Shown here: in pieces, positions 1 to 64,000 of the stretch
Layout: every line of letters starts with the position of its first letter
Position numbering within the stretch: the first letter of the stretch is position 1
Source of the DNA: Herpetosiphon giganteus
GTDB taxonomy: Bacteria > Chloroflexota > Chloroflexia > Chloroflexales > Herpetosiphonaceae
DNA length: 64,000 nucleotides
NCBI RefSeq assembly: GCF_016907925.1
Contig: NZ_JAFBCZ010000016.1
Location: 1 to 64,000 of the forward strand
Direction: 5' to 3'
The notes under the pieces: model-generated
Told to the model about the DNA's origin: nothing
The model's database searches: none
Seen by the model: the letters and a program-made list of their open reading frames with translations, nothing else
Program-made: the position numbers and the translations under genes

Positions 1-44
1 CAAACCGTTGCGTGGCTGCCTAGACCAACACATGTTCGCTTGGT

Positions 45-914
45 GTGTGCCATCCAAACGACAGACATAGGCATACTATGTCGTTGCTGAGTTTCGGTGG
101 TACGCTTGATCATCTGCGCTTGCCCTATTTGTATGCTGGAGCGCGTGGGCGTTTGTTGGTGCGTTTACGCTCTGAGGGAGCTAAAATTCCGATTGGCGCG
201 GATATGGCGACCAGCGTGCCAAATCCTGCGTGGCGGATTCTCTGGGCCGTTAATCGCATCAAAAACGATAGTGAAGAAGTGACGATCGATGGTTTTTATG
301 ATGCGGTTGTGCCACCTTCTCGTGAAGCCAATAAGCTGACCCGTGGTTTGCAGCTTGATGAAGCAACGCGGCTCAAGGCATGGGGCATGCCTCAGTTTTT
401 ATTCGGCATGAGTGGTGCTGGCCTAGCCCGCGCCGAAACCTTCAACCCCACCTGTAATGTTGCCGATTTAACCGTTGATACCGGCCACAGCCCGCCGCCA
501 ACCATTCCAGCCAGCGCCGAAGTGCTGCTTGATTTTAGCCTTGTGCCCGAACAACGGCCAACCGAAGTTGTGCGTTTGTTGCGCGAGCATTTAAATAGTG
601 CCGATTTCCACGATGTGCATTTGGAAATTGTCAAAGGTGCTTACCCACCAGCGATGAATGCGCTGAGTACGCCCCTATTAAATACCTTGGCAACCGCCGT
701 CGAGCAGGTCTATGGCGCTACGCCGCAAGTTGTGCCGCTTGCGCCATTCTCGGTGCCATTACACTTCTTTACCGCAGGTATGAATGTGCCAGCAGTTGCT
801 ATGGGCATTCAGCGCCCCGATAGCAATGTACGGGTGATTAATGAACACGTGGCTTTAGCCGACCTAACCTCGATGGCGCGCTTGATCGAGTATTTGATCA
901 ATAATGTTGGCTAG
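45..914 (+). pseudogene. M20-family metallopeptidase, C-terminal portion, probably disrupted
   Basis: The 289 residues match the rear part of M20/ArgE-DapE-type amidohydrolases: the 'SVPNPAWRILWA' segment, the dimerisation domain, and the last metal-ligand region 'VINEHVAL'. The front catalytic half, which holds the HxD and EE zinc ligands, is absent. The reading frame is closed upstream by TAG at 21-23. The other two forward frames stop at 68-70 and 88-90. Frame 1 is open from base 1 to 88, so a frameshift near 75-90 could join an upstream half lying outside the window. The GTG at 45 has no ribosome-binding site. I infer a broken or frameshifted gene. A sequencing error or a real break cannot be told apart here. 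Confidence 0.55.
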
Positions 915-942
915 CATGGTACAGCGCGTGTTGGATTAAGTA

Positions 943-1072
943 TGTCCCCTCACCCCCTCTCCCACGAAAATGCGGGCGAGGGGGAGCATCAATATTCACC
1001 ACAAATTAGGCGAAAACCACGGCGTTAAAGCCCCTCACCCGCGCACGGGCGAGGGGTTGGGGCAAGGGAATC
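943..1072. repeat. GC-rich palindromic (REP/MITE-like) element
   Basis: About 130 bp between two genes. It carries 'CCCCTCACCCCCTCTCCCAC', then 'GCGGGCGAGGGGG', an AT-richer centre, then 'CCCCTCACCCGCGCACGGGC' and 'GAGGGGTTGGGG'. Each half can fold into its own hairpin and the halves can pair with each other. The same family recurs at about 31.1, 34.1, 37.9, 42.3 and 47.8 kb. It lies beyond the 3' end of both flanking genes, so it may also end transcription. Confidence 0.8.
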
Positions 1073-1075
1073 TCA

Positions 1076-2281
1076 TTACCCGCCAAGTTGCCAACGTTCA
1101 ATTGTTGCTTGGTCTACGCGGCGCTTGAAATCGAGATAAACTGCATTCGACCAGCCAAAGCCTGGCAACGAACCATATTTGCCACCTTCAACATCGCCCG
1201 CAGGATCAACTACGTTATATTTTTCCCACATGGCGTTGGTGCGCTCAAAAACTGTTTCGTTGAGCGAGCACCATGCGTGCATAACTTCGCGCGCCTGTTG
1301 TTGATAGCCATAGCGCAACAAACCTTCAACCACAATCCATTGCAAAGGTGCCCAGCCATTGGGGCTAGCCCATTGATAGCTTGAATGGGTTTTGAGCGTC
1401 GTGACCAACCCACCAGCACGCATAAATTGGGGTAGCCATTGCTCAACTACTTGCGACGCTTGGTCTGCGCTTGCCCAGCCAGCCCACAGTGGGTAAAAAC
1501 CAGCCAACGATGGGTTTTCCAAATCAGGTTCTTCGTTGAGATAATTGTAATCGTAGAAAAAGCCGCTGGCTGCATCCCAAAATACTTCCTGCATTGTGGC
1601 GGCGCGTTCGGCGGCGCGGGCTTGCCATTGCTCAGCCGCTACTTGATCATCACGCAAACGGGCTGCTTGGGCAAAATCACATTCGCGCAGATACAAAATG
1701 CTATTTAAATCAACTGGCAAATGGCTCATCCATTGCCCATTGCAGCGGGTCGAATGATCCCAGCCGCTTTCACAGCAGGCTAAGGTATCAAGATAATTAA
1801 TATCAAAATAGCGCGACAAGCCACGATGCACTTGGCGTTGATGCGGGTGCGTGGTTGCCAGCCAAACGCTGGCATGTTCTTGCTCAGCCAAGGCCATCAT
1901 GGTTTGCAGCCACGTTGCACAATCGGCATCGCCTGCTGCTACTTTCGTTTGGTAGGCCAGCCAAATCAATTGAGTGAAAAACGGCGGTTGACTGCGCGAA
2001 AGAAAATAATAGCGACTAGCATTGGGAATCACCCCAAAACGCTGATAGAGATAGGCCATATTTTCAACCATGCCCACAATCGCTGCTTCGTAGCGTGTGC
2101 CACCCAAGCCCAAGGCAATAAAAAAACTATCCCAATAAAACATTTCTTGGAAGGTTGGGTCATGGGTTGGCACCATAAACGTATGGGGCAAGCCAATTAA
2201 GGTTTTTCGATCTTCCGGCTGTTGACGAACAAGTTTGTCCCAATAAGTATCGATGTACTGCGTGATTGCAGGCTGTCGCAT
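1076..2281 (-). CDS. treA: Trehalase, glycoside hydrolase family 37
   Basis: Hydrolyses trehalose to two glucoses. The 401 residues carry both family signatures: 'QEMFYWDSFF' at about 45-54 and 'PNGWAPLQW' in the C-terminal third. The probable catalytic acid is in 'ESGWDHSTR' and the general base in 'TNAMWEKYNV'. No signal peptide is seen, so the enzyme is probably cytoplasmic; it is shorter than the periplasmic E. coli TreA (about 560). I start at ATG 2281 because AGGAAG lies just upstream; the frame stays open for 25 more codons without a good ribosome site. It sits about 1.5 kb from the otsA-treS-otsB operon and points the other way, so synthesis and breakdown of trehalose are encoded together. 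Confidence 0.88.
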   Translation of the reverse strand: MRQPAITQYIDTYWDKLVRQQPEDRKTLIGLPHTFMVPTHDPTFQEMFYWDSFFIALGLGGTRYEAAIVGMVENMAYLYQRFGVIPNASRYYFLSRSQPPFFTQLIWLAYQTKVAAGDADCATWLQTMMALAEQEHASVWLATTHPHQRQVHRGLSRYFDINYLDTLACCESGWDHSTRCNGQWMSHLPVDLNSILYLRECDFAQAARLRDDQVAAEQWQARAAERAATMQEVFWDAASGFFYDYNYLNEEPDLENPSLAGFYPLWAGWASADQASQVVEQWLPQFMRAGGLVTTLKTHSSYQWASPNGWAPLQWIVVEGLLRYGYQQQAREVMHAWCSLNETVFERTNAMWEKYNVVDPAGDVEGGKYGSLPGFGWSNAVYLDFKRRVDQATIERWQLGG

Positions 2282-2434
2282 ACGCTTCCTGTTCTTTTTG
2301 ACTTCTACCGTGTGCTGTAGTATGATCGCGATGCCGCACGTACTACCGCGCTCCATTGTTCCGTTTGGGGCACGTTTGTATGTTAAGCTATGTTTGAACC
2401 ACGACGTTCAACTAACCCTTAGGAGGACTCAACC

Positions 2435-2686
2435 ATGGCTGCGCCCATTGACCGCGCACAAATTCTGGAGGCCTTGCGCACCGCCGATACGACGATTAGT
2501 TGTTATCTCGATCTTGAGTCGGGTAGTGTTATCAGCATTGATGACACGGCTTCCGACGCTGATACCGAAGCAAAGCGCAACGATATTATGGAAGGCTATG
2601 GCGAACGTTTTCGCTATATCTCAGGTGGTCAGACCGGCGCTGATGATGCTGCGGTTCAAGCATGGCTTGATGGCGAAGGCTTATAA
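2435..2686 (+). CDS. Small acidic protein, UPF0158-like
   Basis: 83 residues, acidic, no membrane segment. The stretch 'CYLDLESGSVISI' resembles the opening motif of UPF0158 proteins (Y-L-D-L-E-T-G-E-V), whose function is unknown. A strong ribosome site (TTAGGAGG) lies 8 nt before the ATG. It is transcribed away from the trehalase gene, from the 150-bp region between them, and is followed by a hairpin at 2788-2819. The family call rests on one motif and is tentative; that the gene is real is well supported by the ribosome site and codon use. Confidence 0.6.
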   Translation: MAAPIDRAQILEALRTADTTISCYLDLESGSVISIDDTASDADTEAKRNDIMEGYGERFRYISGGQTGADDAAVQAWLDGEGL

Positions 2687-2787
2687 ACCTTTGCTGGCAA
2701 CGCCAATGACCCATCTATAACCCCAAATGCGTTTTCCAGTGCCTCGTGTTTCATTTGCGTGGATATGGCTGGAGCGATGGATACAAG

Positions 2788-2826
2788 AAGAACATAGAAC
2801 GAGTTGGTTCTGTGTTCTTTGCTTTT
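2788..2826 (+). terminator. Hairpin terminator after the UPF0158-like gene
   Basis: A 13-bp stem (2788-2800 with 2807-2819, one G-U pair) has loop GAGTTG and is followed by TGCTTTTTAG. The left arm, AAGAACATAGAAC, is made from the AGAACAT heptad that occurs elsewhere in the window. Confidence 0.7.
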
Positions 2827-2875
2827 TAGCTCCCGCAATGTGCTCCAATTTGCTGGCTATTTTTAGGAGATCTGT

Positions 2876-3457
2876 ATGGTGAATAGTTATGCTGCCGCCG
2901 AAGCGTTGCTTGCTGAGTGGGTCCAAAGTGAAAGCCTGCGCAAACACTGCCTCGCGGTTTCTACCTCCATGCGTCATATGGCGCAACGTCACCAGGCTGA
3001 TGCCGAGCTTTGGGCAACTGTTGGCTTGATTCACGACCTCGATTATGAGCGTTTTCCCAATGCTGCCCAATCTCCTACAGCCGAACATCCCTCCGAAGCA
3101 GTGCGGGTGCTCCGTGAACTCGGCTGGAGCGAGGAGATTTGTCGCGCTATTTTATCACATGCCGATTATTGCCATGTTGAGCGGATTACGCCTATGGAAA
3201 AAACCCTTTACGCCGTCGATGAACTTTCTGGTTTTGTCACTGCTGTGGCGTTGGTTCGCCCCGATAAAAGCGTGCATAGCGTTGAAGTCAGCTCAGTCAA
3301 GAAGAAAATGAAGGATAAAGCTTTTGCCCGCGCCGTCAATCGCGAAGATATTCTGCGCGGCGCGCAAGAACTCGACGTACCACTCGAAACCTTGATCGAA
3401 GAAGTGATTACGGCCCTGCGCGGCAATGCAGTCGCCCTCGGCTTGAATGGAATTTAG
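2876..3457 (+). CDS. HD-domain phosphohydrolase-like protein
   Basis: 193 residues. It shows the HD-domain pattern: a histidine in 'LRKHCLAVST', the HD pair in 'LIHDLDYERFP', a histidine in 'ILSHADY', and the distal aspartate in 'AVDELSGF'. Such proteins bind divalent metals and hydrolyse phosphate esters or nucleotides. This short form lacks other domains and its substrate cannot be inferred. TTAGGAGA precedes the ATG by 6 nt. It stands alone between a terminator and a tandem-repeat spacer. The final G of its TAG stop is the first base of the GGCTATT repeat array. Confidence 0.75.
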   Translation: MVNSYAAAEALLAEWVQSESLRKHCLAVSTSMRHMAQRHQADAELWATVGLIHDLDYERFPNAAQSPTAEHPSEAVRVLRELGWSEEICRAILSHADYCHVERITPMEKTLYAVDELSGFVTAVALVRPDKSVHSVEVSSVKKKMKDKAFARAVNREDILRGAQELDVPLETLIEEVITALRGNAVALGLNGI

Positions 3458-3569
3458 GCTATTGGCTTTGGGCTATTGGCTTTTGGGCTATTGGCTTTTG
3501 GGCTATTGGCTTTTGGGCTATTGGCTTTTGAGATCGATAATGCTCCGATAGCCTATAGCCTATAGCCTG
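3457..3569. repeat. Tandem GGCTATT/GGCTTTT array with inverted GATAGCC units
   Basis: Five alternating copies of GGCTATT and GGCTTTT (about 15-bp period) start in the stop codon of the HD gene and run to about 3531. CGATAGCC followed by (TATAGCC)2 comes at 3546-3567. GGCTAT on the left can pair with ATAGCC on the right, so the transcript could fold into a long slipped hairpin. The rest of the gene-free stretch to 3828 holds CTGTATT/TGCTGTATT quasi-repeats at about 3728-3780 but no clear promoter. Confidence 0.8.
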
Positions 3570-3828
3570 ATTAACCTTTGAACATCCATTAACATTCGAT
3601 TGCAGTATACGCTTGTGCTTAAACCACGAAATAGCCCATTCTAATCGCTTAAACGCTCCGTTTAACCCACGAAATTCCTGCTATTTCTGGCACTATCCCT
3701 GCTAATCAACCTAAGTATCTGCTCAACGCTGTGCTGTATTTGCCTGCAATACTGCTGTATTGCTGCGTATTTTGCTGTGGATTGATAGTATTGATAGTAG
3801 TGCTGTGTTTTTAGAAGGATGGCAAATC

Positions 3829-5298
3829 ATGCAAGAGTTACCGAATCGTCTGATGATTGTTTCTAATCGCCTGCCGATTACAATCGCTGAGCAACCCAAT
3901 GGCACGCCGATGCTCAAACCTGCCTCTGGTGGTTTGGTTACTGCGCTTGACCCAATTTTGCGTCAAGCCCGCGGGACATGGATCGGCTGGTCGGGAACCA
4001 ATGATGCTGATCAGACGGTTGATCAATTGCTCGAAGATGCAACAAATTCAATTGGTTATCATATGCATGCGATTCACTTGAGCCAAGAAGAACAGGAAAA
4101 GTTTTATTTGGGCTTTTCCAATGAAATTATTTGGCCATTGTTTCACGATTTGCAATCGCGCTGTAATTTTGACCCAAGTTATTGGACAACCTATGAGCAA
4201 GTGAATCGTAAATATGCTGAAACCATCGCTGAACATTATCGCGATGATACTTATATCTGGGTGCAAGATTATCAGTTGATTAATGTGGCATGTGAATTAC
4301 GCCAGCTTGGGATCGATGCCCATATTGGTTTCTTTTTACATATTCCTTTTCCACACATCGATATTTTTCTCAAATTGCCATGGCGCGAGCAAATTCTCAA
4401 TGGCTTGCTCGAATATGATTTGCTTGGCTTTCAAACCAATCGCGATTTGAATAATTTTTTGATTTGTGTTGAAGCATTATTGCCCGATGCTGAGATTGAT
4501 CGTTCTGGTGAATATCCATTAATTTTACACGCCGATCGCAATCCAACCAAAGTTGGCTTTTTTCCAATTAGCATCGATCCGCATGAATTTCGCGCAGCTG
4601 CGCATACCCAAGATGTTGATAGCTTGTATGGCCAAATTCGCGAATCGTTTCCAGCGCGTAAATTAATTCTTGGCGTTGATCGTTTGGATTACACCAAAGG
4701 CATTCCAGAACGCTTGCAAGCATTTAGCACCTTGCTCGAAACCTACCCCGAACTTCAGCAAGCAATTTCATTAACTCAAGTAGTGGTGCCAAGCCGCGAA
4801 GATATTAGCGAATATGCCGATTTGAAGCAAACAATTCAGCAATTGGTGAGCGAAATTAATGGTAAATATACCAAAATTGGCTGGGTGCCGATTCATTATA
4901 TCTATCGCTCATTGCCCCGCGAAGAATTATTAGCCTATTATCGCGCCGCTCATGCTGCATTAATCACGCCATTAAAGGATGGCATGAATCTTGTAGCAAA
5001 GGAATATGCGGTTTGCGGCCCTGATGATGGCGTGCTGATCCTGAGTGAATTTGCTGGCGCTGCAATGCAACTATCTGAACATTCATTGACGGTTAATCCG
5101 TATGATCTTACTGGCACGGCTCAAGCAATTTATAATGCAGTCACAATGCCGCGTGCTGAACGAATGGAACACATTAGCAAATTACGCCATTCAATCAATC
5201 AATATGATATTTACTGGTGGGTTGATACCTTTTTGCAAGCTGCCAATGTTAAGCGTTCAGAGTCGGTTGAACAAGCCTCAGGTTTGGAAGCACGCTAG
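3829..5298 (+). CDS. otsA: Trehalose-6-phosphate synthase (GT20)
   Basis: Transfers glucose from a nucleotide sugar to glucose-6-phosphate. The 489 residues carry the family landmarks in order: 'SNRLP' near the N-terminus, 'ASGGLVTAL' (phosphate loop), 'WVQDYQL', 'HIPFPH', 'GVDRLDYTKGIPER', and 'LITPLKDGMNLVAKEY' for donor binding. I chose ATG 3829 (GAAGGA 9 nt upstream) over an in-frame ATG at 3760, which would add 23 residues without homology. It is followed after 16 nt by treS and then otsB in one operon. Confidence 0.93.
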   Translation: MQELPNRLMIVSNRLPITIAEQPNGTPMLKPASGGLVTALDPILRQARGTWIGWSGTNDADQTVDQLLEDATNSIGYHMHAIHLSQEEQEKFYLGFSNEIIWPLFHDLQSRCNFDPSYWTTYEQVNRKYAETIAEHYRDDTYIWVQDYQLINVACELRQLGIDAHIGFFLHIPFPHIDIFLKLPWREQILNGLLEYDLLGFQTNRDLNNFLICVEALLPDAEIDRSGEYPLILHADRNPTKVGFFPISIDPHEFRAAAHTQDVDSLYGQIRESFPARKLILGVDRLDYTKGIPERLQAFSTLLETYPELQQAISLTQVVVPSREDISEYADLKQTIQQLVSEINGKYTKIGWVPIHYIYRSLPREELLAYYRAAHAALITPLKDGMNLVAKEYAVCGPDDGVLILSEFAGAAMQLSEHSLTVNPYDLTGTAQAIYNAVTMPRAERMEHISKLRHSINQYDIYWWVDTFLQAANVKRSESVEQASGLEAR

Positions 5299-5314
5299 CT
5301 ACTAAAGGAGTTAT

Positions 5315-6961
5315 ATGCAGAACGATTGGTATAAAGATGCAATCTTTTACGAATTGCATGTACGAGCTTTTCAAGATAGTAATGGCGATGGTAATGGCGA
5401 TTTTCGCGGCCTGATTTCGCGCTTGGATTATTTGCAAAGTTTAGGGGTCGATTGTTTATGGTTATTGCCATTCTATCCATCGCCTGGCAAAGATGATGGT
5501 TATGACGTAGCCGATTATTGTAATGTGCATCCTAGTTATGGCACAATGGAAGATGTCGTTACATTTTTCGAAGCAGCCCATTCGCGTGGCTTGCGGGTGA
5601 TGATCGACCTTGTGGTTAATCACACCTCGGATCAACATCCATGGTTTCAAGCTGCGCGCCAACCTGATTCGCCATATCGCGATTATTATGTTTGGAGCGA
5701 TAACAATCAACTCTATCGTGATGCACGGATTATTTTCACCGATACAGAGCGCTCAAACTGGGCTTGGGATGATCTCTCAGAATCCTATTATTGGCATCGT
5801 TTCTTTAGCCATCAGCCCGATTTGAATTATGAAAATCCTGCTGTCTTAGAAGAAATGTATAATGTGATGCGGTTTTGGCTTGATCGCGGGGTCGATGGCT
5901 TTCGGATTGATGCAGTCCCCTACTTGATCGAACGCGATGGCACAAATTGCGAAAATCTCCCTGAAACCCATGCAATTTTGCGCAAAATGCGCCAATTTGT
6001 TGATGAGCATTATCCAAATTGTGTCTTGCTTGCAGAAGCCAATCAATGGCCCGATGATGTGCGCCATTATTTTGGCGATGATGATGAATTTCATATGGCG
6101 TTTAATTTTCCGGTTATGCCACGCATGTTTATGGCGTTGCGCAAGGAAGATAGTACACCAATTATCGATATTGTGCGTCAAACGCCAAAAATTCCCGATA
6201 ATTGTCAATGGGCAACATTTTTACGCAATCACGATGAATTAACCCTCGAAATGGTCACTGACGAAGAACGTGATTATATGTATCGTGAATATGCAGCCGA
6301 TCCGCGCATGAAAATCAATATTGGTATTCGTCGTCGTTTAGCGCCCTTGATGGATAACGCACGGCGGCGAATGGAACTAATGAATAGCATGTTATTGAGT
6401 TTGCCTGGCTCACCAATTATTTATTATGGCGATGAAATTGGGATGGGCGATAATATTTATCTTGGCGACCGCAATGGCGTGCGCACTCCGATGCAGTGGA
6501 ATGGCGACCGCAATGCGGGCTTTTCAGCTGCCGATTTTGCTCGTTTGTATAGCCCAGTAATTATCGATCCAGTTTATGGCTATCAAGCGATCAACGTCGA
6601 AGCCCAAGAGCGCGTCCAATCGTCGCTGCTGAATTGGATGAAGCGGCTGATTCGGGTGCGCAAGCGCTATTCGGTCTTTGGCCGTGGCGATATTCGCATT
6701 CTCGAAACTCAAAATCGCAAAGTTTTGGCCTATTTGCGTAGCTATTCCGACCAAATTGTGCTGATTGTCAATAATCTTTCGCGCTTTATTCAGCCAGTTG
6801 AGCTTGATTTAGCTGAATTTGCGGGCATGCGCTTGGTCGAATTGATTGGCGAAACGCCATTTCCAGCGGTGGCCGAAACCCCTTATTTTCTCTCGTTAGC
6901 GCCACATGGTTTTATGTGGTTCCGCTTAGAAGGAGCACGCCTTGCTCTCGACGACGCTTAA
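5315..6961 (+). CDS. treS: Trehalose synthase (maltose alpha-glucosyltransferase), GH13
   Basis: Interconverts maltose and trehalose. The 548-residue protein begins at once with the GH13 barrel ('[15 protein letters not shown]'). Catalytic residues are visible: nucleophile D199 in 'GFRIDAVPY', acid/base E241 in 'LLAEANQW', and D307 in 'FLRNHDEL'. '[20 protein letters not shown]' is typical of TreS. It lacks the maltokinase fusion found in some actinobacteria. AAAGGAG precedes the ATG. The 3' end overlaps otsB by 20 nt. A related alpha-glucosidase specificity is possible, but the otsA/otsB context favours TreS. Confidence 0.88.
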
Positions 6962-7760
6962 GCAACGCCTCCAACCAATTATCGCCGTCGAGCGACTGGG
7001 ATTGATCACCGATATTGATGGCACGATCAGCCGCATTGCGCCAACGCCTGATGGCGCGACGGTTGATCCGTTATGCCGCGCCGCTTTGAGCCAGTTATCG
7101 GAGCATTTGCCCTTGGTTGCGGCGGTTTCCGGTCGGGCGGCCCGCGATGTGCAGCGCATGTTGCAATTGCCAGCCATGCGCTACATTGGCAATCATGGCT
7201 TGGAAGTGTGGGGCCAAGATGGCGGTGTGCTGGTGCCTGCCGCCCAACCGTTTAGCGCTGCGGTGCGCGAGTTTGTGGTGGCGATGGAGCGCTACGAGCT
7301 GCCCGAAGGGGTTGTGCTTGAATCCAAGGGCATCACCGCAACTTTGCACTATCGTTTGGCTACCGATCAAGCTGCTGCTGAAGCTTGGTTGCGCAAAGTG
7401 TTGGGCGAATTAGCTTCCGCCCACAATTTGATTATCACCGAAGGCTTGATGATTTTCGAGGTTCGGCCACCAGTCAGTTGGCATAAAGGCAGCGCAGTTG
7501 GCTGGCTGATCGACGATCAAAAACTTGATGCGGCGATTTTCTTTGGCGACGATTTGACCGATGTTGATGGCTTTCGGGCGATCGCAGCGGCACGCAAACG
7601 TGGCTGCCAAGCTGTGGCGATTGGCGTAATCAATCCAGAATCGCATCCATCGGTGGCCGAAACTGCCGATATTTGTATCGATGGCGTTGGTTCGACCGCC
7701 GAAGTGCTGCAATGGATTCTTGAGCAGCGGCTGGCTCAAGTCCAAGCAACGAATAGCTAG
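6942..7760 (+). CDS. otsB: Trehalose-6-phosphate phosphatase (HAD superfamily)
   Basis: Removes the phosphate from trehalose-6-phosphate made by OtsA. The 272 residues carry HAD motif I 'TDIDGTIS' (D24 nucleophile, D26) and the acidic motif '[12 protein letters not shown]'; 'GNHGLEVW' and '[13 protein letters not shown]' are typical of OtsB. The start is a TTG at 6942, placed 6 nt after a full AGAAGGAG and inside the end of treS. A 20-nt overlap means the two are probably translationally coupled. A strong terminator follows at 7786. Confidence 0.9.
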
Positions 7761-7785
7761 CATTTGCCAAATTCGCAATTTACGT

Positions 7786-7835
7786 AGCTCCAATCTACAC
7801 TTGTTTAAGCAACAGGTTGCAGATTGGAGCTTTTG
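7786..7835 (+). terminator. Terminator of the otsA-treS-otsB operon
   Basis: AGCTCCAATCT (7786-7796) pairs with AGATTGGAGCT (7821-7831), with further inner pairing, and is followed by TTTT. It ends the trehalose operon and separates it from the convergent gene at 7842. Confidence 0.85.
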
Positions 7836-7841
7836 TGATAG

Positions 7842-8198
7842 CTATAATGCAGGTGGCACAAAATAATCGTTATCATTGTTTGAGCGTGGCTTATCTAATT
7901 CCGTGCGATATAAACGCAAATGTGGTCGAATCAGACGAATAATATACTGATTGAAACAGAATATAAATATCATTGTTGTTGTAAATTGAATAATTGGCGA
8001 TAATAATAATGAAAAATGAATATTAAATGTAATTAATGTAAATATTCCCATATGGATCGCAAATATGGCTAGCAAACCCAACCATAAGCGTGGATTATAA
8101 CGATTAGCTTTAATTGCCCGATAGCGCAAATCAATCTGTTTATGTTTATCAAGCCCTTGCAATTCAGGAACTGCATTATTCGACCAATAAATTTTCAT
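7842..8198 (-). CDS. Small two-helix membrane protein, paralogue of the next gene
   Basis: 118 residues, function unknown. A cytosolic-looking N-terminus ('MKIYWSNNAVPELQG', then 'AIKANRYNPRLWLG') is followed by two hydrophobic segments at about 37-60 and 65-87 and a hydrophilic tail ending 'DYFVPPAL'. The upstream gene encodes a protein with the same plan, so the pair is a tandem duplication. ATG 8198 has AGGAA upstream; the longer frame to 8231 overlaps the previous stop and has no ribosome site. Confidence 0.7.
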   Translation of the reverse strand: MKIYWSNNAVPELQGLDKHKQIDLRYRAIKANRYNPRLWLGLLAIFAIHMGIFTLITFNIHFSLLLSPIIQFTTTMIFIFCFNQYIIRLIRPHLRLYRTELDKPRSNNDNDYFVPPAL

Positions 8199-8227
8199 GG
8201 CGATTCCTGTACTAGAATTGAGATTAA

Positions 8228-8575
8228 TCAAGCATGAGGCACGAAATATTCATTTTTATGCTCAGCCGCATTCTCCTCAAGCTCATAGCGATAGTGGGAT
8301 AAAGTTGGGCGCAGTGCAGCAATAATAATGGCATTACTAATTAAGCCAATAATTCCCCCAGTGATTGCACCCACTAGCATTCCCATCCAAAGGCTATCGA
8401 GCCTTGGAAAAAGTAATATTGCAGTAACGATCCCCACATAGAGCACAGCATAGCCAAGCCAAACCCTTTTATTTTTACGATTTGCTTTTAGCGCTTGTTT
8501 CCATAAAAGGCGCTTTTGTGGTTTAGGGTAGCCATCAAGTTCTGGAATCGAATTGAGTGAAAGATAGAATTTCAT
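8228..8575 (-). CDS. Small two-helix membrane protein, paralogue of the previous gene
   Basis: 115 residues. It shares with its downstream neighbour the motifs 'SIPELDG', 'ALKANRKNKRVWLG', two central membrane segments, 'YRYELEEN' and the terminal 'NEYFVPHA'. The function is unknown. The conserved cytosolic ends suggest they bind something inside the cell, but this is inference. The start at 8575 has AGGAGAG nearby. The 29-nt gap to the next gene indicates one transcript. Confidence 0.7.
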   Translation of the reverse strand: MKFYLSLNSIPELDGYPKPQKRLLWKQALKANRKNKRVWLGYAVLYVGIVTAILLFPRLDSLWMGMLVGAITGGIIGLISNAIIIAALRPTLSHYRYELEENAAEHKNEYFVPHA

Positions 8576-8664
8576 TGCTTCTCTCCTGAGTTGTAGTTCC
8601 ATAAGTATACACAGCGCTATGGTACGAAGCAATTAGCGCGTGGTTGCAATTAGCTTTGTTTTTC

Positions 8665-8685
8665 GATATTGATTTTTTTCAATCT
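8665..8685. promoter_or_regulatory. 21-bp dyad operator candidate, copy 1
   Basis: GATATTGA, five T, TTCAATCT: an inverted repeat (ATTGA...TCAAT) with the same 21-bp length and flanks as copy 2 at 8812-8832, differing at three central positions. The size and A/T-rich dyad resemble ArsR/SmtB-type operators in general form. The binding protein is unknown. Confidence 0.5.
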
Positions 8686-8811
8686 CTATGCTAGGCTAAG
8701 CAGCAACCAAACTTCGCATGCTAGTCAGCACAAGGCTGGCATATTTTTAGCAATCGCTTATCGAAAAAATTCAATTCATCATCATTTTGAGGTGGATTTT
8801 TGTTTCGCTTA

Positions 8812-8832
8812 GATATTGAAAATTTTCAATCT
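8812..8832. promoter_or_regulatory. 21-bp dyad operator candidate, copy 2
   Basis: Contains the perfect 16-bp palindrome ATTGAAAATTTTCAAT flanked by GAT and CT. It lies 22 nt before the start codon of the first operon gene, just ahead of its ribosome site (AGGAGG at about 8842), a position suited to repression. Copy 1 lies 147 bp upstream. Confidence 0.55.
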
Positions 8833-8854
8833 AGCGTTATTCAGGAGGTTTTGG

Positions 8855-10159
8855 ATGGATTTTGACCATTTACCAGTGGCCGTGATTGGGTCGGGGCCTG
8901 TTGGCTTGGCGGCGGCAGCACATTTGGTGGCGCGCAATCAAACGCCGCTGCTTTTCGAAGCTGGCCCACGGGTGGCCGATTCGGTGCAAAAATGGGGCCA
9001 TGTTCGGCTCTTCTCGCCTTGGGAATTCAACCTTGATCCGCTGGCTGAAACGCTTTTGACTGCCACTGGTTGGCAAGCACCCGATTTAAGCCACTTTCCA
9101 ACTGGAGCTGAATTGGTGCGCGATTATTTAGCGCCATTGGCTCAGTTGCCCCAAATTGAATCGCAGATTCGGCTCAATAGCAAAGTTGTGGCAATTACGC
9201 GCTTGGGTTTGGATAAATTGAAAAATGCAGGGCGGGCAACTACGCCATTTGTGCTAACAATTGAAACTGCTGGCGAGAGCTATCAAATTCATGCCAAAGC
9301 AGTGATTGATGCCTCGGGAACCTATCGCAGCCCAAATCCATTGGGTGCTGCTGGTGTGCCAGCCTTGGGCGAAGCAAATGCCTCAGCCCAGATTTACTAT
9401 GGGATTCCCGATATTTTGGGCAGCGAGCAGGCGCGCTATGCTAATCGTTCGGTGGCGGTGGTCGGTAGTGGCCATTCGGCCTTTAATGCGCTGCTCGATT
9501 TGGCTAGCCTCGCTGAACAAGCGTCGGCAACGACGATTACCTGGATTATGCGGCGCGAACAGCTTGATGCTGCTTTGTATGGCGGCGGAGCAAACGATCA
9601 GTTGGTTCAGCGCGGGGTTTTAGGTGCTCAGGTTGAGCAACTGCTGGCGAGTGGACGGCTTAAGCTGGTTACTGGTTTTCGCATTGATGCAATTAGCCAG
9701 ATTGGTCAACAACTGTGTTTGCACGCAGCCGAGCAGCAACTGACTGGCTTTGATCAAGTGATTGCCACAACTGGCTTCCGCCCCGATTTGGCTATGCTCA
9801 GCGAAGTACGTTTGGAGCTTGATTCAGCAGTCGAAAGCCCACGGGTTTTGGCTCCCTTGATTGATCCAAATGCGCATAGTTGTGGCACGGTGCGCCCCCA
9901 TGGCGCTGAAGAATTACGCCATCCTGAGCCAAATTTCTACATTGTGGGCATGAAAAGCTATGGTCGTGCGCCAACATTTTTGATGCGGACAGGCTATGAG
10001 CAAGTGCGCTCGGTTGTCGCGGCAATTGTTGGCGATTGGCAAGCTGCCCGCGATGTGCAGTTGGTCTTGCCTGAAACGGGAGTTTGTAAAACTCAATTTG
10101 GTGGAGAGGCATGCTGTGGCACAACCTCAGCCCGCAGCGAGATTCTGTTGCAGTTGTAG
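8855..10159 (+). CDS. FAD/NAD(P)-dependent oxidoreductase with C-terminal cysteine tail
   Basis: 434 residues. N-terminal dinucleotide fold 'VAVIGSGPVGLAAAAHL', a second one 'VAVVGSGHSAFNALLDL', and 'QVIATTGFRPDL' before the last domain: the layout of flavin monooxygenase/thioredoxin-reductase-like flavoproteins. The last 25 residues hold a single Cys ('TGVCKT') and a vicinal pair ('GEACCGTT'), suggesting a thiol or metal(loid)-binding tail; this is inference. ATG 8855 has AGGAGG upstream; an earlier TTG at 8816 lies inside the operator. First gene of a four-gene operon with an MFS exporter, a flavin monooxygenase and a sigma factor. Confidence 0.75.
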   Translation: MDFDHLPVAVIGSGPVGLAAAAHLVARNQTPLLFEAGPRVADSVQKWGHVRLFSPWEFNLDPLAETLLTATGWQAPDLSHFPTGAELVRDYLAPLAQLPQIESQIRLNSKVVAITRLGLDKLKNAGRATTPFVLTIETAGESYQIHAKAVIDASGTYRSPNPLGAAGVPALGEANASAQIYYGIPDILGSEQARYANRSVAVVGSGHSAFNALLDLASLAEQASATTITWIMRREQLDAALYGGGANDQLVQRGVLGAQVEQLLASGRLKLVTGFRIDAISQIGQQLCLHAAEQQLTGFDQVIATTGFRPDLAMLSEVRLELDSAVESPRVLAPLIDPNAHSCGTVRPHGAEELRHPEPNFYIVGMKSYGRAPTFLMRTGYEQVRSVVAAIVGDWQAARDVQLVLPETGVCKTQFGGEACCGTTSARSEILLQL

Positions 10160-10199
10160 AATGGCCGCTTAGCAAGCAATTGTAAAAAAGGATTTGGTT

Positions 10200-11426
10200 A
10201 TGCGGCAAAGCCCATTTTATGGCTGGTGGATTGTGAGCACGCTAGGATTTACCGAAATGACTTCGTGGGGCGTGATTTACTACGCATTTAGCGTGCTTTT
10301 GGCTCCGATGCAGCAGGAGTTGGGTTGGTCGCAGGCCCATTTTACTGGTGGATTTTCGTTAGCGCTGTTTATTTCAGGGATTGTTGCCTTGCCAATTGGG
10401 CGCTGGCTCGATCAGCACGGCGCACGTGGTTTGATGACGCTTGGCTCGTGTTTGGCAACGGTTTTGGTTGTGGCATGGGCCAATGTCCAAACGCTCTTGG
10501 CTTGGTATCTGATTTGGGCTGGCTTGGGGGTGGCGATGGCGGCAATTTTATATGAGCCAGCATTTGCCGTCGTCGCAACATGGTTTCAGCGCAAACGCCA
10601 ACATGCACTCACCATTTTGACGGTTGGTGGTGGTTTGGCGAGCGTTGTGTATGTGCCCTTAATCACGCGTTTGCTCAGCACAATGGCTTGGCGCGAAGTC
10701 TTGCTTTGGCTAGCTGGTGGCTTGGCGATCCTCACGATTCCGCTTCATGGCTTGGTGCTACGAGCCAAACCTGCCGACTTGGGCTTGTTGCCCGATGGAG
10801 AGCCGTTGCCTGTTGTTGCCACTGCGTCTACGCCGCCGATTCAACCATCGATGTCGTTGAGCAAGGCTCTGCGCGTTGGCGCATTTTGGTGGTTGGCGTT
10901 GGCATTTGGCCTGACCACGATGGCAACATTTACGCTTGGCGTGCATTTGATCTCGGCGATTAAAGCCCAAGGCTATGCGCCAGAAATTCAGGCCTTGGCT
11001 GTTGCAATCTTGGGTGGTTCGCAAATTCCCAGCCGGATTTTGATTGGCAGCATAGGACGGCGTTTGCCTCAAGCACAATTAGCGTGGATGTTGTGTTTGG
11101 TGCAAAGCTTGGCTTTTGCAATCTTCTTATCTGTGCCAAGCGTTGCGGGCTTAATGCTCTTTGCCTGCTTGTTTGGCGCTGGTTCTGGTGCGTTGACTCC
11201 AACTCGTGCAGCCTTGGTGGCCGATGTATTTGGCAGCGCCCAATATGCCAGCATCAGCGGAGCTTTAGCGTTGTTGACGACAACTGCGCGGGCGTTGGCC
11301 CCGGTTTTGGCCAGCTTGTTGGTGGCGCTGCTGCATAGTTATCAACCACTTTTTGGCTTATTGTTGCTGATGTGTCTAATCAGCGCAGCAGCAATTTACT
11401 TCATTCGAGGTGCAAGCAATGCCTAA
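10200..11426 (+). CDS. MFS transporter, 12 membrane segments
   Basis: 408 residues. It opens with 'FYGWWIVSTLGFTEMTSWGVIYYAF', the pattern of the monocarboxylate/oxalate-formate branch of the major facilitator superfamily, and shows the loop motif 'GRWLDQHGARGLM'. About 12 hydrophobic segments. The substrate cannot be read from sequence; between two flavoproteins and a stress-type sigma factor an export role is plausible. ATG 10200 (AAGGA 8 nt upstream) is preferred to the TTG at 10194. The end overlaps the next start by 8 nt. Confidence 0.8.
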   Translation: MRQSPFYGWWIVSTLGFTEMTSWGVIYYAFSVLLAPMQQELGWSQAHFTGGFSLALFISGIVALPIGRWLDQHGARGLMTLGSCLATVLVVAWANVQTLLAWYLIWAGLGVAMAAILYEPAFAVVATWFQRKRQHALTILTVGGGLASVVYVPLITRLLSTMAWREVLLWLAGGLAILTIPLHGLVLRAKPADLGLLPDGEPLPVVATASTPPIQPSMSLSKALRVGAFWWLALAFGLTTMATFTLGVHLISAIKAQGYAPEIQALAVAILGGSQIPSRILIGSIGRRLPQAQLAWMLCLVQSLAFAIFLSVPSVAGLMLFACLFGAGSGALTPTRAALVADVFGSAQYASISGALALLTTTARALAPVLASLLVALLHSYQPLFGLLLLMCLISAAAIYFIRGASNA

Positions 11427-12513
11427 GCAAACGATTGTAATTGGCGCAGGTCAGGCTGGCCTCGCTGCTGGCTATTGGCTGCAACGAGCCAAGGTGCCGT
11501 TTCAAATTCTCGAGGCCCAGCCGCTGGTTGGTGGCTCCTGGCCAGCCTATTATGCCAGTTTGAAGCTCTTTTCGCCTGCTCGATTTTCGAGTTTACCGGG
11601 CCTTGATTTTCCTGCGCCTGCTGCTAGCTATCCCGACCGCGATGCTGTGGTTGCCTATTTGCGGCGTTATGCTGAGCATTTTAAGTTGCCAATTCAAACC
11701 AACACACCAATTCGCACGATCGAACGCCAGCAAGCTGGTTTTCGGCTGCTAACGAACGATGGGCGGGTTTTTCAAGCTGGCCAGCTTATTGCGGCAACTG
11801 GAGCATTTTCGCGGCCTTTTATGCCTCAATTGCCTGATCAAGGTTTATTTCAAGGCCAGATTTTACATAGTGCTAGCTATCGCACACCACGTGATTTTGC
11901 TGGCAAACGGGTGATTGTGGTGGGTGCTGGCAATTCGGCGATTCAAATTGCGCTTGAGCTTGCCGAGGTTGCCAACGTAACCCTTGCCACCCGCCAGCCA
12001 ATTCGCTTTCAAGCCCAAACGATTGCCGGACGCGATCTGCATTGGTGGTGGTGGCTGACGGGCTTTGATCGCTTGTCGCTCGATAGCCGTTTGGGCCGCT
12101 GGATTCAGCAACGCACTCAGGGAATTGTCCTCGATACTGGTCTGTATAACAGAAAGATTAGTCAAAATCAACCGCAGCGTCGAGCCATGTTCGAGCGTTT
12201 TACTGAAACTGGGATTGTTTGGGCCGCTGGGCAGCCCGAGCCAGTTGATGTCGTGTTATTTGCAACTGGCTATCGGCCAGCTTTAGGCTACCTGCAAAAC
12301 CTCGATGCCTTGGATGAAGCTGGCTTGCCATTGCACAAGGCTGGAGTTAGCACCACGGTTGATAATCTGTATTATGTTGGCTTGGAGCAACAATATAATT
12401 TCGCGTCGGCAACCTTGCGCGGCGTTGGCGCTGATGCAGCCCGAGTTGTGCGCCAGATTCAAGCACACGCACATCAACCAACTCGTTGTTGTCGTTGGGC
12501 GGTGTGGCAATGA
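11419..12513 (+). CDS. Flavin-containing monooxygenase (ArsO/CzcO-like)
   Basis: 364 residues. FAD-binding 'IVIGAGQAGLAAGYWLQ' at the N-terminus, the 'PLVGGSWPAYYASLKLFSPA' substrate-side segment, 'GAFSRPFMP', a second dinucleotide motif 'VIVVGAGNSAIQIALEL', and 'VVLFATGYRPAL'. This is the single-component monooxygenase pattern, often labelled ArsO/CzcO when next to metal(loid) genes. The substrate is not determined. Start ATG 11419 (GAGG 9 nt upstream) overlaps the MFS gene; the stop overlaps the sigma gene in ATGA, so the operon is translationally coupled. Confidence 0.78.
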   Translation: MPKQTIVIGAGQAGLAAGYWLQRAKVPFQILEAQPLVGGSWPAYYASLKLFSPARFSSLPGLDFPAPAASYPDRDAVVAYLRRYAEHFKLPIQTNTPIRTIERQQAGFRLLTNDGRVFQAGQLIAATGAFSRPFMPQLPDQGLFQGQILHSASYRTPRDFAGKRVIVVGAGNSAIQIALELAEVANVTLATRQPIRFQAQTIAGRDLHWWWWLTGFDRLSLDSRLGRWIQQRTQGIVLDTGLYNRKISQNQPQRRAMFERFTETGIVWAAGQPEPVDVVLFATGYRPALGYLQNLDALDEAGLPLHKAGVSTTVDNLYYVGLEQQYNFASATLRGVGADAARVVRQIQAHAHQPTRCCRWAVWQ

Positions 12514-13061
12514 ACCAGCTCGATTTGAATCAGCTTTGGTTGAATTTAGCCGAGCCACTCCGTCGATTTCTCGGCGCACGTTTGGCTGATCCGACTGCGG
12601 TCGAAGATTTGTTGCAAGATATTTTTCTGGCTGCCTATCTCAATCGCGAGCAACTCCACGACCCTGAGCGTAGTCGGGCTTGGTTGTGGCAAATTGCCCG
12701 TCGCAAACTCATCGATCGCTATCGTAGCCGTCGCGAAACCAGCGAGATTGATGAAAATTTGACGGCTGAACCGCAACAAACACCGCCAATTTTAGCTGAC
12801 TTTGAGCAGTGTGTGCAGCACATGTTGGCCCGTTTGCCGGCCCAAGATCGCTTGGTTTTGCAACGCACAGCCTTTGAAGGCATCAGTCAACAGGCCTTGA
12901 GCCTCGAATTGGGCTTGTCATTTTCGGGAACAAAATCGCGGGTTCAGCGCGCACGCCAGAAATTACGCCAGCTGTTCGATCAATGTTGTGCGATTGAGCG
13001 CGATGCTGATGGCCATGTGTTGGATTGTTATCCACAGCCGCAATCAATTCAACTCGTTTAA
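12510..13061 (+). CDS. ECF-type sigma factor, SigZ-like
   Basis: 183 residues. Region 2 spans about 13-75 ('AVEDLLQDIFLAAYLNREQL', 'AWLWQIARRKLIDRYRSR') and region 4 about 100-160 ('LPAQDRLVLQRTAFEGISQQ', 'SGTKSRVQRARQKLRQLF'). After region 4 comes 'CCAIERDADGHVLDC', a cysteine-bearing tail also seen in SigZ-labelled proteins. No anti-sigma gene is adjacent, so activity may be controlled by expression or by the tail itself; this is inference. It starts inside the stop of the monooxygenase gene (ATGA). Confidence 0.82.
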   Translation: MNQLDLNQLWLNLAEPLRRFLGARLADPTAVEDLLQDIFLAAYLNREQLHDPERSRAWLWQIARRKLIDRYRSRRETSEIDENLTAEPQQTPPILADFEQCVQHMLARLPAQDRLVLQRTAFEGISQQALSLELGLSFSGTKSRVQRARQKLRQLFDQCCAIERDADGHVLDCYPQPQSIQLV

Positions 13062-13422
13062 GCTGCGTCCTTTTGCTAATTGACCGTCTTTAATAGTACA
13101 ACGCATGTGAATGACTCAAAGCGCATGCTGCAACACTATTTATAGTAACGCCGCAGAACACCCCGCCCCAAGACCCATGCTGTTGGTTCCCCGCGCGGGA
13201 TGCATGCGTGCCAGTTCTGACGAAGAGCAATTAACGAGAGCAAGAGCAAGCTACCCCGTGACTATATAATCATGCGTTATTCGGTTATTTTGACTGCGTG
13301 AAACATACGCTATTCTATACAGTCAAAAAAACGACTAGTATCGCGTATAATAGTCGTCGCTCTGCCTTCCTTGGTTCGGTGTAGCCGCGCCCTCGGCTGT
13401 TTGTAGCAGCGTGAGGGCATTC
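13062..13422. other. Gene-free spacer between the sigma gene and the HTH gene
   Basis: No convincing ORF. It contains a GC-rich inverted piece (CCCCGCGCGGG, about 13190), the near-perfect dyad ACGACTAGTAT/TATAATAGTCGT at 13331-13357, and a two-part stem (GCCCTC..GCTG / CAGC..GAGGGC, about 13390-13418) directly downstream of the HTH gene. It may be the remnant or edge of a mobile element whose other end lies beyond tnpB. Confidence 0.45.
13331..13357. promoter_or_regulatory. Inverted repeat near the HTH gene
   Basis: ACGACTAGTAT-CG-CG-TATAATAGTCGT: 10 of 11 arm positions match. It lies downstream of the small HTH gene and 270 bp after the sigma gene. It could be a recombination or operator site; there is no direct evidence for either. 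Confidence 0.35.
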
Positions 13423-13623
13423 TCATTTGTTATCACCTACTTCTTTTTGCGATTCCTTTCTTGCCTCCTCAAGGAATCGCTGAACCTCCTCAATTGGGAT
13501 ACGATGGGCGCGTCCAAACTTATACGATTTGACCTTGCCTTGCTTAATCCATAGCCGAATGGTCTGTTCTGACAGCTTTAGATATTCGGCTAATTCCTCA
13601 GTTGTGTAAAATTCCGCTGACAT
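13423..13623 (-). CDS. Small excisionase-type HTH DNA-binding protein
   Basis: 66 residues that are almost entirely a MerR/excisionase-like winged helix: 'FYTTEELAEYLKLSEQTIRL', then 'KSYKFGRAHRIPIEEVQRFL'. Proteins of this type bind DNA as Xis factors or small regulators. The same domain begins the IS607 serine recombinase, but no recombinase follows here. ATG 13623 (AAGGGG upstream) is preferred to ATG 13659. It is divergent from tnpB across an AT-rich spacer and may be a relic of the same mobile region. Confidence 0.7.
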   Translation of the reverse strand: MSAEFYTTEELAEYLKLSEQTIRLWIKQGKVKSYKFGRAHRIPIEEVQRFLEEARKESQKEVGDNK

Positions 13624-13942
13624 GTCTGCCCCTTGATGAGATATGGTTTTTATATTCATAGTCTATTATATAGTAGCTCTCTAGTCAATACTTGTATATA
13701 ATTATTTATTGACAAATATATATAATAGTATATAATTTTGATACAAATAAATTTGTTGGGTGCTAAGAACATTCTACAATTCCGGATGGGTTTCGCACGT
13801 TCCCCACGCTGAAACGCTGTCATTGTTGGGGTCGTGGGCTTTGGACTGATGGATGCCGGGTACCCGCTGGGTGACGGTTCGGCGGGGACGGTTTCTGCCC
13901 AAACCATGGCCATGGATAGCGCCAATCAAAAGGAGCCTGATC

Positions 13943-15100
13943 ATGTCAACGCTGACCCGTTGCTATAAATATCGCCTATACCCTACCGCTGATCAACAAA
14001 CCACCTTGGTCCAGTGGGCGGGTTGCCGACGCTTCGTCTGGAATTGGGCATTGCACTGCAAGCAAACCCACTACCAAATAACGGGTCAACGACTGAGCTA
14101 TCAACGGCTTGCGGCGATGTTGGTTGACCTGAAACGCCAACCGAAAACAGCCTTTTTGCGCGATTGCCATTCGCAACCGTTGCAACAAAGCCTGATGGAT
14201 CTAGAAACCGCCTTCACCAACTTTTTTGCCAAACGCGCCAAGTACCCGCGATTCAAAGCCCGCAAAATCACCCCTCACAGCCTACGCTTCCCGCAAGGCG
14301 TAATCGTCGTGGATGAACGTACCATCAGCGTACCAAAAATCGGACTAATGCAGGCGATCATTCATCGCCCACTCATGGGAACAGCGAAGGGCGCAACGAT
14401 CAAGCACGATCCAACGGGCGCATGGTGGGTTGTCTTCGTCTGTCATATTGAACGCCCTGATGGTCAACCAACGACTGATTGTCCTGTGGGCATTGATGTG
14501 GGACTTGAATCCTTTACCACGCTGTCAACGGGTGAGAAAACCGCGCCGCCGAAGTTCTATCGCCGCAGCCAGAAGAAACTTGCCTGCGCTCAGCGCAAAC
14601 TCTTCCGCGCTCAAAAGAGGAGCAACAATCGCTTGAAAGCTCGTAAGCGCGTTGCTAAAATTCACCAGAAAATCAGCAACCAACGCGCCGATTGGCTGCA
14701 TAAGCATGCGTTGGGGATTGTTCAACGATTCGACGTGGTGTGCATCGAAGACCTGAATATCAAAGGCCTTGTGAAAACCAAGCTGGCTAAATCATTCAGT
14801 GATGCCGCCCTCAGTACCTTCATGCAGATGTTAATAGATAAGGCAGCATGGCACGGACGGCGGGTTATTAAGGTGGGACGTTTCTACGCCTCATCAAAGA
14901 CCTGCCATCACTGCAAAACCAAAACTGCCCTGATGCTGGCAGATCGCGTGTGGACATGCCCCACCTGTGGCGCGATCCATGATCGCGATGTCAACGCCGC
15001 GATCAACATGTTGCACGAAGGAATACGCCTGCTTGCCGTTGGGACGACGGAAAGCCAAAACGCTGCCGGAGATGGTGTAAATCCAGCGAAATGCTGGTAG
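13943..15100 (+). CDS. tnpB: TnpB (IS200/IS605-type, RNA-guided nuclease family)
   Basis: 385 residues, full length. RuvC-like residues are intact: D185 in 'PVGIDVGLES', E269 in 'VVCIEDLNIKGL', D349 in 'HDRDVNAAINML'. The zinc ribbon has C321/C324 and C339/C342. TnpB proteins of this class are guided by an RNA from the element's right end and cut DNA. No tnpA transposase is in the window. ATG 13943 has AAGGAG upstream; an earlier in-frame start at 13853 would add 30 unsupported residues. The 280-bp stretch upstream of this start is AT-rich (13660-13760), then of ordinary composition. The element interrupts the interval between the sigma operon and the Cys-rich peptide. Confidence 0.9.
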   Translation: MSTLTRCYKYRLYPTADQQTTLVQWAGCRRFVWNWALHCKQTHYQITGQRLSYQRLAAMLVDLKRQPKTAFLRDCHSQPLQQSLMDLETAFTNFFAKRAKYPRFKARKITPHSLRFPQGVIVVDERTISVPKIGLMQAIIHRPLMGTAKGATIKHDPTGAWWVVFVCHIERPDGQPTTDCPVGIDVGLESFTTLSTGEKTAPPKFYRRSQKKLACAQRKLFRAQKRSNNRLKARKRVAKIHQKISNQRADWLHKHALGIVQRFDVVCIEDLNIKGLVKTKLAKSFSDAALSTFMQMLIDKAAWHGRRVIKVGRFYASSKTCHHCKTKTALMLADRVWTCPTCGAIHDRDVNAAINMLHEGIRLLAVGTTESQNAAGDGVNPAKCW

Positions 15101-15152
15101 CCATCGTTGAAGGCAGAAGCCACGCCCCTCGTGGGCGTGGTAGTTCACTTAC
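15101..15152 (+). mobile_element. Right end of the TnpB element / omega-RNA 3' hairpin
   Basis: Just after the tnpB stop: GAAGGCAGAAG, then CCACGCCC-CTCGT-GGGCGTGG and TAGTTCAC, the usual right-end hairpin and terminus of IS200/IS605-type elements. In known TnpB systems the guide RNA scaffold ends here and the guide is copied from the flanking DNA. That flank is TTACAGGAGGCCGCTC, the ribosome site of the 28-residue peptide. The left end was not identified. Confidence 0.65.
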
Positions 15153-15164
15153 AGGAGGCCGCTC

Positions 15165-15251
15165 ATGGCAACGAACGAACCCACCCAATCGAACGACGAC
15201 TGCTGCTCAGCAGAAGAACAAGCAACTTGCTGCTCAGGCGATTGCTGCTAA
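15165..15251 (+). CDS. 28-residue peptide with three Cys-Cys pairs
   Basis: A short ORF with a strong ribosome site (ACAGGAGG, 6 nt before ATG). The second half reads CC-SAEEQAT-CC-SGD-CC, then TAA: six of the last sixteen residues are cysteine, in three vicinal pairs. Vicinal thiols bind arsenite, zinc, cadmium or copper, so a metal(loid)-binding or carrier role is plausible but inferred. A bidirectional terminator follows 20 nt later. Without the TnpB insertion it would lie just beyond the flavoprotein/MFS/sigma operon, whose first enzyme also ends with a CCG tail. I do not recognise a named family. Confidence 0.6.
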   Translation: MATNEPTQSNDDCCSAEEQATCCSGDCC

Positions 15252-15270
15252 ATTTTTGTTGACATAAAAG

Positions 15271-15306
15271 AAAAGGCCTTGACAGGATAGTATGTCAAGG
15301 CCTTTT
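15271..15306. terminator. Bidirectional terminator
   Basis: Perfect 14-bp stem AAAAGGCCTTGACA / TGTCAAGGCCTTTT with an 8-nt loop, A-rich on one side and T-rich on the other. It serves the Cys-rich peptide (+) and the cellulase gene (-). Confidence 0.9.
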
Positions 15307-15323
15307 ACTATTTAACCCATTAC

Positions 15324-17225
15324 TTAGGGGTTGGTTGGAGCTGGGTTTGCTTGTTGATAATAGGTGGTGATGCTTGTGCCAGTAGCCGCGCCACCAAGCG
15401 GAATTTGATGATCAAGACTGACAAATTTACCATTGCGATCAGCCCATAATGCTGGTTTGAGCAAGGCATATTTGGCTTCATCCCACGTGGCCCAATCGTA
15501 GCCCAAAAGGCCACCAGTATCGCCAGAGTTGGGGTTAAGCACCCAGAACGTATGGTGCAAATAGTGCTCTTTGATCAAATCGCGCAGCGCTTTCATCCAT
15601 TGTTCGTTTGCGCCGCCATCCAAAAAGCCACCCCATTCACCAATAAACAAAGGTGCGATATTCTCTTCATGAATAAAGAACCAGTTAGGCTGCCAAACAT
15701 CGTTGTAAAGCGTTTCTTTGGTAAAACTAGGGTAGAACCATGATTGATTGAACACCAGCGGGCCATAATCGTGCGGCGAATAGACCAATTGATCTTGGTT
15801 GGCTCCAAGATTGACTGGATAATCGCGCACGCCGCGTAAATTACCGCCCCACCAGGTGAAATAGTAATCGTTTTTATTATTTGAGCTGTAATTTGCTCCT
15901 GCTTTGGGGTAAACCTCGTTGCCCTCGCACAACACCAACACATTGGGGTTGATAGCCAGAATGCGTTTGCTGGCAGTTTCGCAGACATATTTCCAATTAT
16001 TGATGTCGCTTGAATTATCCCATTTGGCAAATTGGCCGCTGCTTTGATTATCGTGAGCAGTGCCGTGTGGCTCGTTCTTAATATCCATTGCGATAACCGT
16101 ATCATCGTTTTTGTAACGATCGGTAATCCATTCCCAGGCCTGATAAAACTGCTCGCTGGTGATTGAGCCTTTGTACCACAATGGGGCATAATGGCCAGCG
16201 TTATCAGCCTCAGCACTGTGCACATCGATCATCACTTTGATGCCAAATTGCTTCGAAAGCAGCACAAAACGATCGAAAATTTGCAACGAGGTCAAGCCTT
16301 CTAACTCAGGGTTGGCATAGGTGTTGACATTGGGTGTTTTGAAAATCCCAGCCTTCCACTCCAAAATTAATTCGGTTGAAATTGGCACGCGAATAATATT
16401 CAAGCCACGCTGGGCGATGCTTTGTAGCATTGTGGTTAAGTTTGCCGACCACAACCCATGAAAAACCCGTTCAGTTGCATTAAACCCAAACCAATTGATT
16501 CCGGTTAGCCAAACGGGGCGGCCTGCACTATCAACAATTTGATTGCCGTTGGTATGCAACCAATCGTCGGTGTTGCTATTGCCGATTGGTGTGCTGGTGG
16601 CCGTTGCAATGCTGGTTGGAATAGCGGTGTTGGTTGGCCGTGGCGTGCTGGTGGCTGTTGCAATGTTGGTTGGAATTGCCGTATTGGTTGGTCGTGGCGT
16701 GCCAGTTAATGTGGGAATTGTGGTATTTGGTGGGGTTGTTGGGGTACTCGTTGCAGGCCGAGTGGTTGGAACGAGGGTGTTGGTTGCAGTTGGATTGGGC
16801 TGATCGTCGCCACAATTGACTCCATTGAGCTTAAACGCCGTTGGCAATGCATTAGTACCACTATACCTCGCTTGAAAGCCAAAACTAGCGGTACCATTGC
16901 TTGGCAAACTAGCGGCCCATGCTGGATTCGCCACACTCACACTAGGCCCAGTTTGGCTGAGCGTGCCATTCCAGAGATTAGTAATTGTCTGATTGCCAGC
17001 AAACCCCCAGCTTAGTTGCCAATTATTGAGACCGATTCCAAGATTCTTAACGCTTACATTGGCGGTAAAGCCAGTCTCCCATTGATTGGAAATTGTGTAC
17101 GTGACCTCACAAACTGCGGCTGCGGCGGTGGGCTTAGTGTGTGCAGGTTGCCCAGCTAGAACCAGCGCTACGAGGCCGCCAAGCATGGCCAGCCGACTGC
17201 GAAACGAACGGTGTTTCTGTGACAT
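15324..17225 (-). CDS. Secreted cellulase: CBM2 plus GH5 endoglucanase
   Basis: 633 residues. Signal peptide (basic start, then '[14 protein letters not shown]'), a CBM2 cellulose-binding module at about 40-135 ('[17 protein letters not shown]', ending 'NGVNCG'), a Thr/Pro linker with two '[10 protein letters not shown]' repeats (to about 220), and a GH5 catalytic domain to the end. The acid/base glutamate is in 'DIKNEPHG', the nucleophile in 'FIGEWGG'. It should cut internal beta-1,4 links of cellulose outside the cell. ATG 17225 has AAGGGA upstream. Unlike the other surface proteins here it lacks the 'YLPxA' tail. Confidence 0.92.
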
Positions 17226-17825
17226 ACATTGTCCCTTCGTATTTGCATTGATGCTTGTTGCTACGATTGCTTGCAAGGTGATTGATTATTGAAACCGATT
17301 CCTCAGCTAGCGAAAATCGCATATTTATAATTCTAAAAATACATTAAGAGTTTCAATTTGTGAAGCCCTATTGTGGGCAATTGAGCCATAAAAAAGCGTA
17401 TCACCTTTTGGGGTTATAAATCCCCGTTTGGGGTGATAACGGTTAAGCAAGAAGTGGTACTAGCCCATCCCCTGTATTACCATGGTAATTCAAGCATATA
17501 GGACTAAAGATTACCAGAATCTGAATTGGCATGGTATAGGATGTAGCTGCATTTTCTGCCGATCGTCGATCAACGTTGATCAACAACAAGCTTGTGATGG
17601 ATATGCTAGCATCCATGATTTGATGCAGTGTCTTGTGGTCTATGTGATTGATATTTGTAGCTTTGAAGTCTGAGTGTTCCAGTTATTGTGCTGCATTACC
17701 TAATCGGTACGATTGATTTTTATCGAATGCAGCGATTAACCACTGTGATGCAGCTGGTAGCCCAAATTACTTAGCACTTCAGCATTTTTGAACGCGACAT
17801 GTAGCCATTTCAGAGGAGCAATCGT
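17226..17825. promoter_or_regulatory. Divergent promoter region of the cellulase and repeat-protein genes
   Basis: 600 bp without a credible gene. It holds a perfect 14-bp palindrome GATCAACGTTGATC at 17568-17581, which could be an operator, and a TTTGGGGTTATAAATCCCC / GTTTGGGGTGATAAC repeat at about 17407-17441. An AGAGGAG ribosome site precedes the downstream gene. No clear -35/-10 pair was seen. Confidence 0.45.
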
Positions 17826-20800
17826 ATGAATTTCTTCCGGTCTCAGCGCAATTATGGGCGGCTTTTACTCGCCTTAATCGTCGTTCTTAATCTTGGTATG
17901 GCACGCTCTGCGGCAGCTGCTGGAGAGACTCCCTACGCTAATTCTGTTGATTCGAGTACGAGCGGGGTGATTGTTAATGGCAATAATGCGGTTGGCGCAC
18001 CAAACGGTACTACAACAACTGTGCTAGGATTGGTCGGCTTAAATCTGACCCTCGATATGGGCTTAAACGAAGAAGGTACTGGCGACCTTGTGGTCTACTA
18101 CGCTGGGATCGGCGTACAAATAGCTCCAACGGTTCAGTTCCTCAATAGTAGCCGCCAAGTGATATCCTCGGCTCCATTAAATCTGATTGGTTTATCACTT
18201 GGTTCGATTTATTCAACCACTGTAACCTATGCAAATAAGCCTACTCCATACCGCTATGTCCGCTTTACCTCACTGTTAACTGCATATCAAATTGATGCAG
18301 TTGCAGCGATAACATTTCGCCCCGATAGCGATAACGATGGGGTGAATGATAGTGATGAAATTACCAACGGCACTAACCCCCTTAACCCTGATACTGATGG
18401 CGATGGTTTGAATGATGGCCAAGAAATCGTCAATGGGACTAACCCGAATAACCCCGATACTGATGGCGATGGCATGCCCGATGGTTGGGAAGTCAGCTAT
18501 ACGCTCAATCCAAACGATGCAACTGGCGCAAATGGCGCAGCTGGCGACCCAGATAGCGATGGCTCGACCAACTTGCAAGAATATCAAAAATCGACCAATC
18601 CCAAAAATGCTGATACTGATGGCGATGGCTTGAATGACGGCGCTGAAACAACCGCCGGCACCAATCCGAACAATCCCGATAGTGATGCTGATGGTTTGCC
18701 CGATGGTTGGGAAGTGACCTATACGTTGAATCCATTGAGTTCAACTGGCGCAAATGGCGCAGCTGGCGACCCTGACGCTGATGGTTCAACCAACCTGCAA
18801 GAATATCAAAGAGGCACCAATCCCAAAAATGCTGATACTGATGGCGATGGGTTAAACGATGGTGCTGAAGCAGCGCTTGGCACCAATCCAAACGATAGTG
18901 ACAGCGATAACGATACCTTGCCCGATGGCTGGGAAGTTACCAACAGCCTCAATCCATTGAATGCAAGCGGCAACCAAGGTGGCTCAGGCGACCCTGACGC
19001 TGATGGCTCGACCAACTTGCAAGAATATCAAAATAGCACGAACCCCAATGACAACGATAGCGACAACGATAGCTTGACGGATGGCCAGGAAGCCACCTTG
19101 GGCACGAATCCCAATAATCCCGATAGTGATGCCGATGGCTTGCCCGATGGTTGGGAAGTTGCAAACAGCCTCAATCCATTAAGCAATACTGGCGCAAATG
19201 GTGCAGCAGGCGACCCTGATGCTGATAGCTCAAGCAACTTGCAAGAATATCAAAATGGCACCAACCCCAATGATAATGATAGCGACAACGACGGCTTGAC
19301 CGATGGCGCTGAAGCCAGCGCTGGCACGAACCCGAATAATGCTGATAGCGATGGCGATACCTTGCCCGATGGCTGGGAAGTCAACCATGGCTTGAATCCA
19401 TTGAACAGTACCGGGAACAACGGCGCAACCGGCGACCCCGATAATGATGGTTCGAATAATGCAGCCGAATATGCAGCAGGTACCCATCCTAACGATAATG
19501 ACAGCGACAATGATGGCTTGGCTGATGGCGCTGAAGCTGCGTTGGGAACCAACCCGAATAACCCTGATAGTGATGGCGATGGCTTGCCCGATGGCTGGGA
19601 AGTTACCAATAGCCTGAATCCTTTGAATCCAACTGGCACCCAGGGTGCAGCAGGCGACCCCGATACCGATGGCTCATCGAACTTGCAAGAATATCAAAAT
19701 GGGACGAATCCAAATGATAACGACAGCGATAACGATGGCTTGACTGACGGCGAAGAAGCCACCTTGGGCACGAATCCGAATAACGCTGATACTGACGGCG
19801 ATGGATTGCCCGATGGCTGGGAAGATGATAATGGACTTGATCCATTGAGCGGCGCTGGCGATGATGGCGCAGCAGGCGATCCCGATGCTGATGGCTCGAA
19901 TAACCTACAAGAATATCAAAATGGCACCAATCCAAATGATAATGACAGCGATAACGACGGCTTGAATGATGGCGCTGAAGCTGTTGCTGGCACGAATCCA
20001 AATGATAGTGACAGTGATGATGATGGTTTGCCAGACGGCTGGGAATTGAACAATGGCTTGAATCCATTGAATCCCAATGATGCTGCTGGCGACCCTGATA
20101 ACGATGGCTTGGATAATGGTGATGAATTTGCCAACGATACTAATCCACAGGTTGCTGATAGCGACAGCGATGGGTTAAACGATGGTGATGAGGTCGCAGT
20201 TGGTACGAATCCAAATGACAGTGACACCGACAACGATAGTTTGCCTGATGGCTGGGAAGCCGATAATGGGCTTGATCCATTGAGCGGTACTGGTGATGAT
20301 GGTGCAGCTGGCGATCCCGATGCTGATGGCTCGAATAACGCTGCTGAATATGCAGCTGGCACCAATCCAAATGACAATGATAGCGATAATGATGGCTTGA
20401 CCGACGGTGAAGAATCGAGCCTGGGTACCAACCCAAATAATGCTGATAGTGATGGCGATGGCTTGCCTGATGGCTGGGAAGTTGATAATAGCCTGAATCC
20501 ATTGAGCAACATGGGCGATGATGGTGCAGCTGGCGACCCAGATGCTGATGATTCGAGCAACTTGCAAGAATATCAAAATGGCACGAATCCCAATGACAAC
20601 GATAGTGACAACGATGGCTTGAATGATGGCGCTGAAGCTGTCGCAGGCACCAATCCAAACGATAGTGACAGCGATAACGATACCTTGCCCGATGGCTGGG
20701 AAGTTGATAATGGGCTTGATCCATTGAGCGGTACTGGTGATGATGGTGCAGCTGGTGACCCAGATGCTGATGATTCGAGCAACTTGCAAGAATATCAAAA

Positions 20801-22151
20801 TGGCACGAATCCCAATGACAACGATAGTGACAACGATGGCTTGAATGATGGCGCTGAAGCTGTCGCAGGCACCAATCCAAACGATAGTGACAGCGATAAC
20901 GATAGCTTGCCTGACGGCTGGGAAGTTGATAATGGGCTTGATCCATTGAGTGGCGCTGGTGATGATGGGGCAGCTGGCGACCCAGATGCTGATGATTTGA
21001 ACAATGCCGACGAATATAGCAATACTACTAATCCAAACGATAGCGATAGTGATAATGATACCTTGCCCGATGGTTGGGAAGTAAGCTATGGACTTGATCC
21101 ATTGAGTGGTACTGGTGATGATGGGGCAGCTGGCAATCCTGATAACGACAGTTATGACAATGCAACCGAATTTGCCAATGGTACCAGTCCAATAGTCTTT
21201 GATGCACCTGCGGCAACTAATACGCCAGTGCCAACAGCGACCGAAGTCCCAACGGCAACCAGCGTTGTACCAACCGCAACCGAGGTTCCGACCGCAACGG
21301 CGACCGAAGTCCCAACGGCAACGGCGACTGACGTACCAACGGCAACCAGTGTTCCGACCGCAACGGCCACTGACGTACCAACGGCGACCAGTGTTCCGAC
21401 CGCAACGGCCACTGATGTCCCAACGGCAACGGCGACTGACGTACCAACGGCAACCAGTGTCCCGACCGCAACGGCAACCGACGTGCCAACGGCAACGGCG
21501 ACTGACGTACCAACGGCAACCAGTGTTCCGACCGCAACGGCCACTGACGTACCAACGGCGACCAGTGTTCCGACCGCAACGGCCACCGACGTGCCAACGG
21601 CAACGGCAACTGATGTCCCAACGGCAACCAGTGTCCCGACCGCAACGGCCACTGACGTACCAACGGCAACCAGTGTCCCGACCGCAACGGCAACCGACGT
21701 GCCAACGGCGACCAGTGTTCCGACCGCAACGGCCACTGATGTGCCAACGGCGACCAATGTACCAACCGCGACGGCAACTGATGTGCCAACGGCAACCAGT
21801 GTCCCGACCGCGACGGCGACTGACGTGCCAACCGTAACCGCGACCGCTACAGCGATTGCAACCGCGACCGCAACGTCGATTGCGACCGCAACGGCAACCA
21901 ACGTACCGACTGCAACAGCCACGGCAATTGTAACTGCCACGGCAACGGCAACCAATGTACCAACTGCGACGAGCACCAACGTGCCAACTGCGACGAGCAC
22001 CAACGTGCCAACTGCGACGAGCACCAACGTGCCAACTGCGACGAGCACCAACGTGCCAACTGCAACGAGCACCAACGTGCCAACTGCGACGGCGACGACT
22101 CAACCAACCCAAGTCAAGATTTTCTTGCCAATCGCAATGAAAGGCGAATAA
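17826..22151 (+). CDS. Large secreted protein with thrombospondin-3-like calcium repeats and PTAT-rich stalk
   Basis: 1441 residues. Signal peptide at 1-33, then a unique domain to about 165 that begins near '[13 protein letters not shown]' and looks beta-rich. Residues about 165-1125 are a long array of acidic repeats; 13 units contain 'PDGWE', each with 'DxDxDGLxDGxE', 'GTNPN' and 'LQEYQ' segments. This matches thrombospondin type-3/EF-like calcium-binding repeats, so the region should be a calcium-stiffened rod. Residues about 1137-1425 are a [11 protein letters not shown] stalk. The protein ends '[11 protein letters not shown]', a tail shared with two other surface proteins here. A surface or sheath role is inferred. 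Confidence 0.85.
20541..20984 (+). repeat. Two nearly identical 222-bp tandem units inside the repeat protein
   Basis: GATGCTGATGATTCGAGCAA begins at 20541 and again at 20763. The following 150 bp or more are almost unchanged between copies (74 codons per unit), whereas other units of the array differ at many synonymous sites. This marks a recent duplication. Confidence 0.8.
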
Positions 22152-22168
22152 ATCTTCGTAGGCTCAGC

Positions 22169-22205
22169 CGCCCTGTTTGTTCAACAAACAGGGCGGTTTT
22201 TTTTA
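22169..22205 (+). terminator. Terminator of the repeat-protein gene
   Basis: CCGCCCTGTTTGT, loop, ACAAACAGGGCGG, followed by eight T. A strong intrinsic terminator 18 nt after the stop codon. Confidence 0.92.
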
Positions 22206-22277
22206 TTAAGCGAGATTTTTATGATACAGTTCGAGATGCGGTGAGAATGGTTCTCAGAATCTATTTAGGAGGTCTTT

Positions 22278-22679
22278 GTGATCGATCGTATGTTCCTTTC
22301 GCCAACTATTCACATGCATATGGGGTCGCTTGTGATCATAGTTAGCCTTTTGGCGATGGGTTATACCTGTTGGCTGGCTTGGAAAGGTAAAGAGCTTAAT
22401 CGCTGGGCGAATGTGGCGATTATTAGCATGCAACTGGTGATTATGATTCAAGCGCTGTTGGGGATTAAGTTGCTTGATCAAGGGCTTGGTGTCGTGCAGT
22501 TATATATTCATTATGTCGGCGGGCTAGCACCACTTTTCTTTTGCTCGCTGTTTTATTGGATTCCGATTGCCCGCCCGAAGCTCAAAACCCGCTTTGCAGC
22601 AGCCGTCACCGTTGGCTCGTTTTTGTTTGTGATTATGACGTTTACAATTGGCCAAGCCTATGTGCGCGGCACAATTTAA
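22278..22679 (+). CDS. Four-helix membrane protein of unknown function
   Basis: 133 residues with four hydrophobic segments at about 13-35, 43-65, 74-96 and 105-127. No enzyme motif is visible; histidines at the outer end of helix 1 ('TIHMHMG') and in helix 3 ('YIHYVGG') could bind metal or haem, which is speculative. The start is GTG 22278 because AGGAGG lies 5 nt upstream; ATG 22290 would be 17 nt away. A hairpin at 22690 closes the gene. Confidence 0.65.
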   Translation: MIDRMFLSPTIHMHMGSLVIIVSLLAMGYTCWLAWKGKELNRWANVAIISMQLVIMIQALLGIKLLDQGLGVVQLYIHYVGGLAPLFFCSLFYWIPIARPKLKTRFAAAVTVGSFLFVIMTFTIGQAYVRGTI

Positions 22680-22689
22680 TTGATCATCA

Positions 22690-22723
22690 GCCTCTCGTAG
22701 CAGCAAAACTATGAGAGGCTTGC
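22690..22723 (+). terminator. Hairpin after the four-helix protein
   Basis: GCCTCTCGTAG (22690-22700) pairs with CTATGAGAGGC (22709-22719), one wobble, followed by TTGCTTG. The weak T tail makes it a moderate terminator; the cupin gene converges from the other side. Confidence 0.6.
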
Positions 22724-22740
22724 TTGATCTTAATCCTTGG

Positions 22741-23106
22741 CTAAATCTGTTCGAGTTGACTACGGGTGCGCTCGTTGTTCAAATTGCCAGTGTTGAGCGT
22801 GGTTGCTGGCTCAAACATCATCAACCAAACTTCTTCGGTTTCAGCTACGGGACAATGCTCGACCCCACGCGGCACAATCAACATATCGCCTTGATTCAGT
22901 ACTTGATCGCCATCACGCAGTTGCATGCGCAAGCGGCCTTGCACCACGAAAAATAATTCATCTTCATGTTCGTGATGATGCCACTCAAAAGCGCCTTGAA
23001 GTTTTGCCACTTTAACGTGTTGGCCGTTAAGCTCGCCAACAACCCGTGGATTCCAATAATCGTTGAAGTGACCAAATTTCTCAAGCAGATTAATCACTGA
23101 AGGCAT
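22741..23106 (-). CDS. Single-domain cupin protein
   Basis: 121 residues. Cupin motif 1 is seen as 'EWHHHEHEDELFFVVQG', with the metal-binding His/His/Glu set, and motif 2 as 'GDMLIVPRGVEHCPVAE'. Stand-alone cupins of this size include sugar isomerases, dioxygenases and storage-type metal binders; the substrate is not readable. AAGGAG lies 7 nt before the ATG. It is separated from the GH16 gene by a terminator, so it has its own promoter. Confidence 0.8.
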   Translation of the reverse strand: MPSVINLLEKFGHFNDYWNPRVVGELNGQHVKVAKLQGAFEWHHHEHEDELFFVVQGRLRMQLRDGDQVLNQGDMLIVPRGVEHCPVAETEEVWLMMFEPATTLNTGNLNNERTRSQLEQI

Positions 23107-23142
23107 AGGTTGGCTCCTTAAAACGAATGCGCTGCTTAAATA

Positions 23143-23180
23143 ATAACCCGACTGACCCCATCGAGGATCAATCGGGTCGC
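23143..23180 (-). terminator. Terminator of the GH16 gene
   Basis: On the minus strand ACCCGA-TTGATCC..GGGGTCA-GTCGGGT followed by TATTATTT. It lies 16 nt after the GH16 stop codon and before the cupin gene. Confidence 0.75.
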
Positions 23181-23195
23181 TGATTGAGGGTAATG

Positions 23196-25433
23196 CTATT
23201 TAGATTGTTGGGCAAGTGGCAAGTATTGGGCTGCTGAAGCTGGTTTTTGCCAAACTTCAACATAATCAACTTCGAGCAAGCCATTGCCCGCCACAATACT
23301 ATCGACGGTTGATTGTTTGATGCCGAAGTAGGCACAGCCTGCTGGTAATGGATTGCCAGTGCAGCCATTGTAGCCAGCGGGATATTCGCCGCCCAAAGCC
23401 AAGTTCAAGATGAAGAATTTGGGATTGTCATATGTCCATTGACCATAATCGGCGATGATTTGGGCACGGGTAAAGCTCAGAATTTCGCGATCGTCGACGA
23501 ACCATTTGATAAAGGTTGGGTCCCATTCGACGGCGTAGGTGTGCCAATTGCCAGTTGTTTGGCCTGCTGGTAAATTAACCAAGCCGCCAGCCGAGCCAGC
23601 GCCCCAATAGCCTGGGCCATGCAATGCACCTGATGTCCAGTTGCCATAGCCAATATTTTCCATAATATCAAGCTCCCCGTTGCCAGGCCAGCCAACTTCG
23701 TTGATATTTGCGCCCATCATCCAGAAGGCTGGCCAGTAGCCTTCGCCAACCGGCATTTTCATACGCGCAACCATTTTGCCATACAAAAAGCTTTGGCGGC
23801 CTAAGCCGAAAATTCGGCCTGAGGTGAAGGGATAGCCGTTGGCGGTTTCTTTGCGGGCTGTGATTTTCAAGGTTCCGCCGCTGACTGCAACATTGTTGCT
23901 GGTATATTGCTGCTGCTCGCCATTGACATGCACATCGTTATCGTAGGCCCAATTGCTCATGTTCAAATTAGTGCCATCGAAATTTTCAACCCAAACTCGG
24001 CTATAGCTCCCCGTTAATGGCGTAGGCGCTGGATCGTAGCTTGGGTTGCCTGCGTTGCAGCCATAGACTTCCAATTCCCAGATTGAATAGCCATATTCGG
24101 TGGCTTTTTTGGTCATATTGATGCGTAGATAGCGGCCAGTAACCGGAGTCAGATTGTAGTCGTTGCTGGTTTGGGTGTTGCCAACCACGCTGCGTAGCGT
24201 CGTCCAATTGCTGCGATCATTCGAAATTTGAATTTGATAATCGGCGGCAAAGGCTGATTCCCACAGAATGCGCACGCGATTAATTGTGGCGTTGGTTGAA
24301 CCTAAATCAACATACAACCACGCATTGGCTGGGCCGCTTGGATACCAAAGATGGCTCCAACGCGTAGTCGTGGCGTTGCCATCAACAGCTTGGGCCGGAG
24401 TCGAAGTTTTCGATTCGTAAAACCAAGCATAGGCTGGTTTGTTCAAGGCAATGTTGCTCGAAGTTGGGCAGCTATTTGGAATTGTGGTTGGTTGGGCGGT
24501 GGGCTGAGCTGTCGGTTGGGTCGTTGGCTGAACGGTTGGTTGGCTGCTGCCACTATAAATCTCAACCTCAAATAACGAAATACCATACGCTGTGGCGCGA
24601 GTGATGCTTTCGATCCGTAGATAACGGCTTGTACCGCTGATGCTCAAATCGTCAAGATTGCCATCGCTGTTGCTGATGGTTTGGATGGTCGTCCATGTGT
24701 TGGCATCGTTGGAGCTTTGGATGCGGTAGCTCGTGGCGTAGGCCGCTTCCCAACGCAAAACAATGCGATTGAAGCTTTGTACGCTACCAAGATCAACTTG
24801 CAACCATTGGCCATCGGTAAAACTGCTGCTCCAACGAGTATCCAGATTACCATCGACAGCGTAGTTGGCTGTTGTGGCCGCATTTTCGTTGCTTGAGGCA
24901 AGCGTTATTTTGTTTAATGCAAGATTGCTGCTATTTGTAACGCCATAAATTTCAAATTCAAACAGCGAAATGCCATACGCTGTGGCGCGAGTGATGCTTT
25001 CGATTCGCAGATAGCGACCTATGCCACTGATGCTCAAATCGTCAAGATTGCCATCGCTGTTGCTGACGGTTTGAATCGTCGTCCACGTGGAGGCATCGTT
25101 GGAGCTTTGGATGCGGTAACTGCTGGCGTAGGCTGCTTCCCAGCGCAAAACAATGCGATTGAAGCTTTGCACACTGCCAAGATCAACCCGCAACCATTGG
25201 CCATCGGCAAAACTGCTGCTCCAACGGGTATTTACATTGCCATCGAGTGCCAGTGCCGCGCCAAAATCGGCATTTTCACTGCTTGAGGCCAGCGCGGTTT
25301 TGCCCAGCGCGAGGTTGGTTGCGGCAAACGTACTTTGGGGCTTGCCCAAAAACAGCATTGGGCTGAGTAGCAAACAGGCCAATAAGGCCAAGCGCGATCC
25401 ACCACGAGCAGAAAATCGTCTCCTTGAGAACAT
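23196..25433 (-). CDS. Secreted GH16 beta-glucanase with three discoidin-type binding domains
   Basis: 745 residues. Signal peptide to about 38, two nearly identical F5/8-type C (CBM32-like) domains at about 40-165 and 170-295, a short 'QPTAQPTAQPT' linker, a third more distant copy at about 325-455, then a GH16 domain at about 475-735. The catalytic motif is intact ('GELDIMENIG', E-x-D-x-x-E), pointing to a beta-1,3- or mixed-linked glucanase. It ends 'AAQYLPLAQQSK', the short tail seen in two other surface proteins. ATG 25433 has AAAGGAG 9 nt upstream. Probably digests fungal or plant glucans outside the cell. Confidence 0.9.
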   Translation of the reverse strand: MFSRRRFSARGGSRLALLACLLLSPMLFLGKPQSTFAATNLALGKTALASSSENADFGAALALDGNVNTRWSSSFADGQWLRVDLGSVQSFNRIVLRWEAAYASSYRIQSSNDASTWTTIQTVSNSDGNLDDLSISGIGRYLRIESITRATAYGISLFEFEIYGVTNSSNLALNKITLASSNENAATTANYAVDGNLDTRWSSSFTDGQWLQVDLGSVQSFNRIVLRWEAAYATSYRIQSSNDANTWTTIQTISNSDGNLDDLSISGTSRYLRIESITRATAYGISLFEVEIYSGSSQPTVQPTTQPTAQPTAQPTTIPNSCPTSSNIALNKPAYAWFYESKTSTPAQAVDGNATTTRWSHLWYPSGPANAWLYVDLGSTNATINRVRILWESAFAADYQIQISNDRSNWTTLRSVVGNTQTSNDYNLTPVTGRYLRINMTKKATEYGYSIWELEVYGCNAGNPSYDPAPTPLTGSYSRVWVENFDGTNLNMSNWAYDNDVHVNGEQQQYTSNNVAVSGGTLKITARKETANGYPFTSGRIFGLGRQSFLYGKMVARMKMPVGEGYWPAFWMMGANINEVGWPGNGELDIMENIGYGNWTSGALHGPGYWGAGSAGGLVNLPAGQTTGNWHTYAVEWDPTFIKWFVDDREILSFTRAQIIADYGQWTYDNPKFFILNLALGGEYPAGYNGCTGNPLPAGCAYFGIKQSTVDSIVAGNGLLEVDYVEVWQKPASAAQYLPLAQQSK

Positions 25434-25599
25434 CGTTGGCGCTCCTTTGATCAAAAGACCAATACTTATTCCAATGAAATTAATTAAAACACGTTAAGAT
25501 ACGCGCATGCAAGGGTTTTAATCAAAGATGACTTGAAATAGCTGTTTGAATAGCTAGCTAGCGCTACCTTTTGCTTTATCGGCGTGTGAAAGGAGTGTT

Positions 25600-27168
25600 A
25601 TGGATAGCTACGATAGTGTGGTGATTGGCAGCGGACACAATGCCCTGATTACAGCAGCTTACTTGGCGCGGGCAGGCAAATCGGTGTTGGTGCTCGAAAA
25701 CAACGATCGGATTGGCGGGCTGGTTCGGACGGAAGAATTAACCTTGCCTGGCTTCAAGCACGATGTCTATTCCTCGGCGCATCCACTTTTTACTACTAGC
25801 CAAGCCTATGCCGAGCTTGGCGCTGAGTTAACCGCCCGTGGTTTGCGCTACATCAACACCGATATTCCAACTGGCGTATCGTTTAGCGATGGCAGAACCG
25901 CGATTTTACCCCAAGCCTTCGAGGCTGTTTTGGCCGAGGCTGAGCGCTTAGCAGCGGGCGATGGCGCAATCTTTGGTCAAATGCTGGCTTCATTCAATCC
26001 CTATGTTGAGGATGTGTTTCGCTTGTTCGCGATGGATCTGCAATCGCCCGCAGCGCAAACGATTATTCAACGCTTGCTGCGTGGCGAAGCTGGTTATTCG
26101 CCATTTAGTAAGTTGCTGTTTGAAACGGCGCGCCATGTGGTCAGCCCATTTCAATCGCCAGTGATGCAGGCCATGCTTGCGCCATGGGTCATGCATCTTG
26201 GCCGTAATCCCGATGAAATTGGCAGTGGTTTATGGGTTTATCTGATTGTGTTGGCGACGATGGGCGCGGGCATGGCCACACCAGAAGGTGGCAGCGAGCA
26301 ATTAGCCGTGGCGTTGGGCCGTTTAATTAGCGATCATGGCGGCGTGATTCGCACGCAAACCGCAGCCACGCGAATTGTGCTGGCTAATGGCAAGGCCAGC
26401 GAAGTGCATACCAATACTGGCGAGGCCTTCAAGGTGCGCGAGCATGTGATTGCGTCGGTCAATCCTGATCAGCTGTATTTGCGCTTGTTGGCCGACACGC
26501 CACAGCCAGATTATGTGCTCCAGCAAGCCAAAAACTATCGTTATGGGCGCGGTTGCGTGCAAATTCATTTGGCGCTCAGCGAGCCGCCGCGCTGGCCTGA
26601 TCAACGCTTTAATCGGATTGGCCAGCCGCATTTAACCGATGGCTTGAATCAATGCACCTTGGCAGTTGCCCAAGCAATGGCGGGCTTGTTGCCGAGTAAT
26701 CCGACGTTTACTGTTGATTGCCCAACCAACCTCGACCCAAGCCGTGCGCCAGCAGGCAAGGCGATTATGCGGGTGCAAGTGCTCGAAGTGCCGTGCCGCC
26801 CGCTTGGCGATGCTGCTGGCCAGATTGCGGTTGGCGATGGCACATGGACAGGCGATTTGACCAAGCGCTTTGTTGAACGGATTTTGGCAATCGTTGAACG
26901 CCATATTCCGAATATTCCATCAAGTGTTTTGGGCATAAACGTGATTACGCCAAGCAGTTTGGCCCAATTTAGCCCCAACCTTGGGCCTGGCGATCCCTAT
27001 GGAGGTGCACACGATTTTGCGCAAAGCTATCTGTTGCGGCCAATGCCAGCCCAACCAAGCCACCAAACCTTGGTATCCAATATCTTTATGCTTGGGGCTG
27101 CAACCTGGCCGGGCCATGGAATTAACGGTGGGTCTGGCTATATTGTGGCCAAGCAGCTGTTAACTTAA
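25600..27168 (+). CDS. Phytoene-desaturase-type FAD oxidoreductase
   Basis: 522 residues. N-terminal 'DSVVIGSGHNALITAAYLAR' and 'VLENNDRIGGLVRTEE' form the FAD-binding fold of the CrtI/PYROXD2 family; the C-terminal 'IFMLGAATWPGHGINGGSGY' closes the flavin site. Members include carotenoid desaturases and isomerases and uncharacterised NAD(P)/FAD enzymes. No carotenoid genes are adjacent, so a pigment role is not assured. AAAGGAG is 5 nt before the ATG. The stop overlaps the convergent PAP2 gene by 4 bp. Confidence 0.8.
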   Translation: MDSYDSVVIGSGHNALITAAYLARAGKSVLVLENNDRIGGLVRTEELTLPGFKHDVYSSAHPLFTTSQAYAELGAELTARGLRYINTDIPTGVSFSDGRTAILPQAFEAVLAEAERLAAGDGAIFGQMLASFNPYVEDVFRLFAMDLQSPAAQTIIQRLLRGEAGYSPFSKLLFETARHVVSPFQSPVMQAMLAPWVMHLGRNPDEIGSGLWVYLIVLATMGAGMATPEGGSEQLAVALGRLISDHGGVIRTQTAATRIVLANGKASEVHTNTGEAFKVREHVIASVNPDQLYLRLLADTPQPDYVLQQAKNYRYGRGCVQIHLALSEPPRWPDQRFNRIGQPHLTDGLNQCTLAVAQAMAGLLPSNPTFTVDCPTNLDPSRAPAGKAIMRVQVLEVPCRPLGDAAGQIAVGDGTWTGDLTKRFVERILAIVERHIPNIPSSVLGINVITPSSLAQFSPNLGPGDPYGGAHDFAQSYLLRPMPAQPSHQTLVSNIFMLGAATWPGHGINGGSGYIVAKQLLT

Positions 27169-27881
27169 TTGGCTCGATGGCGCTGCCGTTGCCAACTAAT
27201 GCCATGCCACAAGGTCCGCAAACACGCTAACCATGCGATCCCGCCAATCCAGCCAGCGCTAATATCGGTGGGATAATGCACGGCAAAAACGACCCGTGAA
27301 ATGCCAATCAGCACGGCGATTGCTGCCAAGCCACTAATAAGGCCCAAGCGGCGTTGTTGGCGCTGGCCATAACTGAGGGCAATTGCCAAACTGCCGTACC
27401 ATGCTGCCGCGGCCATGGCATGGCCACTGGGAAAGCTATAGGTGCTGATCTGGTAGGCTGGCTCGAAGATGCTGGGCCGTGGCCGCTCGAAGCCCTGTTT
27501 GAGCACCGTCATCCAAATTGCAGCCCCAAGCAGGGCTAAGACGATTAAGCTCAAGCGGCTGCGCCATGCTGTTGGCTTGCGCCGATACAGCCAATAACCA
27601 ACGAGCAGGGTTTGGAAACTTAAGCCATAGAGCGTGCCAATCCATGTCGCCAAATAAAAAATTGGCGTGAGATAGGGCGCGTGGCTGCGCAACCAAAACC
27701 CACCAGCCAAGCCATTAAGATCAAATTGGTTAATGTCATTATTAATAAAGCCTGAAAGCCACCAAAAAATGGCAATCAAGCCAGCAGTGGCGGCGGTAGA
27801 AATCAAGATTGCGCGCAAACCGCCGATTGCAGTTTCGGAAACATCTGCTTGCCACGTGTCGTTGGTTGGTGATTGTTGCAT
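27165..27881 (-). CDS. PAP2-family membrane phosphatase
   Basis: 238 residues with about six membrane segments. All three phosphatase motifs are present: 'KQGFERPRP' (KxxxxxxRP), 'FPSGHAMA' (PSGH), and 'SRVVFAVHYPTD' (SRx5HxxxD). Family members dephosphorylate undecaprenyl-PP or phosphatidic acid at the outer membrane face. ATG 27881 has GGAG 8 nt upstream; the ATG at 27896 is less well placed. Convergent overlap with the FAD enzyme gene. Confidence 0.85.
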   Translation of the reverse strand: MQQSPTNDTWQADVSETAIGGLRAILISTAATAGLIAIFWWLSGFINNDINQFDLNGLAGGFWLRSHAPYLTPIFYLATWIGTLYGLSFQTLLVGYWLYRRKPTAWRSRLSLIVLALLGAAIWMTVLKQGFERPRPSIFEPAYQISTYSFPSGHAMAAAAWYGSLAIALSYGQRQQRRLGLISGLAAIAVLIGISRVVFAVHYPTDISAGWIGGIAWLACLRTLWHGISWQRQRHRAN

Positions 27882-27934
27882 CGAATCGAACTCCATTAAG
27901 CTAGCTGGTGGGCCTCTATAGCAGGCTTAAGGCC

Positions 27935-27973
27935 AACAAAAAACCACGGAGCCGAGGAATTGGCTCCGTGGTT
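27935..27973 (-). terminator. Terminator of the 203-residue membrane protein gene
   Basis: 11-bp perfect stem ACCACGGAGCC / GGCTCCGTGGT with an 8-nt loop; on the minus strand it is followed by TTTTTTG. Confidence 0.9.
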
Positions 27974-27994
27974 GTTCAATACTGCCGAGTATGA

Positions 27995-28606
27995 CTAGAT
28001 CCGGCTGCGGCCCCAACCAAGGTAGAGACCTGCCCCGATTAGCACGATCGGCACCCATACCATACCAAGACTTAGGAAACCTGGCAAGGTGGTAATTGCG
28101 ATAATCGTACCAACAACAAACAAAATCGAGGCCGGAATAAAGCCCCAAAAGCCATTGGTGCGAAATAGTGGCTTGCCAAGCAGGCCAATTGAGCCAAAGC
28201 CCAAGGCTAAGCCCCAAACAACCGACAAGCCATTGGTGAGGTTGGCAAAGGGAATCCCAACCGCAAGTCCAGTCAGAATTGCCGCAGGAATGAAAAGCCC
28301 AAATAGGCGTTTGGCAAAGGCAAAGAAGAAGAAACAACTGGCAATCGTAAATAAAATCATGGCTGGAATAAATGCGTCGGTATCGATCCCAAAATCAGCG
28401 CCGCCCATTAAACGAGCTAAAAACCATAAAACCCCAAACACAATCAAGCCAATTGCGGCAATCCCACGTGAATCGCGCTGCGCAGTCAGTTGATCTAGAA
28501 ATTTGTTGCTTGGCGCTGGTTGATTGGTTTGATAGATCGGATATTGAGCTTGGGCAGCCTCGATTTGGCGTGCGCGTTCGGTATCATTATCGGTGTATGG
28601 TTGCAT
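27995..28606 (-). CDS. Polytopic membrane protein of unknown function
   Basis: 203 residues. A hydrophilic N-terminus of about 48 residues is followed by five to six hydrophobic segments arranged in pairs and a short basic end 'GWGRSRI'. No catalytic motif; the composition resembles small DUF-type integral membrane proteins. TAGGAGGA precedes the ATG. It stands as a single gene with its own terminator and is divergent from the kelch gene. Confidence 0.65.
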   Translation of the reverse strand: MQPYTDNDTERARQIEAAQAQYPIYQTNQPAPSNKFLDQLTAQRDSRGIAAIGLIVFGVLWFLARLMGGADFGIDTDAFIPAMILFTIASCFFFFAFAKRLFGLFIPAAILTGLAVGIPFANLTNGLSVVWGLALGFGSIGLLGKPLFRTNGFWGFIPASILFVVGTIIAITTLPGFLSLGMVWVPIVLIGAGLYLGWGRSRI

Positions 28607-28801
28607 AACTTCCTCCTATGGTTTTGGCCTCGATTGGACGACAACACGTTCACAGTTGTTGCAGCACTGTGAATGAATATGAAATTGATTTGCTCTTTCA
28701 ACTTGACGCTCTTTGTATAATAGCCTGCACCGGACGTTTTGGCTATATCCAGTTTGCTGATTAACTGCATTACGCTTAATTAGCGCTGCTTTAGGGATGT
28801 T

Positions 28802-31108
28802 ATGCGCTTAAGCTTTGTTCGTTGGTTGCTGCTATTCAGCATGCTGGGTTTGTTTGGTCTTCGCTATTTAAAACCAATCCAAGCCCACATTGCTCCTCAG
28901 ATTTCCCATTCTCGCGTTGCTGCCAACCCAAATATGTTTAATTGGGATACGTTTCAGCCGATTCCTTTAGCTCGTTTTGAGGCTGGCGGGGCAATTGTGG
29001 GCGATAGCTTGTATGTGATTGGCGGGTTTTATACCAACCAAGTGCAAGCCACTGATACCGTTTTTGCCTACAACATCACTACCAATCAATGGCGAATTTG
29101 TGCCAATATTCCTGAAGCGATCACCCATGCGCCTGTCGTTGCCGATGGGAATTTGATTTATGTGCTTGGTGGCTATATTGGCGATTCGCCAGGCGGCAGC
29201 ACGCAGCATGTCTGGGTTTACAACACCATTACCAATGCGTGGAGCCGTGGCCCCGATTTGCCAGAAGATCGGGGCGCAGCTGGCGCAACCAAGTTGGGCC
29301 GCGAAATTCACTTTTTTGGTGGTGCGCATCGCCGCGATCGCCAGCTCGAAGAATGGGATAGCGACCAGCATTTTGTGCTTAATTTGGATAGCCAAGTTTG
29401 GCGCACAGCCGCACCCATGCCCAATGCCCGCAATCATCTTGGCGCGGCGACGCTGAACGGCTCTGTCTATGCGATTGGCGGTCAATATCTAGCCGCTGAA
29501 TCGACCAGCAGCCAAGTCGAAGTTGATCGCTATGATCCCGTTAGCGATAGCTGGACGCGGGTGGCCGATTTGCCCAAAGGCCGTGGCCATATCACCTCGT
29601 CGGTGTTTGAAGTCGATGGCCGAATTATGGTCGTTGGTGGCTCGGTCAATGGTGGCGATTATGGCTTAGCTTCTGCCGATGTGATGCTCTATGATCCCAA
29701 TGACAATGTATGGATGAAATTAACCTCGATTCCTGGGGTACGCAAAACTCCAGTTGGCGCAGCCTATGGCAATAAAATTTTGGTCACCACTGGCGGCTAT
29801 GTGCCCAATCCAGAAATGTGGATTGGCCAGCTTGAAGATCATTGGGAATTGGCCCGAACTTTGCCAATCTCGCTCGGTGAGGCTTCTGGCGGGATTATCG
29901 GCAATAAAATGTATTTGGTTGGCGAGAGCAATGGCGCTACAGCGGCCTTCGATCTTGGGGCCAACTCGTGGAATGCTGGTTTGGCGCAACGCCCGTATAA
30001 AAGCCATAGCCACACGGCCCAAGTTTGGAATCAACGGCTCTATTTGTTTGGCGGCGCAGGCACAAGCGCTGGCAAAGTCCAAATCTATCAACCTTCGAGC
30101 AATACGTGGTCGCAAGGCGCGGTGATGCCATTTGCCACGCTGGCTGCTAGCTCTGCATTAATTGATGGCAAAATCTATGTTGCTGGCGGAATTGTCAGCG
30201 GCAATACCTCAAATTATCATGCGCTGTATGATCCAGTTGCCAATACGTGGGCTTCGTTGCCAACAATCCCCTTGGCGCGCAATGGCGCTGCTGGCGGCAC
30301 TGATGGGCGCTATTTCTACTTGTTTGGCGGGCGAGCTAGCGGCCCAACTGGGGCGGCGAGCGCCGATGTGCAAATCTATGATCCGCTGACCCAAACATGG
30401 ACGAGTAGCGTGAGCGACCAGACAATTCCACCTTTGCCGCAAGCGCGGGCTGATTTGGGCCAAGCTATTTGGCACAAAGGCGAATTTTATCTGCTGGGCG
30501 GGTCAGATCAAGCGAGTGTCAGCGATCGGGTTGATGTGTACAATCCTGTGACGAAGCGTTGGCGCAGCGTGGCTGCCATGCCCACGGCGCGTCAAGGGCA
30601 TGCGCCAATGTTGGTTGGCGGGCGAATCTATGTGCCTGCTGGCGGAACCCAAGCCAGCAGCAGCCAATCGCGTATTTTTGAGGTTTATAATCCTGGAGCT
30701 GCTACCCAAGAGCCTGCAACCGCCACGCCAACCGCAATCCCAACCAATACGCCAATTAACACTGCGACGAATACACCAACCAATACGCCAACCAATACGC
30801 CAACTAACACTGCGACGAATACACCAACCAATACGCCAACCAATACGCCAACTAACACTGCGACGAATACACCAACCAAAACACCAACCAATACGCCAAC
30901 TAACACTGCGACGAATACACCAACCAATACGCCAACGCCAACTGTGATACCAACACAAGTGCCAACTGCAACGTTTACCGAAATACCAACAATTACGCCA
31001 ACTGAAGTGCCAACCGCAACGCCGAGCGAGTTGCCAACTGTAACGCTTATGCCGACCCAGCCAATCAACCACCGAATCCAGATCTATTTGCCGTGGGCAA
31101 GCAAATAG
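28802..31108 (+). CDS. Secreted kelch-repeat protein with TPTN stalk
   Basis: 768 residues. Signal peptide, then at least ten kelch units from about 50 to 630, each with the GG pair and spaced Tyr/Trp ('LYVIGGF', 'IYVLGGY', 'VYAIGGQ', 'LYLFGGA', 'FYLLGGS'), enough for two beta-propellers. Residues about 640-725 are an 'NTPTNTPT' linker and the protein ends '[10 protein letters not shown]'. Such proteins bind glycans or partners at the cell surface; galactose-oxidase activity cannot be claimed because no copper ligands were identified. The start at 28802 has AGGGA upstream. Confidence 0.82.
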
Positions 31109-31112
31109 CTAC

Positions 31113-31215
31113 ATGCCCTCACCCCAACCCCTCTTCCACGGAGCGGGCGAGGGGCTTTTTATTGTGGTTCTTGTCACAATTCGTCGGTAAAAATGGGTGC
31201 TAGGGGTGAGGGCAT
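31113..31215. repeat. Palindromic element with perfect 13-bp inverted ends
   Basis: ATGCCCTCACCCC at 31113-31125 is matched by GGGGTGAGGGCAT at 31203-31215. The interior has CCCCTCTTCCACG..GCGGGCGAGGGGC followed by TTTTTATT, which can end the kelch transcript. Confidence 0.85.
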
Positions 31216-31251
31216 GAAAACCACATTAGCCCAGTACAGGCTGTTACAAAC

Positions 31252-32055
31252 TTACTGGGCTTGGTGCAGAAAATCGAGCACCAGTTGATTGAATAATTCT
31301 GGATTATCCATGTTGGCGCAATGGCCAGCATTTGGCAACAGATGTTGTGTAGCATGTTGCTGGCGTTGCTGCCATTCACGGCCTGCTTGCACAATAACCG
31401 ATTGATCATGCTCGCCAACCAGAATTAATAATGGGTGATTTGGTGCTGTTTGATTTGGGTGCATCAGTTGATTCAATTTGCTCATTAATCGAAATGATGA
31501 GCGTGAAAAATGCTGCATGCGTTGGTAAAACAAGCCTTGACCTGCTGGATACAACACGCTGGTTTTGGCAACATAGCGCCGAAAACGCTCCATTGAGAAC
31601 ACCACCAAAAACATCCATTTCAGCATTTCTTTGCGTTGCGCCCGCATGATCGCTCGTTGATCGCCAAAAATGCTGTAGCCACCAACCACAATTAGGCTTT
31701 TGACCAGGCTTGGGTTGCGATAGCCAAATTCTTGCGCGACGAGTGAGCCAAGCGAAACTCCCAACACATGAGCTTGCATCTGGTTTTCTGCTTGCAAAAT
31801 CGCTGCCAAATATTCGGGAGTGCGTTCGATGCCAATTATGCTTTGGTTTGGTTGCGAACGGCCATGGCCAGGCAGATCGATCAAGATAACATAATAATGT
31901 TTGGCAAACATTTCAATCTGCTGAACAAAACATTGATGATCGCCAAATGCTGGGTGAATTAACACCAAACTTGGGTTGCTGGGATTGCCCAGCGTATAGT
32001 AGTGCAAATCAAAATTGTGCAACGCCATTATTTTGGCGTTTAGTGCTTCACTCAT
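31252..32055 (-). CDS. Alpha/beta hydrolase
   Basis: 267 residues. The fold is clear: oxyanion segment 'LVLIHPAFGD', 'VILIDLPGHGRS', nucleophile elbow 'VLGVSLGSLVA', an acid in 'ILVGEHDQSV', and the catalytic histidine in 'NAGHCANMD'. The substrate is unknown (esterase, lactonase or haloperoxidase-like). ATG 32055 is 8 nt inside the end of the upstream PadR gene (GAGGA 9 nt before it), so the two are co-translated and the enzyme is probably under PadR control. Confidence 0.85.
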   Translation of the reverse strand: MSEALNAKIMALHNFDLHYYTLGNPSNPSLVLIHPAFGDHQCFVQQIEMFAKHYYVILIDLPGHGRSQPNQSIIGIERTPEYLAAILQAENQMQAHVLGVSLGSLVAQEFGYRNPSLVKSLIVVGGYSIFGDQRAIMRAQRKEMLKWMFLVVFSMERFRRYVAKTSVLYPAGQGLFYQRMQHFSRSSFRLMSKLNQLMHPNQTAPNHPLLILVGEHDQSVIVQAGREWQQRQQHATQHLLPNAGHCANMDNPELFNQLVLDFLHQAQ

Positions 32056-32590
32056 GGCCAGTTTCCTCAAGTTTGGTTAATAATTGTTGATACCAGTTGA
32101 TGCTGAAGTTGTAGTAGGCCACGCCATATTCCAAGGTAAGCCATTGAAAATCGGCGATCGCTTGTTGATGTTGGTCAACGGCGGTTTGTTCGCGCTCGCG
32201 CAGCAAACTATTGAGCTGGGCATGCACTATTTGCAAGCTTGTAAGATGTTCGCGCACCAGCCGAATGCGCTCGTTTGGCGTGAGAAAGCCCATAAAAAAC
32301 AAGCGCGTTAAGGCTGGTTCTTTGACCTTCTCTTGGGGAATGGCACTTGCCAGCCATTGATCGAAGGCAATTTTTCCCACAGGTGTGAGGCTATAGATTT
32401 TTTTAAATCGACCAGCCTCAATCTGTTCCTCTACCGTAATTGCTTGCTTAGCGATCAGTTTTTCAAGTGCGCTGTTGATGCTGCCAAAACTGGCGCTATA
32501 AAACAGCGAGATCGTTTCTTCAAGAATTTTCTTGATTTCGTAGCTGCTGCGTGGCTTGAGCAGCAATAAGCCCAAAATTACATATTCCAT
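32048..32590 (-). CDS. PadR-family transcription regulator
   Basis: 180 residues. N-terminal winged helix typical of PadR ('YVILGLLLLKPRSSYEIKK', then 'FGSINSALEKLIAKQAITVE', 'YSLTPVGKIAF'), followed by a coiled-coil dimer domain (about 85-175) as in the Vir-type C-terminal family. Usually a repressor released by phenolic or lipophilic compounds. ATG 32590 has AAGGA at 7 nt; the longer frame to 32671 is not conserved-looking. It sits over its own candidate operator at 32592. Confidence 0.85.
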   Translation of the reverse strand: MEYVILGLLLLKPRSSYEIKKILEETISLFYSASFGSINSALEKLIAKQAITVEEQIEAGRFKKIYSLTPVGKIAFDQWLASAIPQEKVKEPALTRLFFMGFLTPNERIRLVREHLTSLQIVHAQLNSLLREREQTAVDQHQQAIADFQWLTLEYGVAYYNFSINWYQQLLTKLEETGHE

Positions 32591-32591
32591 A

Positions 32592-32612
32592 ATATATCCT
32601 TCCGTGATATAT
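32592..32612. promoter_or_regulatory. Dyad overlapping the padR-like ribosome site
   Basis: ATATATCC-TTCCGT-GATATAT: a 7-bp inverted repeat with a 7-bp spacer that includes the ribosome-binding sequence of the PadR gene. The placement suits autorepression. The remaining spacer to 32938 contains the short palindrome CCTCCGGCGGAGG (about 32779) and no other clear signal. Confidence 0.5.
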
Positions 32613-32938
32613 CTAATAGTAATATGAATTTTATCCTTGTCAAATAAGCCAGATAGTTTATTCTGGCGCATTCGTTATGCCTGTAAAGCACGCAAAGTAA
32701 AATAAGGGGAATTGTAATAAGGAATAGATTCCACAGGATTAATATTTGGGGATGCAGGGGGATGAAAACCTCCGGCGGAGGGACGGAAGGGTGGTGAACC
32801 CAGATTGAAATTTAACATCATTAAGAACCCAATTGTTCTATGGAGAAGAAAGCTAGAATCAATTTGAAGCACCAACCCTAATTTGCTATGATCAACCATG
32901 AGCTTCGGAGCGAATTACTTGTTATTTGGGGGATTGAT

Positions 32939-34057
32939 ATGGCCCATTCATCAAACATCAAACCAGAATCGTGGCTCGTTTCAGCGGGGCGTGGTTCGCA
33001 GCCAGGCGATCCGCTGAATGTGCCGCTTATGCCAGCCTCAAACTTTCTTATCGGTAGTGGCCGTGAATACTCGCGCGATGATGGCACGCCAACGTGGGAA
33101 GCGCTTGAAGCGGTGGTTGGCGGCTTAGAAGGTGGTAAAGCACTGGCGTTTGCCTCAGGCATGGCGGCAATTGCGGCGGTATTTGATCAGCTGGCGGTTG
33201 GCGCGCTGGTGGTGCTGCCTGATGATTGCTATCAAGGCGTTGCTGGGTTGGCCATGGCTGGTGCTGAGCGTGGACGTTGGTCGTTGCAGCGTATTGCAGT
33301 TGATGATACTGCTGCTTGGGTTGCTGCGTGTGCTAAGGCCGATTTGGTTTGGCTCGAATCGCCATCAAACCCATTGCTGACGGTTGCTGATTTAGCGGTT
33401 ATTTGTGCTGCGCCGCGCAAAGCAAGCGCGATTGTTGCGGTTGATAATACTTTTGCGACTCCGCTCAACCAGCAGCCGCTTGCTTTTGGTGCAACTGTGG
33501 CCTTGCAATCGGCAACCAAATTTATTGGTGGCCACTCAGATTTGTTGGCTGGTGTTGCGACGACCAACGATCTTGGCTTCTGGCATGCGCTTAAAAAATC
33601 GCGTGAACTAACCGGAGCAACGCCCGGCACGCTTGAGGCTTATCTCGCGGTGCGTGGCGCGCGGACTTTGGCGGTGCGGCTCCAGCGGGCGCAACAAAGT
33701 GCAATGCTACTAGCCGAGCGGCTTGAAGCCCATCCGCAGGTTATGCGTGTGCGCTATCCTGGTTTGGCCTCGCATCCAACCCATGTGACGGCGCAACGGG
33801 TGCTCAAAGGTTTTGGCACGATTATTTCGTTTGATCTTGTGGGCGGAGCTGAGGTTGCCGATGCAGTTTGCAAGCAAGTGCAATTAATCCACCATGCGAC
33901 CAGCCTTGGGGCAGTTGAATCGACGATGGAACGGCGGGCGGCAATTCCTGGGCAGGAGCATCTGCCACCATCGTTATTGCGCCTGAGCGTTGGGATTGAG
34001 GATGTAGAAGATCTGTGGACTGATCTTGCAGCAGCGATCGAGGCTGCAACCAGCTAA
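32939..34057 (+). CDS. Cystathionine gamma-synthase/lyase-type PLP enzyme
   Basis: 372 residues of the Cys/Met metabolism PLP family. PLP-binding lysine in 'SATKFIGGHSD', the phosphate-binding 'FASGMAAIAAVF', 'VWLESPSNPLL' and 'VDNTFATP'. It acts on cystathionine, homocysteine or methionine; the exact reaction cannot be fixed from motifs. MAHSS at 32939 follows GGGGGA; 17 upstream residues of the longer frame are not supported. No sulfur-amino-acid genes adjoin it, though a PatB-type lyase lies 4 kb downstream. Confidence 0.85.
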   Translation: MAHSSNIKPESWLVSAGRGSQPGDPLNVPLMPASNFLIGSGREYSRDDGTPTWEALEAVVGGLEGGKALAFASGMAAIAAVFDQLAVGALVVLPDDCYQGVAGLAMAGAERGRWSLQRIAVDDTAAWVAACAKADLVWLESPSNPLLTVADLAVICAAPRKASAIVAVDNTFATPLNQQPLAFGATVALQSATKFIGGHSDLLAGVATTNDLGFWHALKKSRELTGATPGTLEAYLAVRGARTLAVRLQRAQQSAMLLAERLEAHPQVMRVRYPGLASHPTHVTAQRVLKGFGTIISFDLVGGAEVADAVCKQVQLIHHATSLGAVESTMERRAAIPGQEHLPPSLLRLSVGIEDVEDLWTDLAAAIEAATS

Positions 34058-34078
34058 ATTTAATAGTGGGAATGAAGA

Positions 34079-34217
34079 GTTCCCTCACCCCCAACCCCTC
34101 TCCCGTGGCGCGGGAGAGGGGAGTTTAGTTCAGTGGTTGAAGCCTGATTTCTTGGTTTTCAATCGTGCTCCCCCTCGCCCGCATCTAGTGGGAGAGGGGG
34201 CTGGGGGGTGAGGGAAC
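34079..34217. repeat. Palindromic element with perfect 14-bp inverted ends
   Basis: GTTCCCTCACCCCC at 34079-34092 and GGGGGTGAGGGAAC at 34204-34217. Internal hairpins CCCCTCTCCCGTGGCGCGG..GAGAGGGG and CCCCCTCGCCC..GGGAGAGGGGG. It lies between the 3' ends of two convergent genes. Confidence 0.85.
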
Positions 34218-34227
34218 TTATCCCAAT

Positions 34228-36861
34228 CTAGGCTGCTGGGCCAGCTACGCCAATCACATAGCGATCGGCGGAGAGCAAGCGTTTGGCAGCGGCGTGAATT
34301 TGCTCAAGCGTGACTGAGCCGATAATTTCGGGGTAGCGTTGAACATAATCCAGCCCCAGCTTGAAGCGCTCGATATTCAAGAGCATGTTGGCGATGCCAC
34401 TATTAGCTTCAAGGCTAATGCCCAACATCCCCGTGAGATAGGCAACCGAATCGCTGCGTTCGAGTTCGCTAATGCCTTCGGCCAGCAAACGATCAACTTC
34501 TTCTTGAATGGCGTTGAGGGCGCGATCAACATTTTTGGCATTGATGCCTGCATAGACGACCCATGCGCCTGCCCCAACATCGGCATCGATGCGACTGGTG
34601 GCGTAATAAGCCAAGCCCTGTTTGTCGCGCACATTTTCACCCAAACGGCCCATCAAGCCTAGTTGGCCAAGCACCAAATTGGCCATCATAGCTGCATAAA
34701 AATCAGGGTCGGTGCGGGCTAAGCCTGGCACTGCCCAAACAAGGTCGGATTGGGTTTTGCCTTCGACCACAATTTCGCGACGTTGCACGCTTTGCGGTTG
34801 GGCAACTTCGGGCACGTTGGTGGCTGGCGGCTCGCCTTGGCCTTGCCAATCGCCAAACCAGCGCTCAACTTCGGCCAAAATCGCCGTTTCATCAATATCG
34901 CCAACAATTGCAATTGTGGTTGCAGCTGGGTGATAGCGTTTGGCAAAGGCTGCCAAATCGGCGGTCGTGATGGATGGCACGGTTTCGAGCGAGCCATTGG
35001 GCGACAAATAATACGGATGATCGCTGGGATACAGCTGCTCGCGGGCGGCTTTCGAGGCTTGCGAGCGTGTATCTTGCTCGCTTTGGCGCAGCATGGTTGT
35101 AAATTGGGTGCGCAAGCGTTCAATTTCGCGTTCGGGGAAGGTTGGGTTGCGCAGCACATCGGCCAATAATTCCAAAATTAATGGTGCATCGTCACTCAAG
35201 GCTTTGCCACCAAACGACGTGGTGTGGCGGCCTGCGCTGGCGGCAATCGAGCAGCCGCGATCTTCGGTGATATTTGTAATATCGTGGAAGCTGCGCGTGG
35301 TTGTGCCACGATTGAGTGCCGAGGCAGTGAACACGGCCACGCCATTTAATGCGGCTGGCTCGTGCACTTGACCAAGCGCAATTTCACCTTGAATGCTCAC
35401 GGTTGGGCTGTTGGGATTGCGCTGCAATAACACAACAATTCCATTGCTCAGCACATGGCGGGTTGCTTGCGAGCCATTATTGGCTGCGGCAGTCGCTTCG
35501 GCTTCAGCGGCTTTGGCATTATAAAAGCTCAGCGCTGGGTGAAATGTGCGAGCGGTTGGGGTAATTTGGCCACCGCCGCTGCTATTGCTTGGAGTGAAAA
35601 TCCCCACGTTGCGTTTTTGGGGCGCTAGATATTCTTGGGCAACGCGTTGCACATCGGCAGCAGTAACAGCAGCAATTTCATCCAACGAACTATCGGCGCG
35701 TTCGTAGCTATCGAGGGTTTGCCACATACCTAACATCATAGCTTGGTTGCTAATACGTTCGAGGCTATAGGCTTGTTGAGCGCGCACTTGACGCTGAATT
35801 TTGTGCAATTCTGCGTCGCTGATTGGCGTTTGTTGCAGCTTTTCAATTTCGCCGTAGAGCGCTTGCTCAACTTGCTCGACTGTGCGATCTGGGCGCACGG
35901 TTGCGCCAACTTCGAATAAAAATGGATCAAGCGTGGCCATAAACGACGAATAAGCTCCGGTTGCCAATTCGCCTTCGACCAAAGCCCGATACAAGCGGGC
36001 TGAACGATTGGTTTGCGCGCCGCCACCAGTGAACGACGGCGATTTGCCGCCAGTCAAGACTGCATCAAGCACGGTTAATGCTGCCCAATCGGGCGAGGTG
36101 GCTGGTGGCGCATGGAAAGCAACTTGAATCATCGAGTTGGGACCGGGCCGCGAAACATGGACGCGGCGTTCGCCTTGTTGCTCTGGCTCTTCGCCGCGCA
36201 CTTCAGGCAATGGCAAGCCTTGAGGAATCGGGCCATACAATTCTTCGATTTGCTTCAGCACTTCGTCGGTTTTGAAATCGCCGACGACGACCAGCACCGC
36301 ATTATTGGGCGCATAAAAGGTTTTGTAGTGGGTATATAAATCTTCGCGGGTCATGGCCCGCAGGTCGCTCTTCCAGCCGATTACGCCATTCCGATAGGGG
36401 TGAACTTTGAAGGCGGTGGAGCGTAATTCTTCATCAAGCCAAAAACTCGGGCTATTTTCGTTGCCCTCGCGTTCGGAGATAATTACCGTACGTTCGGAAG
36501 CGACCTCATCAGGATCAAACGATGAATTGACCATGCGATCAGCTTCGATTTGCAAGCCCAATTTCAAGCGATCGGCTGGCAATGTTTCATAATAGGCGGT
36601 GTAATCGATCCAAGTAAAGCCATTGAAGGTACCGCCATTGCGCGCAATCGTTGCATCGAAGGCACCTTTGGGCATTGAGGGCGTGCCTTTGAACAACATA
36701 TGCTCGCACCAGTGCGAAATGCCCGAAATTCCCACCCGCTCGTTGCGCCCGCCAACTTTATACCAAATCCAGTTGGTGGCGATTGGCGCGGTATGTACTT
36801 CGCGGGTAATTACGGTCAAGCCATTGGGCAGCCGATGAACATTGGTTGCAAGTGTCATCAT
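34228..36861 (-). CDS. M16-family zinc protease, two-repeat form
   Basis: 877 residues made of two M16 halves. The first half (about 1-440) has the inverted zinc motif HxxEH in 'ISHWCEHMLFKGT' and the distal glutamate in 'SERTVIISEREGNE'. The second half (about 450-877) keeps the fold and the 'R/Y' segment 'VRDKQGLAYYATS' but not the zinc motif, as in pitrilysin-type proteins. No signal peptide with this start. AGGAG is close to two adjacent ATG codons (36861 and 36858); either may be used. Confidence 0.88.
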   Translation of the reverse strand: MMTLATNVHRLPNGLTVITREVHTAPIATNWIWYKVGGRNERVGISGISHWCEHMLFKGTPSMPKGAFDATIARNGGTFNGFTWIDYTAYYETLPADRLKLGLQIEADRMVNSSFDPDEVASERTVIISEREGNENSPSFWLDEELRSTAFKVHPYRNGVIGWKSDLRAMTREDLYTHYKTFYAPNNAVLVVVGDFKTDEVLKQIEELYGPIPQGLPLPEVRGEEPEQQGERRVHVSRPGPNSMIQVAFHAPPATSPDWAALTVLDAVLTGGKSPSFTGGGAQTNRSARLYRALVEGELATGAYSSFMATLDPFLFEVGATVRPDRTVEQVEQALYGEIEKLQQTPISDAELHKIQRQVRAQQAYSLERISNQAMMLGMWQTLDSYERADSSLDEIAAVTAADVQRVAQEYLAPQKRNVGIFTPSNSSGGGQITPTARTFHPALSFYNAKAAEAEATAAANNGSQATRHVLSNGIVVLLQRNPNSPTVSIQGEIALGQVHEPAALNGVAVFTASALNRGTTTRSFHDITNITEDRGCSIAASAGRHTTSFGGKALSDDAPLILELLADVLRNPTFPEREIERLRTQFTTMLRQSEQDTRSQASKAAREQLYPSDHPYYLSPNGSLETVPSITTADLAAFAKRYHPAATTIAIVGDIDETAILAEVERWFGDWQGQGEPPATNVPEVAQPQSVQRREIVVEGKTQSDLVWAVPGLARTDPDFYAAMMANLVLGQLGLMGRLGENVRDKQGLAYYATSRIDADVGAGAWVVYAGINAKNVDRALNAIQEEVDRLLAEGISELERSDSVAYLTGMLGISLEANSGIANMLLNIERFKLGLDYVQRYPEIIGSVTLEQIHAAAKRLLSADRYVIGVAGPAA

Positions 36862-37112
36862 CTGTCTCCTGCAAAAGAAACCTGTGAGTATTATAGAACC
36901 GAAAAGCTGGCCGCGCTGCTTACAAGCTATTAACATTCGCGCCGCCAAAATCCCACTTAGAGGGGACAAAGTACGGGCGAATAAACAGGATTGCGAGGGC
37001 GATTATTCTAGGCTATGATGGATTTAGCCCTTATTGATCAACAAAATTATTCAGCGCCACGCTGATCACTGTCCCATGTGCGATCACTGGTGCGCCAGCA
37101 ATGGAGCCTCCC

Positions 37113-37940
37113 ATGCAAATCATCCTTGACCATGTTCAAGCGCACTTTGATCAGTATGTTAAAGCAGCGACTAACCGTGTGTTTAATGCCAAAATTAATC
37201 TCTATCGCAGTTTTAGCTATGAGCAACTAGAAACCTCAATTCGCTATGCTTATACTGCGTTCGTGACTGATCTGAACAATGGCACAGTCCAAGAAATGTC
37301 CAATTTTCTGCTGCGCATTGGGCCGCAACGCGCAGAACAAGGCGCATCGGTCGAAGATATTTTGTTTGGTATCAATATGGGCGTTGAGGTGATTAGTAAC
37401 GATTTGCTTCAAACCTTTGAGTCGAATCCAAGCGCATTGTTGTGGTGGATGCAACGGATGCATGCGATTATTTATACTGGCGCAATGAAACTTTCCGATA
37501 CGATTCTCAAGTTACGCGAACAGCATATTCGCGAGCAGGCCAGCCAAATTGCAGAAATCTCCACGCCGATTATTCCATTGTCTCAAGGCGTGTTGGTCGT
37601 GCCATTGATTGGTACGTTGGGCGAATACCGCGCCAGCCGCATTACCGAAGCGCTCTTAAATCGCATCAGTGAGGAGCAAGCCTCGACTGTCTTGATCGAT
37701 GTAACGGGGGTTCCGGTGGTTGATACCCAAGTCGCTCACCATTTAATTCAATCGGCCCAAGCCGCCAAATTGGTGGGAGCCGAAGTGCTGTTGGTGGGCA
37801 TTCGACCTGAGATGGCCCAAACGCTCGTGCAACTTGGGGTGAATTTGCAGGGTGTGCGCACCCAAGGCACGTTGCAAGCGGGTGTTGAATATGCCTTTGA
37901 GCGCCAGAAACAGCAAGCAGCCAAAGCCTATCGCCGCTAA
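37113..37940 (+). CDS. RsbR-like STAS-domain protein
   Basis: 275 residues. The N-terminal about 150 residues are helical (RsbRD_N-like). Residues about 160-270 are a STAS domain: 'VLVVPLIGTLGEYRA' and 'VLIDVTGVPVVDTQVAHHL', in which threonine or serine near 'VVDT' may be phosphorylated as in stressosome RsbR proteins. It probably relays a signal to a switch kinase (RsbT type), but no kinase is nearby. ATG 37113 has GGAG 6 nt upstream, which favours it over ATG 37101. Confidence 0.8.
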   Translation: MQIILDHVQAHFDQYVKAATNRVFNAKINLYRSFSYEQLETSIRYAYTAFVTDLNNGTVQEMSNFLLRIGPQRAEQGASVEDILFGINMGVEVISNDLLQTFESNPSALLWWMQRMHAIIYTGAMKLSDTILKLREQHIREQASQIAEISTPIIPLSQGVLVVPLIGTLGEYRASRITEALLNRISEEQASTVLIDVTGVPVVDTQVAHHLIQSAQAAKLVGAEVLLVGIRPEMAQTLVQLGVNLQGVRTQGTLQAGVEYAFERQKQQAAKAYRR

Positions 37941-37947
37941 ATAGGTG

Positions 37948-37994
37948 TTCCCTCACCTCCAACCCCTCTCCCACAGCGCGGGCGAGGGGCTTTT
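37948..37994 (+). repeat. Short palindromic element acting as terminator
   Basis: TCCCTCACCTCCAACCCCTC, CCACAGCGCGGGCGAGGGGC, then TTTTTT. The half-size form of the GC-rich element family; the hairpin plus T run 8 nt after the STAS gene should end its transcript. Confidence 0.75.
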
Positions 37995-38177
37995 TTGGTT
38001 GAGTTGTTCATGCTCATTGACGAGTAAAAATTGAGGAGTGCTGGCAATCAACTATTCGAAATCGGCTGCAAATTGGTAGTACAATTACTGCCAACAGAAC
38101 CGTTGGGCGGCTCAGCGCCGAGTTGTTTGATGGTTCTGGTGCTGAAGAAGCTTGTTTGTGGCCGTGAGGAAGCATGC

Positions 38178-39353
38178 ATGATTGCTGCGGATTTTTTTGA
38201 TCAGGTGATTGATCGAGTTAACACCAATTCGGTAAAGTGGGATATGCGCGAGCAATACCTTGGCGGCGCTGATGTGTTGCCATTGTGGGTTGCTGATATG
38301 GATTTTCGCTCGCCGCCAGCGGTTACAGCGGCCTTGATCGAGCGTGCTCAACATCCAATTTATGGCTATGCTGCGCGTCCTGAGCGCATGTTCAAGGCAA
38401 TTCAACATTGGAATCAGACCCGCCATCACTGGGAAATTCCGCAAGAACAGTTGGTGATTAATCCTGGGGTTGTGTTTGCGCTGAACGTGGCAGTGCGCGC
38501 TTTTACTCAAGCAGGCGATGGAATTGTGGTGCAGCCGCCAGTGTATGCCCCGTTTTATGGCGCGATTACTGATAATGGCCGAACGATTATCGAAAATCGG
38601 CTGCTTGAAGTCGATGGTCGCTACCAAATTGATTTTGCTGATCTTGATGCCAAATTAGCCCAAGCCAAAATGTTGGTTTTGTGCAGCCCGCATAATCCGG
38701 TTGGGCGGGTTTGGAACGCAGATGAGCTGAATCGAATTGCTGATTTATGTTTGCAGCATAACGTCATAATCGTGAGCGACGAAATTCACTGCGACCTAAC
38801 GTTATTTGCCGAATTTACCCCGCTTGGCCGTTTGCGCCCCGATTTGGCCGACTTGCTGATTACCTTGGCCGCACCGAGCAAAACCTTCAACTTGCCCGGC
38901 TTGACAACCTCGTATGGCGTGATTGCCAATGAAGAAAAGCGTAAGCTCTATGAGGAAGAAAAAGGTCGTAGCGGCTATCACGTTGGCACCGTCTTTGGCG
39001 ATATTGGCCTGACCGTAGCCTATGAAGCTGGTGCTGAATGGCTCGATGCATTGCGTGAATATCTACGCGAAAACTATCGTCTGATTGAACAAACTTTTGC
39101 TGAGCATCCGCAGGTTCGGTTAACTCCGCTCGAAGGCACCTACTTGGCATGGCTCGATTTTCGGGCAACTGGCTGGAGCGAAGACGAACTAACTGAGCGT
39201 TTTCGGACGCAGGCCAAGGTTGGGCCAGAAAAAGGTGGCTTGTATGGCGAGGCTGGCTTGGGCTTCTGGCGTGTCAATTTTGCCACGCCGCGCTCGGTGC
39301 TAGCTGAAGGCTTGCGACGCATGCAATTGGCCTTGGAAGAACAGAGAGCATAG
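38178..39353 (+). CDS. PatB/MalY-type aminotransferase (C-S beta-lyase)
   Basis: 391 residues of PLP fold type I. 'LPLWVADMDFRSP' at the N-terminus is the PatB/MalY mark; PLP lysine in 'APSKTFNLPGL', 'CSPHNPVGRVW', and the C-terminal arginine in 'FWRVNFATPR'. The family cleaves cystathionine and other C-S bonds (beta-lyase), with MalY also regulating maltose genes in E. coli. GAGGAA lies 8 nt before ATG 38178; 49 residues of the longer frame are rejected. Its stop TAG is provided by an AGAGCATAG heptad. Confidence 0.86.
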   Translation: MIAADFFDQVIDRVNTNSVKWDMREQYLGGADVLPLWVADMDFRSPPAVTAALIERAQHPIYGYAARPERMFKAIQHWNQTRHHWEIPQEQLVINPGVVFALNVAVRAFTQAGDGIVVQPPVYAPFYGAITDNGRTIIENRLLEVDGRYQIDFADLDAKLAQAKMLVLCSPHNPVGRVWNADELNRIADLCLQHNVIIVSDEIHCDLTLFAEFTPLGRLRPDLADLLITLAAPSKTFNLPGLTTSYGVIANEEKRKLYEEEKGRSGYHVGTVFGDIGLTVAYEAGAEWLDALREYLRENYRLIEQTFAEHPQVRLTPLEGTYLAWLDFRATGWSEDELTERFRTQAKVGPEKGGLYGEAGLGFWRVNFATPRSVLAEGLRRMQLALEEQRA

Positions 39354-39396
39354 AACATAGAACATAAGGCACTTGGCTGTTGGCTATAGGCTATGA
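39346..39396 (+). repeat. Heptad mosaic beginning at the patB-like stop codon
   Basis: AGAGCAT-AGAACAT-AGAACAT-AAGGCAC-TTGGCTG-TTGGCTA-TAGGCTA: seven successive 7-mers that pass from the AGAACAT type into the TTGGCTA type without losing phase. Confidence 0.75.
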
Positions 39397-39410
39397 CCGA
39401 GCACGCGCAT

Positions 39411-39451
39411 AAAAAACAGCACGCGATTTGAGCGATCGCGTGCTGTTTTTT
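39411..39451. terminator. Bidirectional terminator
   Basis: Seventeen-bp stem: AAAAAACAGCACGCGAT with ATCGCGTGCTGTTTTTTT, loop TTGAGCG. Serves the PatB-like gene (+) and the RICIN gene (-). Confidence 0.92.
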
Positions 39452-39475
39452 TGCAATTAAACGATTGCTTACGAT

Positions 39476-40051
39476 TTAGGAATATTGCCAAAGTAAGGTT
39501 TGTCTATTTTGCCAATTATCGCACGATACTTGCAGAATACGAATTGCATCAGCGCTTGAACCTTGGGATGGTTGCAAACATAAATTACTTTTAACCGATA
39601 CGATAGCATATCCATAGTCGGTATATTTACGAATCCAGCGCTGATTATTTCCGCTATGACAATTCCATTGGACTACCCGAGTGCCTGGCAGATCTAAATC
39701 TTTATATACATCGAAGCATTTGCCAATTTCGCCGCCATAGGTTTTGATTCGGTAAGTTGGATATTCTATCTCCGTTTCAATATCTTTGTGCACACCGCCA
39801 TCAGCCTCAAAATAAAATTGTTCGTTAGTATCGCTGTTACATGGCCATTGAATAATATCAGCACCATCATTCTGTGAACCACCATAAACATTCATGCATT
39901 TGCCCGTACCATTATTGCTAATTCGCGAAATGAAGGCTTCGTTGGGTGCAGTTTTGTCGTTTGATTGCGCGTGACTTGTTGCATTATTAATATGATTAAA
40001 CACCGTGAGCAACATTGCGAGCAATAACCATCCATACATCCGCTTGTGCAT
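39476..40051 (-). CDS. Secreted RICIN-type beta-trefoil lectin
   Basis: 191 residues. Signal peptide (1-29, ending 'NATSHAQS'), then a single beta-trefoil domain of about 145 residues with three repeats, each having a Cys pair ('GKCMNVYGG'/'WPCN', 'GKCFDVYKD'/'WNCH', 'SNLCLQPSQ'/'VSCD') and degenerate QxW motifs ('NEQFYF', 'NQRWIR'). It should bind galactose-like or other sugars outside the cell. There is no fused enzyme. GGAG lies 7 nt before the ATG. Confidence 0.85.
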   Translation of the reverse strand: MHKRMYGWLLLAMLLTVFNHINNATSHAQSNDKTAPNEAFISRISNNGTGKCMNVYGGSQNDGADIIQWPCNSDTNEQFYFEADGGVHKDIETEIEYPTYRIKTYGGEIGKCFDVYKDLDLPGTRVVQWNCHSGNNQRWIRKYTDYGYAIVSVKSNLCLQPSQGSSADAIRILQVSCDNWQNRQTLLWQYS

Positions 40052-40306
40052 AATACGACTCCAAATCTAAAGTGCTTAATCTCGTGCTTTATAGTTTGCG
40101 ATTAATCAGTGGATAGGTATCGATTGATGGATGCTGAGTGGTATGTTCTGCGAGGATTGCTAATCGATGCTATGTATCAATCGAAGTCCTTAGCTTTTGC
40201 TACATATCTATTCTCCTTTTACAAAATTTAAACATTTGGCTTGAGCAGAGTATAGCGATCGCGGTATAATTGCGCTGCTAGGATCTCCTAGCGATTTGCA
40301 GTTATG
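40052..40306. promoter_or_regulatory. Spacer between the lectin gene and mini-LuxR gene 1
   Basis: 255 bp without a gene. It holds GCTAGGA-TC-TCCTAGC (about 40277-40292), a 7-bp dyad downstream of the mini-LuxR gene. TTGCAGTTATGTT at about 40296 recurs at about 41127. Nothing else is clear. Confidence 0.35.
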
Positions 40307-40531
40307 TTAGGCATCCCTAGCATGTTGCGTGGGTTCAAGCGCGAGATAGGCTAGGGTGGCGCTGACGCGATTATCGACGTTGAGTTTCGTGTAGATGCGG
40401 TGGAGGCTGGTTTCAATTGTGCCTTCGGTGGTGTGGAGTTGGTGGGCGATTGCTTTGTTGGTTTTGCCTTGAATCAGAATTTGCATAATCCGCTGTTCGT
40501 TAGCCGTAAGTTGAACTGCTTGCTTGCTCAT
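40307..40531 (-). CDS. Stand-alone LuxR-type HTH protein 1
   Basis: 74 residues, consisting only of the GerE/LuxR DNA-binding helix-turn-helix: 'LTANEQRIMQILIQGKTNKA', 'EGTIETSLHRIYTKLNV'. No receiver or sensor domain is attached, so it acts by its concentration, by a partner, or like small GerE-type regulators. AAAGGAG is 7 nt before the ATG. A second, divergent protein of the same plan lies 250 bp away. Confidence 0.8.
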   Translation of the reverse strand: MSKQAVQLTANEQRIMQILIQGKTNKAIAHQLHTTEGTIETSLHRIYTKLNVDNRVSATLAYLALEPTQHARDA

Positions 40532-40785
40532 GGATGCTCCTTTGGCGTAATAATGCCTAACTCAAGCTTGAATTGATGATCGTGGATGCCAAGGGTTTAG
40601 CTGGCTATAAACCGCCTGCCAGCCACGATCAATTGTTTACCTAATCCAGCTGGATAGTTTGAGCCTATTGCAAGCGGCAAAAACGAATCAGGAAATGGTT
40701 GCAAGCATTGCTCTGTGGGTGTGAAGTATTGGATTATGGGATAGCACGATAATACTCAATCGCCTAGGAAAACACATCGCTAAAT

Positions 40786-41007
40786 TTAGCGATTTTTGCC
40801 CTGCGCCGCTGGTTTGAGCGCTTGCTGATTGCGGGCGGCATAAACTGCTTGTTGGCGCGATTTGACCCCAAGTTTGCTCGCGCTATTGCGCAGATGGCTG
40901 CGCACAGTCCAAATCGAAATATCCAAACGCTGGGCAATTTCTGCATCACTACAGCCTTGATCAACCAATTCCAACACATCACATTCACGCGTACTAAGGC
41001 TATTCAT
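40786..41007 (-). CDS. Stand-alone LuxR-type HTH protein 2
   Basis: 73 residues, again only the LuxR/GerE helix-turn-helix: 'LSTRECDVLELVDQGCSDAE', 'ISIWTVRSHLRNSASKLGV', with a basic tail 'LKPAAQGKNR'. AAGGAG is 10 nt before the ATG. It shares little sequence with protein 1 beyond the fold, so the two probably recognise different sites. Between them (40532-40785) no promoter motif or ORF was recognised. Confidence 0.8.
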   Translation of the reverse strand: MNSLSTRECDVLELVDQGCSDAEIAQRLDISIWTVRSHLRNSASKLGVKSRQQAVYAARNQQALKPAAQGKNR

Positions 41008-41205
41008 ACGGCACAGGCTCCTTGATTCAATTAAGCATGAATTCGCGATTCACGTTGCTTGCTCTGAATTTCGTATGCTGCGCAGCACAAGAACTTGATG
41101 CAGCTACTTTACCAAGGCGTTGCAGCTTGCAGTTATGTTTTTTTAGCACTCACGAATCAATTGCCTGCTTGAACAGCCAATCGTGTGGATTTTTCAGGGG
41201 GAATA

Positions 41206-42192
41206 ATGGATTATCGCTATCAAGCCTATACCTTTGCCGAATTGTTACGAATCTTTTTCGAACGCAGCCGTAGCGAGATAATCAATCAAAATAGTCTTGC
41301 CCAAACAGTAGGTGTGTCGGTGCCTACCCTGAGTAATTGGTTCACCGGCAAACATACGCCACGCTTCAAAGATCAGGTTTTGCGCTTAGCCACAGCCTTG
41401 GGCTTGACTGCGTTAGAGGCCGATTTGCTGCTATGTTCGGTCAAAGAAGCATGGAATACTTATGGCACGCAGCATGATGTTTTGCAGAAATATGCGATTG
41501 TGCGCTATCGTGAGGAGTTGGTTTCGCGGGTTGATGCAGTTGCTGATCTGGATGTTTCGCTGGCAACGGTGCAATCAACATGGCAGCTTATCATCCACGA
41601 TTCGTTTGTTTCAAATAGCCAACATTGGGGCTTAGGCTATAAAGATGATGGGGTTTGCCGCGTTGAGCGAACGATGATCAATGGTAATTATCAACTAACA
41701 TTACATAATCGTTTTCATAATGATGTTTTTATTGGCGGCGATTCCCACTGTTTTGCGCCGCCGAGCTATTACCTAAGCGTCTATGCCCAACGCGTCGCGG
41801 GCGGCAGCGAAAATGATGGGTTTGCGCTTATTTTTGAAGAAATCAGCGATGCCAGCCATGCAATTTTTCGCATTCGCGACCAACTCCAAATTGCGTCGGT
41901 AATCAGCACTCGCAACGGCGGCGATTATTTTCAGATTCACCTTGATCGTACCAATGCTCCAATGATCCGCCCAGCTGCGTTTAATCAATTGGGCCTATTG
42001 GTTATTGGGCAGAAACATCATTTTTTTATCAATAATGTTTGGGTTGGCTCGGCAGAAATTGAGCGCTTGCCGCAGGCGCGGCTTGATCTGGGGATTATTA
42101 GCCAATCGCCAACCCCAGTTATTTGCCGTTTCCAAGATTTTCGGCTTTACACGCCGCCAAATAGTTTTGCTGCCAATGAACATTCCGATTAA
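41206..42192 (+). CDS. XRE-type HTH fused to a concanavalin/LamG-like domain
   Basis: 328 residues. An N-terminal Cro/C1-type helix-turn-helix at about 20-75 ('QNSLAQTVGVSVPTLSNWFT', 'KHTPRFKDQVLRLATALGL'), a linker, then from about 130 a beta-rich domain ('DSFVSNSQHWGLGYKDDG', 'YYLSVYAQRV', 'HHFFINNVWVGS') that reads like the jelly-roll fold of LamG or DUF1080 proteins. The likely plan is a regulator that senses a sugar with a lectin-like module. No signal peptide or membrane segment. GGGGGA precedes ATG 41206. Confidence 0.7.
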   Translation: MDYRYQAYTFAELLRIFFERSRSEIINQNSLAQTVGVSVPTLSNWFTGKHTPRFKDQVLRLATALGLTALEADLLLCSVKEAWNTYGTQHDVLQKYAIVRYREELVSRVDAVADLDVSLATVQSTWQLIIHDSFVSNSQHWGLGYKDDGVCRVERTMINGNYQLTLHNRFHNDVFIGGDSHCFAPPSYYLSVYAQRVAGGSENDGFALIFEEISDASHAIFRIRDQLQIASVISTRNGGDYFQIHLDRTNAPMIRPAAFNQLGLLVIGQKHHFFINNVWVGSAEIERLPQARLDLGIISQSPTPVICRFQDFRLYTPPNSFAANEHSD

Positions 42193-42285
42193 GCACTAAC
42201 GAATGCGGCTTTAAATTATGCCAACAAGCTGTTCATCCAGATCAAGTTAATCGCACCAAACGCTAATATGTGTACTGATATATGA

Positions 42286-42416
42286 CTTGATCCCCCCTCG
42301 CCCACGAAAACGCGGGTGAGGGGGAGCACCCATGTTCACCACGCTGTGCGGCAGACCCACAGGATTAAAGCCCCTCGCCCGCTACGTGGGAGAGGGGTTG
42401 GGGTGAGGGGATCAAG
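42286..42416. repeat. Long palindromic element with 10-bp inverted ends
   Basis: CTTGATCCCC at 42286-42295 and GGGGATCAAG at 42407-42416. The interior is nearly the same as the element at 47.76 kb (CCCACGAAAACGCGGG..GAGGGGGAGCACCCAT, TTCACCACGC, GATTAAAGCCCCTCGCCCGC). The shared block continues past the right end (GTTAACCTCATG..ATTACA). Confidence 0.85.
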
Positions 42417-42472
42417 CCGTGGTTAACCTCATGAACTATTACAGCTATGCTCTATGTTCTTTGTTCTTTATG

Positions 42473-43483
42473 CTATGCCAACGGTTTGCGATGGGTGCTT
42501 GAACTATATTCAACCTCGAAGCCACATTGTTGATAGACCCTTAATGCACCGGTTGGGTTTTCGCTATCCACCCCTAAGGCTGCCTCGGTCATGCCCAGCT
42601 CGCGAAACATCGTAAGGCTGCGGTTAATCAAGGCTGAGGCTACGCCTTGTTTGCGCCATGGTCGGCGCACACTGATGCCTTCGGTATAGCCACGCTTGAG
42701 GTTGTACTCGCTATTTTCGTTCTGATCAAGATAGTTGAGCACCATTCCCACCACTTCATCACCCTGCCATGCCACTTGCCAAAGCTCGGGCTGGAAGAAT
42801 GGCGATTGAACCCAGCGCTGAAAATCGGCTTCGGTTGGCTCGGAATAGCCCCAATGGTCGCGGAAAGCTTCGGCATCGGCTGCCCAAATTTGGCGATAAA
42901 CTTCGGGTGGGCTTGGGCGGGTTTCGATGCCTGCGGGTAGCTCTTGGCTGCCAATCGGCTGGCTCAAATCGCGTTTCATGCTGAAACCACGCCGTGCCAC
43001 CGCATAGCCAAATTCTTGATAAAGCTTGGCACTATAGGGGTTACGATCAAAGCCATATGTTTGGAAGAAGGGTGTGTTGCTGGTGGGGTTCTCGACATGA
43101 ATTTCACGTAGCCGTTGTTCTTGATAGGCCAGAATTGCATGGCCAATCCCGCGATTGAGCCATTCTGGTCGAATATGAGCGATTGCGCGTAAAATTCGGT
43201 TGCCCGCAGTTTCATCGTACCAACGACTAAATGCATAGCCAATTGGTTGATGATCAACTTCGATAATCACCAGATCTTTATGCAGATCAGTATTTGGGGT
43301 GTTGCGATATTGGCGTTGAATATCCTCAGTCGTTGTAATATTGCGTTCGGCCAAGGCTTTTGAGGCGGCGGTAAAAATCTCAGCCATCGCGGCAAAGTCT
43401 GTATCATCGCGAAAGAAACGCACCTGCAAGCCGTCAATCTGCGGTAGGTTGGCAAGGTGAATTGATTGCTGTTGCTCTGTCAT
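42473..43483 (-). CDS. Double-GNAT N-acetyltransferase
   Basis: 336 residues with two GNAT folds in tandem. First: about 18-160, acetyl-CoA loop region 'IRPEWLNRGIGHAIL'. Second: about 185-330, 'SVRRPWRKQGVASALINRSL' and 'GVDSENPTGALRVYQQCGF', the better-preserved CoA site. The arrangement resembles mycothiol-synthase-type proteins, but the substrate is unknown. MTEQQQ at 43483 follows AGGAG at a long 13-nt distance; the ATG at 43561 has an even weaker site. The stop TAG lies in an AGAACATAG-type heptad run. Confidence 0.78.
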   Translation of the reverse strand: MTEQQQSIHLANLPQIDGLQVRFFRDDTDFAAMAEIFTAASKALAERNITTTEDIQRQYRNTPNTDLHKDLVIIEVDHQPIGYAFSRWYDETAGNRILRAIAHIRPEWLNRGIGHAILAYQEQRLREIHVENPTSNTPFFQTYGFDRNPYSAKLYQEFGYAVARRGFSMKRDLSQPIGSQELPAGIETRPSPPEVYRQIWAADAEAFRDHWGYSEPTEADFQRWVQSPFFQPELWQVAWQGDEVVGMVLNYLDQNENSEYNLKRGYTEGISVRRPWRKQGVASALINRSLTMFRELGMTEAALGVDSENPTGALRVYQQCGFEVEYSSSTHRKPLA

Positions 43484-43692
43484 AAAATTTTGGATGCTCC
43501 TGCTTGGTTGGTTTGATTGGTTGCTACGCTCAAGTATCGTTTGCTGGCCGCGCTTTGCCATCAGCCTTAGGCCGATTAAATATCTCCGCCTTGCGACTGA
43601 GCATAATCAAGCTGGTCGATTCTGATGGTATAGTTAAGCGAGAGTGTTTGCCTCACGCTATGTTCAGAGACTTTGCAGCATGAAGGAATCGA

Positions 43693-45171
43693 ATGAGTAC
43701 TGATGTTATTAATTTAATTTTTGGCATGAAACTGCGTCAAGCCCGCCTCGAAGCCAATTTAAGTCTGACCGAATTTGCTGCACGAGCCGAGTTATCGCCA
43801 TCGTATGTGACTGAGATGGAGAAGGGACGCAAATATCCCAAGCCCGATAAAATTGTTAAAATGGCCCATGTGCTGGGCAAAGCCTACGATGAATTGGTCT
43901 CGATTAAGCTGAATCCTGCTTTGGCTTACCTCGAAAATATGCTTTCATCGCCGTTGTTGCGCCATTTTCCCTTCGAGGAATTTGAGCTTGATCCCAATGA
44001 GTTGGTTGGCTTATTTACCAAAGCTCCCGATAAAGCGAGCGCCTTGTTGCACGCCATTTGGGAGATTGCGCGCCAATACGATATGAAGGATGAGCATTTC
44101 TTTCGGGCAGCGCTGCGTTCGTATCAAGAAATTCACGAAAATTATTTTCCCGAAATCGAAGAAGAGGCTGAAGCCTTTGCTGCCAAATATCACCTTAATT
44201 TGTTTCCGGTGGGCATCGAGCAGCTTAAGCAGATTTTGCAGCAACAATTTGGCTATCGGGTTGATGAAACCACCTTGGCTGATCACGAGCTACTTTCGCA
44301 TTATCGCGCTGTTTATATCGACACACCGCGCAAAACCTTGCTGATCAACCCAAATTTATATGAGTTACAGCGCAAATTTATTTTGGCGCGCGAGCTTGGC
44401 TATGCCGCCTTGGGACTGAACGAGCGCTCAGTCACCTCAACGCCCGATCAAGTGTTGTCGTTTCGCCAAGTTTCGAATGATTTTAAAGCCTCATATTTTG
44501 GCGGAGCTTTATTAATGCCCCGCCAGCCGATGATTGCCGATATTTCGACCTTGTTCAATCAAACCAGCTGGAGTGCCGAGCCGCTGCTGGCGATGCTCAA
44601 TCACTATGATGTAACGCCCGAAATGTTGCTCTATCGGTTTAGCGAGGTGATTCCAGCGGCCTTTGGCATTTCGCTGCACTTTTTGCGCTTTCACAATGTC
44701 GATGGTTCGTACAAACTGATCAAACGGATCAATATGAATCGCTTGTTGCTGCCAAGTGGAATCGGTTTACATGAACACTATTGTCGGCGTTGGTTGGCCT
44801 CGCGCCTGCTGATCAACTTATCTGAGCAAACGGGACCACAGCAGCAGCCGTTGGTCGATGTGCAAATTTCGCAATTTTTAGAAAGCCAAGATCGCTTCTT
44901 GGATATTGGGTTTGCTCGACCCTTGGTGCTTACACCAACCGTCGGCAGCAGCGTGGTGGTTGGTTTTCGCTTCACGCCTGAGTTATCGAAGGTGATTAAG
45001 TTTGTTGATGATCCGGCGATTCATCGCACGGTGATTCATGAAACCTGCCAGCGCTGCCCAATTGACGATTGTGCGGTGCGGAAATCGGTTCCAACCGTGC
45101 TGTGGGGCGAGCAACTGCGCGACCGCCGTAATGCCGCGATTGCCGAGATTCGGCGTACCTTATTGCCATAA
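43693..45171 (+). CDS. RamB-like regulator: XRE HTH plus degenerate IrrE/ImmA domain
   Basis: 492 residues. Cro/C1 HTH at about 8-65 ('LRQARLEANLSLTEFAARAE', 'YVTEMEKGRKYPKPDKIVKM'), a middle region of the ImmA/IrrE class in which the zinc helix HExxH is lost ('ILARELGYAAL'), and a C-terminal domain with cysteines ('HETCQRCPIDDC') as in RamB/MldR short-chain fatty acid regulators. In Corynebacterium RamB represses isocitrate lyase and malate synthase; both genes lie 3-5 kb downstream here. That link is inference. GAAGGA precedes the ATG, and ACTTTGCA lies at 43670. Confidence 0.82.
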   Translation: MSTDVINLIFGMKLRQARLEANLSLTEFAARAELSPSYVTEMEKGRKYPKPDKIVKMAHVLGKAYDELVSIKLNPALAYLENMLSSPLLRHFPFEEFELDPNELVGLFTKAPDKASALLHAIWEIARQYDMKDEHFFRAALRSYQEIHENYFPEIEEEAEAFAAKYHLNLFPVGIEQLKQILQQQFGYRVDETTLADHELLSHYRAVYIDTPRKTLLINPNLYELQRKFILARELGYAALGLNERSVTSTPDQVLSFRQVSNDFKASYFGGALLMPRQPMIADISTLFNQTSWSAEPLLAMLNHYDVTPEMLLYRFSEVIPAAFGISLHFLRFHNVDGSYKLIKRINMNRLLLPSGIGLHEHYCRRWLASRLLINLSEQTGPQQQPLVDVQISQFLESQDRFLDIGFARPLVLTPTVGSSVVVGFRFTPELSKVIKFVDDPAIHRTVIHETCQRCPIDDCAVRKSVPTVLWGEQLRDRRNAAIAEIRRTLLP

Positions 45172-45196
45172 TGTTGTTAATCCTCAAGCAATCAGC

Positions 45197-45229
45197 AACA
45201 GCGCCAGCCTTTGGCGCTGTTATTATTTA
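45197..45229 (+). terminator. Terminator of the RamB-like gene
   Basis: Ten-bp stem AACAGCGCCA / TGGCGCTGTT, 5-nt loop, then ATTATTT. It lies 26 nt after the stop codon. Confidence 0.88.
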
Positions 45230-45282
45230 ACCCCAAGTCCTAGGACTTATGACCGAATTGACATCGAATAGTGTTAGAGTTA

Positions 45283-45324
45283 TTATTTGACTTGTCAGTC
45301 ATATTTTATTTGATGGTCAAATAA
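45283..45324. promoter_or_regulatory. Operator/promoter candidate of the TetR-MFS operon
   Basis: TTATTTGAC (45283-45291) and its exact complement GTCAAATAA (45316-45324) flank 24 bp that contain TTGACT (possible -35) and TTTATT-like -10 sequence. A TetR dimer pair bound there would cover the promoter. The true start codon lies at 45348, downstream of it. Confidence 0.55.
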
Positions 45325-45347
45325 TGGCTGAGCGTAAGGAACTGAGC

Positions 45348-45992
45348 ATGCCAAGCCCTGAGAAACCGACCAAGCCTGCCGTGTCGTTGAAAGAGCGCCA
45401 ACGCGAAGAACGGGCGCGCCTGATTTTAGAGGCCGCCCAAACGATTTTGTTGGAGCGTGGCTATCACGAAACCTCGATTGACGACATTGCGGGCCAAGTT
45501 GGGATTGCCAAAGGCACGGTCTATTTACACTTTCCCAGCAAAGAAGATTTGATGATTGCCTTGGTGGAAGGGCAATTACAAAACTTTGTGCAGGTGATCG
45601 AAGAAGTGGCGGCGAGCACCAGCAGCGCTCGCGAACGCTTGGAAGCGATTTTGCGTCGCACTTACGATCCAAGCGAAGCGCGGCGCATGCAGATTTTTCT
45701 CGAAGTGTTTGGTAGTGCCGATATGCGTTCGCGCTTTGCTGAAAAACACGAACGAACCCAGCCAATCATTGATCATGCACGCAATTTGCTACGGGCAATT
45801 ATCGAGCAGGGCAAAGCTCAGGGGGAATTTGATCAGCACATTTCAACCAAAGTGATGATTGTGATGTATCTCAATTTGCTTTCACCTCGCAACTATCATC
45901 ATCTGACAACTGATCAAACAGTGGCGTTTGAAGAGTTGCTGCCTCAAATAATCCAAATTTTCTTCCATGGGATTTCACGGAAGCAAGCTTAA
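45348..45992 (+). CDS. TetR-family repressor
   Basis: 214 residues. N-terminal TetR HTH: 'ILEAAQTILLERGYHETSID', 'GIAKGTVYLHFPSKEDLM'; the helical ligand domain follows. The DHA2-type exporter gene starts 12 nt after its stop, so it most likely controls that pump and itself. ATG 45348 has AAGGA 8 nt upstream, whereas the ATG at 45324 lies inside the inverted repeat with no ribosome site. Confidence 0.87.
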   Translation: MPSPEKPTKPAVSLKERQREERARLILEAAQTILLERGYHETSIDDIAGQVGIAKGTVYLHFPSKEDLMIALVEGQLQNFVQVIEEVAASTSSARERLEAILRRTYDPSEARRMQIFLEVFGSADMRSRFAEKHERTQPIIDHARNLLRAIIEQGKAQGEFDQHISTKVMIVMYLNLLSPRNYHHLTTDQTVAFEELLPQIIQIFFHGISRKQA

Positions 45993-46004
45993 GAAAGGCG
46001 CGGA

Positions 46005-47690
46005 ATGGAAACGGCAATTAAGCAAACGGCTTCAGCAGCAGCCGAATTTGAACAGCCACGCTATACCAAGCGCGAAACCTTGCTCACAATGTTGAGCGTG
46101 CTCTTGGTGATGCTGTTGGCCTCACTTGATCAAACAATCGTTGGCACGGCGATGCCCAAAGTTATCACCGAATTGCACGGCTTTGATCGCTATACCTGGG
46201 TTACGACGGCCTATCTGTTGGCTTCAACGGTGATGGTGCCAATTTATGGCAAGCTTTCAGATATGTTTGGGCGTAAGCCGCTCTTTATCTTTGGCTTAAT
46301 TGTCTTTTTGATTGGCTCTGGCTTGTGTGGCGCGGCCCAAAGCATGAACCAATTGATTATTTTTCGTGGCTTGCAAGGTTTAGGCGCAGCCGCCTTGATG
46401 CCGATTGCCTTGGCGATTGTTGGCGATTTGTTCACGCCGCGCGAACGCGCTCGCTGGCAAGGCATCACTGGTGGGGTTTTTGGGATTTCGGCCATCCTTG
46501 GGCCAACCGCTGGTGGCTGGTTGACCGAACACGTTTCATGGCGCTGGATTTTCTACGTCAACTTGCCGTTGGGGATTATCGCGCTCTTGACCTTGATTTT
46601 CTTGATGCCAACCCTTGGACGCAAAGCCCAACGGGTCAAAATTGACTACATCGGCTCGATTTTGTTGGTTGTTGGGACGGTTCCGCTGTTGCTGGGCTTC
46701 ACCTGGGCTGGCTCGAAATATGCTTGGCTCTCAGCCCAAGTTTTGGGCATGTTTGGCTTATCGATTGTGTTTTTGGGCGCATTTATTGCCTATGAAGCAT
46801 GGCTCGAACGCAATAATGGCCAGCCAATTATCGAACCAAGCCTCTTCAAAAACAGCATTTTCCGCATTTCGGTGCTGATTACAATCATCTCGAATATGGC
46901 GCTGTTTGGTAATATTTTCTTCTTGCCCTTGTTTGTGCAAGGCGTGATTGGCACCTCGATTACCAATAGTGGCTTGATTATGACCCCGTTGATGCTGACT
47001 GCGATTATTTGTAGCGTGGTGGCGGGCCAAATCGTGGCCGCAACTGGCAAATACAAAATCATTGCAATTGTGGGCATGGCAATTAGCGTGTTGGGCGGCT
47101 TCTTGCTGCTGCAACTCGATTTGAATTCGACCAATACCAATGTGGCGATTGATATGGTTGTGTTAGGCTTGGGCATGGGCGCTGGCATGTCGCTGTATAC
47201 CTTGATTACCCAAAATGCCTTGCCCAACAAAATTGGCCAAGCAACCTCAGCCTTAACCTTCTTCCGCTCGATTGGTAGCACAATTGCTTTGGCGGCAATG
47301 GGTTCGGTGATGAACTCGGCCTATTTGCCAGCCTTCAAAGCAGCAATTCCTGCTGAAATTGTGCAAAGCGTACCAGCCGAAAGCTTGGCAGCCTTCAACA
47401 ATCCGCAAATTTTGCTTTCGCCTGAAACCCAATCGCTGATTCAGGCGCAGTTTGCCCAAGGCGGCGAGCAAGGCCAAGCGCTCTACAACACCTTGTTGGG
47501 CGCGGTCAAATATGGCTTGGTTGATGGTATTCACCATGTGTTTATCTTCAGCTTTGGGATCACGGTTTTGGGCTTTGTGGTCGTCTTCTTCCTCAAAGAA
47601 ATCGAACTACGCGGCGGACGCAAAAAAGCTGGCGCGCAAGTCGAGCAAGATGGCGAAACCGGCGCTGCTGGCATGGCGGCGTTTCATTAG
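46005..47690 (+). CDS. Drug:H+ antiporter, DHA2/EmrB-QacA type
   Basis: 561 residues with 14 hydrophobic segments. Family motifs are present: 'LDQTIVGTAMPKV' (motif D1), 'GKLSDMFGRKPLF' (motif A), 'GLQGLGAAALMPIAL' and 'GPTAGGWLTEHVSWRW' (motif C). A proton-driven multidrug exporter. The long outer loop before the last helices ('AQFAQGGEQGQALYNTLLG') is typical. It is co-transcribed with the TetR gene. Its stop codon is followed at once by AAGAACATAG heptads. Confidence 0.88.
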   Translation: METAIKQTASAAAEFEQPRYTKRETLLTMLSVLLVMLLASLDQTIVGTAMPKVITELHGFDRYTWVTTAYLLASTVMVPIYGKLSDMFGRKPLFIFGLIVFLIGSGLCGAAQSMNQLIIFRGLQGLGAAALMPIALAIVGDLFTPRERARWQGITGGVFGISAILGPTAGGWLTEHVSWRWIFYVNLPLGIIALLTLIFLMPTLGRKAQRVKIDYIGSILLVVGTVPLLLGFTWAGSKYAWLSAQVLGMFGLSIVFLGAFIAYEAWLERNNGQPIIEPSLFKNSIFRISVLITIISNMALFGNIFFLPLFVQGVIGTSITNSGLIMTPLMLTAIICSVVAGQIVAATGKYKIIAIVGMAISVLGGFLLLQLDLNSTNTNVAIDMVVLGLGMGAGMSLYTLITQNALPNKIGQATSALTFFRSIGSTIALAAMGSVMNSAYLPAFKAAIPAEIVQSVPAESLAAFNNPQILLSPETQSLIQAQFAQGGEQGQALYNTLLGAVKYGLVDGIHHVFIFSFGITVLGFVVVFFLKEIELRGGRKKAGAQVEQDGETGAAGMAAFH

Positions 47691-47757
47691 AAGAACATAG
47701 AGCAAAGAGCATAGAACATAGAACATAGAGCATAGAACATAGGGATTTGGGATTGGC
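47691..47757 (+). repeat. AGAACAT/AGAGCAT heptad run after the exporter gene
   Basis: Starts on the stop codon: AGAACAT-AGAGCAA-AGAGCAT-AGAACAT-AGAACAT-AGAGCAT-AGAACAT, then AGGGATT-TGGGATT. Eight to nine 7-mers in phase. Confidence 0.85.
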
Positions 47758-47762
47758 AACCG

Positions 47763-47890
47763 TGTCCCCCTCTCCCACGAAAACGCGGGCGAGGGGGAGC
47801 ACCCATTTCACCACGCCGTGCGGTAGAACCACAAGATTAAAGCCCCTCGCCCGCGCCGTGGGAGAGGGGTTGGGGTGAGGGGATCAGGCG
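47763..47890. repeat. Long palindromic element, second near-identical copy
   Basis: Matches the 42.3-kb element over about 150 bp (CCCACGAAAACGCGGGCGAG..GATTAAAGCCCCTCGCCCGC..GGTTAACCTCATG). Here the outer ends (GTGTCCCCC / GGGGATCAGG) do not pair beyond the GC core. Confidence 0.85.
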
Positions 47891-47949
47891 GCGGTTAACC
47901 TCATGTACCATTACACATAGAACATATGGATCGGGCTATAGTGGCTCGA

Positions 47950-48145
47950 TCCCCTTTTTTTAAGGATGAATTATGAAGGATGAGGGATGAAATACCAAAT
48001 CAAAAGGCAAAAGTGAAAAGTCAAAAGCTTATAGCCTAATCCTCAACATCTGTGGGAATCTGTGGCTAAAAATACAGCTTCGCGCTCTTCGCGTGCTTCG
48101 CGGTTTCAACTTCGTGTCCTTCATGCTCTTCATTGGATTAAAATA
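47950..48145. repeat. Mixed 7- and 9-nt repeat mosaic
   Basis: AGGATGAATTATGAAGGATGAGGGATGAAA, AAAAGGCAAAAGTGAAAAGTCAAAAG, TTATAGCC, ATCTGTGGGAATCTGTGGC, then CTCTTCGCGTGCTTCGCGG (9-nt units). The same modules recur near 51.4, 56.5 and 59.9 kb. Together with the two repeats above and the aceB promoter these fill the 620-bp gene-free stretch. Confidence 0.7.
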
Positions 48146-48162
48146 TACTAAATTATCTGCTA

Positions 48163-48222
48163 GCGAATATTCGCTTGACAGCTTTAAAACATTGTGATAT
48201 TCTTCGCTCAGTGAAAATTCGC
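48163..48222 (+). promoter_or_regulatory. aceB promoter with flanking operator-like repeats
   Basis: TTGACA (48175-48180), a 17-bp spacer, TATTCT (48198-48203): a good housekeeping-type promoter. The perfect palindrome GCGAATATTCGC (48163-48174) abuts the -35. GTGAAAATTCGC (48211-48222, 10 of 12 matches) lies just after the -10, near the start point. The sites are 48 bp apart centre to centre. A repressor bound to both would enclose the promoter. Confidence 0.65.
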
Positions 48223-48313
48223 TGGCGATAAAAATTATCTACCAAGCCTGTTTTTACTAGAATCCATGCACCAATCCAACGTCGATGGTGACGCACCGGA
48301 AAGGAACGACCGC

Positions 48314-49906
48314 ATGACTGATCGGCAACATGGCGTGAAAATCAACGCCCCCATCACCCCCGCTGCGGCGGAATTGTTGACGGAACCAGCTCTCCACTTT
48401 TTAGCTGCTTTGCATCGCAGCTTTGACCAAACTCGCCGCGACGTATTGCACGGACGAGTGGAACGCCAAAGCCGACTCGATGCAGGCGAACGCCCTGATT
48501 TTCTCGCTGAAACTGCTAGCATTCGAGCCAGCGACTGGCAAATTGCCCCAATTCCTGATGAAATTCGCAATCGGCGGGTTGAAATCACTGGGCCAATCGA
48601 TCGCAAAATGATCATCAATGCGCTCAACTCTGGAGCCAACGTCTTCATGGCCGACTGTGAAGATGCCACCACTCCAAGCTGGGATAACTTGGTCAGCGGT
48701 CAATTGAATTTGCGCGATGCAGTCAACCGCACGATTAGCTTCACCAACGAAGCTGGCAAAGCCTATCGCTTAAATGACCACGTTGCGGTGTTGTTTGTGC
48801 GGCCTCGCGGCTGGCACTTGCTCGAAAAGCATGTCACCGTTGATGGCGAACCAATGGCTGGCGGTTTGTTCGATTTTGGTTTGTACTTATTCCACAATGC
48901 CAAAACCTTACTCGCCCGTGGCTCTGCTCCTTACTTTTATCTACCAAAACTCGAAAGCCATCGCGAAGCCCGTTTGTGGAATGATGTTTTCGTCTTTGCC
49001 CAAAAGCAACTCGGCCTGCCCCATGGCTCGATCAAAGCAACTGTCTTGATCGAAACAATTTTGGCAGCCTTCGAGATGGACGAAATTCTCTACGAATTGC
49101 GCGACCACTCTGCTGGCCTCAACTGTGGCCGCTGGGATTACATCTTCAGCTGCATCAAAAAATTTGCCAAACTTGAGCATTTTGTGCTTGCTGATCGGGC
49201 TTTCGTAACGATGACCTCACGCTTTATGCGCTCATACTCGTTGCTGGCGATCAAAACTTGCCATCGCCGTGGTGCGCATGCGATGGGCGGTATGGCAGCT
49301 CAGATTCCGATTAAGCACGATGCCCAAGCCAATGCCGAAGCCCTCGCCAAAGTTCAAGCAGATAAAGAGCGCGAAGCCCGCGACGGCCACGACGGCACAT
49401 GGGTTGCTCACCCAGGCTTGGTTCCGTTGGCCAAGGCCGCCTTTGATGCCTTGATGCCTGAAGCTAACCAAATTGGCAAGCAGCTTGAAGTTGAAATTAC
49501 CGCCGATGATTTGCTGCGTTTCGAGCCATCAGCGCCAATTACCGAGCAAGGCTTGCGCAAAAATATCAGCGTTGGTATCCAATATATCGAGGCTTGGCTT
49601 GGTGGCTTAGGCTGTGTGCCGCTCTACAATTTGATGGAAGATGCAGCAACCGCCGAAATCTCCCGTGCGCAAGTTTGGCAATGGGTACATCAGCCCAATG
49701 GCATCACCGAAGAGTTTCGCAAAATTACCCTCGAATGGGTGCGCGAGTTGGTTGTGGAAGAATTAGCCACAATTGAACAAGAAGTTGGCGCAGAACGCTA
49801 TCGTAATGGTCATTATGCCCGCGCTAGCCAATTGTTTGAGCAACTGGTTGCCAACCCAACCTTTACCGAATTTCTCACCCTTCCTGCTTACGACCAAATC
49901 GATTAA
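48314..49906 (+). CDS. aceB: Malate synthase A
   Basis: Condenses glyoxylate with acetyl-CoA to malate. The 530 residues match the usual length of malate synthase A. 'IDRKMIINALNSGANVFMAD' and 'CEDATTPSWDN' (metal and glyoxylate site), 'VRPRGWHLLEKHV', 'VLIETILAAFEMDEILYELR' and 'LNCGRWDYIFS' are family landmarks. ATG 48314 has AAAGGA 8 nt upstream, better than ATG 48266. With the isocitrate lyase gene 170 bp downstream it completes the glyoxylate shunt for growth on acetate or fatty acids. Confidence 0.94.
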   Translation: MTDRQHGVKINAPITPAAAELLTEPALHFLAALHRSFDQTRRDVLHGRVERQSRLDAGERPDFLAETASIRASDWQIAPIPDEIRNRRVEITGPIDRKMIINALNSGANVFMADCEDATTPSWDNLVSGQLNLRDAVNRTISFTNEAGKAYRLNDHVAVLFVRPRGWHLLEKHVTVDGEPMAGGLFDFGLYLFHNAKTLLARGSAPYFYLPKLESHREARLWNDVFVFAQKQLGLPHGSIKATVLIETILAAFEMDEILYELRDHSAGLNCGRWDYIFSCIKKFAKLEHFVLADRAFVTMTSRFMRSYSLLAIKTCHRRGAHAMGGMAAQIPIKHDAQANAEALAKVQADKEREARDGHDGTWVAHPGLVPLAKAAFDALMPEANQIGKQLEVEITADDLLRFEPSAPITEQGLRKNISVGIQYIEAWLGGLGCVPLYNLMEDAATAEISRAQVWQWVHQPNGITEEFRKITLEWVRELVVEELATIEQEVGAERYRNGHYARASQLFEQLVANPTFTEFLTLPAYDQID

Positions 49907-49996
49907 TTAAATTGGCAGCGTGCAGGTGCTAGCATCAAACAACAATGACTAAAACCTGCAATGCTGTGTCGGGATAGATTTGATTTTTACTCGCTA

Positions 49997-50036
49997 CTTT
50001 GGCGATGTTGCCCTAGCGCTTTGGCGATTGTAACGA
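49997..50036 (+). promoter_or_regulatory. Direct repeats and weak promoter before aceA
   Basis: CTTTGGCGAT at 49997-50006 and again at 50019-50028, exactly 22 bp (two helical turns) apart. The second copy lies in the 17-bp spacer of TTGCCC (50008) and TAACGA (50031). The core TGGCGAT also occurs at 48223-48229 just after the aceB promoter. A shared regulator site is possible. Confidence 0.45.
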
Positions 50037-50075
50037 GCTACATGCCACCATTGTAATTTGACAAAGGAGTCAGCC

Positions 50076-51368
50076 ATGAACACCACGAACGGTATCTCAA
50101 CAACAGAACTGGAACGGGGTTGGGCAACGGACGCACGTTGGCAGGGGATTCAGCGCGATTACACAGCAGAAGATGTTGTGCGTTTGCGCGGTTCAGTCAT
50201 TATTGAGCAAACGTTGGCTCGTATGGGTGCTGAACGCTTGTGGGATCTCTTACATAGCGAAGATTACGTGCATGCGTTGGGTGCGCTGACTGGCAATCAA
50301 GCGATGCAGATGGTCAAAGCAGGCTTGAAAGCAATTTACTTGAGTGGCTGGCAGGTTGCCGCCGATGCCAATATGGCAGGCCAAATGTATCCCGATCAAA
50401 GCTTGTATCCCGCCAACAGCGTGCCACAAGTGGTCAAGCGGATCAACCAAACCTTGCAACGCTGCGACCAAATTTATCATTCAGAAGCGAAAGATGGCAC
50501 CTACTGGTTTGCGCCAATTATCGCCGATGCTGAAGCTGGCTTTGGCGGCCCACTCAATGCCTTCGAAATGATGAAAGCCATGATCGAAGCAGGCGCAGCA
50601 GGCGTGCACTTCGAAGATCAATTGTCATCAGAAAAGAAATGTGGCCACTTGGGCGGCAAAGTGCTTATCCCAACGAGCCACTTCATTCGCACGCTGCAAG
50701 CTGCTCGTTTGGCCGCCGACGTGATGGACGTACCAACCTTGGTCGTCGCTCGCACCGATGCCAATGGCGCATACCTCTTGACCAGCGACGTTGATCCTCG
50801 TGATCGCGAGTTTTGTACTGGCGAACGCACCTCAGAAGGCTTCTTCTGCATTCGCGGCGGCATCGATTCAGCAATTGCCCGTGGTTTGGCCTACGCGCCA
50901 TATGCCGATTTGATTTGGTGTGAAACTTCAACCCCAGACTTGGAAGAAGCTCGCAAATTTGCTGAAGCGATTCATGCCCAATATCCAGGCAAATTGTTGG
51001 CCTATAACTGCTCGCCATCGTTCAACTGGAAGCGCAATTTGGACGATGCCACGATTGCTAAGTTCCAAAGCGAACTCGGCGCAATGGGCTACAAGTTCCA
51101 ATTCATCACCTTGGCTGGCTTCCACGCCTTGAACTACAGCATGTTCGATTTGGCATCTGGCTACCGCGATCAAGGCATGAGCGCCTATGTTCAGTTGCAA
51201 CAAGCTGAGTTCAACCGCGAAAGCGAAGGCTACACCGCCGTCAAGCACCAACGCGAAGTTGGCACTGGCTACTTCGATATGGTTGCCCAAGCAGTTTCCG
51301 GTGGTATGTCATCGACCACCGCCTTGAGCGGCTCGACCGAGCACGAACAATTTGTTGGAGCCCATTAG
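50076..51368 (+). CDS. aceA: Isocitrate lyase
   Basis: Splits isocitrate into succinate and glyoxylate. 430 residues, the normal bacterial length. The catalytic signature '[13 protein letters not shown]' holds the active cysteine; 'GWQVAADAN', '[12 protein letters not shown]', 'GVHFEDQ' and 'YNCSPSFNW' are further family motifs. ATG 50076 has AAAGGAG 6 nt upstream. It is separated from aceB by 169 bp with its own repeats and probable promoter, so the two may be regulated together but not strictly as one unit. Confidence 0.95.
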
Positions 51369-51640
51369 AAAGGATGAGGGAAGAGGAATGAAGGATGAAG
51401 AGTAGGATTTAGGGGTAGAAACAGAACATAAGGAAAGTCAGAAGTCAGAAATCAAAAGTCAAAAGTAGGCTTTAGAAGTCATCAGGGATTAGGTTTAACG
51501 CAGAGGCGCAGAGCATAGATGGCGCTAGGCTAGCGGAATATTTTGTAGTATTGCAATAATTCCGATAGCCAAAAGCCTATAGCCCATAGCCAATTTCCCT
51601 TCGTGCTCTTCGTGTTCTTCGTGGTTTCAACATCCTAAAT
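51369..51640 (+). repeat. Heptad mosaic after aceA
   Basis: Begins at the aceA stop: AAGGATG-AGGGAAG-AGGAATG-AAGGATG-AAGAGTA, then ACAGAACATAAGG, GTC-AGAAGTC-AGAAATC-AAAAGTC-AAAAGTA, AACGCAGAGGCGCAGAGCATAG, CCGATAGCCAAAAGCCTATAGCC, and 9-nt CTTCGTG units. No gene is seen. The rest of the stretch to 51795 holds a hairpin (next entry) and a TATAAT. Confidence 0.75.
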
Positions 51641-51710
51641 CCTACTCGATCTGCGACTATTGCAAAGCCAGTGAGCCGGCTCTGCGATGGTAAAAAATAC
51701 CCTGCATTGC

Positions 51711-51764
51711 TCGCACCGCGCTGATCTCTCCATGAGATCGCGGTGCGAGTTTTTTGGCTATAAT
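51711..51764 (+). terminator. Strong hairpin with T run, followed by TATAAT
   Basis: CTCGCACCGC, then GATCTC-TCCAT-GAGATC, then GCGGTGCGAG and TTTTTT. An intrinsic terminator by form, but 340 nt from aceA and only 30 nt before the next gene's start region. TATAAT at 51759-51764 follows it. It may end read-through from the repeat region or act as a leader attenuator of the kinase gene. Confidence 0.7.
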
Positions 51765-51795
51765 ACAACCTCGCTTGTGTTTTGGAGATTTGGCA

Positions 51796-52308
51796 ATGGC
51801 GCAGCATCGCAATGTGATTTTAATTGGCATGCCTGGCTCAGGCAAAAGTACGCTGGGTATTTTATTGGCCAAAGCGTTGGTCTTCGATTTTATTGATACT
51901 GATGTGGTGATTCAAACTCGCCAGCATGGCCGCTTGATTGAGATTCTCGAACGGCTTGGCCCTGAGCAATTTTGCGCAGTCGAAAACCAATATTGCGCCG
52001 AGCTAGAGCTTGATCAATATGTGGTGGCAACTGGCGGCAGCGTGATTTACAGCCCCGATGCCATGGCCAATTTTCAGCGGCTTGGCACGATCGTCTATCT
52101 TGCGATTGAATTTGCTGAACTTTTGCCACGGATCAGCGATATGGATTCGCGCGGAATTGTGATGCAGCCAGGCCAGACCTTTGCCGATTTATATGCCGAG
52201 CGTGTGCCGCTCTACCAACAATTTGCCGATATTACGGTGCAGTGCACTGGCGACGATCACGAACATACAGTCAGCCAAATTATGGCGGCGTTAGCTGCAC
52301 ATACTTAA
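51796..52308 (+). CDS. Shikimate-kinase-like P-loop kinase with altered substrate site
   Basis: 170 residues, the size of AroK. Walker A 'LIGMPGSGKSTLG' at about 9-21, 'DFIDTDVVI' (shikimate-binding DTD), 'VVATGGSVIY' and 'YAERVPLYQQFADITV' (lid/arginine region). In ordinary shikimate kinases the glycine motif is GGG and a conserved Arg sits in 'FRxxE'; here they read GGS and 'FCAVE'. The kinase fold is certain but the substrate may not be shikimate. GGAG is 8 nt before ATG 51796. The 3' end overlaps the convergent gene by 29 bp. Confidence 0.75.
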   Translation: MAQHRNVILIGMPGSGKSTLGILLAKALVFDFIDTDVVIQTRQHGRLIEILERLGPEQFCAVENQYCAELELDQYVVATGGSVIYSPDAMANFQRLGTIVYLAIEFAELLPRISDMDSRGIVMQPGQTFADLYAERVPLYQQFADITVQCTGDDHEHTVSQIMAALAAHT

Positions 52309-52771
52309 TTTGGCTGTGCTCAACGCTAATTGTGCCATCGGCAGCGAAAAAGCGCTCGCCACTATCAACTGGAATCGACAGCAGATCGATTGGCGCTGAG
52401 CGTTTAATCGTGCTGGTTAATTCGGCAATTACTTGGGTTAATGGTTCTAGGTTACTGGCCCATTTGGCAAACACAAAATGGGTTTGGCGATAGCGCTTGA
52501 GCAACGTTTCCAATTTATCCATCCCTACATGGCCAGCCTCGCCCCAAAACAGCGGTGCTCCTTGACTATCGAGGGCAATCACATCAGGCTTATAGCGCAA
52601 GCCAATTGGTGTTTCAACTCGGGCCTCGGGATAGTTGGGCAAATATAAAGCCCAAATTAATGCCTTCATAATCACATGTTCGCTTGATTCGACTGGGCGT
52701 TTAATCATTACCACTTGCGAACCATGGGCCTTGAATGTCCATTTACGGCGTAAAAATAGCTCATTGCTCAT
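52280..52771 (-). CDS. YaeQ-like protein, possible PD-(D/E)xK fold
   Basis: 163 residues. 'HVIMKALIWALYLPNYPEAR', 'KPDVIALDSQGAPLFWGEAG' and 'KLETLLKRYRQTHFVFAKW' follow the order of the YaeQ family, which has a PD-(D/E)xK nuclease-like fold; the D-x(n)-E-x-G acidic pattern is visible. The assignment is by pattern only. AGGGAG lies before the ATG. Its last 29 bp are shared with the kinase gene on the other strand. Confidence 0.5.
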   Translation of the reverse strand: MSNELFLRRKWTFKAHGSQVVMIKRPVESSEHVIMKALIWALYLPNYPEARVETPIGLRYKPDVIALDSQGAPLFWGEAGHVGMDKLETLLKRYRQTHFVFAKWASNLEPLTQVIAELTSTIKRSAPIDLLSIPVDSGERFFAADGTISVEHSQIKYVQLTPP

Positions 52772-52850
52772 GCTGAAACTCCCTATGCAGCCTAGCGTAT
52801 AGCTTTAGGATACCTATTCTACGAATTGAGAGTTTGAAAGGATTGTTGTT

Positions 52851-53162
52851 ATGGATTCAATATTTTCGTTTTTGGTATTTGTCGGTTTGGTTGGGCTGAT
52901 TATCGCTTGGCATGTCTTTGAACATAAACGTTCAGTCCAGTTAATTCAGCAATGGGCTGCTAGCAACGGCTACCAGATTCTCGAGCTTGAGCAACGCTGG
53001 TTTCGGCGCGGCCCCTTCTTTTGGCGCTCTAGTAAATACCATACTGTGTTCTATGTTGATGTGATTAATGCGCAAGGCGCGATGCAAGCTGTTTGGATTC
53101 GCTGTGGTGGCTGGTTTAGCGGGCTTTTCTCCGATCAGCTGACAGTCCGATTCGATTCATAA
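52851..53162 (+). CDS. Small single-helix membrane protein A
   Basis: 103 residues. One N-terminal membrane segment (4-22, 'IFSFLVFVGLVGLIIAWHV') is followed by a cytosolic beta-rich domain with 'WAASNGYQILELEQRWFRRG', 'GPFFWR', and 'VWIRCGGWFSG'. It is a paralogue of the protein at 53571. Function unknown. GAAAGGA lies upstream of the ATG. Its last 28 bp overlap the convergent gene. Confidence 0.65.
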   Translation: MDSIFSFLVFVGLVGLIIAWHVFEHKRSVQLIQQWAASNGYQILELEQRWFRRGPFFWRSSKYHTVFYVDVINAQGAMQAVWIRCGGWFSGLFSDQLTVRFDS

Positions 53163-53470
53163 GCTTGAAACCAATCCCAATAGGGCGTGTTTTTGATCAA
53201 GCGCCGATTATAATCAGGTGCTTGATCGTTCCACCAAACTGGGCCGCGTTCGCCGAGCGCCACTTTACAGCGCTGAACCTCGGCGCGAGCTGTGCGTTCG
53301 GCCTCGTGGTTTTGTTGGCGTTTGGCTTGGCCAACAGCGCGGCGGGCGTTCATCAATTGATTGACCAAATGTTGACGTTCTTCAGGATCTAAGTTTGGGT
53401 TGCTACAGCGCCATAAGCGTTGCTTGACCACAAAATAGCGTCCATCGGGAGTTGTTGGATATTTTGGCAT
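53135..53470 (-). CDS. Small conserved soluble protein (MPKYPTTPDGRYFVV type)
   Basis: 111 residues, basic and helical. It begins 'MPKYPTTPDGRYFVV' and contains 'LWRCSNPNLDPEERQHLVNQ', 'ALGERGPVWWND', 'APDYNRRLIKNTPY'. I have seen this family in many proteobacteria and regard it as conserved but uncharacterised. ATG 53470 has AAGGAG 5 nt upstream. It lies between the two paralogous membrane-protein genes on the opposite strand. Confidence 0.7.
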   Translation of the reverse strand: MPKYPTTPDGRYFVVKQRLWRCSNPNLDPEERQHLVNQLMNARRAVGQAKRQQNHEAERTARAEVQRCKVALGERGPVWWNDQAPDYNRRLIKNTPYWDWFQAYESNRTVS

Positions 53471-53570
53471 GGCTGCTCCTTGCGGTTGCATACCAAAAAT
53501 AATGCCAGCGCAACGTTTAATCATTAACTGCGTATCGAGAGCAAGATTGTTTTGAAAGGAGAGGTTTTTG

Positions 53571-53867
53571 ATGCTTGTGTATGTTTTGGTTACTTTAGCG
53601 GTTGTGAGTGGCGCATTTTTGCTTGGGCGCTATCAGATTCTCAAACGCGATGAACATATTGAAGATTGGGCTGTGCAGCAAAAATATCAAATTGTAGCGA
53701 TTAAACGCCCTTGGCTGAGCCTTGGCCCCTTTCTCTGGCGCACAGGCGAAAATGATCAAGTCTATAAAGTTGAATTACAGGATCAAGCTGGCGAAAATAT
53801 GAGTGGCTGGTTGCGCTATCGCGGCTTTTTATTCGGCAATTATGAAATTGATTTGGAATTTGAATAG
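53571..53867 (+). CDS. Small single-helix membrane protein B
   Basis: 98 residues. The same plan as protein A at 52851: a membrane segment at 3-20, then 'WAVQQKYQIVAIKRPWLSLG', 'GPFLWR', 'YKVELQDQAG', and 'GWLRYRGFLFG'. The pair shares W..xx.YQI...GPF.WR and a C-terminal WLR.xG motif. ATG 53571 is used; the preceding TTG is not needed. AAAGGAGAGG lies upstream. Function unknown. Confidence 0.65.
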   Translation: MLVYVLVTLAVVSGAFLLGRYQILKRDEHIEDWAVQQKYQIVAIKRPWLSLGPFLWRTGENDQVYKVELQDQAGENMSGWLRYRGFLFGNYEIDLEFE

Positions 53868-53963
53868 GTTTTTTGAAATAAAAATGTGATTTTGAAAATG
53901 CAAATGGTGCAAGGCTAGAAATTTAGCCTTGCACCATATTTTTATGTTTAAAACTCTAGGCGA

Positions 53964-55409
53964 TTAATGCTCCTGATTTGCGCCGACCATGCGACGGAAT
54001 AGGCTGCCAACCAAGCTAAATGGTTGCGGTTCGGCAACGCCCAAGCGGCTAGAGCTGGTTTGATCGATTAATCCAATCACGCGCGCGAAGGTTTCGATTT
54101 GTTGCTGCATCAAATCAAAATCAAGTTTATCGATGGCTGCATTGCTGGGCGTAGCGCATAAATAATTGGGCGCAGGAATTAGTGAAATTGTGGGAATATT
54201 GACTTTGTAGAATGGCTCACCCTCGCCAAAATAAATATCGTTGATCGGCAGAATGGTGAGCACGCGCTGCTTGGTGCGCTGCAAAAGGGCGCTGTAATAC
54301 AGTTGTTCAAGCATTGGGCTGGTGGTATAGGTCAACTCAATTTCTGGTTGGGTCGTTGGTTGATAGCTGGTGAAGGCTCGATTATCGTGCCATTCGCTAC
54401 AGCCTAAATGCTCCAAGGTAACCCCAGCAACTGCCCGAAATTGCTGGCCGTTCCATAATTCTGGGTGCTCGGCGAGCCATGTGCTGGTAGCTTGACCATG
54501 CTTGCCAAGTTGCGGCAGTTGAAAGTGACCTGTTGCAAAGATAAAAATTAAATTTCGCTCAAGGCTTTGGTTTTTGAACCAACGTACCAAGGCCAATAAG
54601 CCGAACGCACCGTTCTCTTCTGGAGCGTTCGGCCCATCAGTGTGGGTGTTAATCAAAATACTTTCGTTCGAGGTTTGGCTTGGCAAAACCACATACAAGC
54701 TCTCAGTTGGGCATTGCTCAGTTAGCGTGACTTCTAGGGTGAAGCGAATTTGTTGGCCTTGGGCAGCTGCTTGCTTGAGTTGCTGTCCTACCACTGAATC
54801 GACCCATAGCGCCGGACAATCTTGGTAGTTGGTGGTGAAGGGCAAATATTGGGCTGCTGCATTGGCTGGCGAGATTTTCGACCACATGCAAATTACGGCT
54901 TTGACTCCAGCTTTTTTGGCGGCTTGCAGGTCGGGGCCGCCGAGAAACGAGCCAAGGGTTGGGTTACGCAGCGTTTTTGGGAGTTGGGTTGCACTGGCTT
55001 GGGCCGCCTTAGTTGGGTGAATAAACAGCATGGTTGGCAAAGCTGGAACCGCAACTTCGACCAAAGCAATTTTGCCAGCTGCTTGTTGGAAATTGCCTGG
55101 GCTTTTGCCACAATCGACCAATTCGCCAAGAATGCCTTCGGCAGGCGTGCAGCCAGAATAGGGATAGTAGAAACTTGTGGTAATTCTGGTTTCGCTGCGA
55201 TTGGCGTTTTGTAGCGCCAAGCCCCAGTTTTGAGCTTCCCAGCGCGTGAAAAAATAGCGATCGCGTTGGACTTCGCAGCCAAGGGCAGTTAATTCGGTGG
55301 CCAAAAATTCGATAAAGCGCTGATGAGCTTCGCTGCCGGTTAGGCGCGGCCCTAATGCTTCGAGATAGCGATGCCAGCCAATTAATTCTTGATGGGTGGT
55401 AATCTTCAT
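53964..55409 (-). CDS. M28-type zinc aminopeptidase-like protein with PA domain
   Basis: 481 residues. An N-terminal 'HRYLEALGPRLTGSEAHQRF' region and a protease-associated insert (about 95-255) are followed by a peptidase-like core from about 270: 'ILINTHTDGPNAPEENGAFG' in place of the usual HxD...DDxxG, and 'VTLEHLG'. The second aspartate of the zinc site appears as glutamate, so activity is uncertain. No signal peptide. ATG 55409 overlaps the kinase stop (ATGA) and has GAGG 8 nt upstream. Confidence 0.7.
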   Translation of the reverse strand: MKITTHQELIGWHRYLEALGPRLTGSEAHQRFIEFLATELTALGCEVQRDRYFFTRWEAQNWGLALQNANRSETRITTSFYYPYSGCTPAEGILGELVDCGKSPGNFQQAAGKIALVEVAVPALPTMLFIHPTKAAQASATQLPKTLRNPTLGSFLGGPDLQAAKKAGVKAVICMWSKISPANAAAQYLPFTTNYQDCPALWVDSVVGQQLKQAAAQGQQIRFTLEVTLTEQCPTESLYVVLPSQTSNESILINTHTDGPNAPEENGAFGLLALVRWFKNQSLERNLIFIFATGHFQLPQLGKHGQATSTWLAEHPELWNGQQFRAVAGVTLEHLGCSEWHDNRAFTSYQPTTQPEIELTYTTSPMLEQLYYSALLQRTKQRVLTILPINDIYFGEGEPFYKVNIPTISLIPAPNYLCATPSNAAIDKLDFDLMQQQIETFARVIGLIDQTSSSRLGVAEPQPFSLVGSLFRRMVGANQEH

Positions 55410-56329
55410 GAATTCAGCCTCACTCGCACAGGATGTTCGATTAACTCGGTTAGTTCTGGCACAATCTCGCGATGCCAAGCCCAATCGTTGCGCAGCTGCG
55501 CGACAATCAAATCAGTTAAGTTCATGTGCAGCCAATAACAGTGCAAACGATTTTCAAGATTAGCGGGAATTATATCGTACTGTTGGGCAAATCGCAGCCA
55601 TGGTTGTAAATAATTTGTAGCCTGACCATAACAACTTTGTTGGGCAAGATCGTAAACCCAATCGCCATAGCCAAATTCGGCCCAATCGAGCACGGCCACA
55701 ATTGCCTGCTGCTGGCAAAGCACATTATCAAAGCCAAAATCACGATGGATTAATGAGCGTTCGGTGGTGATTGTGCTGAGTAACCCTTCCATGACGCGAT
55801 AGCCTTGGCGCAATAAGGCTCCGGTCTGGTCTTGTCGTTCGTACCAATCGCGCCAAACATAATCAAATTTATAATTGCCAATATCTAAAATTTCTTCGGC
55901 CCATGTTTGGTAGCGGCCTTGGCCTTGACTGTTGGCCAAACCCCAGCCTGTGCTTGGGCCAAGGTCTTGTTGATGCAGTTGGTGCAGTGTTTGAAACAGG
56001 TGCGGCTGGATTTGGCTGAGTTGCTGTGGCTCAAACGCTGAGATGGTTTGGCCTGCGATGAATGGACTAATCGCGTAGACCCAGCCATCGGCAAATTGCT
56101 GATGCGCAATAATTGGTGGGATTGGCAAATATTGGCCCCAATGCTGGGCGGCGTATGCATCTTTTAAAAAATCTTGGTAGTGCTTGCTGATTCGCACCAC
56201 ATAAGTTTGGGCATTGTGTTCAAATTGGTAGGCTTGGGCAAACCAACCAGCGCCGATAACGCTGATGTGTTCGAGCTGAAAGCCCGAATCGGCTTCGATT
56301 GCTTGGCGTAATAGAGGATCAAGCTGCAT
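55406..56329 (-). CDS. APH/choline-kinase-like phosphotransferase
   Basis: 307 residues. Kinase-like fold with 'SLIHRDFGFDNVLC' (HxDxxxxN catalytic loop) and 'VAVLDWAEFGYGDWVYDLA' (metal-binding D). Relatives phosphorylate aminoglycosides, homoserine or methylthioribose. No resistance context is present, so a small-molecule kinase is as likely as an antibiotic one. ATG 56329 has GAGGA 7 nt upstream. It is translationally coupled to the M28-like gene. Confidence 0.78.
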   Translation of the reverse strand: MQLDPLLRQAIEADSGFQLEHISVIGAGWFAQAYQFEHNAQTYVVRISKHYQDFLKDAYAAQHWGQYLPIPPIIAHQQFADGWVYAISPFIAGQTISAFEPQQLSQIQPHLFQTLHQLHQQDLGPSTGWGLANSQGQGRYQTWAEEILDIGNYKFDYVWRDWYERQDQTGALLRQGYRVMEGLLSTITTERSLIHRDFGFDNVLCQQQAIVAVLDWAEFGYGDWVYDLAQQSCYGQATNYLQPWLRFAQQYDIIPANLENRLHCYWLHMNLTDLIVAQLRNDWAWHREIVPELTELIEHPVRVRLNS

Positions 56330-56379
56330 CAAACATCCTCACACAGACAATATTCCACCAGCATTGTACCCCGAAGTGC

Positions 56380-56815
56380 TTGATCCACGAAGGATACGAA
56401 GGATGGAAACCGCGAAGAGCGCGAAGGACGCGAAGAACGTCAAGCTCCATGGGGAGAGCCTATCCCTTCATCCCTCATCCTTCATCCTTGCCGTTGGCCA
56501 CAGATTGGCACAGATTTATGTGATTATTCCGCAGTGCCAACAAGCTGATCTTTTTTAGCCACGAATTGCCTAAATTTCACCAATTGATGCCCGATAGCCA
56601 ATAGCCTACAGCCAAGGGCCATGCTTCCTCTGCGCCGCTGCGTTAAATGTTGATTTTGCCTTCTGATTTCTGACTTTTGATTTTTGCCTTCTGATTTCTG
56701 ATTTCTACATTTTGCCTTCATCCTTCATCCCTCATCCTTCATCCTTTATTTCTCTGCGCCGCTGCGTTAAATGTTGACTTTTGATTTTTGCCTTCTGACT
56801 TTTGCCTTTCTTCCT
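56380..56815. repeat. Mosaic of 7- and 9-nt repeats in the divergent spacer
   Basis: In order: GCGAAGAGC/GCGAAGGAC/GCGAAGAAC (9-nt units), CATCCCT-CATCCTT-CATCCTT, CCACAGATTGGCACAGATTT, AGCCAATAGCCTACAGCC, CTGCGCCGCTGCGTTAAATG, then runs of TGATTTC/TGACTTT/TGCCTTC and (CATCCTT)n, and the CTGCGCCGCTGCGTTAAATG module again. No gene or clear promoter was found in 56330-56930. Confidence 0.75.
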
Positions 56816-56930
56816 CCCCCAATGCTAGTTATGGAGGTGGACTAGCGATTGATTGCATTGAGGCCTACTTACCAGCATACTTGAGTGCTAGAATTATTAA
56901 AATTGCGCTGGTTTAGGTGAGGAGCAAGCG

Positions 56931-58091
56931 GTGCAACGCAAGCTTGGGTTTGGGCTATTGGGGATGCTGCTGTGGCTGGTTGGGTTGGCAGTATGTGGCG
57001 GCCTGTTTGGCTGGAATTTGGCTTGGCTCAAGGAATGGCAATGGCTAGCTGAGCAAACTGGCTGGCGTTTTTGGCTTGCCCAAGCGGTTTTTCGGGTGCT
57101 CTTGTTTTTGCCATTGGTGCTAGGCTTGTTGTTATTGCTCCATCCTTTATGGCTTGGGCGGCGCTTATTGCCAACACCGAAGGCTGATTCAAGCTCGAAC
57201 ACTGCTCCGTTGGCCCACGAAACGCTCAATCGGCGGCGTTTTATGATCGAGGCTGGCCTGCTTGGTGGCTTGGTTGGCTATAGCAGCTTGATCGAGCCAT
57301 TCAACCCCGAAATTGTAGAGCTTGAGCTGCCAATCGCCAATTTGCCAAGCCGCTTCGAGGGCTTTAAGATTGTGCAATTGAGCGATTTGCATGTGTGTGC
57401 TTACACTCCCGCCGATGATGTGGCCCGCGCTGTGGCCTTGATTAATCGGCTTGATGCAGATATTGTGACGATTACTGGCGATTTTGTTGATCGCCATGCC
57501 AAATTTGCCGACGATGCGACGATTCCGTTGCGCCAATTACAAGCCCGCGAAGGTATTTTTTCGGTGCTCGGCAACCACGATTATTATACTGGTGATATTG
57601 ATCGCATGATTTGGTCAATTAAACGCGCCGATCTGGGCTTGTTGATCAATCAGCAAACCGTTATTCGGCGTGGCGCTGAGCGCTTAAATCTGGTTGGCTT
57701 GGACGATCCCAAGCATAATGATGGCAATGGCTGGAGCCATGCCAATATTGATTTGGCGCGGGCCTTTGCCAATCTGCATGCTAGCGATCCATGCATCACA
57801 TTGTTGCACAACCCAATTTTTGCACCAAGCGTGATTAGTGCCTATGCGCCGCAACTCGTGCTTTCTGGTCACACTCATGGCGGCCAGATTTGGGTACCGA
57901 TCTTGACCGAAAGCGCCGTGCGTTCGCGTGATCGCTTTGTGGAGGGCCGCTATCAACTTGCCACCAGCCAGATCTATGTTAATCGTGGTTGGGGCTTTAC
58001 TGGCCCGCCGTTGCGTTTTGCCAAACGCCCAGAAATTAGCGTGATTCGGTTGACGAGAGATCAAGGGTCAGGGTTTAGGGATCGGGGATAG
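56931..58091 (+). CDS. Membrane-anchored metallophosphoesterase
   Basis: 386 residues. Two N-terminal membrane segments (6-28 and 48-74), then a calcineurin-like phosphoesterase: 'VQLSDLHVC' (DxH), 'ITGDFVDRH' (GDxxD), 'VLGNHDYYT' (GNHD), 'LLHNP' and 'LSGHTHGGQ'. This type (YkuE/YaeI-like) hydrolyses lipid or sugar phosphates at the membrane. The start is GTG 56931, 6 nt after GAGGAG. The last 11 residues ('RDQGSGFRDRG') are encoded by the intergenic repeat GGTCAGG-GTTTAGG-GATCGGG. Confidence 0.85.
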   Translation: MQRKLGFGLLGMLLWLVGLAVCGGLFGWNLAWLKEWQWLAEQTGWRFWLAQAVFRVLLFLPLVLGLLLLLHPLWLGRRLLPTPKADSSSNTAPLAHETLNRRRFMIEAGLLGGLVGYSSLIEPFNPEIVELELPIANLPSRFEGFKIVQLSDLHVCAYTPADDVARAVALINRLDADIVTITGDFVDRHAKFADDATIPLRQLQAREGIFSVLGNHDYYTGDIDRMIWSIKRADLGLLINQQTVIRRGAERLNLVGLDDPKHNDGNGWSHANIDLARAFANLHASDPCITLLHNPIFAPSVISAYAPQLVLSGHTHGGQIWVPILTESAVRSRDRFVEGRYQLATSQIYVNRGWGFTGPPLRFAKRPEISVIRLTRDQGSGFRDRG

Positions 58092-58128
58092 TTTTTAGGA
58101 TCAGATTGGATAGTTTAGGAAGCAGATA

Positions 58129-59391
58129 GTGGCAACAATTGTTCCTCTGATGCGCCAAATTGGGCGTTGGACAGGTTTGGCCTTGGCAATTGGGCTAACT
58201 GCTGGTTTGGCAAGTGCGCTTTTTCTCGTCAGTTTGGCGTGGGTAACTCAGCTGCAAACCACCAATTGGTGGCTGTTGCTTTGTTTGCCGTTGCTTGGTG
58301 GCTTGTTGGCTTGGCTCTATCAGCGTTTTGGCCAGAGCGTGGCGGCTGGCAATAATCTGATCATCGAACAATTGCATATCCCAGACGCAGCGGAAATTCC
58401 CTTGCGGATGGCTCCGCTCGTATTGCTTGGAACCTTGCTGACCCATCTTGGCGGAGGCTCTGCTGGCCGAGAAGGCACGGCGGTGCAAATGGGCACAAGT
58501 TTGGCAGCACAGCTTGGCCGCTGGTGGCGTTTGCCGCAGGCTGAAGTGCGTTTAGTGCTGATGATGGGTATGAGTGCTGGCTTTGCGAGTGTGTTTGGCA
58601 CCCCGATTGCTGGCACGATCTTCGCGCTGGAAGTGCTGGCATTTGGGGTTTTGCGCTACGAAGCATTATTGCCATGTTTGGCTGCGGCCTTGGTTGGCGA
58701 TGCGGTGGTGCGCTGGTTGAATGTTGCGCATAGCCATTATCAGGTTGCAAGTGTCCCTGATTTGAGCACAACTTGGATTATTTTGATTGTTGCTGGGGTT
58801 TGTTTTGGATTAACGAGTGCTGCTTTTGCGATCTGGACAGAATTGGTGCAGCGCCGATCGCGGCATTGGCTGCCCAATCCAATTCTGCGGGCAATGCTTG
58901 GCGGCTTAGTGATTGTAATTATAAGTTTTTTGTTGAATACTCGTGATTACAATGGGCTGAGTTTGCCGTTGCTCGCCCAAGCATTTGAGCCACAAGGCGT
59001 TGTACCATGGGCTTTTGCGCTCAAGTTATTGTTAACTGGTTTGACGTTGGGTGTGGGCTTCAAAGGTGGTGAAGTAACGCCATTGTTTGTGATTGGCGCG
59101 ACGCTTGGTTCTGCCTTGGCTCAGCTTTTTGGTTTGCCAAGCGATCTGCTGGCGGCTTTGGGCTTGATTGCGGTCTTTGCAGGGGCAGCGAATACGCCGC
59201 TGGCTTGCGTGTTGATGGGCGTTGAATTATTTGGCTCGGCTTTGCTCGTGCCATTGATGCTGACAACCGTGATTGCCTACACAGTTTCTGGCCATCGCGG
59301 AATCTATGTGGCCCAACGAGTTGGCTGGGCGAAACGACGAGATTTAGTGCAGCATACTGGCAAGCGGCTTGATGAGTTGGATGTTGATTAA
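58129..59391 (+). CDS. CLC-family channel/antiporter, fluoride-exporter-like
   Basis: 420 residues with about 11-12 membrane segments. The filter sequences differ from chloride CLCs: 'SVAAGNNLIIEQ' replaces the GSGIP motif, and 'GGGSAGREGTAVQMG' carries GREGT instead of GREGP. Both are marks of the CLC-F fluoride/proton antiporter clade. Late motifs 'GFKGGEVTPLFVIGATLGS' and 'ANTPLACVLMGVELFG' are kept. GTG 58129 follows AGGAA. No fluoride riboswitch was recognised in the 37-nt gap upstream. It may be co-transcribed with the phosphoesterase. Confidence 0.8.
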   Translation: MATIVPLMRQIGRWTGLALAIGLTAGLASALFLVSLAWVTQLQTTNWWLLLCLPLLGGLLAWLYQRFGQSVAAGNNLIIEQLHIPDAAEIPLRMAPLVLLGTLLTHLGGGSAGREGTAVQMGTSLAAQLGRWWRLPQAEVRLVLMMGMSAGFASVFGTPIAGTIFALEVLAFGVLRYEALLPCLAAALVGDAVVRWLNVAHSHYQVASVPDLSTTWIILIVAGVCFGLTSAAFAIWTELVQRRSRHWLPNPILRAMLGGLVIVIISFLLNTRDYNGLSLPLLAQAFEPQGVVPWAFALKLLLTGLTLGVGFKGGEVTPLFVIGATLGSALAQLFGLPSDLLAALGLIAVFAGAANTPLACVLMGVELFGSALLVPLMLTTVIAYTVSGHRGIYVAQRVGWAKRRDLVQHTGKRLDELDVD

Positions 59392-59397
59392 ATGCGA

Positions 59398-59429
59398 GAG
59401 GCCCGAACTCTAGCCTAGTGTCGGGCCTC
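59398..59429 (+). terminator. Terminator of the CLC gene
   Basis: GAGGCCCGA (59398-59406) pairs with TCGGGCCTC (59421-59429), followed by ATTGTTG. It separates the CLC gene from the tRNA-like cluster on the other strand. Confidence 0.8.
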
Positions 59430-59482
59430 ATTGTTGCTATTGATTTGCACACATCAATACGTTTAAACTACCACGTCAGTCC

Positions 59483-59561
59483 TAAAAGCGCTGGGTTTTT
59501 CCATTAAACTACGGCCCCAAAGTTTGGCGGAGCTGGCTAGATTCGAACTAGCATCCAGCGG
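59483..59561 (-). tRNA. Permuted tRNA-Lys(UUU)-like gene
   Basis: On the minus strand the order is 3' half (59561-59525), AACTTT spacer, 5' half (59518-59483). The 3' half has C-CGCTG-GAT, T-arm GCTAG-TTCGAAT-CTAGC, acceptor CAGCTCC, G, and encoded CCA. The 5' half has acceptor GGGGCCG, TA, D-arm GTTT-AATGGAA-AAAC, C, CAGCG and CTTTTA. Joined as 5' plus 3' they give a 73-nt cloverleaf: anticodon stem CAGCG/CGCTG 5 of 5, loop CTTTTAC with anticodon UUU, D and T stems complete, acceptor 6 of 7 (one G-U, one mismatch). The variable loop is short (GAT). Expression is unproven; it may be a remnant. Confidence 0.5.
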
Positions 59562-59639
59562 TATATGCATGATAGTGCTTGACTTGATGTTCAACAGCGA
59601 ATACTGAATCTAGAGCGATAATCTGAATTTGAGTGGCTG

Positions 59640-59720
59640 TGGTTGCGCCTCTGCCAATTGGGCTACCCAGCCGAATGTGGTGGCTGGGGGAGGATTCGAA
59701 CCTCCACTTTCTAACACACT
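59640..59720 (-). tRNA. Second permuted tRNA-like pair, anticodon arm unresolved
   Basis: Minus strand: T-arm GGAGG-TTCGAAT-CCTCC (59705-59689), acceptor CCCAGCC, A, CCA (ending 59678), then 5-nt CATTC, then a 5' half starting at 59672: GGCTGGG, TA, D-arm GCCCAATTGGCAGAGGC, G, CAACC. The acceptor strands are fully complementary (7 of 7) although the 3' piece comes first. No matching 5' half exists in the 120 nt upstream. I could not find a convincing anticodon stem, so it may be a decayed gene or have a different break point. Confidence 0.4.
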
Positions 59721-59824
59721 GTGCCGATTCAGCTTGAGCTTTAGTCTCAGCTTGCGCTCTTGCGCAGCAGTATTGTAGGCCAGTTTGGGCGTTTGGGCAA
59801 TCGTGCTTTAGGCTGATCCACGAG

Positions 59825-60165
59825 CAACGAGGGCTTAGGGATCAGGGGTCAGGGGCTAGATTTGGAAACCGCGAAGGGCACGAAGAACGCGAAGATTAAG
59901 TTTTTTTGCCACAGATTTTTATGATTATTTTTTATATTCTTCGCACTCTGATTTTTGACATTTGACTTTTGATTTCTGACTTTTGATTTCATCCTTCATC
60001 CTTTGTTCCTCTGTGCCGCTGCGTTAAATTTCTGATCCACGAAGAGCACGAAGAGCACGAAGGGAAGGTGGCTATTGGCTATTGGCTTTTGGTCTTATTC
60101 CCGATAGCCTATAGCCTGAAGCCTATAGCCTTTGTGTTCTATGCTCTATGTTCTATGTTCTTTTT
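59825..60165. repeat. Mosaic of 7- and 9-nt repeats before the GT4 gene end
   Basis: GGGATCAGGGGTCAGGGGC, CGCGAAGGGCACGAAGAACGC, CCACAGATTTTTATGATTAT, runs of TGACATT/TGACTTT/TGATTTC, CATCCTTCATCC, GTGCCGCTGCGTTAAAT, (GAGCACGAA)2, GGCTATT-GGCTATT-GGCTTTT, GATAGCC-TATAGCC, then GTGTTCT-ATGCTCT-ATGTTCT-ATGTTCT. It reaches into the last codons of the GT4 gene. With the tRNA-like pieces it accounts for the 760-bp gene-free stretch. Confidence 0.8.
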
Positions 60166-61292
60166 TCATACAGCTCAAACGTGCGTTGCAACATGGTTTG
60201 CAATTCAAATTGCTGCTGAATGCGTTGGCGAGCGGCTTGGCGACAAGCTTGATTTAATGATTGGTTGCTGAGCATGCGCCCGATGGCTTGGGCTAGTGCA
60301 GCACTTTGGCCTGGCTCGACCAATAAGCCTTGTTGGCCATCGCTGATCGCTTCGCGCGTGCCGTCGGTGCTGCTGGCCACAATCGCTTGCCCACTGGCCA
60401 TGGCTTCGAGCAAGGCAAACGATAAGCCTTCGTACAGCGAGGGCAGCACAAATACATCAAGGGCTGCCAATGCTGCGGGCATAGCATGCTGTTGGCCGAC
60501 AAAATGAACCTGATCAGGCTTGGGCAAATGTTGGGCAGCTTGCCGTAATTCACCCTCCAAATCGCCTTCGCCAATGAGCGCTACATGAACATCTGGCTGC
60601 TGTTGCCAAATTGTTGGTAGCGCCTCGAACAATATTTGATGGCCTTTTTGGCGACTCAAGCGGCCAACCACGCCTAAAAGTGGCACATCGTGGGGAATTT
60701 GCCAAGCCTCGCGGGTTGCTGGATCACGCGGTTGTGGCTGCCAGCGCTGGCTATCGACGGCATTATAAATGGTGTGCAAGCGCCACTTAGGAAAGCCAAA
60801 TTGCTCAAGTAACAACTGGGCATTGCCTTGCGAAACTGCAATTCCAGCGTGTAAGGTGGCATATTGCCAGCGCCGATTGAGCAAGCGCAAATGGTGCGAA
60901 AGCCAATTGAAGCGCGGAATTGGTGTAACCAATTGGAAGGTGATAATGCGGCGTGGAACGCGCGCTAAGGCTGCACCTAGCACCAATTCGGCGGCGCGGC
61001 GTGGCGATGGCACGACAAAATGCACAATATCAGGCCGTAATTGGCGAAATAGCTGCGCCGCTTGGTTAACTGCTTTAAACGATAAACCATGCTCATGCAC
61101 CGCATCCAAGGTTGCGATGCTGGCTCCATGAGCTTTGGCCCGATCGATCAAAGGTTGGGTGGCTGCACGCGGCGGCATCAACAACCCAAGCTCAAAACGC
61201 TGTTGATCGGCATTCAGCAACAGCGTTTCTAAATAGCCTTCAGCGCCGCCAAGGCCAGTGCTATCGGTAACAAACCACAGCCGTTGTTTCAC
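60153..61292 (-). CDS. Glycosyltransferase family 4
   Basis: 379 residues of GT-B fold. N-terminal 'FVTDSTGLGGAEGYLETLL' (acceptor side), 'IAVSQGNAQLL', 'TIYNAVDSQRWQ', then the donor-binding part 'LLGVVGRLSRQKGHQILFEA', 'VALIGEGDLEGELR' and the E-x7-E motif in 'PSLYEGLSFALLEAMASG'. It adds a sugar from a nucleotide donor to a surface glycan. Start GTG 61292 overlaps the methyltransferase stop (GTGA). The terminal 'EKRT' and TAG stop lie in an AGAACATAG heptad. Confidence 0.86.
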   Translation of the reverse strand: MKQRLWFVTDSTGLGGAEGYLETLLLNADQQRFELGLLMPPRAATQPLIDRAKAHGASIATLDAVHEHGLSFKAVNQAAQLFRQLRPDIVHFVVPSPRRAAELVLGAALARVPRRIITFQLVTPIPRFNWLSHHLRLLNRRWQYATLHAGIAVSQGNAQLLLEQFGFPKWRLHTIYNAVDSQRWQPQPRDPATREAWQIPHDVPLLGVVGRLSRQKGHQILFEALPTIWQQQPDVHVALIGEGDLEGELRQAAQHLPKPDQVHFVGQQHAMPAALAALDVFVLPSLYEGLSFALLEAMASGQAIVASSTDGTREAISDGQQGLLVEPGQSAALAQAIGRMLSNQSLNQACRQAARQRIQQQFELQTMLQRTFELYEKRT

Positions 61293-62065
61293 GCAGGCAC
61301 TCGGTAAATTGCTAAGCGGGTTTGTTGAATGCGATAAATTGGTAAGCGATCGGCTAGCTCGTTGACACAGCGAGTTACGCCAACACACTCAGGGTGGGCA
61401 TCGACCCAGGTATAATCATCCCAAACCACCACGCCACCAGGCCGTACCAATTTGAGCGCCACTTCGGTATCGGCCTTCACAAAGGGATACGAATGATCTG
61501 CATCGACCAACACGAGATCCATTTGGCCATAATACGGGCTAAAATCAAATGGCTCTAAGCCAAGCCAAAGTTGGCTGATTTTGCTGGCTTCAGGGGTGTT
61601 GTGAAAATGCTGGCCTGGCGTGAAAGTCAATTCAAACTGATAGCCATTGCGGCGCAAATATTCGTTGCGGGTCTTAATATCAAGATCAAGCGTGTAGATT
61701 TTGGTTTCGGGGCTGCTATGTTGGGCCATCATGCGCGTGGTTGCGCCCATGTAGGTGCCAAATTCAAAAATCGTTTTGGGCTGGCTAATTTGGGTCACGC
61801 CCGCCAACGACAACAATTCGGCCAAGGGCATTTCCATAGTATCGTCGCGGACAATCGAGGCAACTGGCACTTCGATGCTCGCTTGGCGACCTTCGGGAAA
61901 TAACTCAGGCAACGAGCGTTGGGTCAGGGTATATTCGGCGTAACGGCCATATTGCTCAAACAGGCGTTGGCGCACAGTTTTTTGATTGCTGGCGACGCGC
62001 CAAGCAATGTAGCGCTGCATAATTGGCTTGGGAATAAATGGCCGCACTCGGCTTTTCCACGACAT
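61289..62065 (-). CDS. Class I SAM-dependent methyltransferase
   Basis: 258 residues. Rossmann motif I is 'TIFEFGTYMGATTRMMAQ', the acidic end of strand 2 'IYTLDLD', and 'MDLVLVDADHSYPFVKAD' the post-motif region typical of the Methyltransf_24 group, some of which methylate sugars. The 'VVWDDYTW' segment is also family-typical. It lies between a sugar kinase and two glycosyltransferases, so methylation of a glycan is a fair inference. AAAGGA precedes the ATG. Confidence 0.82.
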   Translation of the reverse strand: MSWKSRVRPFIPKPIMQRYIAWRVASNQKTVRQRLFEQYGRYAEYTLTQRSLPELFPEGRQASIEVPVASIVRDDTMEMPLAELLSLAGVTQISQPKTIFEFGTYMGATTRMMAQHSSPETKIYTLDLDIKTRNEYLRRNGYQFELTFTPGQHFHNTPEASKISQLWLGLEPFDFSPYYGQMDLVLVDADHSYPFVKADTEVALKLVRPGGVVVWDDYTWVDAHPECVGVTRCVNELADRLPIYRIQQTRLAIYRVPA

Positions 62066-62076
62066 AGCGATTCCTT

Positions 62077-63060
62077 TTACACTGAATAAAGGCTGGTGAT
62101 TGCTTGCGATAATTCGGCCAGATCGACGGTGGCCGTGCCAACTTTGCCCACCACGATGCCCGCCGCGATATTGGCCAATTGCATGGCCTGCTCCAAACTG
62201 CTGCCGCTGGCCAAGGCCAAGGCCAAAATGGCTACGACCGTATCGCCTGCTCCGGTCACATCGTAGACATTGCGAGCGTGGGTTGGCAAAAAAACTGGCG
62301 CATGTTGGTTGCGATAGAGTGCCATGCCATCAGCGCTGCGGGTGATAATAAGCGCCGCGCCTTGCAGCAAATCCAATAAGTGATCGGCGGCACGTTGCAG
62401 TTGTTCAAGGCTGTGTAAGCTGAGGCCAGTGACGACCTGGGTTTCTTGCAGATTAGGCGTAATCACGCTGGCTTGGGCATAGCGCTGATAATTGATGCCC
62501 TTGGGATCAACGACCACTGGAATATTGTAACGCCGCGCTTGTTGAATCACATGTTGGCAAACCCGCTCTGTGAGCACGCCCTTGGCATAATCGGAGAGAA
62601 TGCAAACCTGACAATTTGCAATCTGCTTATCAACCCACGCACACAACGCAGTTTCGCTGGCCGCATCGAGCGTAGTGTTGACCTCGCTATCATAGCGCAA
62701 CATCTGTTGGTTATGGGCGATAATCCGCGTTTTGAGCGTGGTTGGGCGTTGGGCCTTGATCAAGCCGCTGCTTTCGCCAACGCCCGCCTGTTCGAGCGCC
62801 AATTTAAGCTGTTGGGCAGCCAGATCGTCACCAATTACGCCGCCAAGTAGCACTTCTGCATTGAGCGCGGCAATGCTAGCGGCCACGTTGCTGGCTCCAC
62901 CAGGCCGATAGCTGCGCGAGCGCACATTGACGATTGGCACTGGCGCTTCGGGCGAAATCCGCGTAACATCGCCCCAAATATATTCATCGAGCATCACATC
63001 GCCAACAATTAAGACCCGTTGTTGGCTTAATTTGGCCAGCGTTGCGGTTAATTCATGCAC
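62077..63060 (-). CDS. PfkB-type kinase, D-glycero-beta-D-manno-heptose-7-P kinase-like
   Basis: 327 residues, equal to the kinase half of HldE/RfaE. 'VLIVGDVMLDEYIWGDVTRI' and 'SPEAPVPIV' at the N-terminus, 'RPGGASNVAASIAAL', 'LSDYAKGVLT', 'VVDPKG' and the signature 'DVTGAGDTVVAILALALASG' with the catalytic Asp. HldE makes heptose-1,7-bisphosphate for ADP-heptose. The adenylyltransferase half is missing and no hldD is seen in the window, so the product could be another sugar phosphate. It overlaps the GT9 gene by 8 bp. Confidence 0.82.
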   Translation of the reverse strand: MHELTATLAKLSQQRVLIVGDVMLDEYIWGDVTRISPEAPVPIVNVRSRSYRPGGASNVAASIAALNAEVLLGGVIGDDLAAQQLKLALEQAGVGESSGLIKAQRPTTLKTRIIAHNQQMLRYDSEVNTTLDAASETALCAWVDKQIANCQVCILSDYAKGVLTERVCQHVIQQARRYNIPVVVDPKGINYQRYAQASVITPNLQETQVVTGLSLHSLEQLQRAADHLLDLLQGAALIITRSADGMALYRNQHAPVFLPTHARNVYDVTGAGDTVVAILALALASGSSLEQAMQLANIAAGIVVGKVGTATVDLAELSQAITSLYSV

Positions 63061-64000
63061 GATGAATCTCCAATTCGATCAGCTCATGGGCGGGCCGCGG
63101 CTTGATATAATCCACATTTAAGGGCTGACCAACTAAGGCCAATTGGTCTTCGACCGCTGCCAGCACTTGCTCGAGCGTAATTTCCTGCATACATTGGCGC
63201 TCGATTGGGCAATTCTCCCACAGCCAACATGGCGCACAATTTAATGGCGTGTACAAATTGCTGTTGCAGCTATAGCCCGATTGAAATGGCGCTTCACGGC
63301 CACCAAAAATAATCACCGAACGGCAATCGACAGCCCGTGCGAGGTGCATTTGAAAGCCAACAAAGCCAATAAATAATTGCGCCGCCTGCAAAATTGCTGC
63401 CGATTCACGGATGCTCGCTTTACCTCGTAGATCAAGCACATGCTCAAGTTTGGGATCGCTGGGCATGCCAAGTTGAACTACCGTAAAGCGTTTGGCTAAT
63501 TCATTAACTACAATTTGCATCCGTTCGGGATACCATTCTTTGGTGGCGATCGGATAACGTGCTGCTAAAATTGAGCTTTGCACCACAATATAGGGCTTGG
63601 AAATAATATGTTGTGAACATTCAGCCGCAGTTAAATGCAAATAAGGCCGGATACCAACCGGATAATCAATCCCCAGCACTGAAGCCATATTAGTAATTAG
63701 ATGTTGCTGCGGTGGTAAATCACGGCCTTGCTCTTTAATATGGGTCGTATAATTCAGCCGTTTAAAGGCCATGTTGTGTTGTTCGATAATTTTAAAATAG
63801 TATGGCATAACTGGAATAATTCCAGCAACATCAGGATTATGGGCGAATAATTCGGGATTGTTAGTTTGCATCCACAGGTCAGCTTCGCCATGTTCGCGTA
63901 ACGCGCGAAAAATTGCTGTACATAATAATTGGTCGCCAAGACCACCGCCAAAGCCTAGTACTCGCTTGATTATTGGCTTGCGCAGGTGCAAATTTAAATG
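63053..64000 (-). CDS. Glycosyltransferase family 9 (heptosyltransferase-like), 5' end at the window edge
   Basis: At least 312 residues, complete at the 3' end. 'VLGFGGGLGDQLLCTAIFRA' is the GT9 opening, 'PYIVVQSSILA' and 'LFIGFVGFQMHLARAVDCRS' the donor-binding domain, followed by a cysteine-rich segment 'NCAPCWLWENCPIERQC'. GT9 enzymes transfer heptose in LPS; here the acceptor is unknown. A TTG at 63991 is the first possible start, but the frame is open to the window edge, so the true start may lie outside. Confidence 0.75.
   Translation of the reverse strand, partial: HLNLHLRKPIIKRVLGFGGGLGDQLLCTAIFRALREHGEADLWMQTNNPELFAHNPDVAGIIPVMPYYFKIIEQHNMAFKRLNYTTHIKEQGRDLPPQQHLITNMASVLGIDYPVGIRPYLHLTAAECSQHIISKPYIVVQSSILAARYPIATKEWYPERMQIVVNELAKRFTVVQLGMPSDPKLEHVLDLRGKASIRESAAILQAAQLFIGFVGFQMHLARAVDCRSVIIFGGREAPFQSGYSCNSNLYTPLNCAPCWLWENCPIERQCMQEITLEQVLAAVEDQLALVGQPLNVDYIKPRPAHELIELEIHRA

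Follow-up and report, generated by a model that had tools for sequence, protein, structure and literature searches.

The locus considered here raises two questions, namely which compound its four-gene operon deals with and what the ECF sigma factor encoded by the last gene transcribes. Arsenic control in bacteria has been described mainly through ArsR-type repressors. We propose that the operon probably serves arsenical detoxification under ArsR control, and that the ECF sigma factor encoded by its last gene governs a separate, very small regulon. The window, i.e. the whole stretch of 64,000 nucleotides of Herpetosiphon giganteus DNA that was analysed, contains four same-strand ORFs encoding, in this order, a flavoprotein (FP1), an MFS exporter, an ArsO-like monooxygenase and a SigZ-like sigma factor (Table 1). 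The coordinates and overlaps given by an earlier sequence-only reading were recovered unchanged (40 nt between FP1 and MFS, an 8-nt overlap of MFS and ArsO, and a 4-nt overlap, ATGA, of ArsO and SigZ), as were its two different FAD/NAD(P) enzymes and single MFS exporter. For the MFS gene, an alternative TTG start is possible at 10194. The grouping exceeds chance, since the order FP1-MFS-ArsO-sigZ is kept in 5/6 Herpetosiphon genomes. In the sixth (G004), FP1-MFS-ArsO is deleted and the operators, sigZ, the promoter motif and the microprotein gene are still present.

Table 1. Features of the operon and its flanks (positions in the window)
Feature	Position	Strand	Description
Operator 1, ATTGATTTTTTTCAAT	8668..8683	.	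covers the -35 of the sigma70-like promoter
Operator 2, ATCGAAAAAATTCAAT	8760..8775	.	one mismatch; exact in G002
Operator 3, ATTGAAAATTTTCAAT	8815..8830	.	lies between the promoter and the ribosome-binding site
FP1, FAD/NAD(P) flavoprotein	8855..10159	+	434 aa; fold resembling YpdA/FMO; C-terminal tail LPETGVC...C(C), invariant
MFS exporter	10200..11426	+	ATG start; best NCBIfam model is ArsK
ArsO-like flavin monooxygenase	11419..12513	+	364 aa; NF040505 match
SigZ-like ECF sigma factor	12510..13061	+	183 aa; C-terminal CC-x12-C
SigZ-type promoter motif, TGCGTCCTTTTGCTAATTGACCGTCT	13064..13089	+	sole site in the window genome
Insert, IS200/IS605-type	13144..15148	+	about 2.0 kb; TnpB gene 13853-15100
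Cys-pair microprotein, MATNEPTQSNDDCCSAEEQATCCSGDCC	15165..15251	+	28 codons; unannotated

The three upstream operators, the promoter motif 3' of sigZ and the microprotein gene were absent from the sequence-only reading, and the last of these lies outside the range that it covered (8665-13061).

The best NCBIfam models of two of the proteins recall ars operons with ArsO and ArsK, whereas their scores lie below the curated cut-offs: 159.8 bits for the MFS protein against ArsK (NF033733, cut-off 400) and 286 bits over the full length for the ArsO-like protein against NF040505 (cut-off 425). The present operon also differs from these by having its arsR in trans and by the addition of sigZ and the microprotein. 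Class B flavin monooxygenases carry the fingerprint FxGxxxHxxxY/F, which the ArsO-like protein displays as FQGQILHSASY. FP1 was also considered as a class B monooxygenase and this was rejected, the fingerprint not being found in its sequence. The quality of its structure model is intermediate (mean pLDDT 74, residues 308-356 below 50) and the Foldseek comparison therefore supports only an assignment to the two-dinucleotide-fold class. As judged from published descriptions, the FP1-MFS and ArsO-MFS combinations resemble ArsV-ArsW, a methylarsenite oxidase and methylarsenate exporter (PMC10080717; cited in PMC9144182 and PMC11719878), in that each appears to pair a flavoenzyme with an exporter for organoarsenicals; the descriptions available for ArsV-ArsW, however, mention no sigma factor or microprotein.

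The sigma factor is called SigZ-like because it scores 161.6 bits against TIGR02959 (SigZ), under the curated cut-off of 168.65; a homologue from another genome (G356) reaches 204.6 bits. It has the SigZ architecture, with only the Pfam domains Sigma70_r2 and r4_2 followed by a C-terminal CC, the CC after region 4 being taken as SigZ-typical from the alignment made here. The cysteine-containing tail noticed earlier consists of C159, C160 and C173, with a single C101 in the linker, and the lack of an anti-sigma gene was borne out: behind sigZ there are instead the promoter-like motif, the IS200/IS605-type insert and the 28-codon Cys-pair ORF. The CC is present in 32/32 ars-linked and 6/9 unlinked homologues. 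C173 is confined to Herpetosiphon (6/32 ars-linked proteins), and most of the others have a CxCC or similar cluster. Within the phylum, SigZ is linked to ars genes at 26 of 35 loci (a set that includes three weak matches, L146-L148, unlikely to be SigZ since they have no CC tail) versus 0/20 control ECF loci. No link between SigZ and arsenic was found in the literature searched, and an earlier mention in work on ECF classification, metal-responsive ECF factors or ArsV/ArsW is possible. The closest described counterparts are of two kinds. In the text available from PMC8999054, CorE and CorE2 (ECF238) of Myxococcus xanthus are metal-dependent ECF sigma factors without anti-sigma whose C-terminal cysteines are proposed as an on-board sensor; the window SigZ likewise has no anti-sigma and carries C-terminal cysteines that may act in this way, but it has neither the linker CxC nor the cysteine-rich domain described for ECF238, and it stands in an arsenic context with its own promoter motif. 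The SigZ of Bacillus subtilis, for which the accessible part of PMC10141391 gives no function, shares the NCBIfam name, and a Priestia SigZ retains the CC tail, whereas both ars genes and the motif are missing from the Priestia loci.

An ECF-type promoter motif, TGCGTCYTTT-N11/12-CGTCT, is tied to SigZ. Each Herpetosiphon genome (6/6) has a single site, just behind sigZ, and the sister genus (G007) has none. The motif occurs at 31/36 SigZ loci versus 0/20 controls, an association that is partly by construction because the motif was first spotted by eye in loci picked for SigZ; the independent evidence comes from the whole-genome and other-phylum tests. Among 400 genomes, 29 have both motif and SigZ, 8 the motif only, 6 SigZ only and 357 neither (Fisher p 4.8e-31), and 50 of the 61 motif sites lie at most 4 kb from a SigZ match; the reversed-pattern control gave 9 matches in the same genomes. 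Five of the 11 distant sites are at FP1, ArsM (twice, one a fragment), a contig-end ArsC and a SigZ fragment, and the other six look like background. SigZ matches without a strict motif are found in G134, G177 and G237 (weak matches) and in G152, G326 and G361. In other genomes of the phylum, sigZ, arsM, FP1 and genes for larger Cys-pair proteins have the motif ahead of them. Its -35 half, TGCGTCYTTT, differs from the AAC-type -35 of most ECF factors, which would suit a reading in which TGCGTC-N-CGTC binds a different regulator or acts as an RNA element, while SigZ merely co-travels with it and targets something else. We regard this as improbable, given that the motif is common to SigZ loci with differing neighbours, six unlinked ones included, that it occurs at DMU1, around which no ars gene is annotated, and that it stands 19-114 nt ahead of start codons, with no Rfam match across 8500-15500. 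The predicted recognition of the motif by SigZ is, in our opinion, well supported.

The operon promoter is sigma70-like (TTGATT-N17-TAGGCT) and was not reported by a simple sigma70 scan, TAGGCT being a weak -10 that reads TATGCT in relatives. With one mismatch allowed, the window alone holds 7 palindrome matches versus 3.8 expected, which is not significant; chance matching was ruled out only by the genome-wide and cross-genome view. Across the six Herpetosiphon genomes the exact pattern ATTGAW6TCAAT has 25 occurrences, of which 24 fall at this operon or at arsR-arsN2(-arsM), and reversed-pattern controls gave 0 matches in the same genomes. The likely controlling arsR gene is carried elsewhere in the same genome (G000 contig C2); in G007 an arsR is directly upstream, in cis, in the order arsR (65% identical)-operator-FP1-MFS-ArsO. 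The ArsR of this regulon scores 84.9 bits against the metalloregulator model NF033788 (cut-off 55), its N-terminal CC aligns with that of the solved-structure ArsR 6j0e, and its recognition region has a CVC that, with the CC, would make up the thiol signature expected for As(III). ArsN2 of the same genome reaches 121 bits, under its curated cut-off, and the order arsN2-arsM is found in the five sister genomes. Control of both arsR-arsN2(-arsM) and FP1-MFS-ArsO-sigZ by a trans-encoded ArsR-type repressor through ATTGA-N6-TCAAT is thus a well supported prediction.

The metalloid detoxification suggested earlier receives strong support from these operators, shared with arsR-arsN2-arsM, and from the ars genes that adjoin FP1 and SigZ in several phyla. 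Several metals are served by ArsR/SmtB proteins, by MFS pumps and by flavoproteins, and SigZ is found without ars genes too, so that the operon might act on an organic electrophile or on a thiol-reactive metal(loid) other than arsenic and owe its ars neighbours to shared mobility; the neighbours are nevertheless arsenic-specific by model name (ArsM, ArsN1, ArsN2, ArsC, ArsB, Acr3, ArsD-ArsA and ArsH), and we consider this quite unlikely. It is very unlikely that, as the sequence-only reading had it, the operon is a self-contained unit that SigZ itself transcribes, its cysteines perhaps sensing the toxin: although in family f24 of the phylum the motif lies ahead of sigZ and in some cases also of FP1, none of the six Herpetosiphon genomes has it upstream of the operon, where ArsR-type operators and a sigma70-like promoter stand instead, their sole site is 3' of sigZ, and the likely controlling arsR is elsewhere in the genome. 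Self-activation of SigZ is plausible elsewhere in the phylum, in genomes with the motif ahead of sigZ.

In every Herpetosiphon genome the motif is upstream of an unannotated Cys-pair microprotein ORF of 28-43 aa. Such a length is short for an ORF, and conservation of the reading, start and ribosome-binding site in the six genomes supports it without being proof. For arsenical detoxification under ArsR we propose the following scheme. ArsR encoded elsewhere would repress FP1-MFS-ArsO-sigZ, one operator blanketing the -35. Judging by their families, FP1 and the ArsO-like enzyme would convert trivalent (methyl)arsenicals to another oxidation state, and the product would be exported by the MFS protein, as with ArsV/ArsW. 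The tail cysteines of SigZ may sense the metalloid, at least three thiols binding As(III) or methyl-As(III) and so licensing SigZ to transcribe its single Herpetosiphon target, the microprotein. This probable thiol sponge or chaperone, whose arsenical binding we assume from its Cys pairs, would therefore be made only when the arsenical outlasts the release of ArsR. For Herpetosiphon, the scheme thus predicts precisely one promoter and one target. In the window strain, an insert missing at the corresponding site in the five other genomes separates the motif from the microprotein ORF and probably weakens or breaks this step.

Related motifs were found at ars-linked SigZ genes of Actinomycetota, Pseudomonadota and Bacteroidota. 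Motif and Cys-pair microprotein occur together at 5/5 Rhodococcus plasmid loci and in Nonomuraea; the motif is present at 6/6 proteobacterial ars-linked loci examined, where arsD-arsA, acr3, a permease or an RND pump follow it, and in Hymenobacter. The scheme does not hold for every SigZ, as 6/19 plasmid loci (Priestia, Vibrio, Photobacterium, Arenibacter) have a SigZ gene but no motif. We lean slightly towards a cross-phylum class of arsenical-responsive ECF factors, with a thiol sensor (CC...C, C...CC or CC...CxCC), a GCRTCYTTT-N11/12-CGTCT code and a core target that in several phyla is a dedicated Cys-pair microprotein, acting as a second tier under ArsR. If this is true, the orphan family SigZ gains a function, arsenic control in Chloroflexota, Actinomycetota, Pseudomonadota and Bacteroidota has a second regulatory layer, formed by a sigma factor that sits in ars operons and reads a promoter code of its own, and a Cys-pair microprotein family too small for automatic annotation is defined. 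In Pseudomonadota, a SigZ homologue is present in 361 plasmid records, and the arrangement arsR-FP1-arsK was observed on a plasmid of Ensifer adhaerens.

Sequence comparison establishes shared operators, gene linkage, exclusivity of a promoter motif and a conserved microprotein, and on the evidence of its neighbourhoods SigZ, the ECF sigma factor encoded by the last gene of the operon, belongs with arsenic genes. SigZ matches (41) occurred in 35 of the 400 genomes of the phylum and, with six Herpetosiphon left out, 26/35 loci had at least one of ArsM, ArsN1, ArsN2, ArsC, ArsO and FP1 at a distance of up to about 5 kb, versus 0/20 control ECF sigma loci hand-picked from the match list in five genomes of f24, a family which we take to be 'Ktedonobacteria' from its large, sigma-rich genomes. 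One locus (L115, G377) reads ArsO, MarR, ArsN1, FP1, MFS, SigZ, ArsM, and the unlinked loci include L124, with an ArsP-family permease 3' of the motif. A CC tail is present in 32/32 ars-linked SigZ proteins and 6/9 unlinked ones, the three without it being the weakest matches. In Herpetosiphon G004 (locus L113), a natural deletion has removed FP1-MFS-ArsO, and the three operators, sigZ, motif and microprotein are retained.

The four overlapping genes described in the sequence-only reading are indeed present in the window, whose genome is that of a Herpetosiphon with H. llansteffanensis and H. aurantiacus as its nearest named relatives. Their best NCBIfam models all scored below cut-off: the MFS protein came closest to ArsK (159.8 bits against a cut-off of 400), the product of the third gene to ArsO (286 against 425) and that of the fourth to SigZ (161.6 against 168.65). 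For FP1, the flavoprotein of the first gene, no model scored above cut-off, with weak similarity to YpdA and ArsO, and its predicted structure resembles those of flavin monooxygenases and of YpdA, a bacillithiol disulfide reductase. Among 13 aligned FP1 proteins, C411 and C421 are invariant and every C-terminus has TGVC with C or CC after it. FP1 homologues have ArsR and MFS genes as neighbours in the same order; those of Bacillota neighbour ArsR, ArsB, ArsC and ArsN1, and plasmids of Ensifer adhaerens and Pseudomonas carry arsR-FP1-arsK and arsN1-FP1-arsD-arsA, respectively. Two adjoining small membrane-protein-like genes, beside the operon in G004 too, had no Pfam or NCBIfam match.

Three palindromes (ATTGA-N6-TCAAT) precede the operon. 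In the whole genome (6.16 Mb) the exact form ATTGAAW4TTCAAT has two sites, one upstream of the operon and the other on contig C2, between an arsR and an ArsN2-like GNAT gene (121 bits, cut-off 125). The C2 regulator matches the ArsR/SmtB metalloregulator model, and its N-terminal CC aligns with that of the solved ArsR structure 6j0e. Across nine genomes of the family, ATTGAW6TCAAT gave 25 sites in six Herpetosiphon, 24 of them at the operon or arsR locus, and the reversed-pattern control gave none. Palindromes lie over the -35 of both predicted promoters, TTGAAT-N17-TATAGT for arsR and TTGATT-N17-TAGGCT (TATGCT in relatives) for the operon, and the sister genus (G007) has arsR, operator, FP1, MFS and ArsO side by side. 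The simplest reading of these findings is an ArsR regulon acting in trans. In the five sister species, the order at the second locus is arsR-operator-arsN2-operator-arsM. No arsM match was found in the window's genome, and those of G004 (L150) and G005 (L154) carry an in-frame TAG, as if arsenic methylation were being lost in this subclade.

A candidate SigZ-type promoter, TGCGTCYTTT-N-CGTC, is common to the regions 5' of sigZ, arsM and FP1 in f24. Its loose form was found in 31/36 SigZ loci versus 0/20 control ECF loci, and in none of 13 order-relative loci (retrieved for their FP1 gene or one distantly related to it) or 11 Bacillota FP1 loci. Since SigZ loci are where the motif was first noticed, fair tests come from whole-genome uniqueness and from other phyla. 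The strict motif occurs once per Herpetosiphon genome, always directly 3' of sigZ, and was absent from G007. Over 400 genomes, motif and SigZ match were both present in 29, motif alone in 8, SigZ alone in 6 and neither in 357 (p = 4.8e-31, which overstates independence, the genomes being related); 50 of 61 motif sites lay within 4 kb of a SigZ match.

Starting 59-71 nt 3' of the motif, with a good ribosome-binding site, five Herpetosiphon genomes have a small ORF whose product (31 aa in two, 43 aa in three) holds 8 cysteines, mostly as CC pairs. An insert absent from five relatives splits the candidate promoter from its microprotein target in the window, and so constitutes a natural test of this promoter-target link. 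Predicted targets in f24 include sigZ, FP1, ArsM (with Cys-pair repeats near its N-terminus) and 115-116 aa CCG-repeat proteins. The latter, observed 3' of motifs in L136, L137, L138 and L140, have repeated CCGTTSQ-like units and 12 cysteines, that of L136 giving no family match. Neither of the two small Cys-pair proteins searched matched a Pfam or NCBIfam family. AhpD/carboxymuconolactone-decarboxylase-like CxxC proteins also lie 3' of the motif in L131 and L132, and near SigZ in L207.

Coordinates of features in the window and in fetched loci
Feature	Sequence	Position	Strand	Remarks
Membrane-protein-like genes	window	7842-8632	minus	two
ArsR-type palindromes	window	8668, 8760, 8815		8760 with one mismatch
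Insert	window	13144-15148		~2.0 kb, between motif and microprotein ORF
Helix-turn-helix-like ORF	window	near 13430-13625	minus	short, in insert, by eye
TnpB gene	window	13853-15100		in insert
Microprotein ORF	window	15165-15251		28 aa
Deletion of FP1-MFS-ArsO	L113	9953-11360		G004
CCG-repeat protein	L136	6288-6632
AhpD-like protein	L131	4549-4923
AhpD-like protein	L132	4965-5342

From their families, FP1 and the ArsO-like flavoenzyme may carry out an oxidation that is followed by export through the MFS protein, much as reviews describe for ArsV and ArsW (PMC10080717). The three or more tail thiols of SigZ might sense As(III)/MAs(III), and the microprotein might sequester them. The closest working analogy for such thiol sensing would be CorE, although SigZ lacks the CorE-defining cysteine layout (PMC8999054). 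The table entry for Bacillus subtilis SigZ in PMC10141391 gives no function. A literature search for SigZ and arsenic together found no paper; an earlier mention is possible.

In other phyla, 361 plasmid records hold a SigZ-like gene by tblastn, each below 60% identity, and 19 of these loci were checked for the motif. Across the 19, GCRTCYTTT-N-CGTYT was observed 10 times against 0.04 expected by chance. It is present in 6/6 proteobacterial ars-linked loci (Citrobacter, Sulfuricella, Ideonella, Klebsiella, Hafnia, Leclercia), directly or shortly 3' of the sigma gene and followed by acr3, arsD-arsA, a permease or an RND pump; the SigZ tail there reads C...CC, not CC...C. Hymenobacter has the motif 5' of both the sigma gene and a 22-aa CC peptide. 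The motif was absent from both Priestia and both Vibrio loci and from those of Photobacterium and Arenibacter; two Priestia and one Vibrio records have no annotated ars genes near SigZ, the region is without annotation in the other Vibrio and the Photobacterium records, and in Arenibacter the neighbours are permease, thioredoxin-like and NAD(P)H oxidoreductase genes. TGCGTC-N-CGTC precedes a Cys-pair microprotein in 5/5 Rhodococcus loci and in Nonomuraea. Aligned with one another, the Rhodococcus peptides and the 43-aa peptide of Herpetosiphon show the pattern CCS-x-E-x-Q-x-x-CC...EK-x-x-CCG...CGC, with RC as second pair in L208. On the Rhodococcus sp. DMU1 plasmid (L205), no ars gene is annotated within 6 kb of SigZ and the Cys-pair microprotein, as though this pair could travel alone.

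Follow-up and report, generated by a model that had tools for sequence, protein, structure and literature searches.

The window, a stretch of 64,000 nucleotides from Herpetosiphon giganteus, contains genes for an FAD/NAD(P)H-dependent oxidoreductase (ORF1), an MFS transporter, a flavin monooxygenase and a SigZ-like ECF sigma factor, followed by a TnpB element and a short ORF encoding a micropeptide with adjacent cysteine pairs (Table 1). All of these upstream genes and the intervening TnpB element, which had been described in the initial annotation, were recovered by domain searches. When the micropeptide ORF was re-read from the DNA, its coordinates, start, stop and sequence agreed exactly with those given there.

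Table 1. Features of the micropeptide locus, with positions in the window.
Feature	Position	Strand	Basis or remark
Three ArsR-type palindromes	8668..8830	.	8668-8683 ATTGATTTTTTTCAAT, 8760-8775 ATCGAAAAAATTCAAT, 8815-8830 ATTGAAAATTTTCAAT
ORF1, FAD/NAD(P)H-dependent oxidoreductase, conserved C-terminal CKTQFGGEACCG segment	8855..10159	+	Pfam Pyr_redox_3
MFS transporter, ArsK-like	10194..11426	+	NF033733 ArsK best match
ArsO-like NAD(P)H-dependent flavin monooxygenase, terminal CC pair	11410..12513	+	NF040505 best match
SigZ-like ECF sigma factor, C-terminal CC-x4-D-x2-G motif	12510..13061	+	TIGR02959
Predicted SigZ-type promoter of the micropeptide gene, TGCGTC-N15-CGTC	13064..13088	+	Conserved in 6/6 genus genomes
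IS200/IS605-type TnpB element, between promoter and micropeptide	13144..15148	+	2,005 bp; empty sites in congeners G004 and G005
Shine-Dalgarno AGGAGG of the micropeptide	15153..15158	+	Sequence; 6 nt 5' of ATG
CC-pair micropeptide	15165..15251	+	28 aa, MATNEPTQSNDDCCSAEEQATCCSGDCC
Intrinsic terminator 3' of the micropeptide, probably bidirectional	15271..15306	.	Folding and alignment

The peptide is laid out as MATNEPTQSN-DD-CC-SAEEQAT-CC-SGD-CC-stop. The ribosome site and the perfect terminator that had been reported for it were both found. The AGGAG core of the Shine-Dalgarno sequence is conserved in the alignment of congeners, and the terminator has a 14-bp stem without mismatch (-24.2 kcal/mol, z = -5.7 for the folded region), the pairing of which is maintained in other congeners despite sequence differences. 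Neither the micropeptide nor its orthologues matched a family in Pfam or NCBIfam.

It had been proposed that the lack of a homologous short ORF in relatives without the TnpB insertion would speak against the gene. Instead, orthologues were detected in all five other Herpetosiphon genomes (tblastn, E-values from 7.6e-12 to 3e-5), located about 100 nt 3' of the stop codon of the SigZ-like sigma gene without an insertion. They contain three to four CC pairs and are 31 aa long in two congeners, the closest relatives of the window strain, and 43 aa long in three (e.g. MATNEPTQSNNDCCSAEEQATCCSDACCDCC and MPTTETTKSNNDCCSAEEQATCCSADEKTNCCGSSQASSCGCR). The peptide of the window is the shortest in the genus and has one terminal DCC unit fewer. 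Within the core DCCSAEEQATCCS, every nucleotide difference among the genomes is synonymous. Matches of tblastn outside the genus (L007-L014) were weak and chance-like, without comparable CC-pair peptides, and a plasmid search using the micropeptide as query gave no match.

The frequency of similar ORFs was assessed with a filter for short ORFs of up to 130 aa with at least three CC pairs and a Shine-Dalgarno sequence. Across 947 kb of SigZ loci, 15 ORFs passed this filter, of which 13 are convincing peptides. Neither 400 kb of arbitrary Chloroflexota DNA nor the reversed SigZ loci yielded any. The loci were sampled by similarity of the sigma factor and not by peptides, and the sample of phyla is not random. 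Without the Shine-Dalgarno filter, one CC-rich short ORF among 2,324 was found in the control DNA and one more inside the window. Since CC-rich short ORFs also arise by chance, the case for the gene is carried by its conservation. Judged by this conservation, the micropeptide ORF is a genuine gene.

The TnpB gene itself spans approximately 13943-15100 (NCBIfam TnpB, 358 bits), and the ends of the element were defined by comparison with G004 and G005, in which the site is empty. No element is present in the gap between sigma and peptide genes in any of the five congeners, which marks it as a recent insertion. The earlier view that a TnpB element separates the micropeptide from the operon to which it belongs is thereby borne out, as the ORF directly follows the sigma gene in the TnpB-free congeners. 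Because promoter and ORF are thereby 2 kb apart, expression of the micropeptide may be impaired in the window strain. Other sites in the genus carry related copies of the element that share its right end. The first bases to the right of the element, TTACAGGAGGCCGCTC, are the ribosome site of the micropeptide gene. Since the guide RNA would carry TTACAGGAGGCCGCTC as guide, the element would target the empty allele. A small excisionase/HTH-like ORF lies on the minus strand inside the element (13426-13659, TTEELAEYLKLSEQTIRLWIKQGK...).

The upstream genes resemble known arsenic genes without reaching the family cutoffs. The MFS protein scored 159.8 bits against the ArsK model NF033733 (cutoff 400) and the flavoprotein 286 bits against the ArsO model NF040505 (cutoff 425). 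These are the best family matches in both cases, and the proteins are referred to as ArsK-like and ArsO-like only. The ArsO-like protein carries a CC pair at its C-terminus (RCCRW). A CC motif had also been said to end the first enzyme of the operon, ORF1, which is conserved among congeners; the motif is present as GGEACCG, near the C-terminus and not terminal. In Paenibacillus harenae, an ORF1 homologue (L085:3512-4918) whose tail contains two CC pairs is encoded divergently to an adjoining sigZ, and this locus also contains arsR-like, pump-like and arsC-like genes.

Upstream of ORF1, the three palindromes are of the type ATTGA-N6-TCAAT and are conserved in the aligned congeners. The first overlaps the -35 element of a sigma70-like promoter, TTGATT-N17-TAGGCT (8669-8697), and the SigZ motif is absent from the ORF1 promoter. 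In each genus genome, an exact palindrome copy was found only at the micropeptide operon. In G004 and G005, similar palindromes precede genes of the arsN-like and arsM types that are neighbours of arsR. The genome of the window strain encodes the same ArsR (96% identical), with a palindrome before an arsN-like gene beside arsR. Acr3 is absent from five of the six Herpetosiphon genomes, so the ArsK/ArsO-like operon may be a main exit for arsenic. ArsM was rejected as a partner in the window strain, as the best match in its genome is only a weak one to a methyltransferase; a strong ArsM match was obtained in each of the five other Herpetosiphon genomes.

The sigma factor scored 161.6 bits against TIGR02959 (cutoff 168.65) and 160.8 bits against NF007215 (cutoff 212). 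As both values are below the cutoffs, it is referred to as SigZ-like; several of the comparison loci exceed the TIGR02959 cutoff. Weaker matches to this model, at about 80-99 bits, were taken to be other ECF sigma factors and excluded. Alignments confirmed the C-terminal CC-x4-D-x2-G segment in the sigma factor of the window. Its CC is invariant in an alignment of 10 SigZ sequences and conserved in at least 90% of an alignment of 36, and 49 of 55 SigZ proteins examined have a CC within the last 60 residues. The later cysteine that is usual elsewhere (position 180) is missing from the Herpetosiphon proteins, which have a cysteine at position 173 instead. In an AlphaFold2 model that is confident per residue (mean pLDDT 91, pTM 0.55), the last long helix is followed by a beta-hairpin that begins with the CC; the model gives no information on metal. 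No anti-sigma gene was seen beside the sigma gene of the window.

Alignment of the sigma-peptide gap among congeners revealed a conserved block, TGCGTCCTTTnGnnAATTGnCCGTCTTTAAT, with the half-sites TGCGTCCTTT and CCGTC. A corresponding pattern, TGCGTC-N16-CGTC, occurs 100 times in 99 SigZ loci from many phyla, comprising the Chloroflexota loci and 80 others, and not once in a control with reversed order, while other spacings of the two half-sites yielded 0-10 occurrences. Outside these seeds, CTTTT after the first half-site and a T after the second are conserved. The half-sites and the CTTTT and CGTCT extensions of the window promoter are conserved in the genus, but its spacer is 15 nt long. 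With spacers of 15-17 allowed, the strict pattern matched once in each of the six Herpetosiphon genomes, always 5' of the micropeptide and with spacer 15, which is also used in a few other SigZ loci (L126, L127). Among 301 Chloroflexota genomes, with Herpetosiphon set aside, the strict motif was present in 15 of the 17 genomes with a SigZ above the cutoff compared to 4-5 of about 278 others (Fisher p ~3e-19). Three strict matches in Chloroflexota without an intact SigZ match (L181-L183) are chance-like. Another (L185) precedes an apparently degenerate arsM stretch, and one (L196) precedes a SigZ gene that is interrupted in the assembly. The co-occurrence of motif and SigZ is strong, and SigZ presumably binds at the motif.

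The genes found behind TGCGTC-N16-CGTC include sigZ itself, arsM, ArsP_1 permeases, DUF2703 proteins, a glyoxalase, a CMD protein and CC-pair peptides. An arsM gene is present in about 30 of the 80 SigZ loci, and the gene order in Ktedonobacterales is arsR-aqp-arsC-sigZ-arsM. Among the loci inspected, none showed a recognisable Cd, Zn or Cu exporter. The link between SigZ and arsenic is not universal, since at least one SigZ locus, on a P. megaterium plasmid (L250), lacks the motif and is without neighbouring ars genes. Several further predicted targets were observed. In seven loci (L093, L100, L107, L111, L115, L122, L128), mostly from Nitrospira, SigZ-type promoters precede a gene with a glyoxalase fold upstream of sigZ, which appears ArsI/CadI-like by eye. 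DUF2703 or DUF2703-like proteins, several with CC/CxC-rich ends, recur behind such sites (L106, L113, L119, L141, L144, L149), and an arsenic role of this domain is suggested. SigZ-type sites in Ferrimonas and Thalassomonas (L124, L130) precede a gene of the class I/II aminotransferase fold (MalY/PatB-like by eye), possibly acting in cysteine metabolism.

A search for CC-pair short ORFs near SigZ genes of other lineages had been recommended initially, and it identified free-standing peptides with at least three CC pairs. Some adjoin SigZ genes and others occur within these neighbourhoods close to genes of ArsP-type permeases; the lineages are Ktedonobacterales (85 and 116 aa), a Chloroflexia MAG (30 aa), Anaerolineales (75-98 aa), Gracilibacillus (60 aa), Paenibacillus (62 aa), Chryseolinea (24 aa) and Opitutales (66 aa). 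Most of the peptides adjoining sigZ have the TGCGTC-N16-CGTC motif directly 5', the Opitutales peptide has an imperfect copy upstream, and those of Anaerolineales are located behind other genes near ArsP-type permease genes and not directly beside sigZ. Peptides from different lineages have little common sequence beyond the CC pairs, and ten of them gave no match at E<=1 in Pfam or NCBIfam, including metallothionein or cysteine-rich families. A possible 12-aa peptide, MDVRIVKNACCG, behind a SigZ site in L085 lacks a ribosome site and was left out of the count.

A parallel arrangement is found on enterobacterial plasmids, where a SigZ-like sigma gene lies directly 5' of arsD in 1,237 PLSDB records, so that the gene of a known As(III) chaperone takes the position of the micropeptide. 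Klebsiella, Salmonella, Enterobacter and E. coli are the hosts of these plasmids, to which the loci L249, L252 and L253 belong. The plasmid sigma factors reach 138-142 bits and have a terminal CC. In the records read, arsD is followed by an ArsA-like ATPase gene, and the order on a Klebsiella plasmid is arsR-arsH-sigma-arsD. Within the sigma-arsD gap, GCGCATCTTTTT and TCGTTTAC are constant and the spacer sequence is variable; this may represent a promoter that has diverged but retained the 16-nt spacing. In RNA-seq of pBIC1a without arsenic, arsH was expressed at 39, the next gene at 47, arsD at 9 and the ATPase at 4 RPKM (PMC6286996). These levels fit a separate, uninduced arsD promoter and are no proof of one; judged by the gene order, the next gene is probably the sigma gene.

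Taken as sequence features, the micropeptide gene, its conservation, the operon, the promoter motif, the operators and the insertion are well supported. The micropeptide is probably a SigZ-induced thiol peptide of an arsenic-detoxification operon, serving as a sink or chaperone for As(III) or methyl-As(III), in line with the initial view of a metal-sink or metallochaperone-like peptide. Arsenic is the likeliest metal owing to the ArsK-like transporter, the ArsO-like flavoprotein and the ArsR-type operators. We infer that arsenic is the inducer, that the thiols bind it, that SigZ senses it and reads the motif, and that SigZ is subject to feedback. Arsenite would release ArsR, encoded elsewhere, from the palindromes over the operon promoter, and ORF1, the ArsK-like exporter, the ArsO-like monooxygenase and SigZ would then be made. 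The C-terminal vicinal cysteines of SigZ may sense As(III) directly, whereupon SigZ would switch on the promoter in front of the CC-pair micropeptide. The vicinal thiols of the peptide would, by analogy, bind As(III) or methylarsenite in the cytosol, shielding proteins and supplying the exporter. As a possible feedback, the peptide may also take arsenic from SigZ and thus turn it off. Several observations weigh against this reading: the ArsK-, ArsO- and SigZ-like proteins score under the family cutoffs, the Herpetosiphon promoter has a spacer of 15 and its sigma factor a displaced cysteine, the ORF1 promoter carries no SigZ motif, the insertion may impair expression in the window strain, vicinal thiols accept other metals, and the locus L250 shows no arsenic link.

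The explanation that the micropeptide is a short intergenic ORF produced by chance is extremely improbable. CC-rich short ORFs do occasionally occur at random, but this one is present in six of six genomes with synonymous-only changes in its core, a ribosome site, a terminator and a promoter, and no such ORF with a ribosome site was obtained from 400 kb of control DNA. It is unlikely, and less easily dismissed, that the gene has lost its function in the window strain through silencing by TnpB, with the ORF now decaying. The insertion between promoter and ORF and the absence of the terminal DCC unit, with 28 aa compared to 31 in the two closest relatives, would agree with this. Nevertheless, the ORF, its Shine-Dalgarno sequence and its terminator are intact and three CC pairs are left. 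Since TnpB lies on the same strand, read-through into the micropeptide is possible.

Two other explanations concern the role of the peptide. It could chiefly regulate SigZ, either as a thiol partner competing with the CC of SigZ for As(III) or as an anti-sigma-like feedback factor. This would account for the micropeptide being the only SigZ target predicted by the strict motif in Herpetosiphon, for the frequent position of CC peptides next to sigZ, and for a conserved CC in SigZ where no anti-sigma gene is seen beside the sigma gene of the window. However, a specific protein-binding partner would not be expected to vary as the CC peptides do across lineages, the Anaerolineales peptides are found at ArsP-type permease genes rather than directly at sigZ, and ArsD takes the same place on plasmids, which together make a mainly regulatory role rather improbable. 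Improbable to a similar degree is a metallothionein-like peptide for Cd, Zn, Cu, Hg or Bi, or a general thiol/redox buffer, for which arsenic would be incidental. Vicinal thiols are promiscuous and also bind Cd, Zn, Cu, Bi, Sb and Hg. The association of SigZ and its sites with arsM, ArsP-type permeases, arsD and arsR-arsC argues against such a role, as do the ArsK/ArsO-like genes and ArsR-type operators of the window operon and the failure to recognise a Cd, Zn or Cu exporter in the inspected loci. In its favour, Cu and Cd/Zn are the signals of the sigma factors CorE and CorE2 (PMC8999054), which likewise bear C-terminal extensions rich in cysteine.

Under the preferred reading of an arsenic-binding peptide, one of the closest known counterparts is ArsD, which binds As(III) and passes it to ArsA (PMC12607644; PMC6205960). 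Both have vicinal cysteine pairs, and plasmid arsD directly follows a SigZ-like sigma gene as the micropeptide gene does in congeners. However, ArsD has about 120 aa and its own model, NF033727 (domain of about 97 residues), which neither the micropeptide nor its orthologues of 28-43 aa matched, and the micropeptide operon showed no ArsA partner. Bacterial metallothioneins and the cysteine-rich N-termini of ArsM are likewise small cysteine-rich segments, and the ArsM proteins behind SigZ promoters start with CC-pair segments, but there is no detectable homology, and the cysteines of the micropeptide form adjacent pairs in a free-standing peptide. We therefore propose that it would work like ArsD or a metallothionein, yet is a member of neither.

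The sigma factor shares the C-terminal CC and the promoter half-sites with the SigZ family and differs in its score just below the TIGR02959 cutoff, its spacer of 15 instead of 16 and its displaced later cysteine. Like the CorE and CorE2 (ECF238) types, it has a cysteine motif after region 4, and direct metal sensing without an anti-sigma factor, as in those types, is plausible (PMC8999054). CorE additionally needs a CxC in the sigma2-sigma4 linker, and the CorE types respond to Cu or Cd/Zn (PMC8999054); this CxC is absent from the linker of the window sigma.

A wider proposal is put forward tentatively, with confidence just short of even. SigZ could be an arsenic-responsive, one-component ECF sigma factor of wide distribution, sensing As(III) via its C-terminal cysteine hairpin and reading a near-invariant promoter, TGCGTCYTTTT...CGTCT, in many phyla, with CC-pair micropeptides as repeatedly evolved arsenic buffers and, in Herpetosiphon, one sigma serving essentially one peptide of 28-43 residues. 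A full-text literature search, which covered only a minority of subscription papers, returned no paper tying SigZ to arsenic or a regulon or describing CC-pair peptides, and the novelty of both is provisional. From the sequence comparisons, SigZ gains a sharply defined promoter, a set of arsenic genes and a candidate inducer. As sigma-arsD pairs occur on more than 1,000 enterobacterial plasmids, the idea of a SigZ-arsenic link is testable in laboratory E. coli. Annotation and curated libraries miss the recurrent class of CC-pair micropeptides, and the TGCGTC-N16-CGTC motif offers a simple finder for more small arsenic genes.

Elsewhere in the window, the protein encoded at positions 17826-22151 is 1,441 aa long. 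It contains numerous [12 protein letters not shown]-type repeats, which appear calcium-binding by eye, and a long low-complexity tail rich in T/A/V/P.
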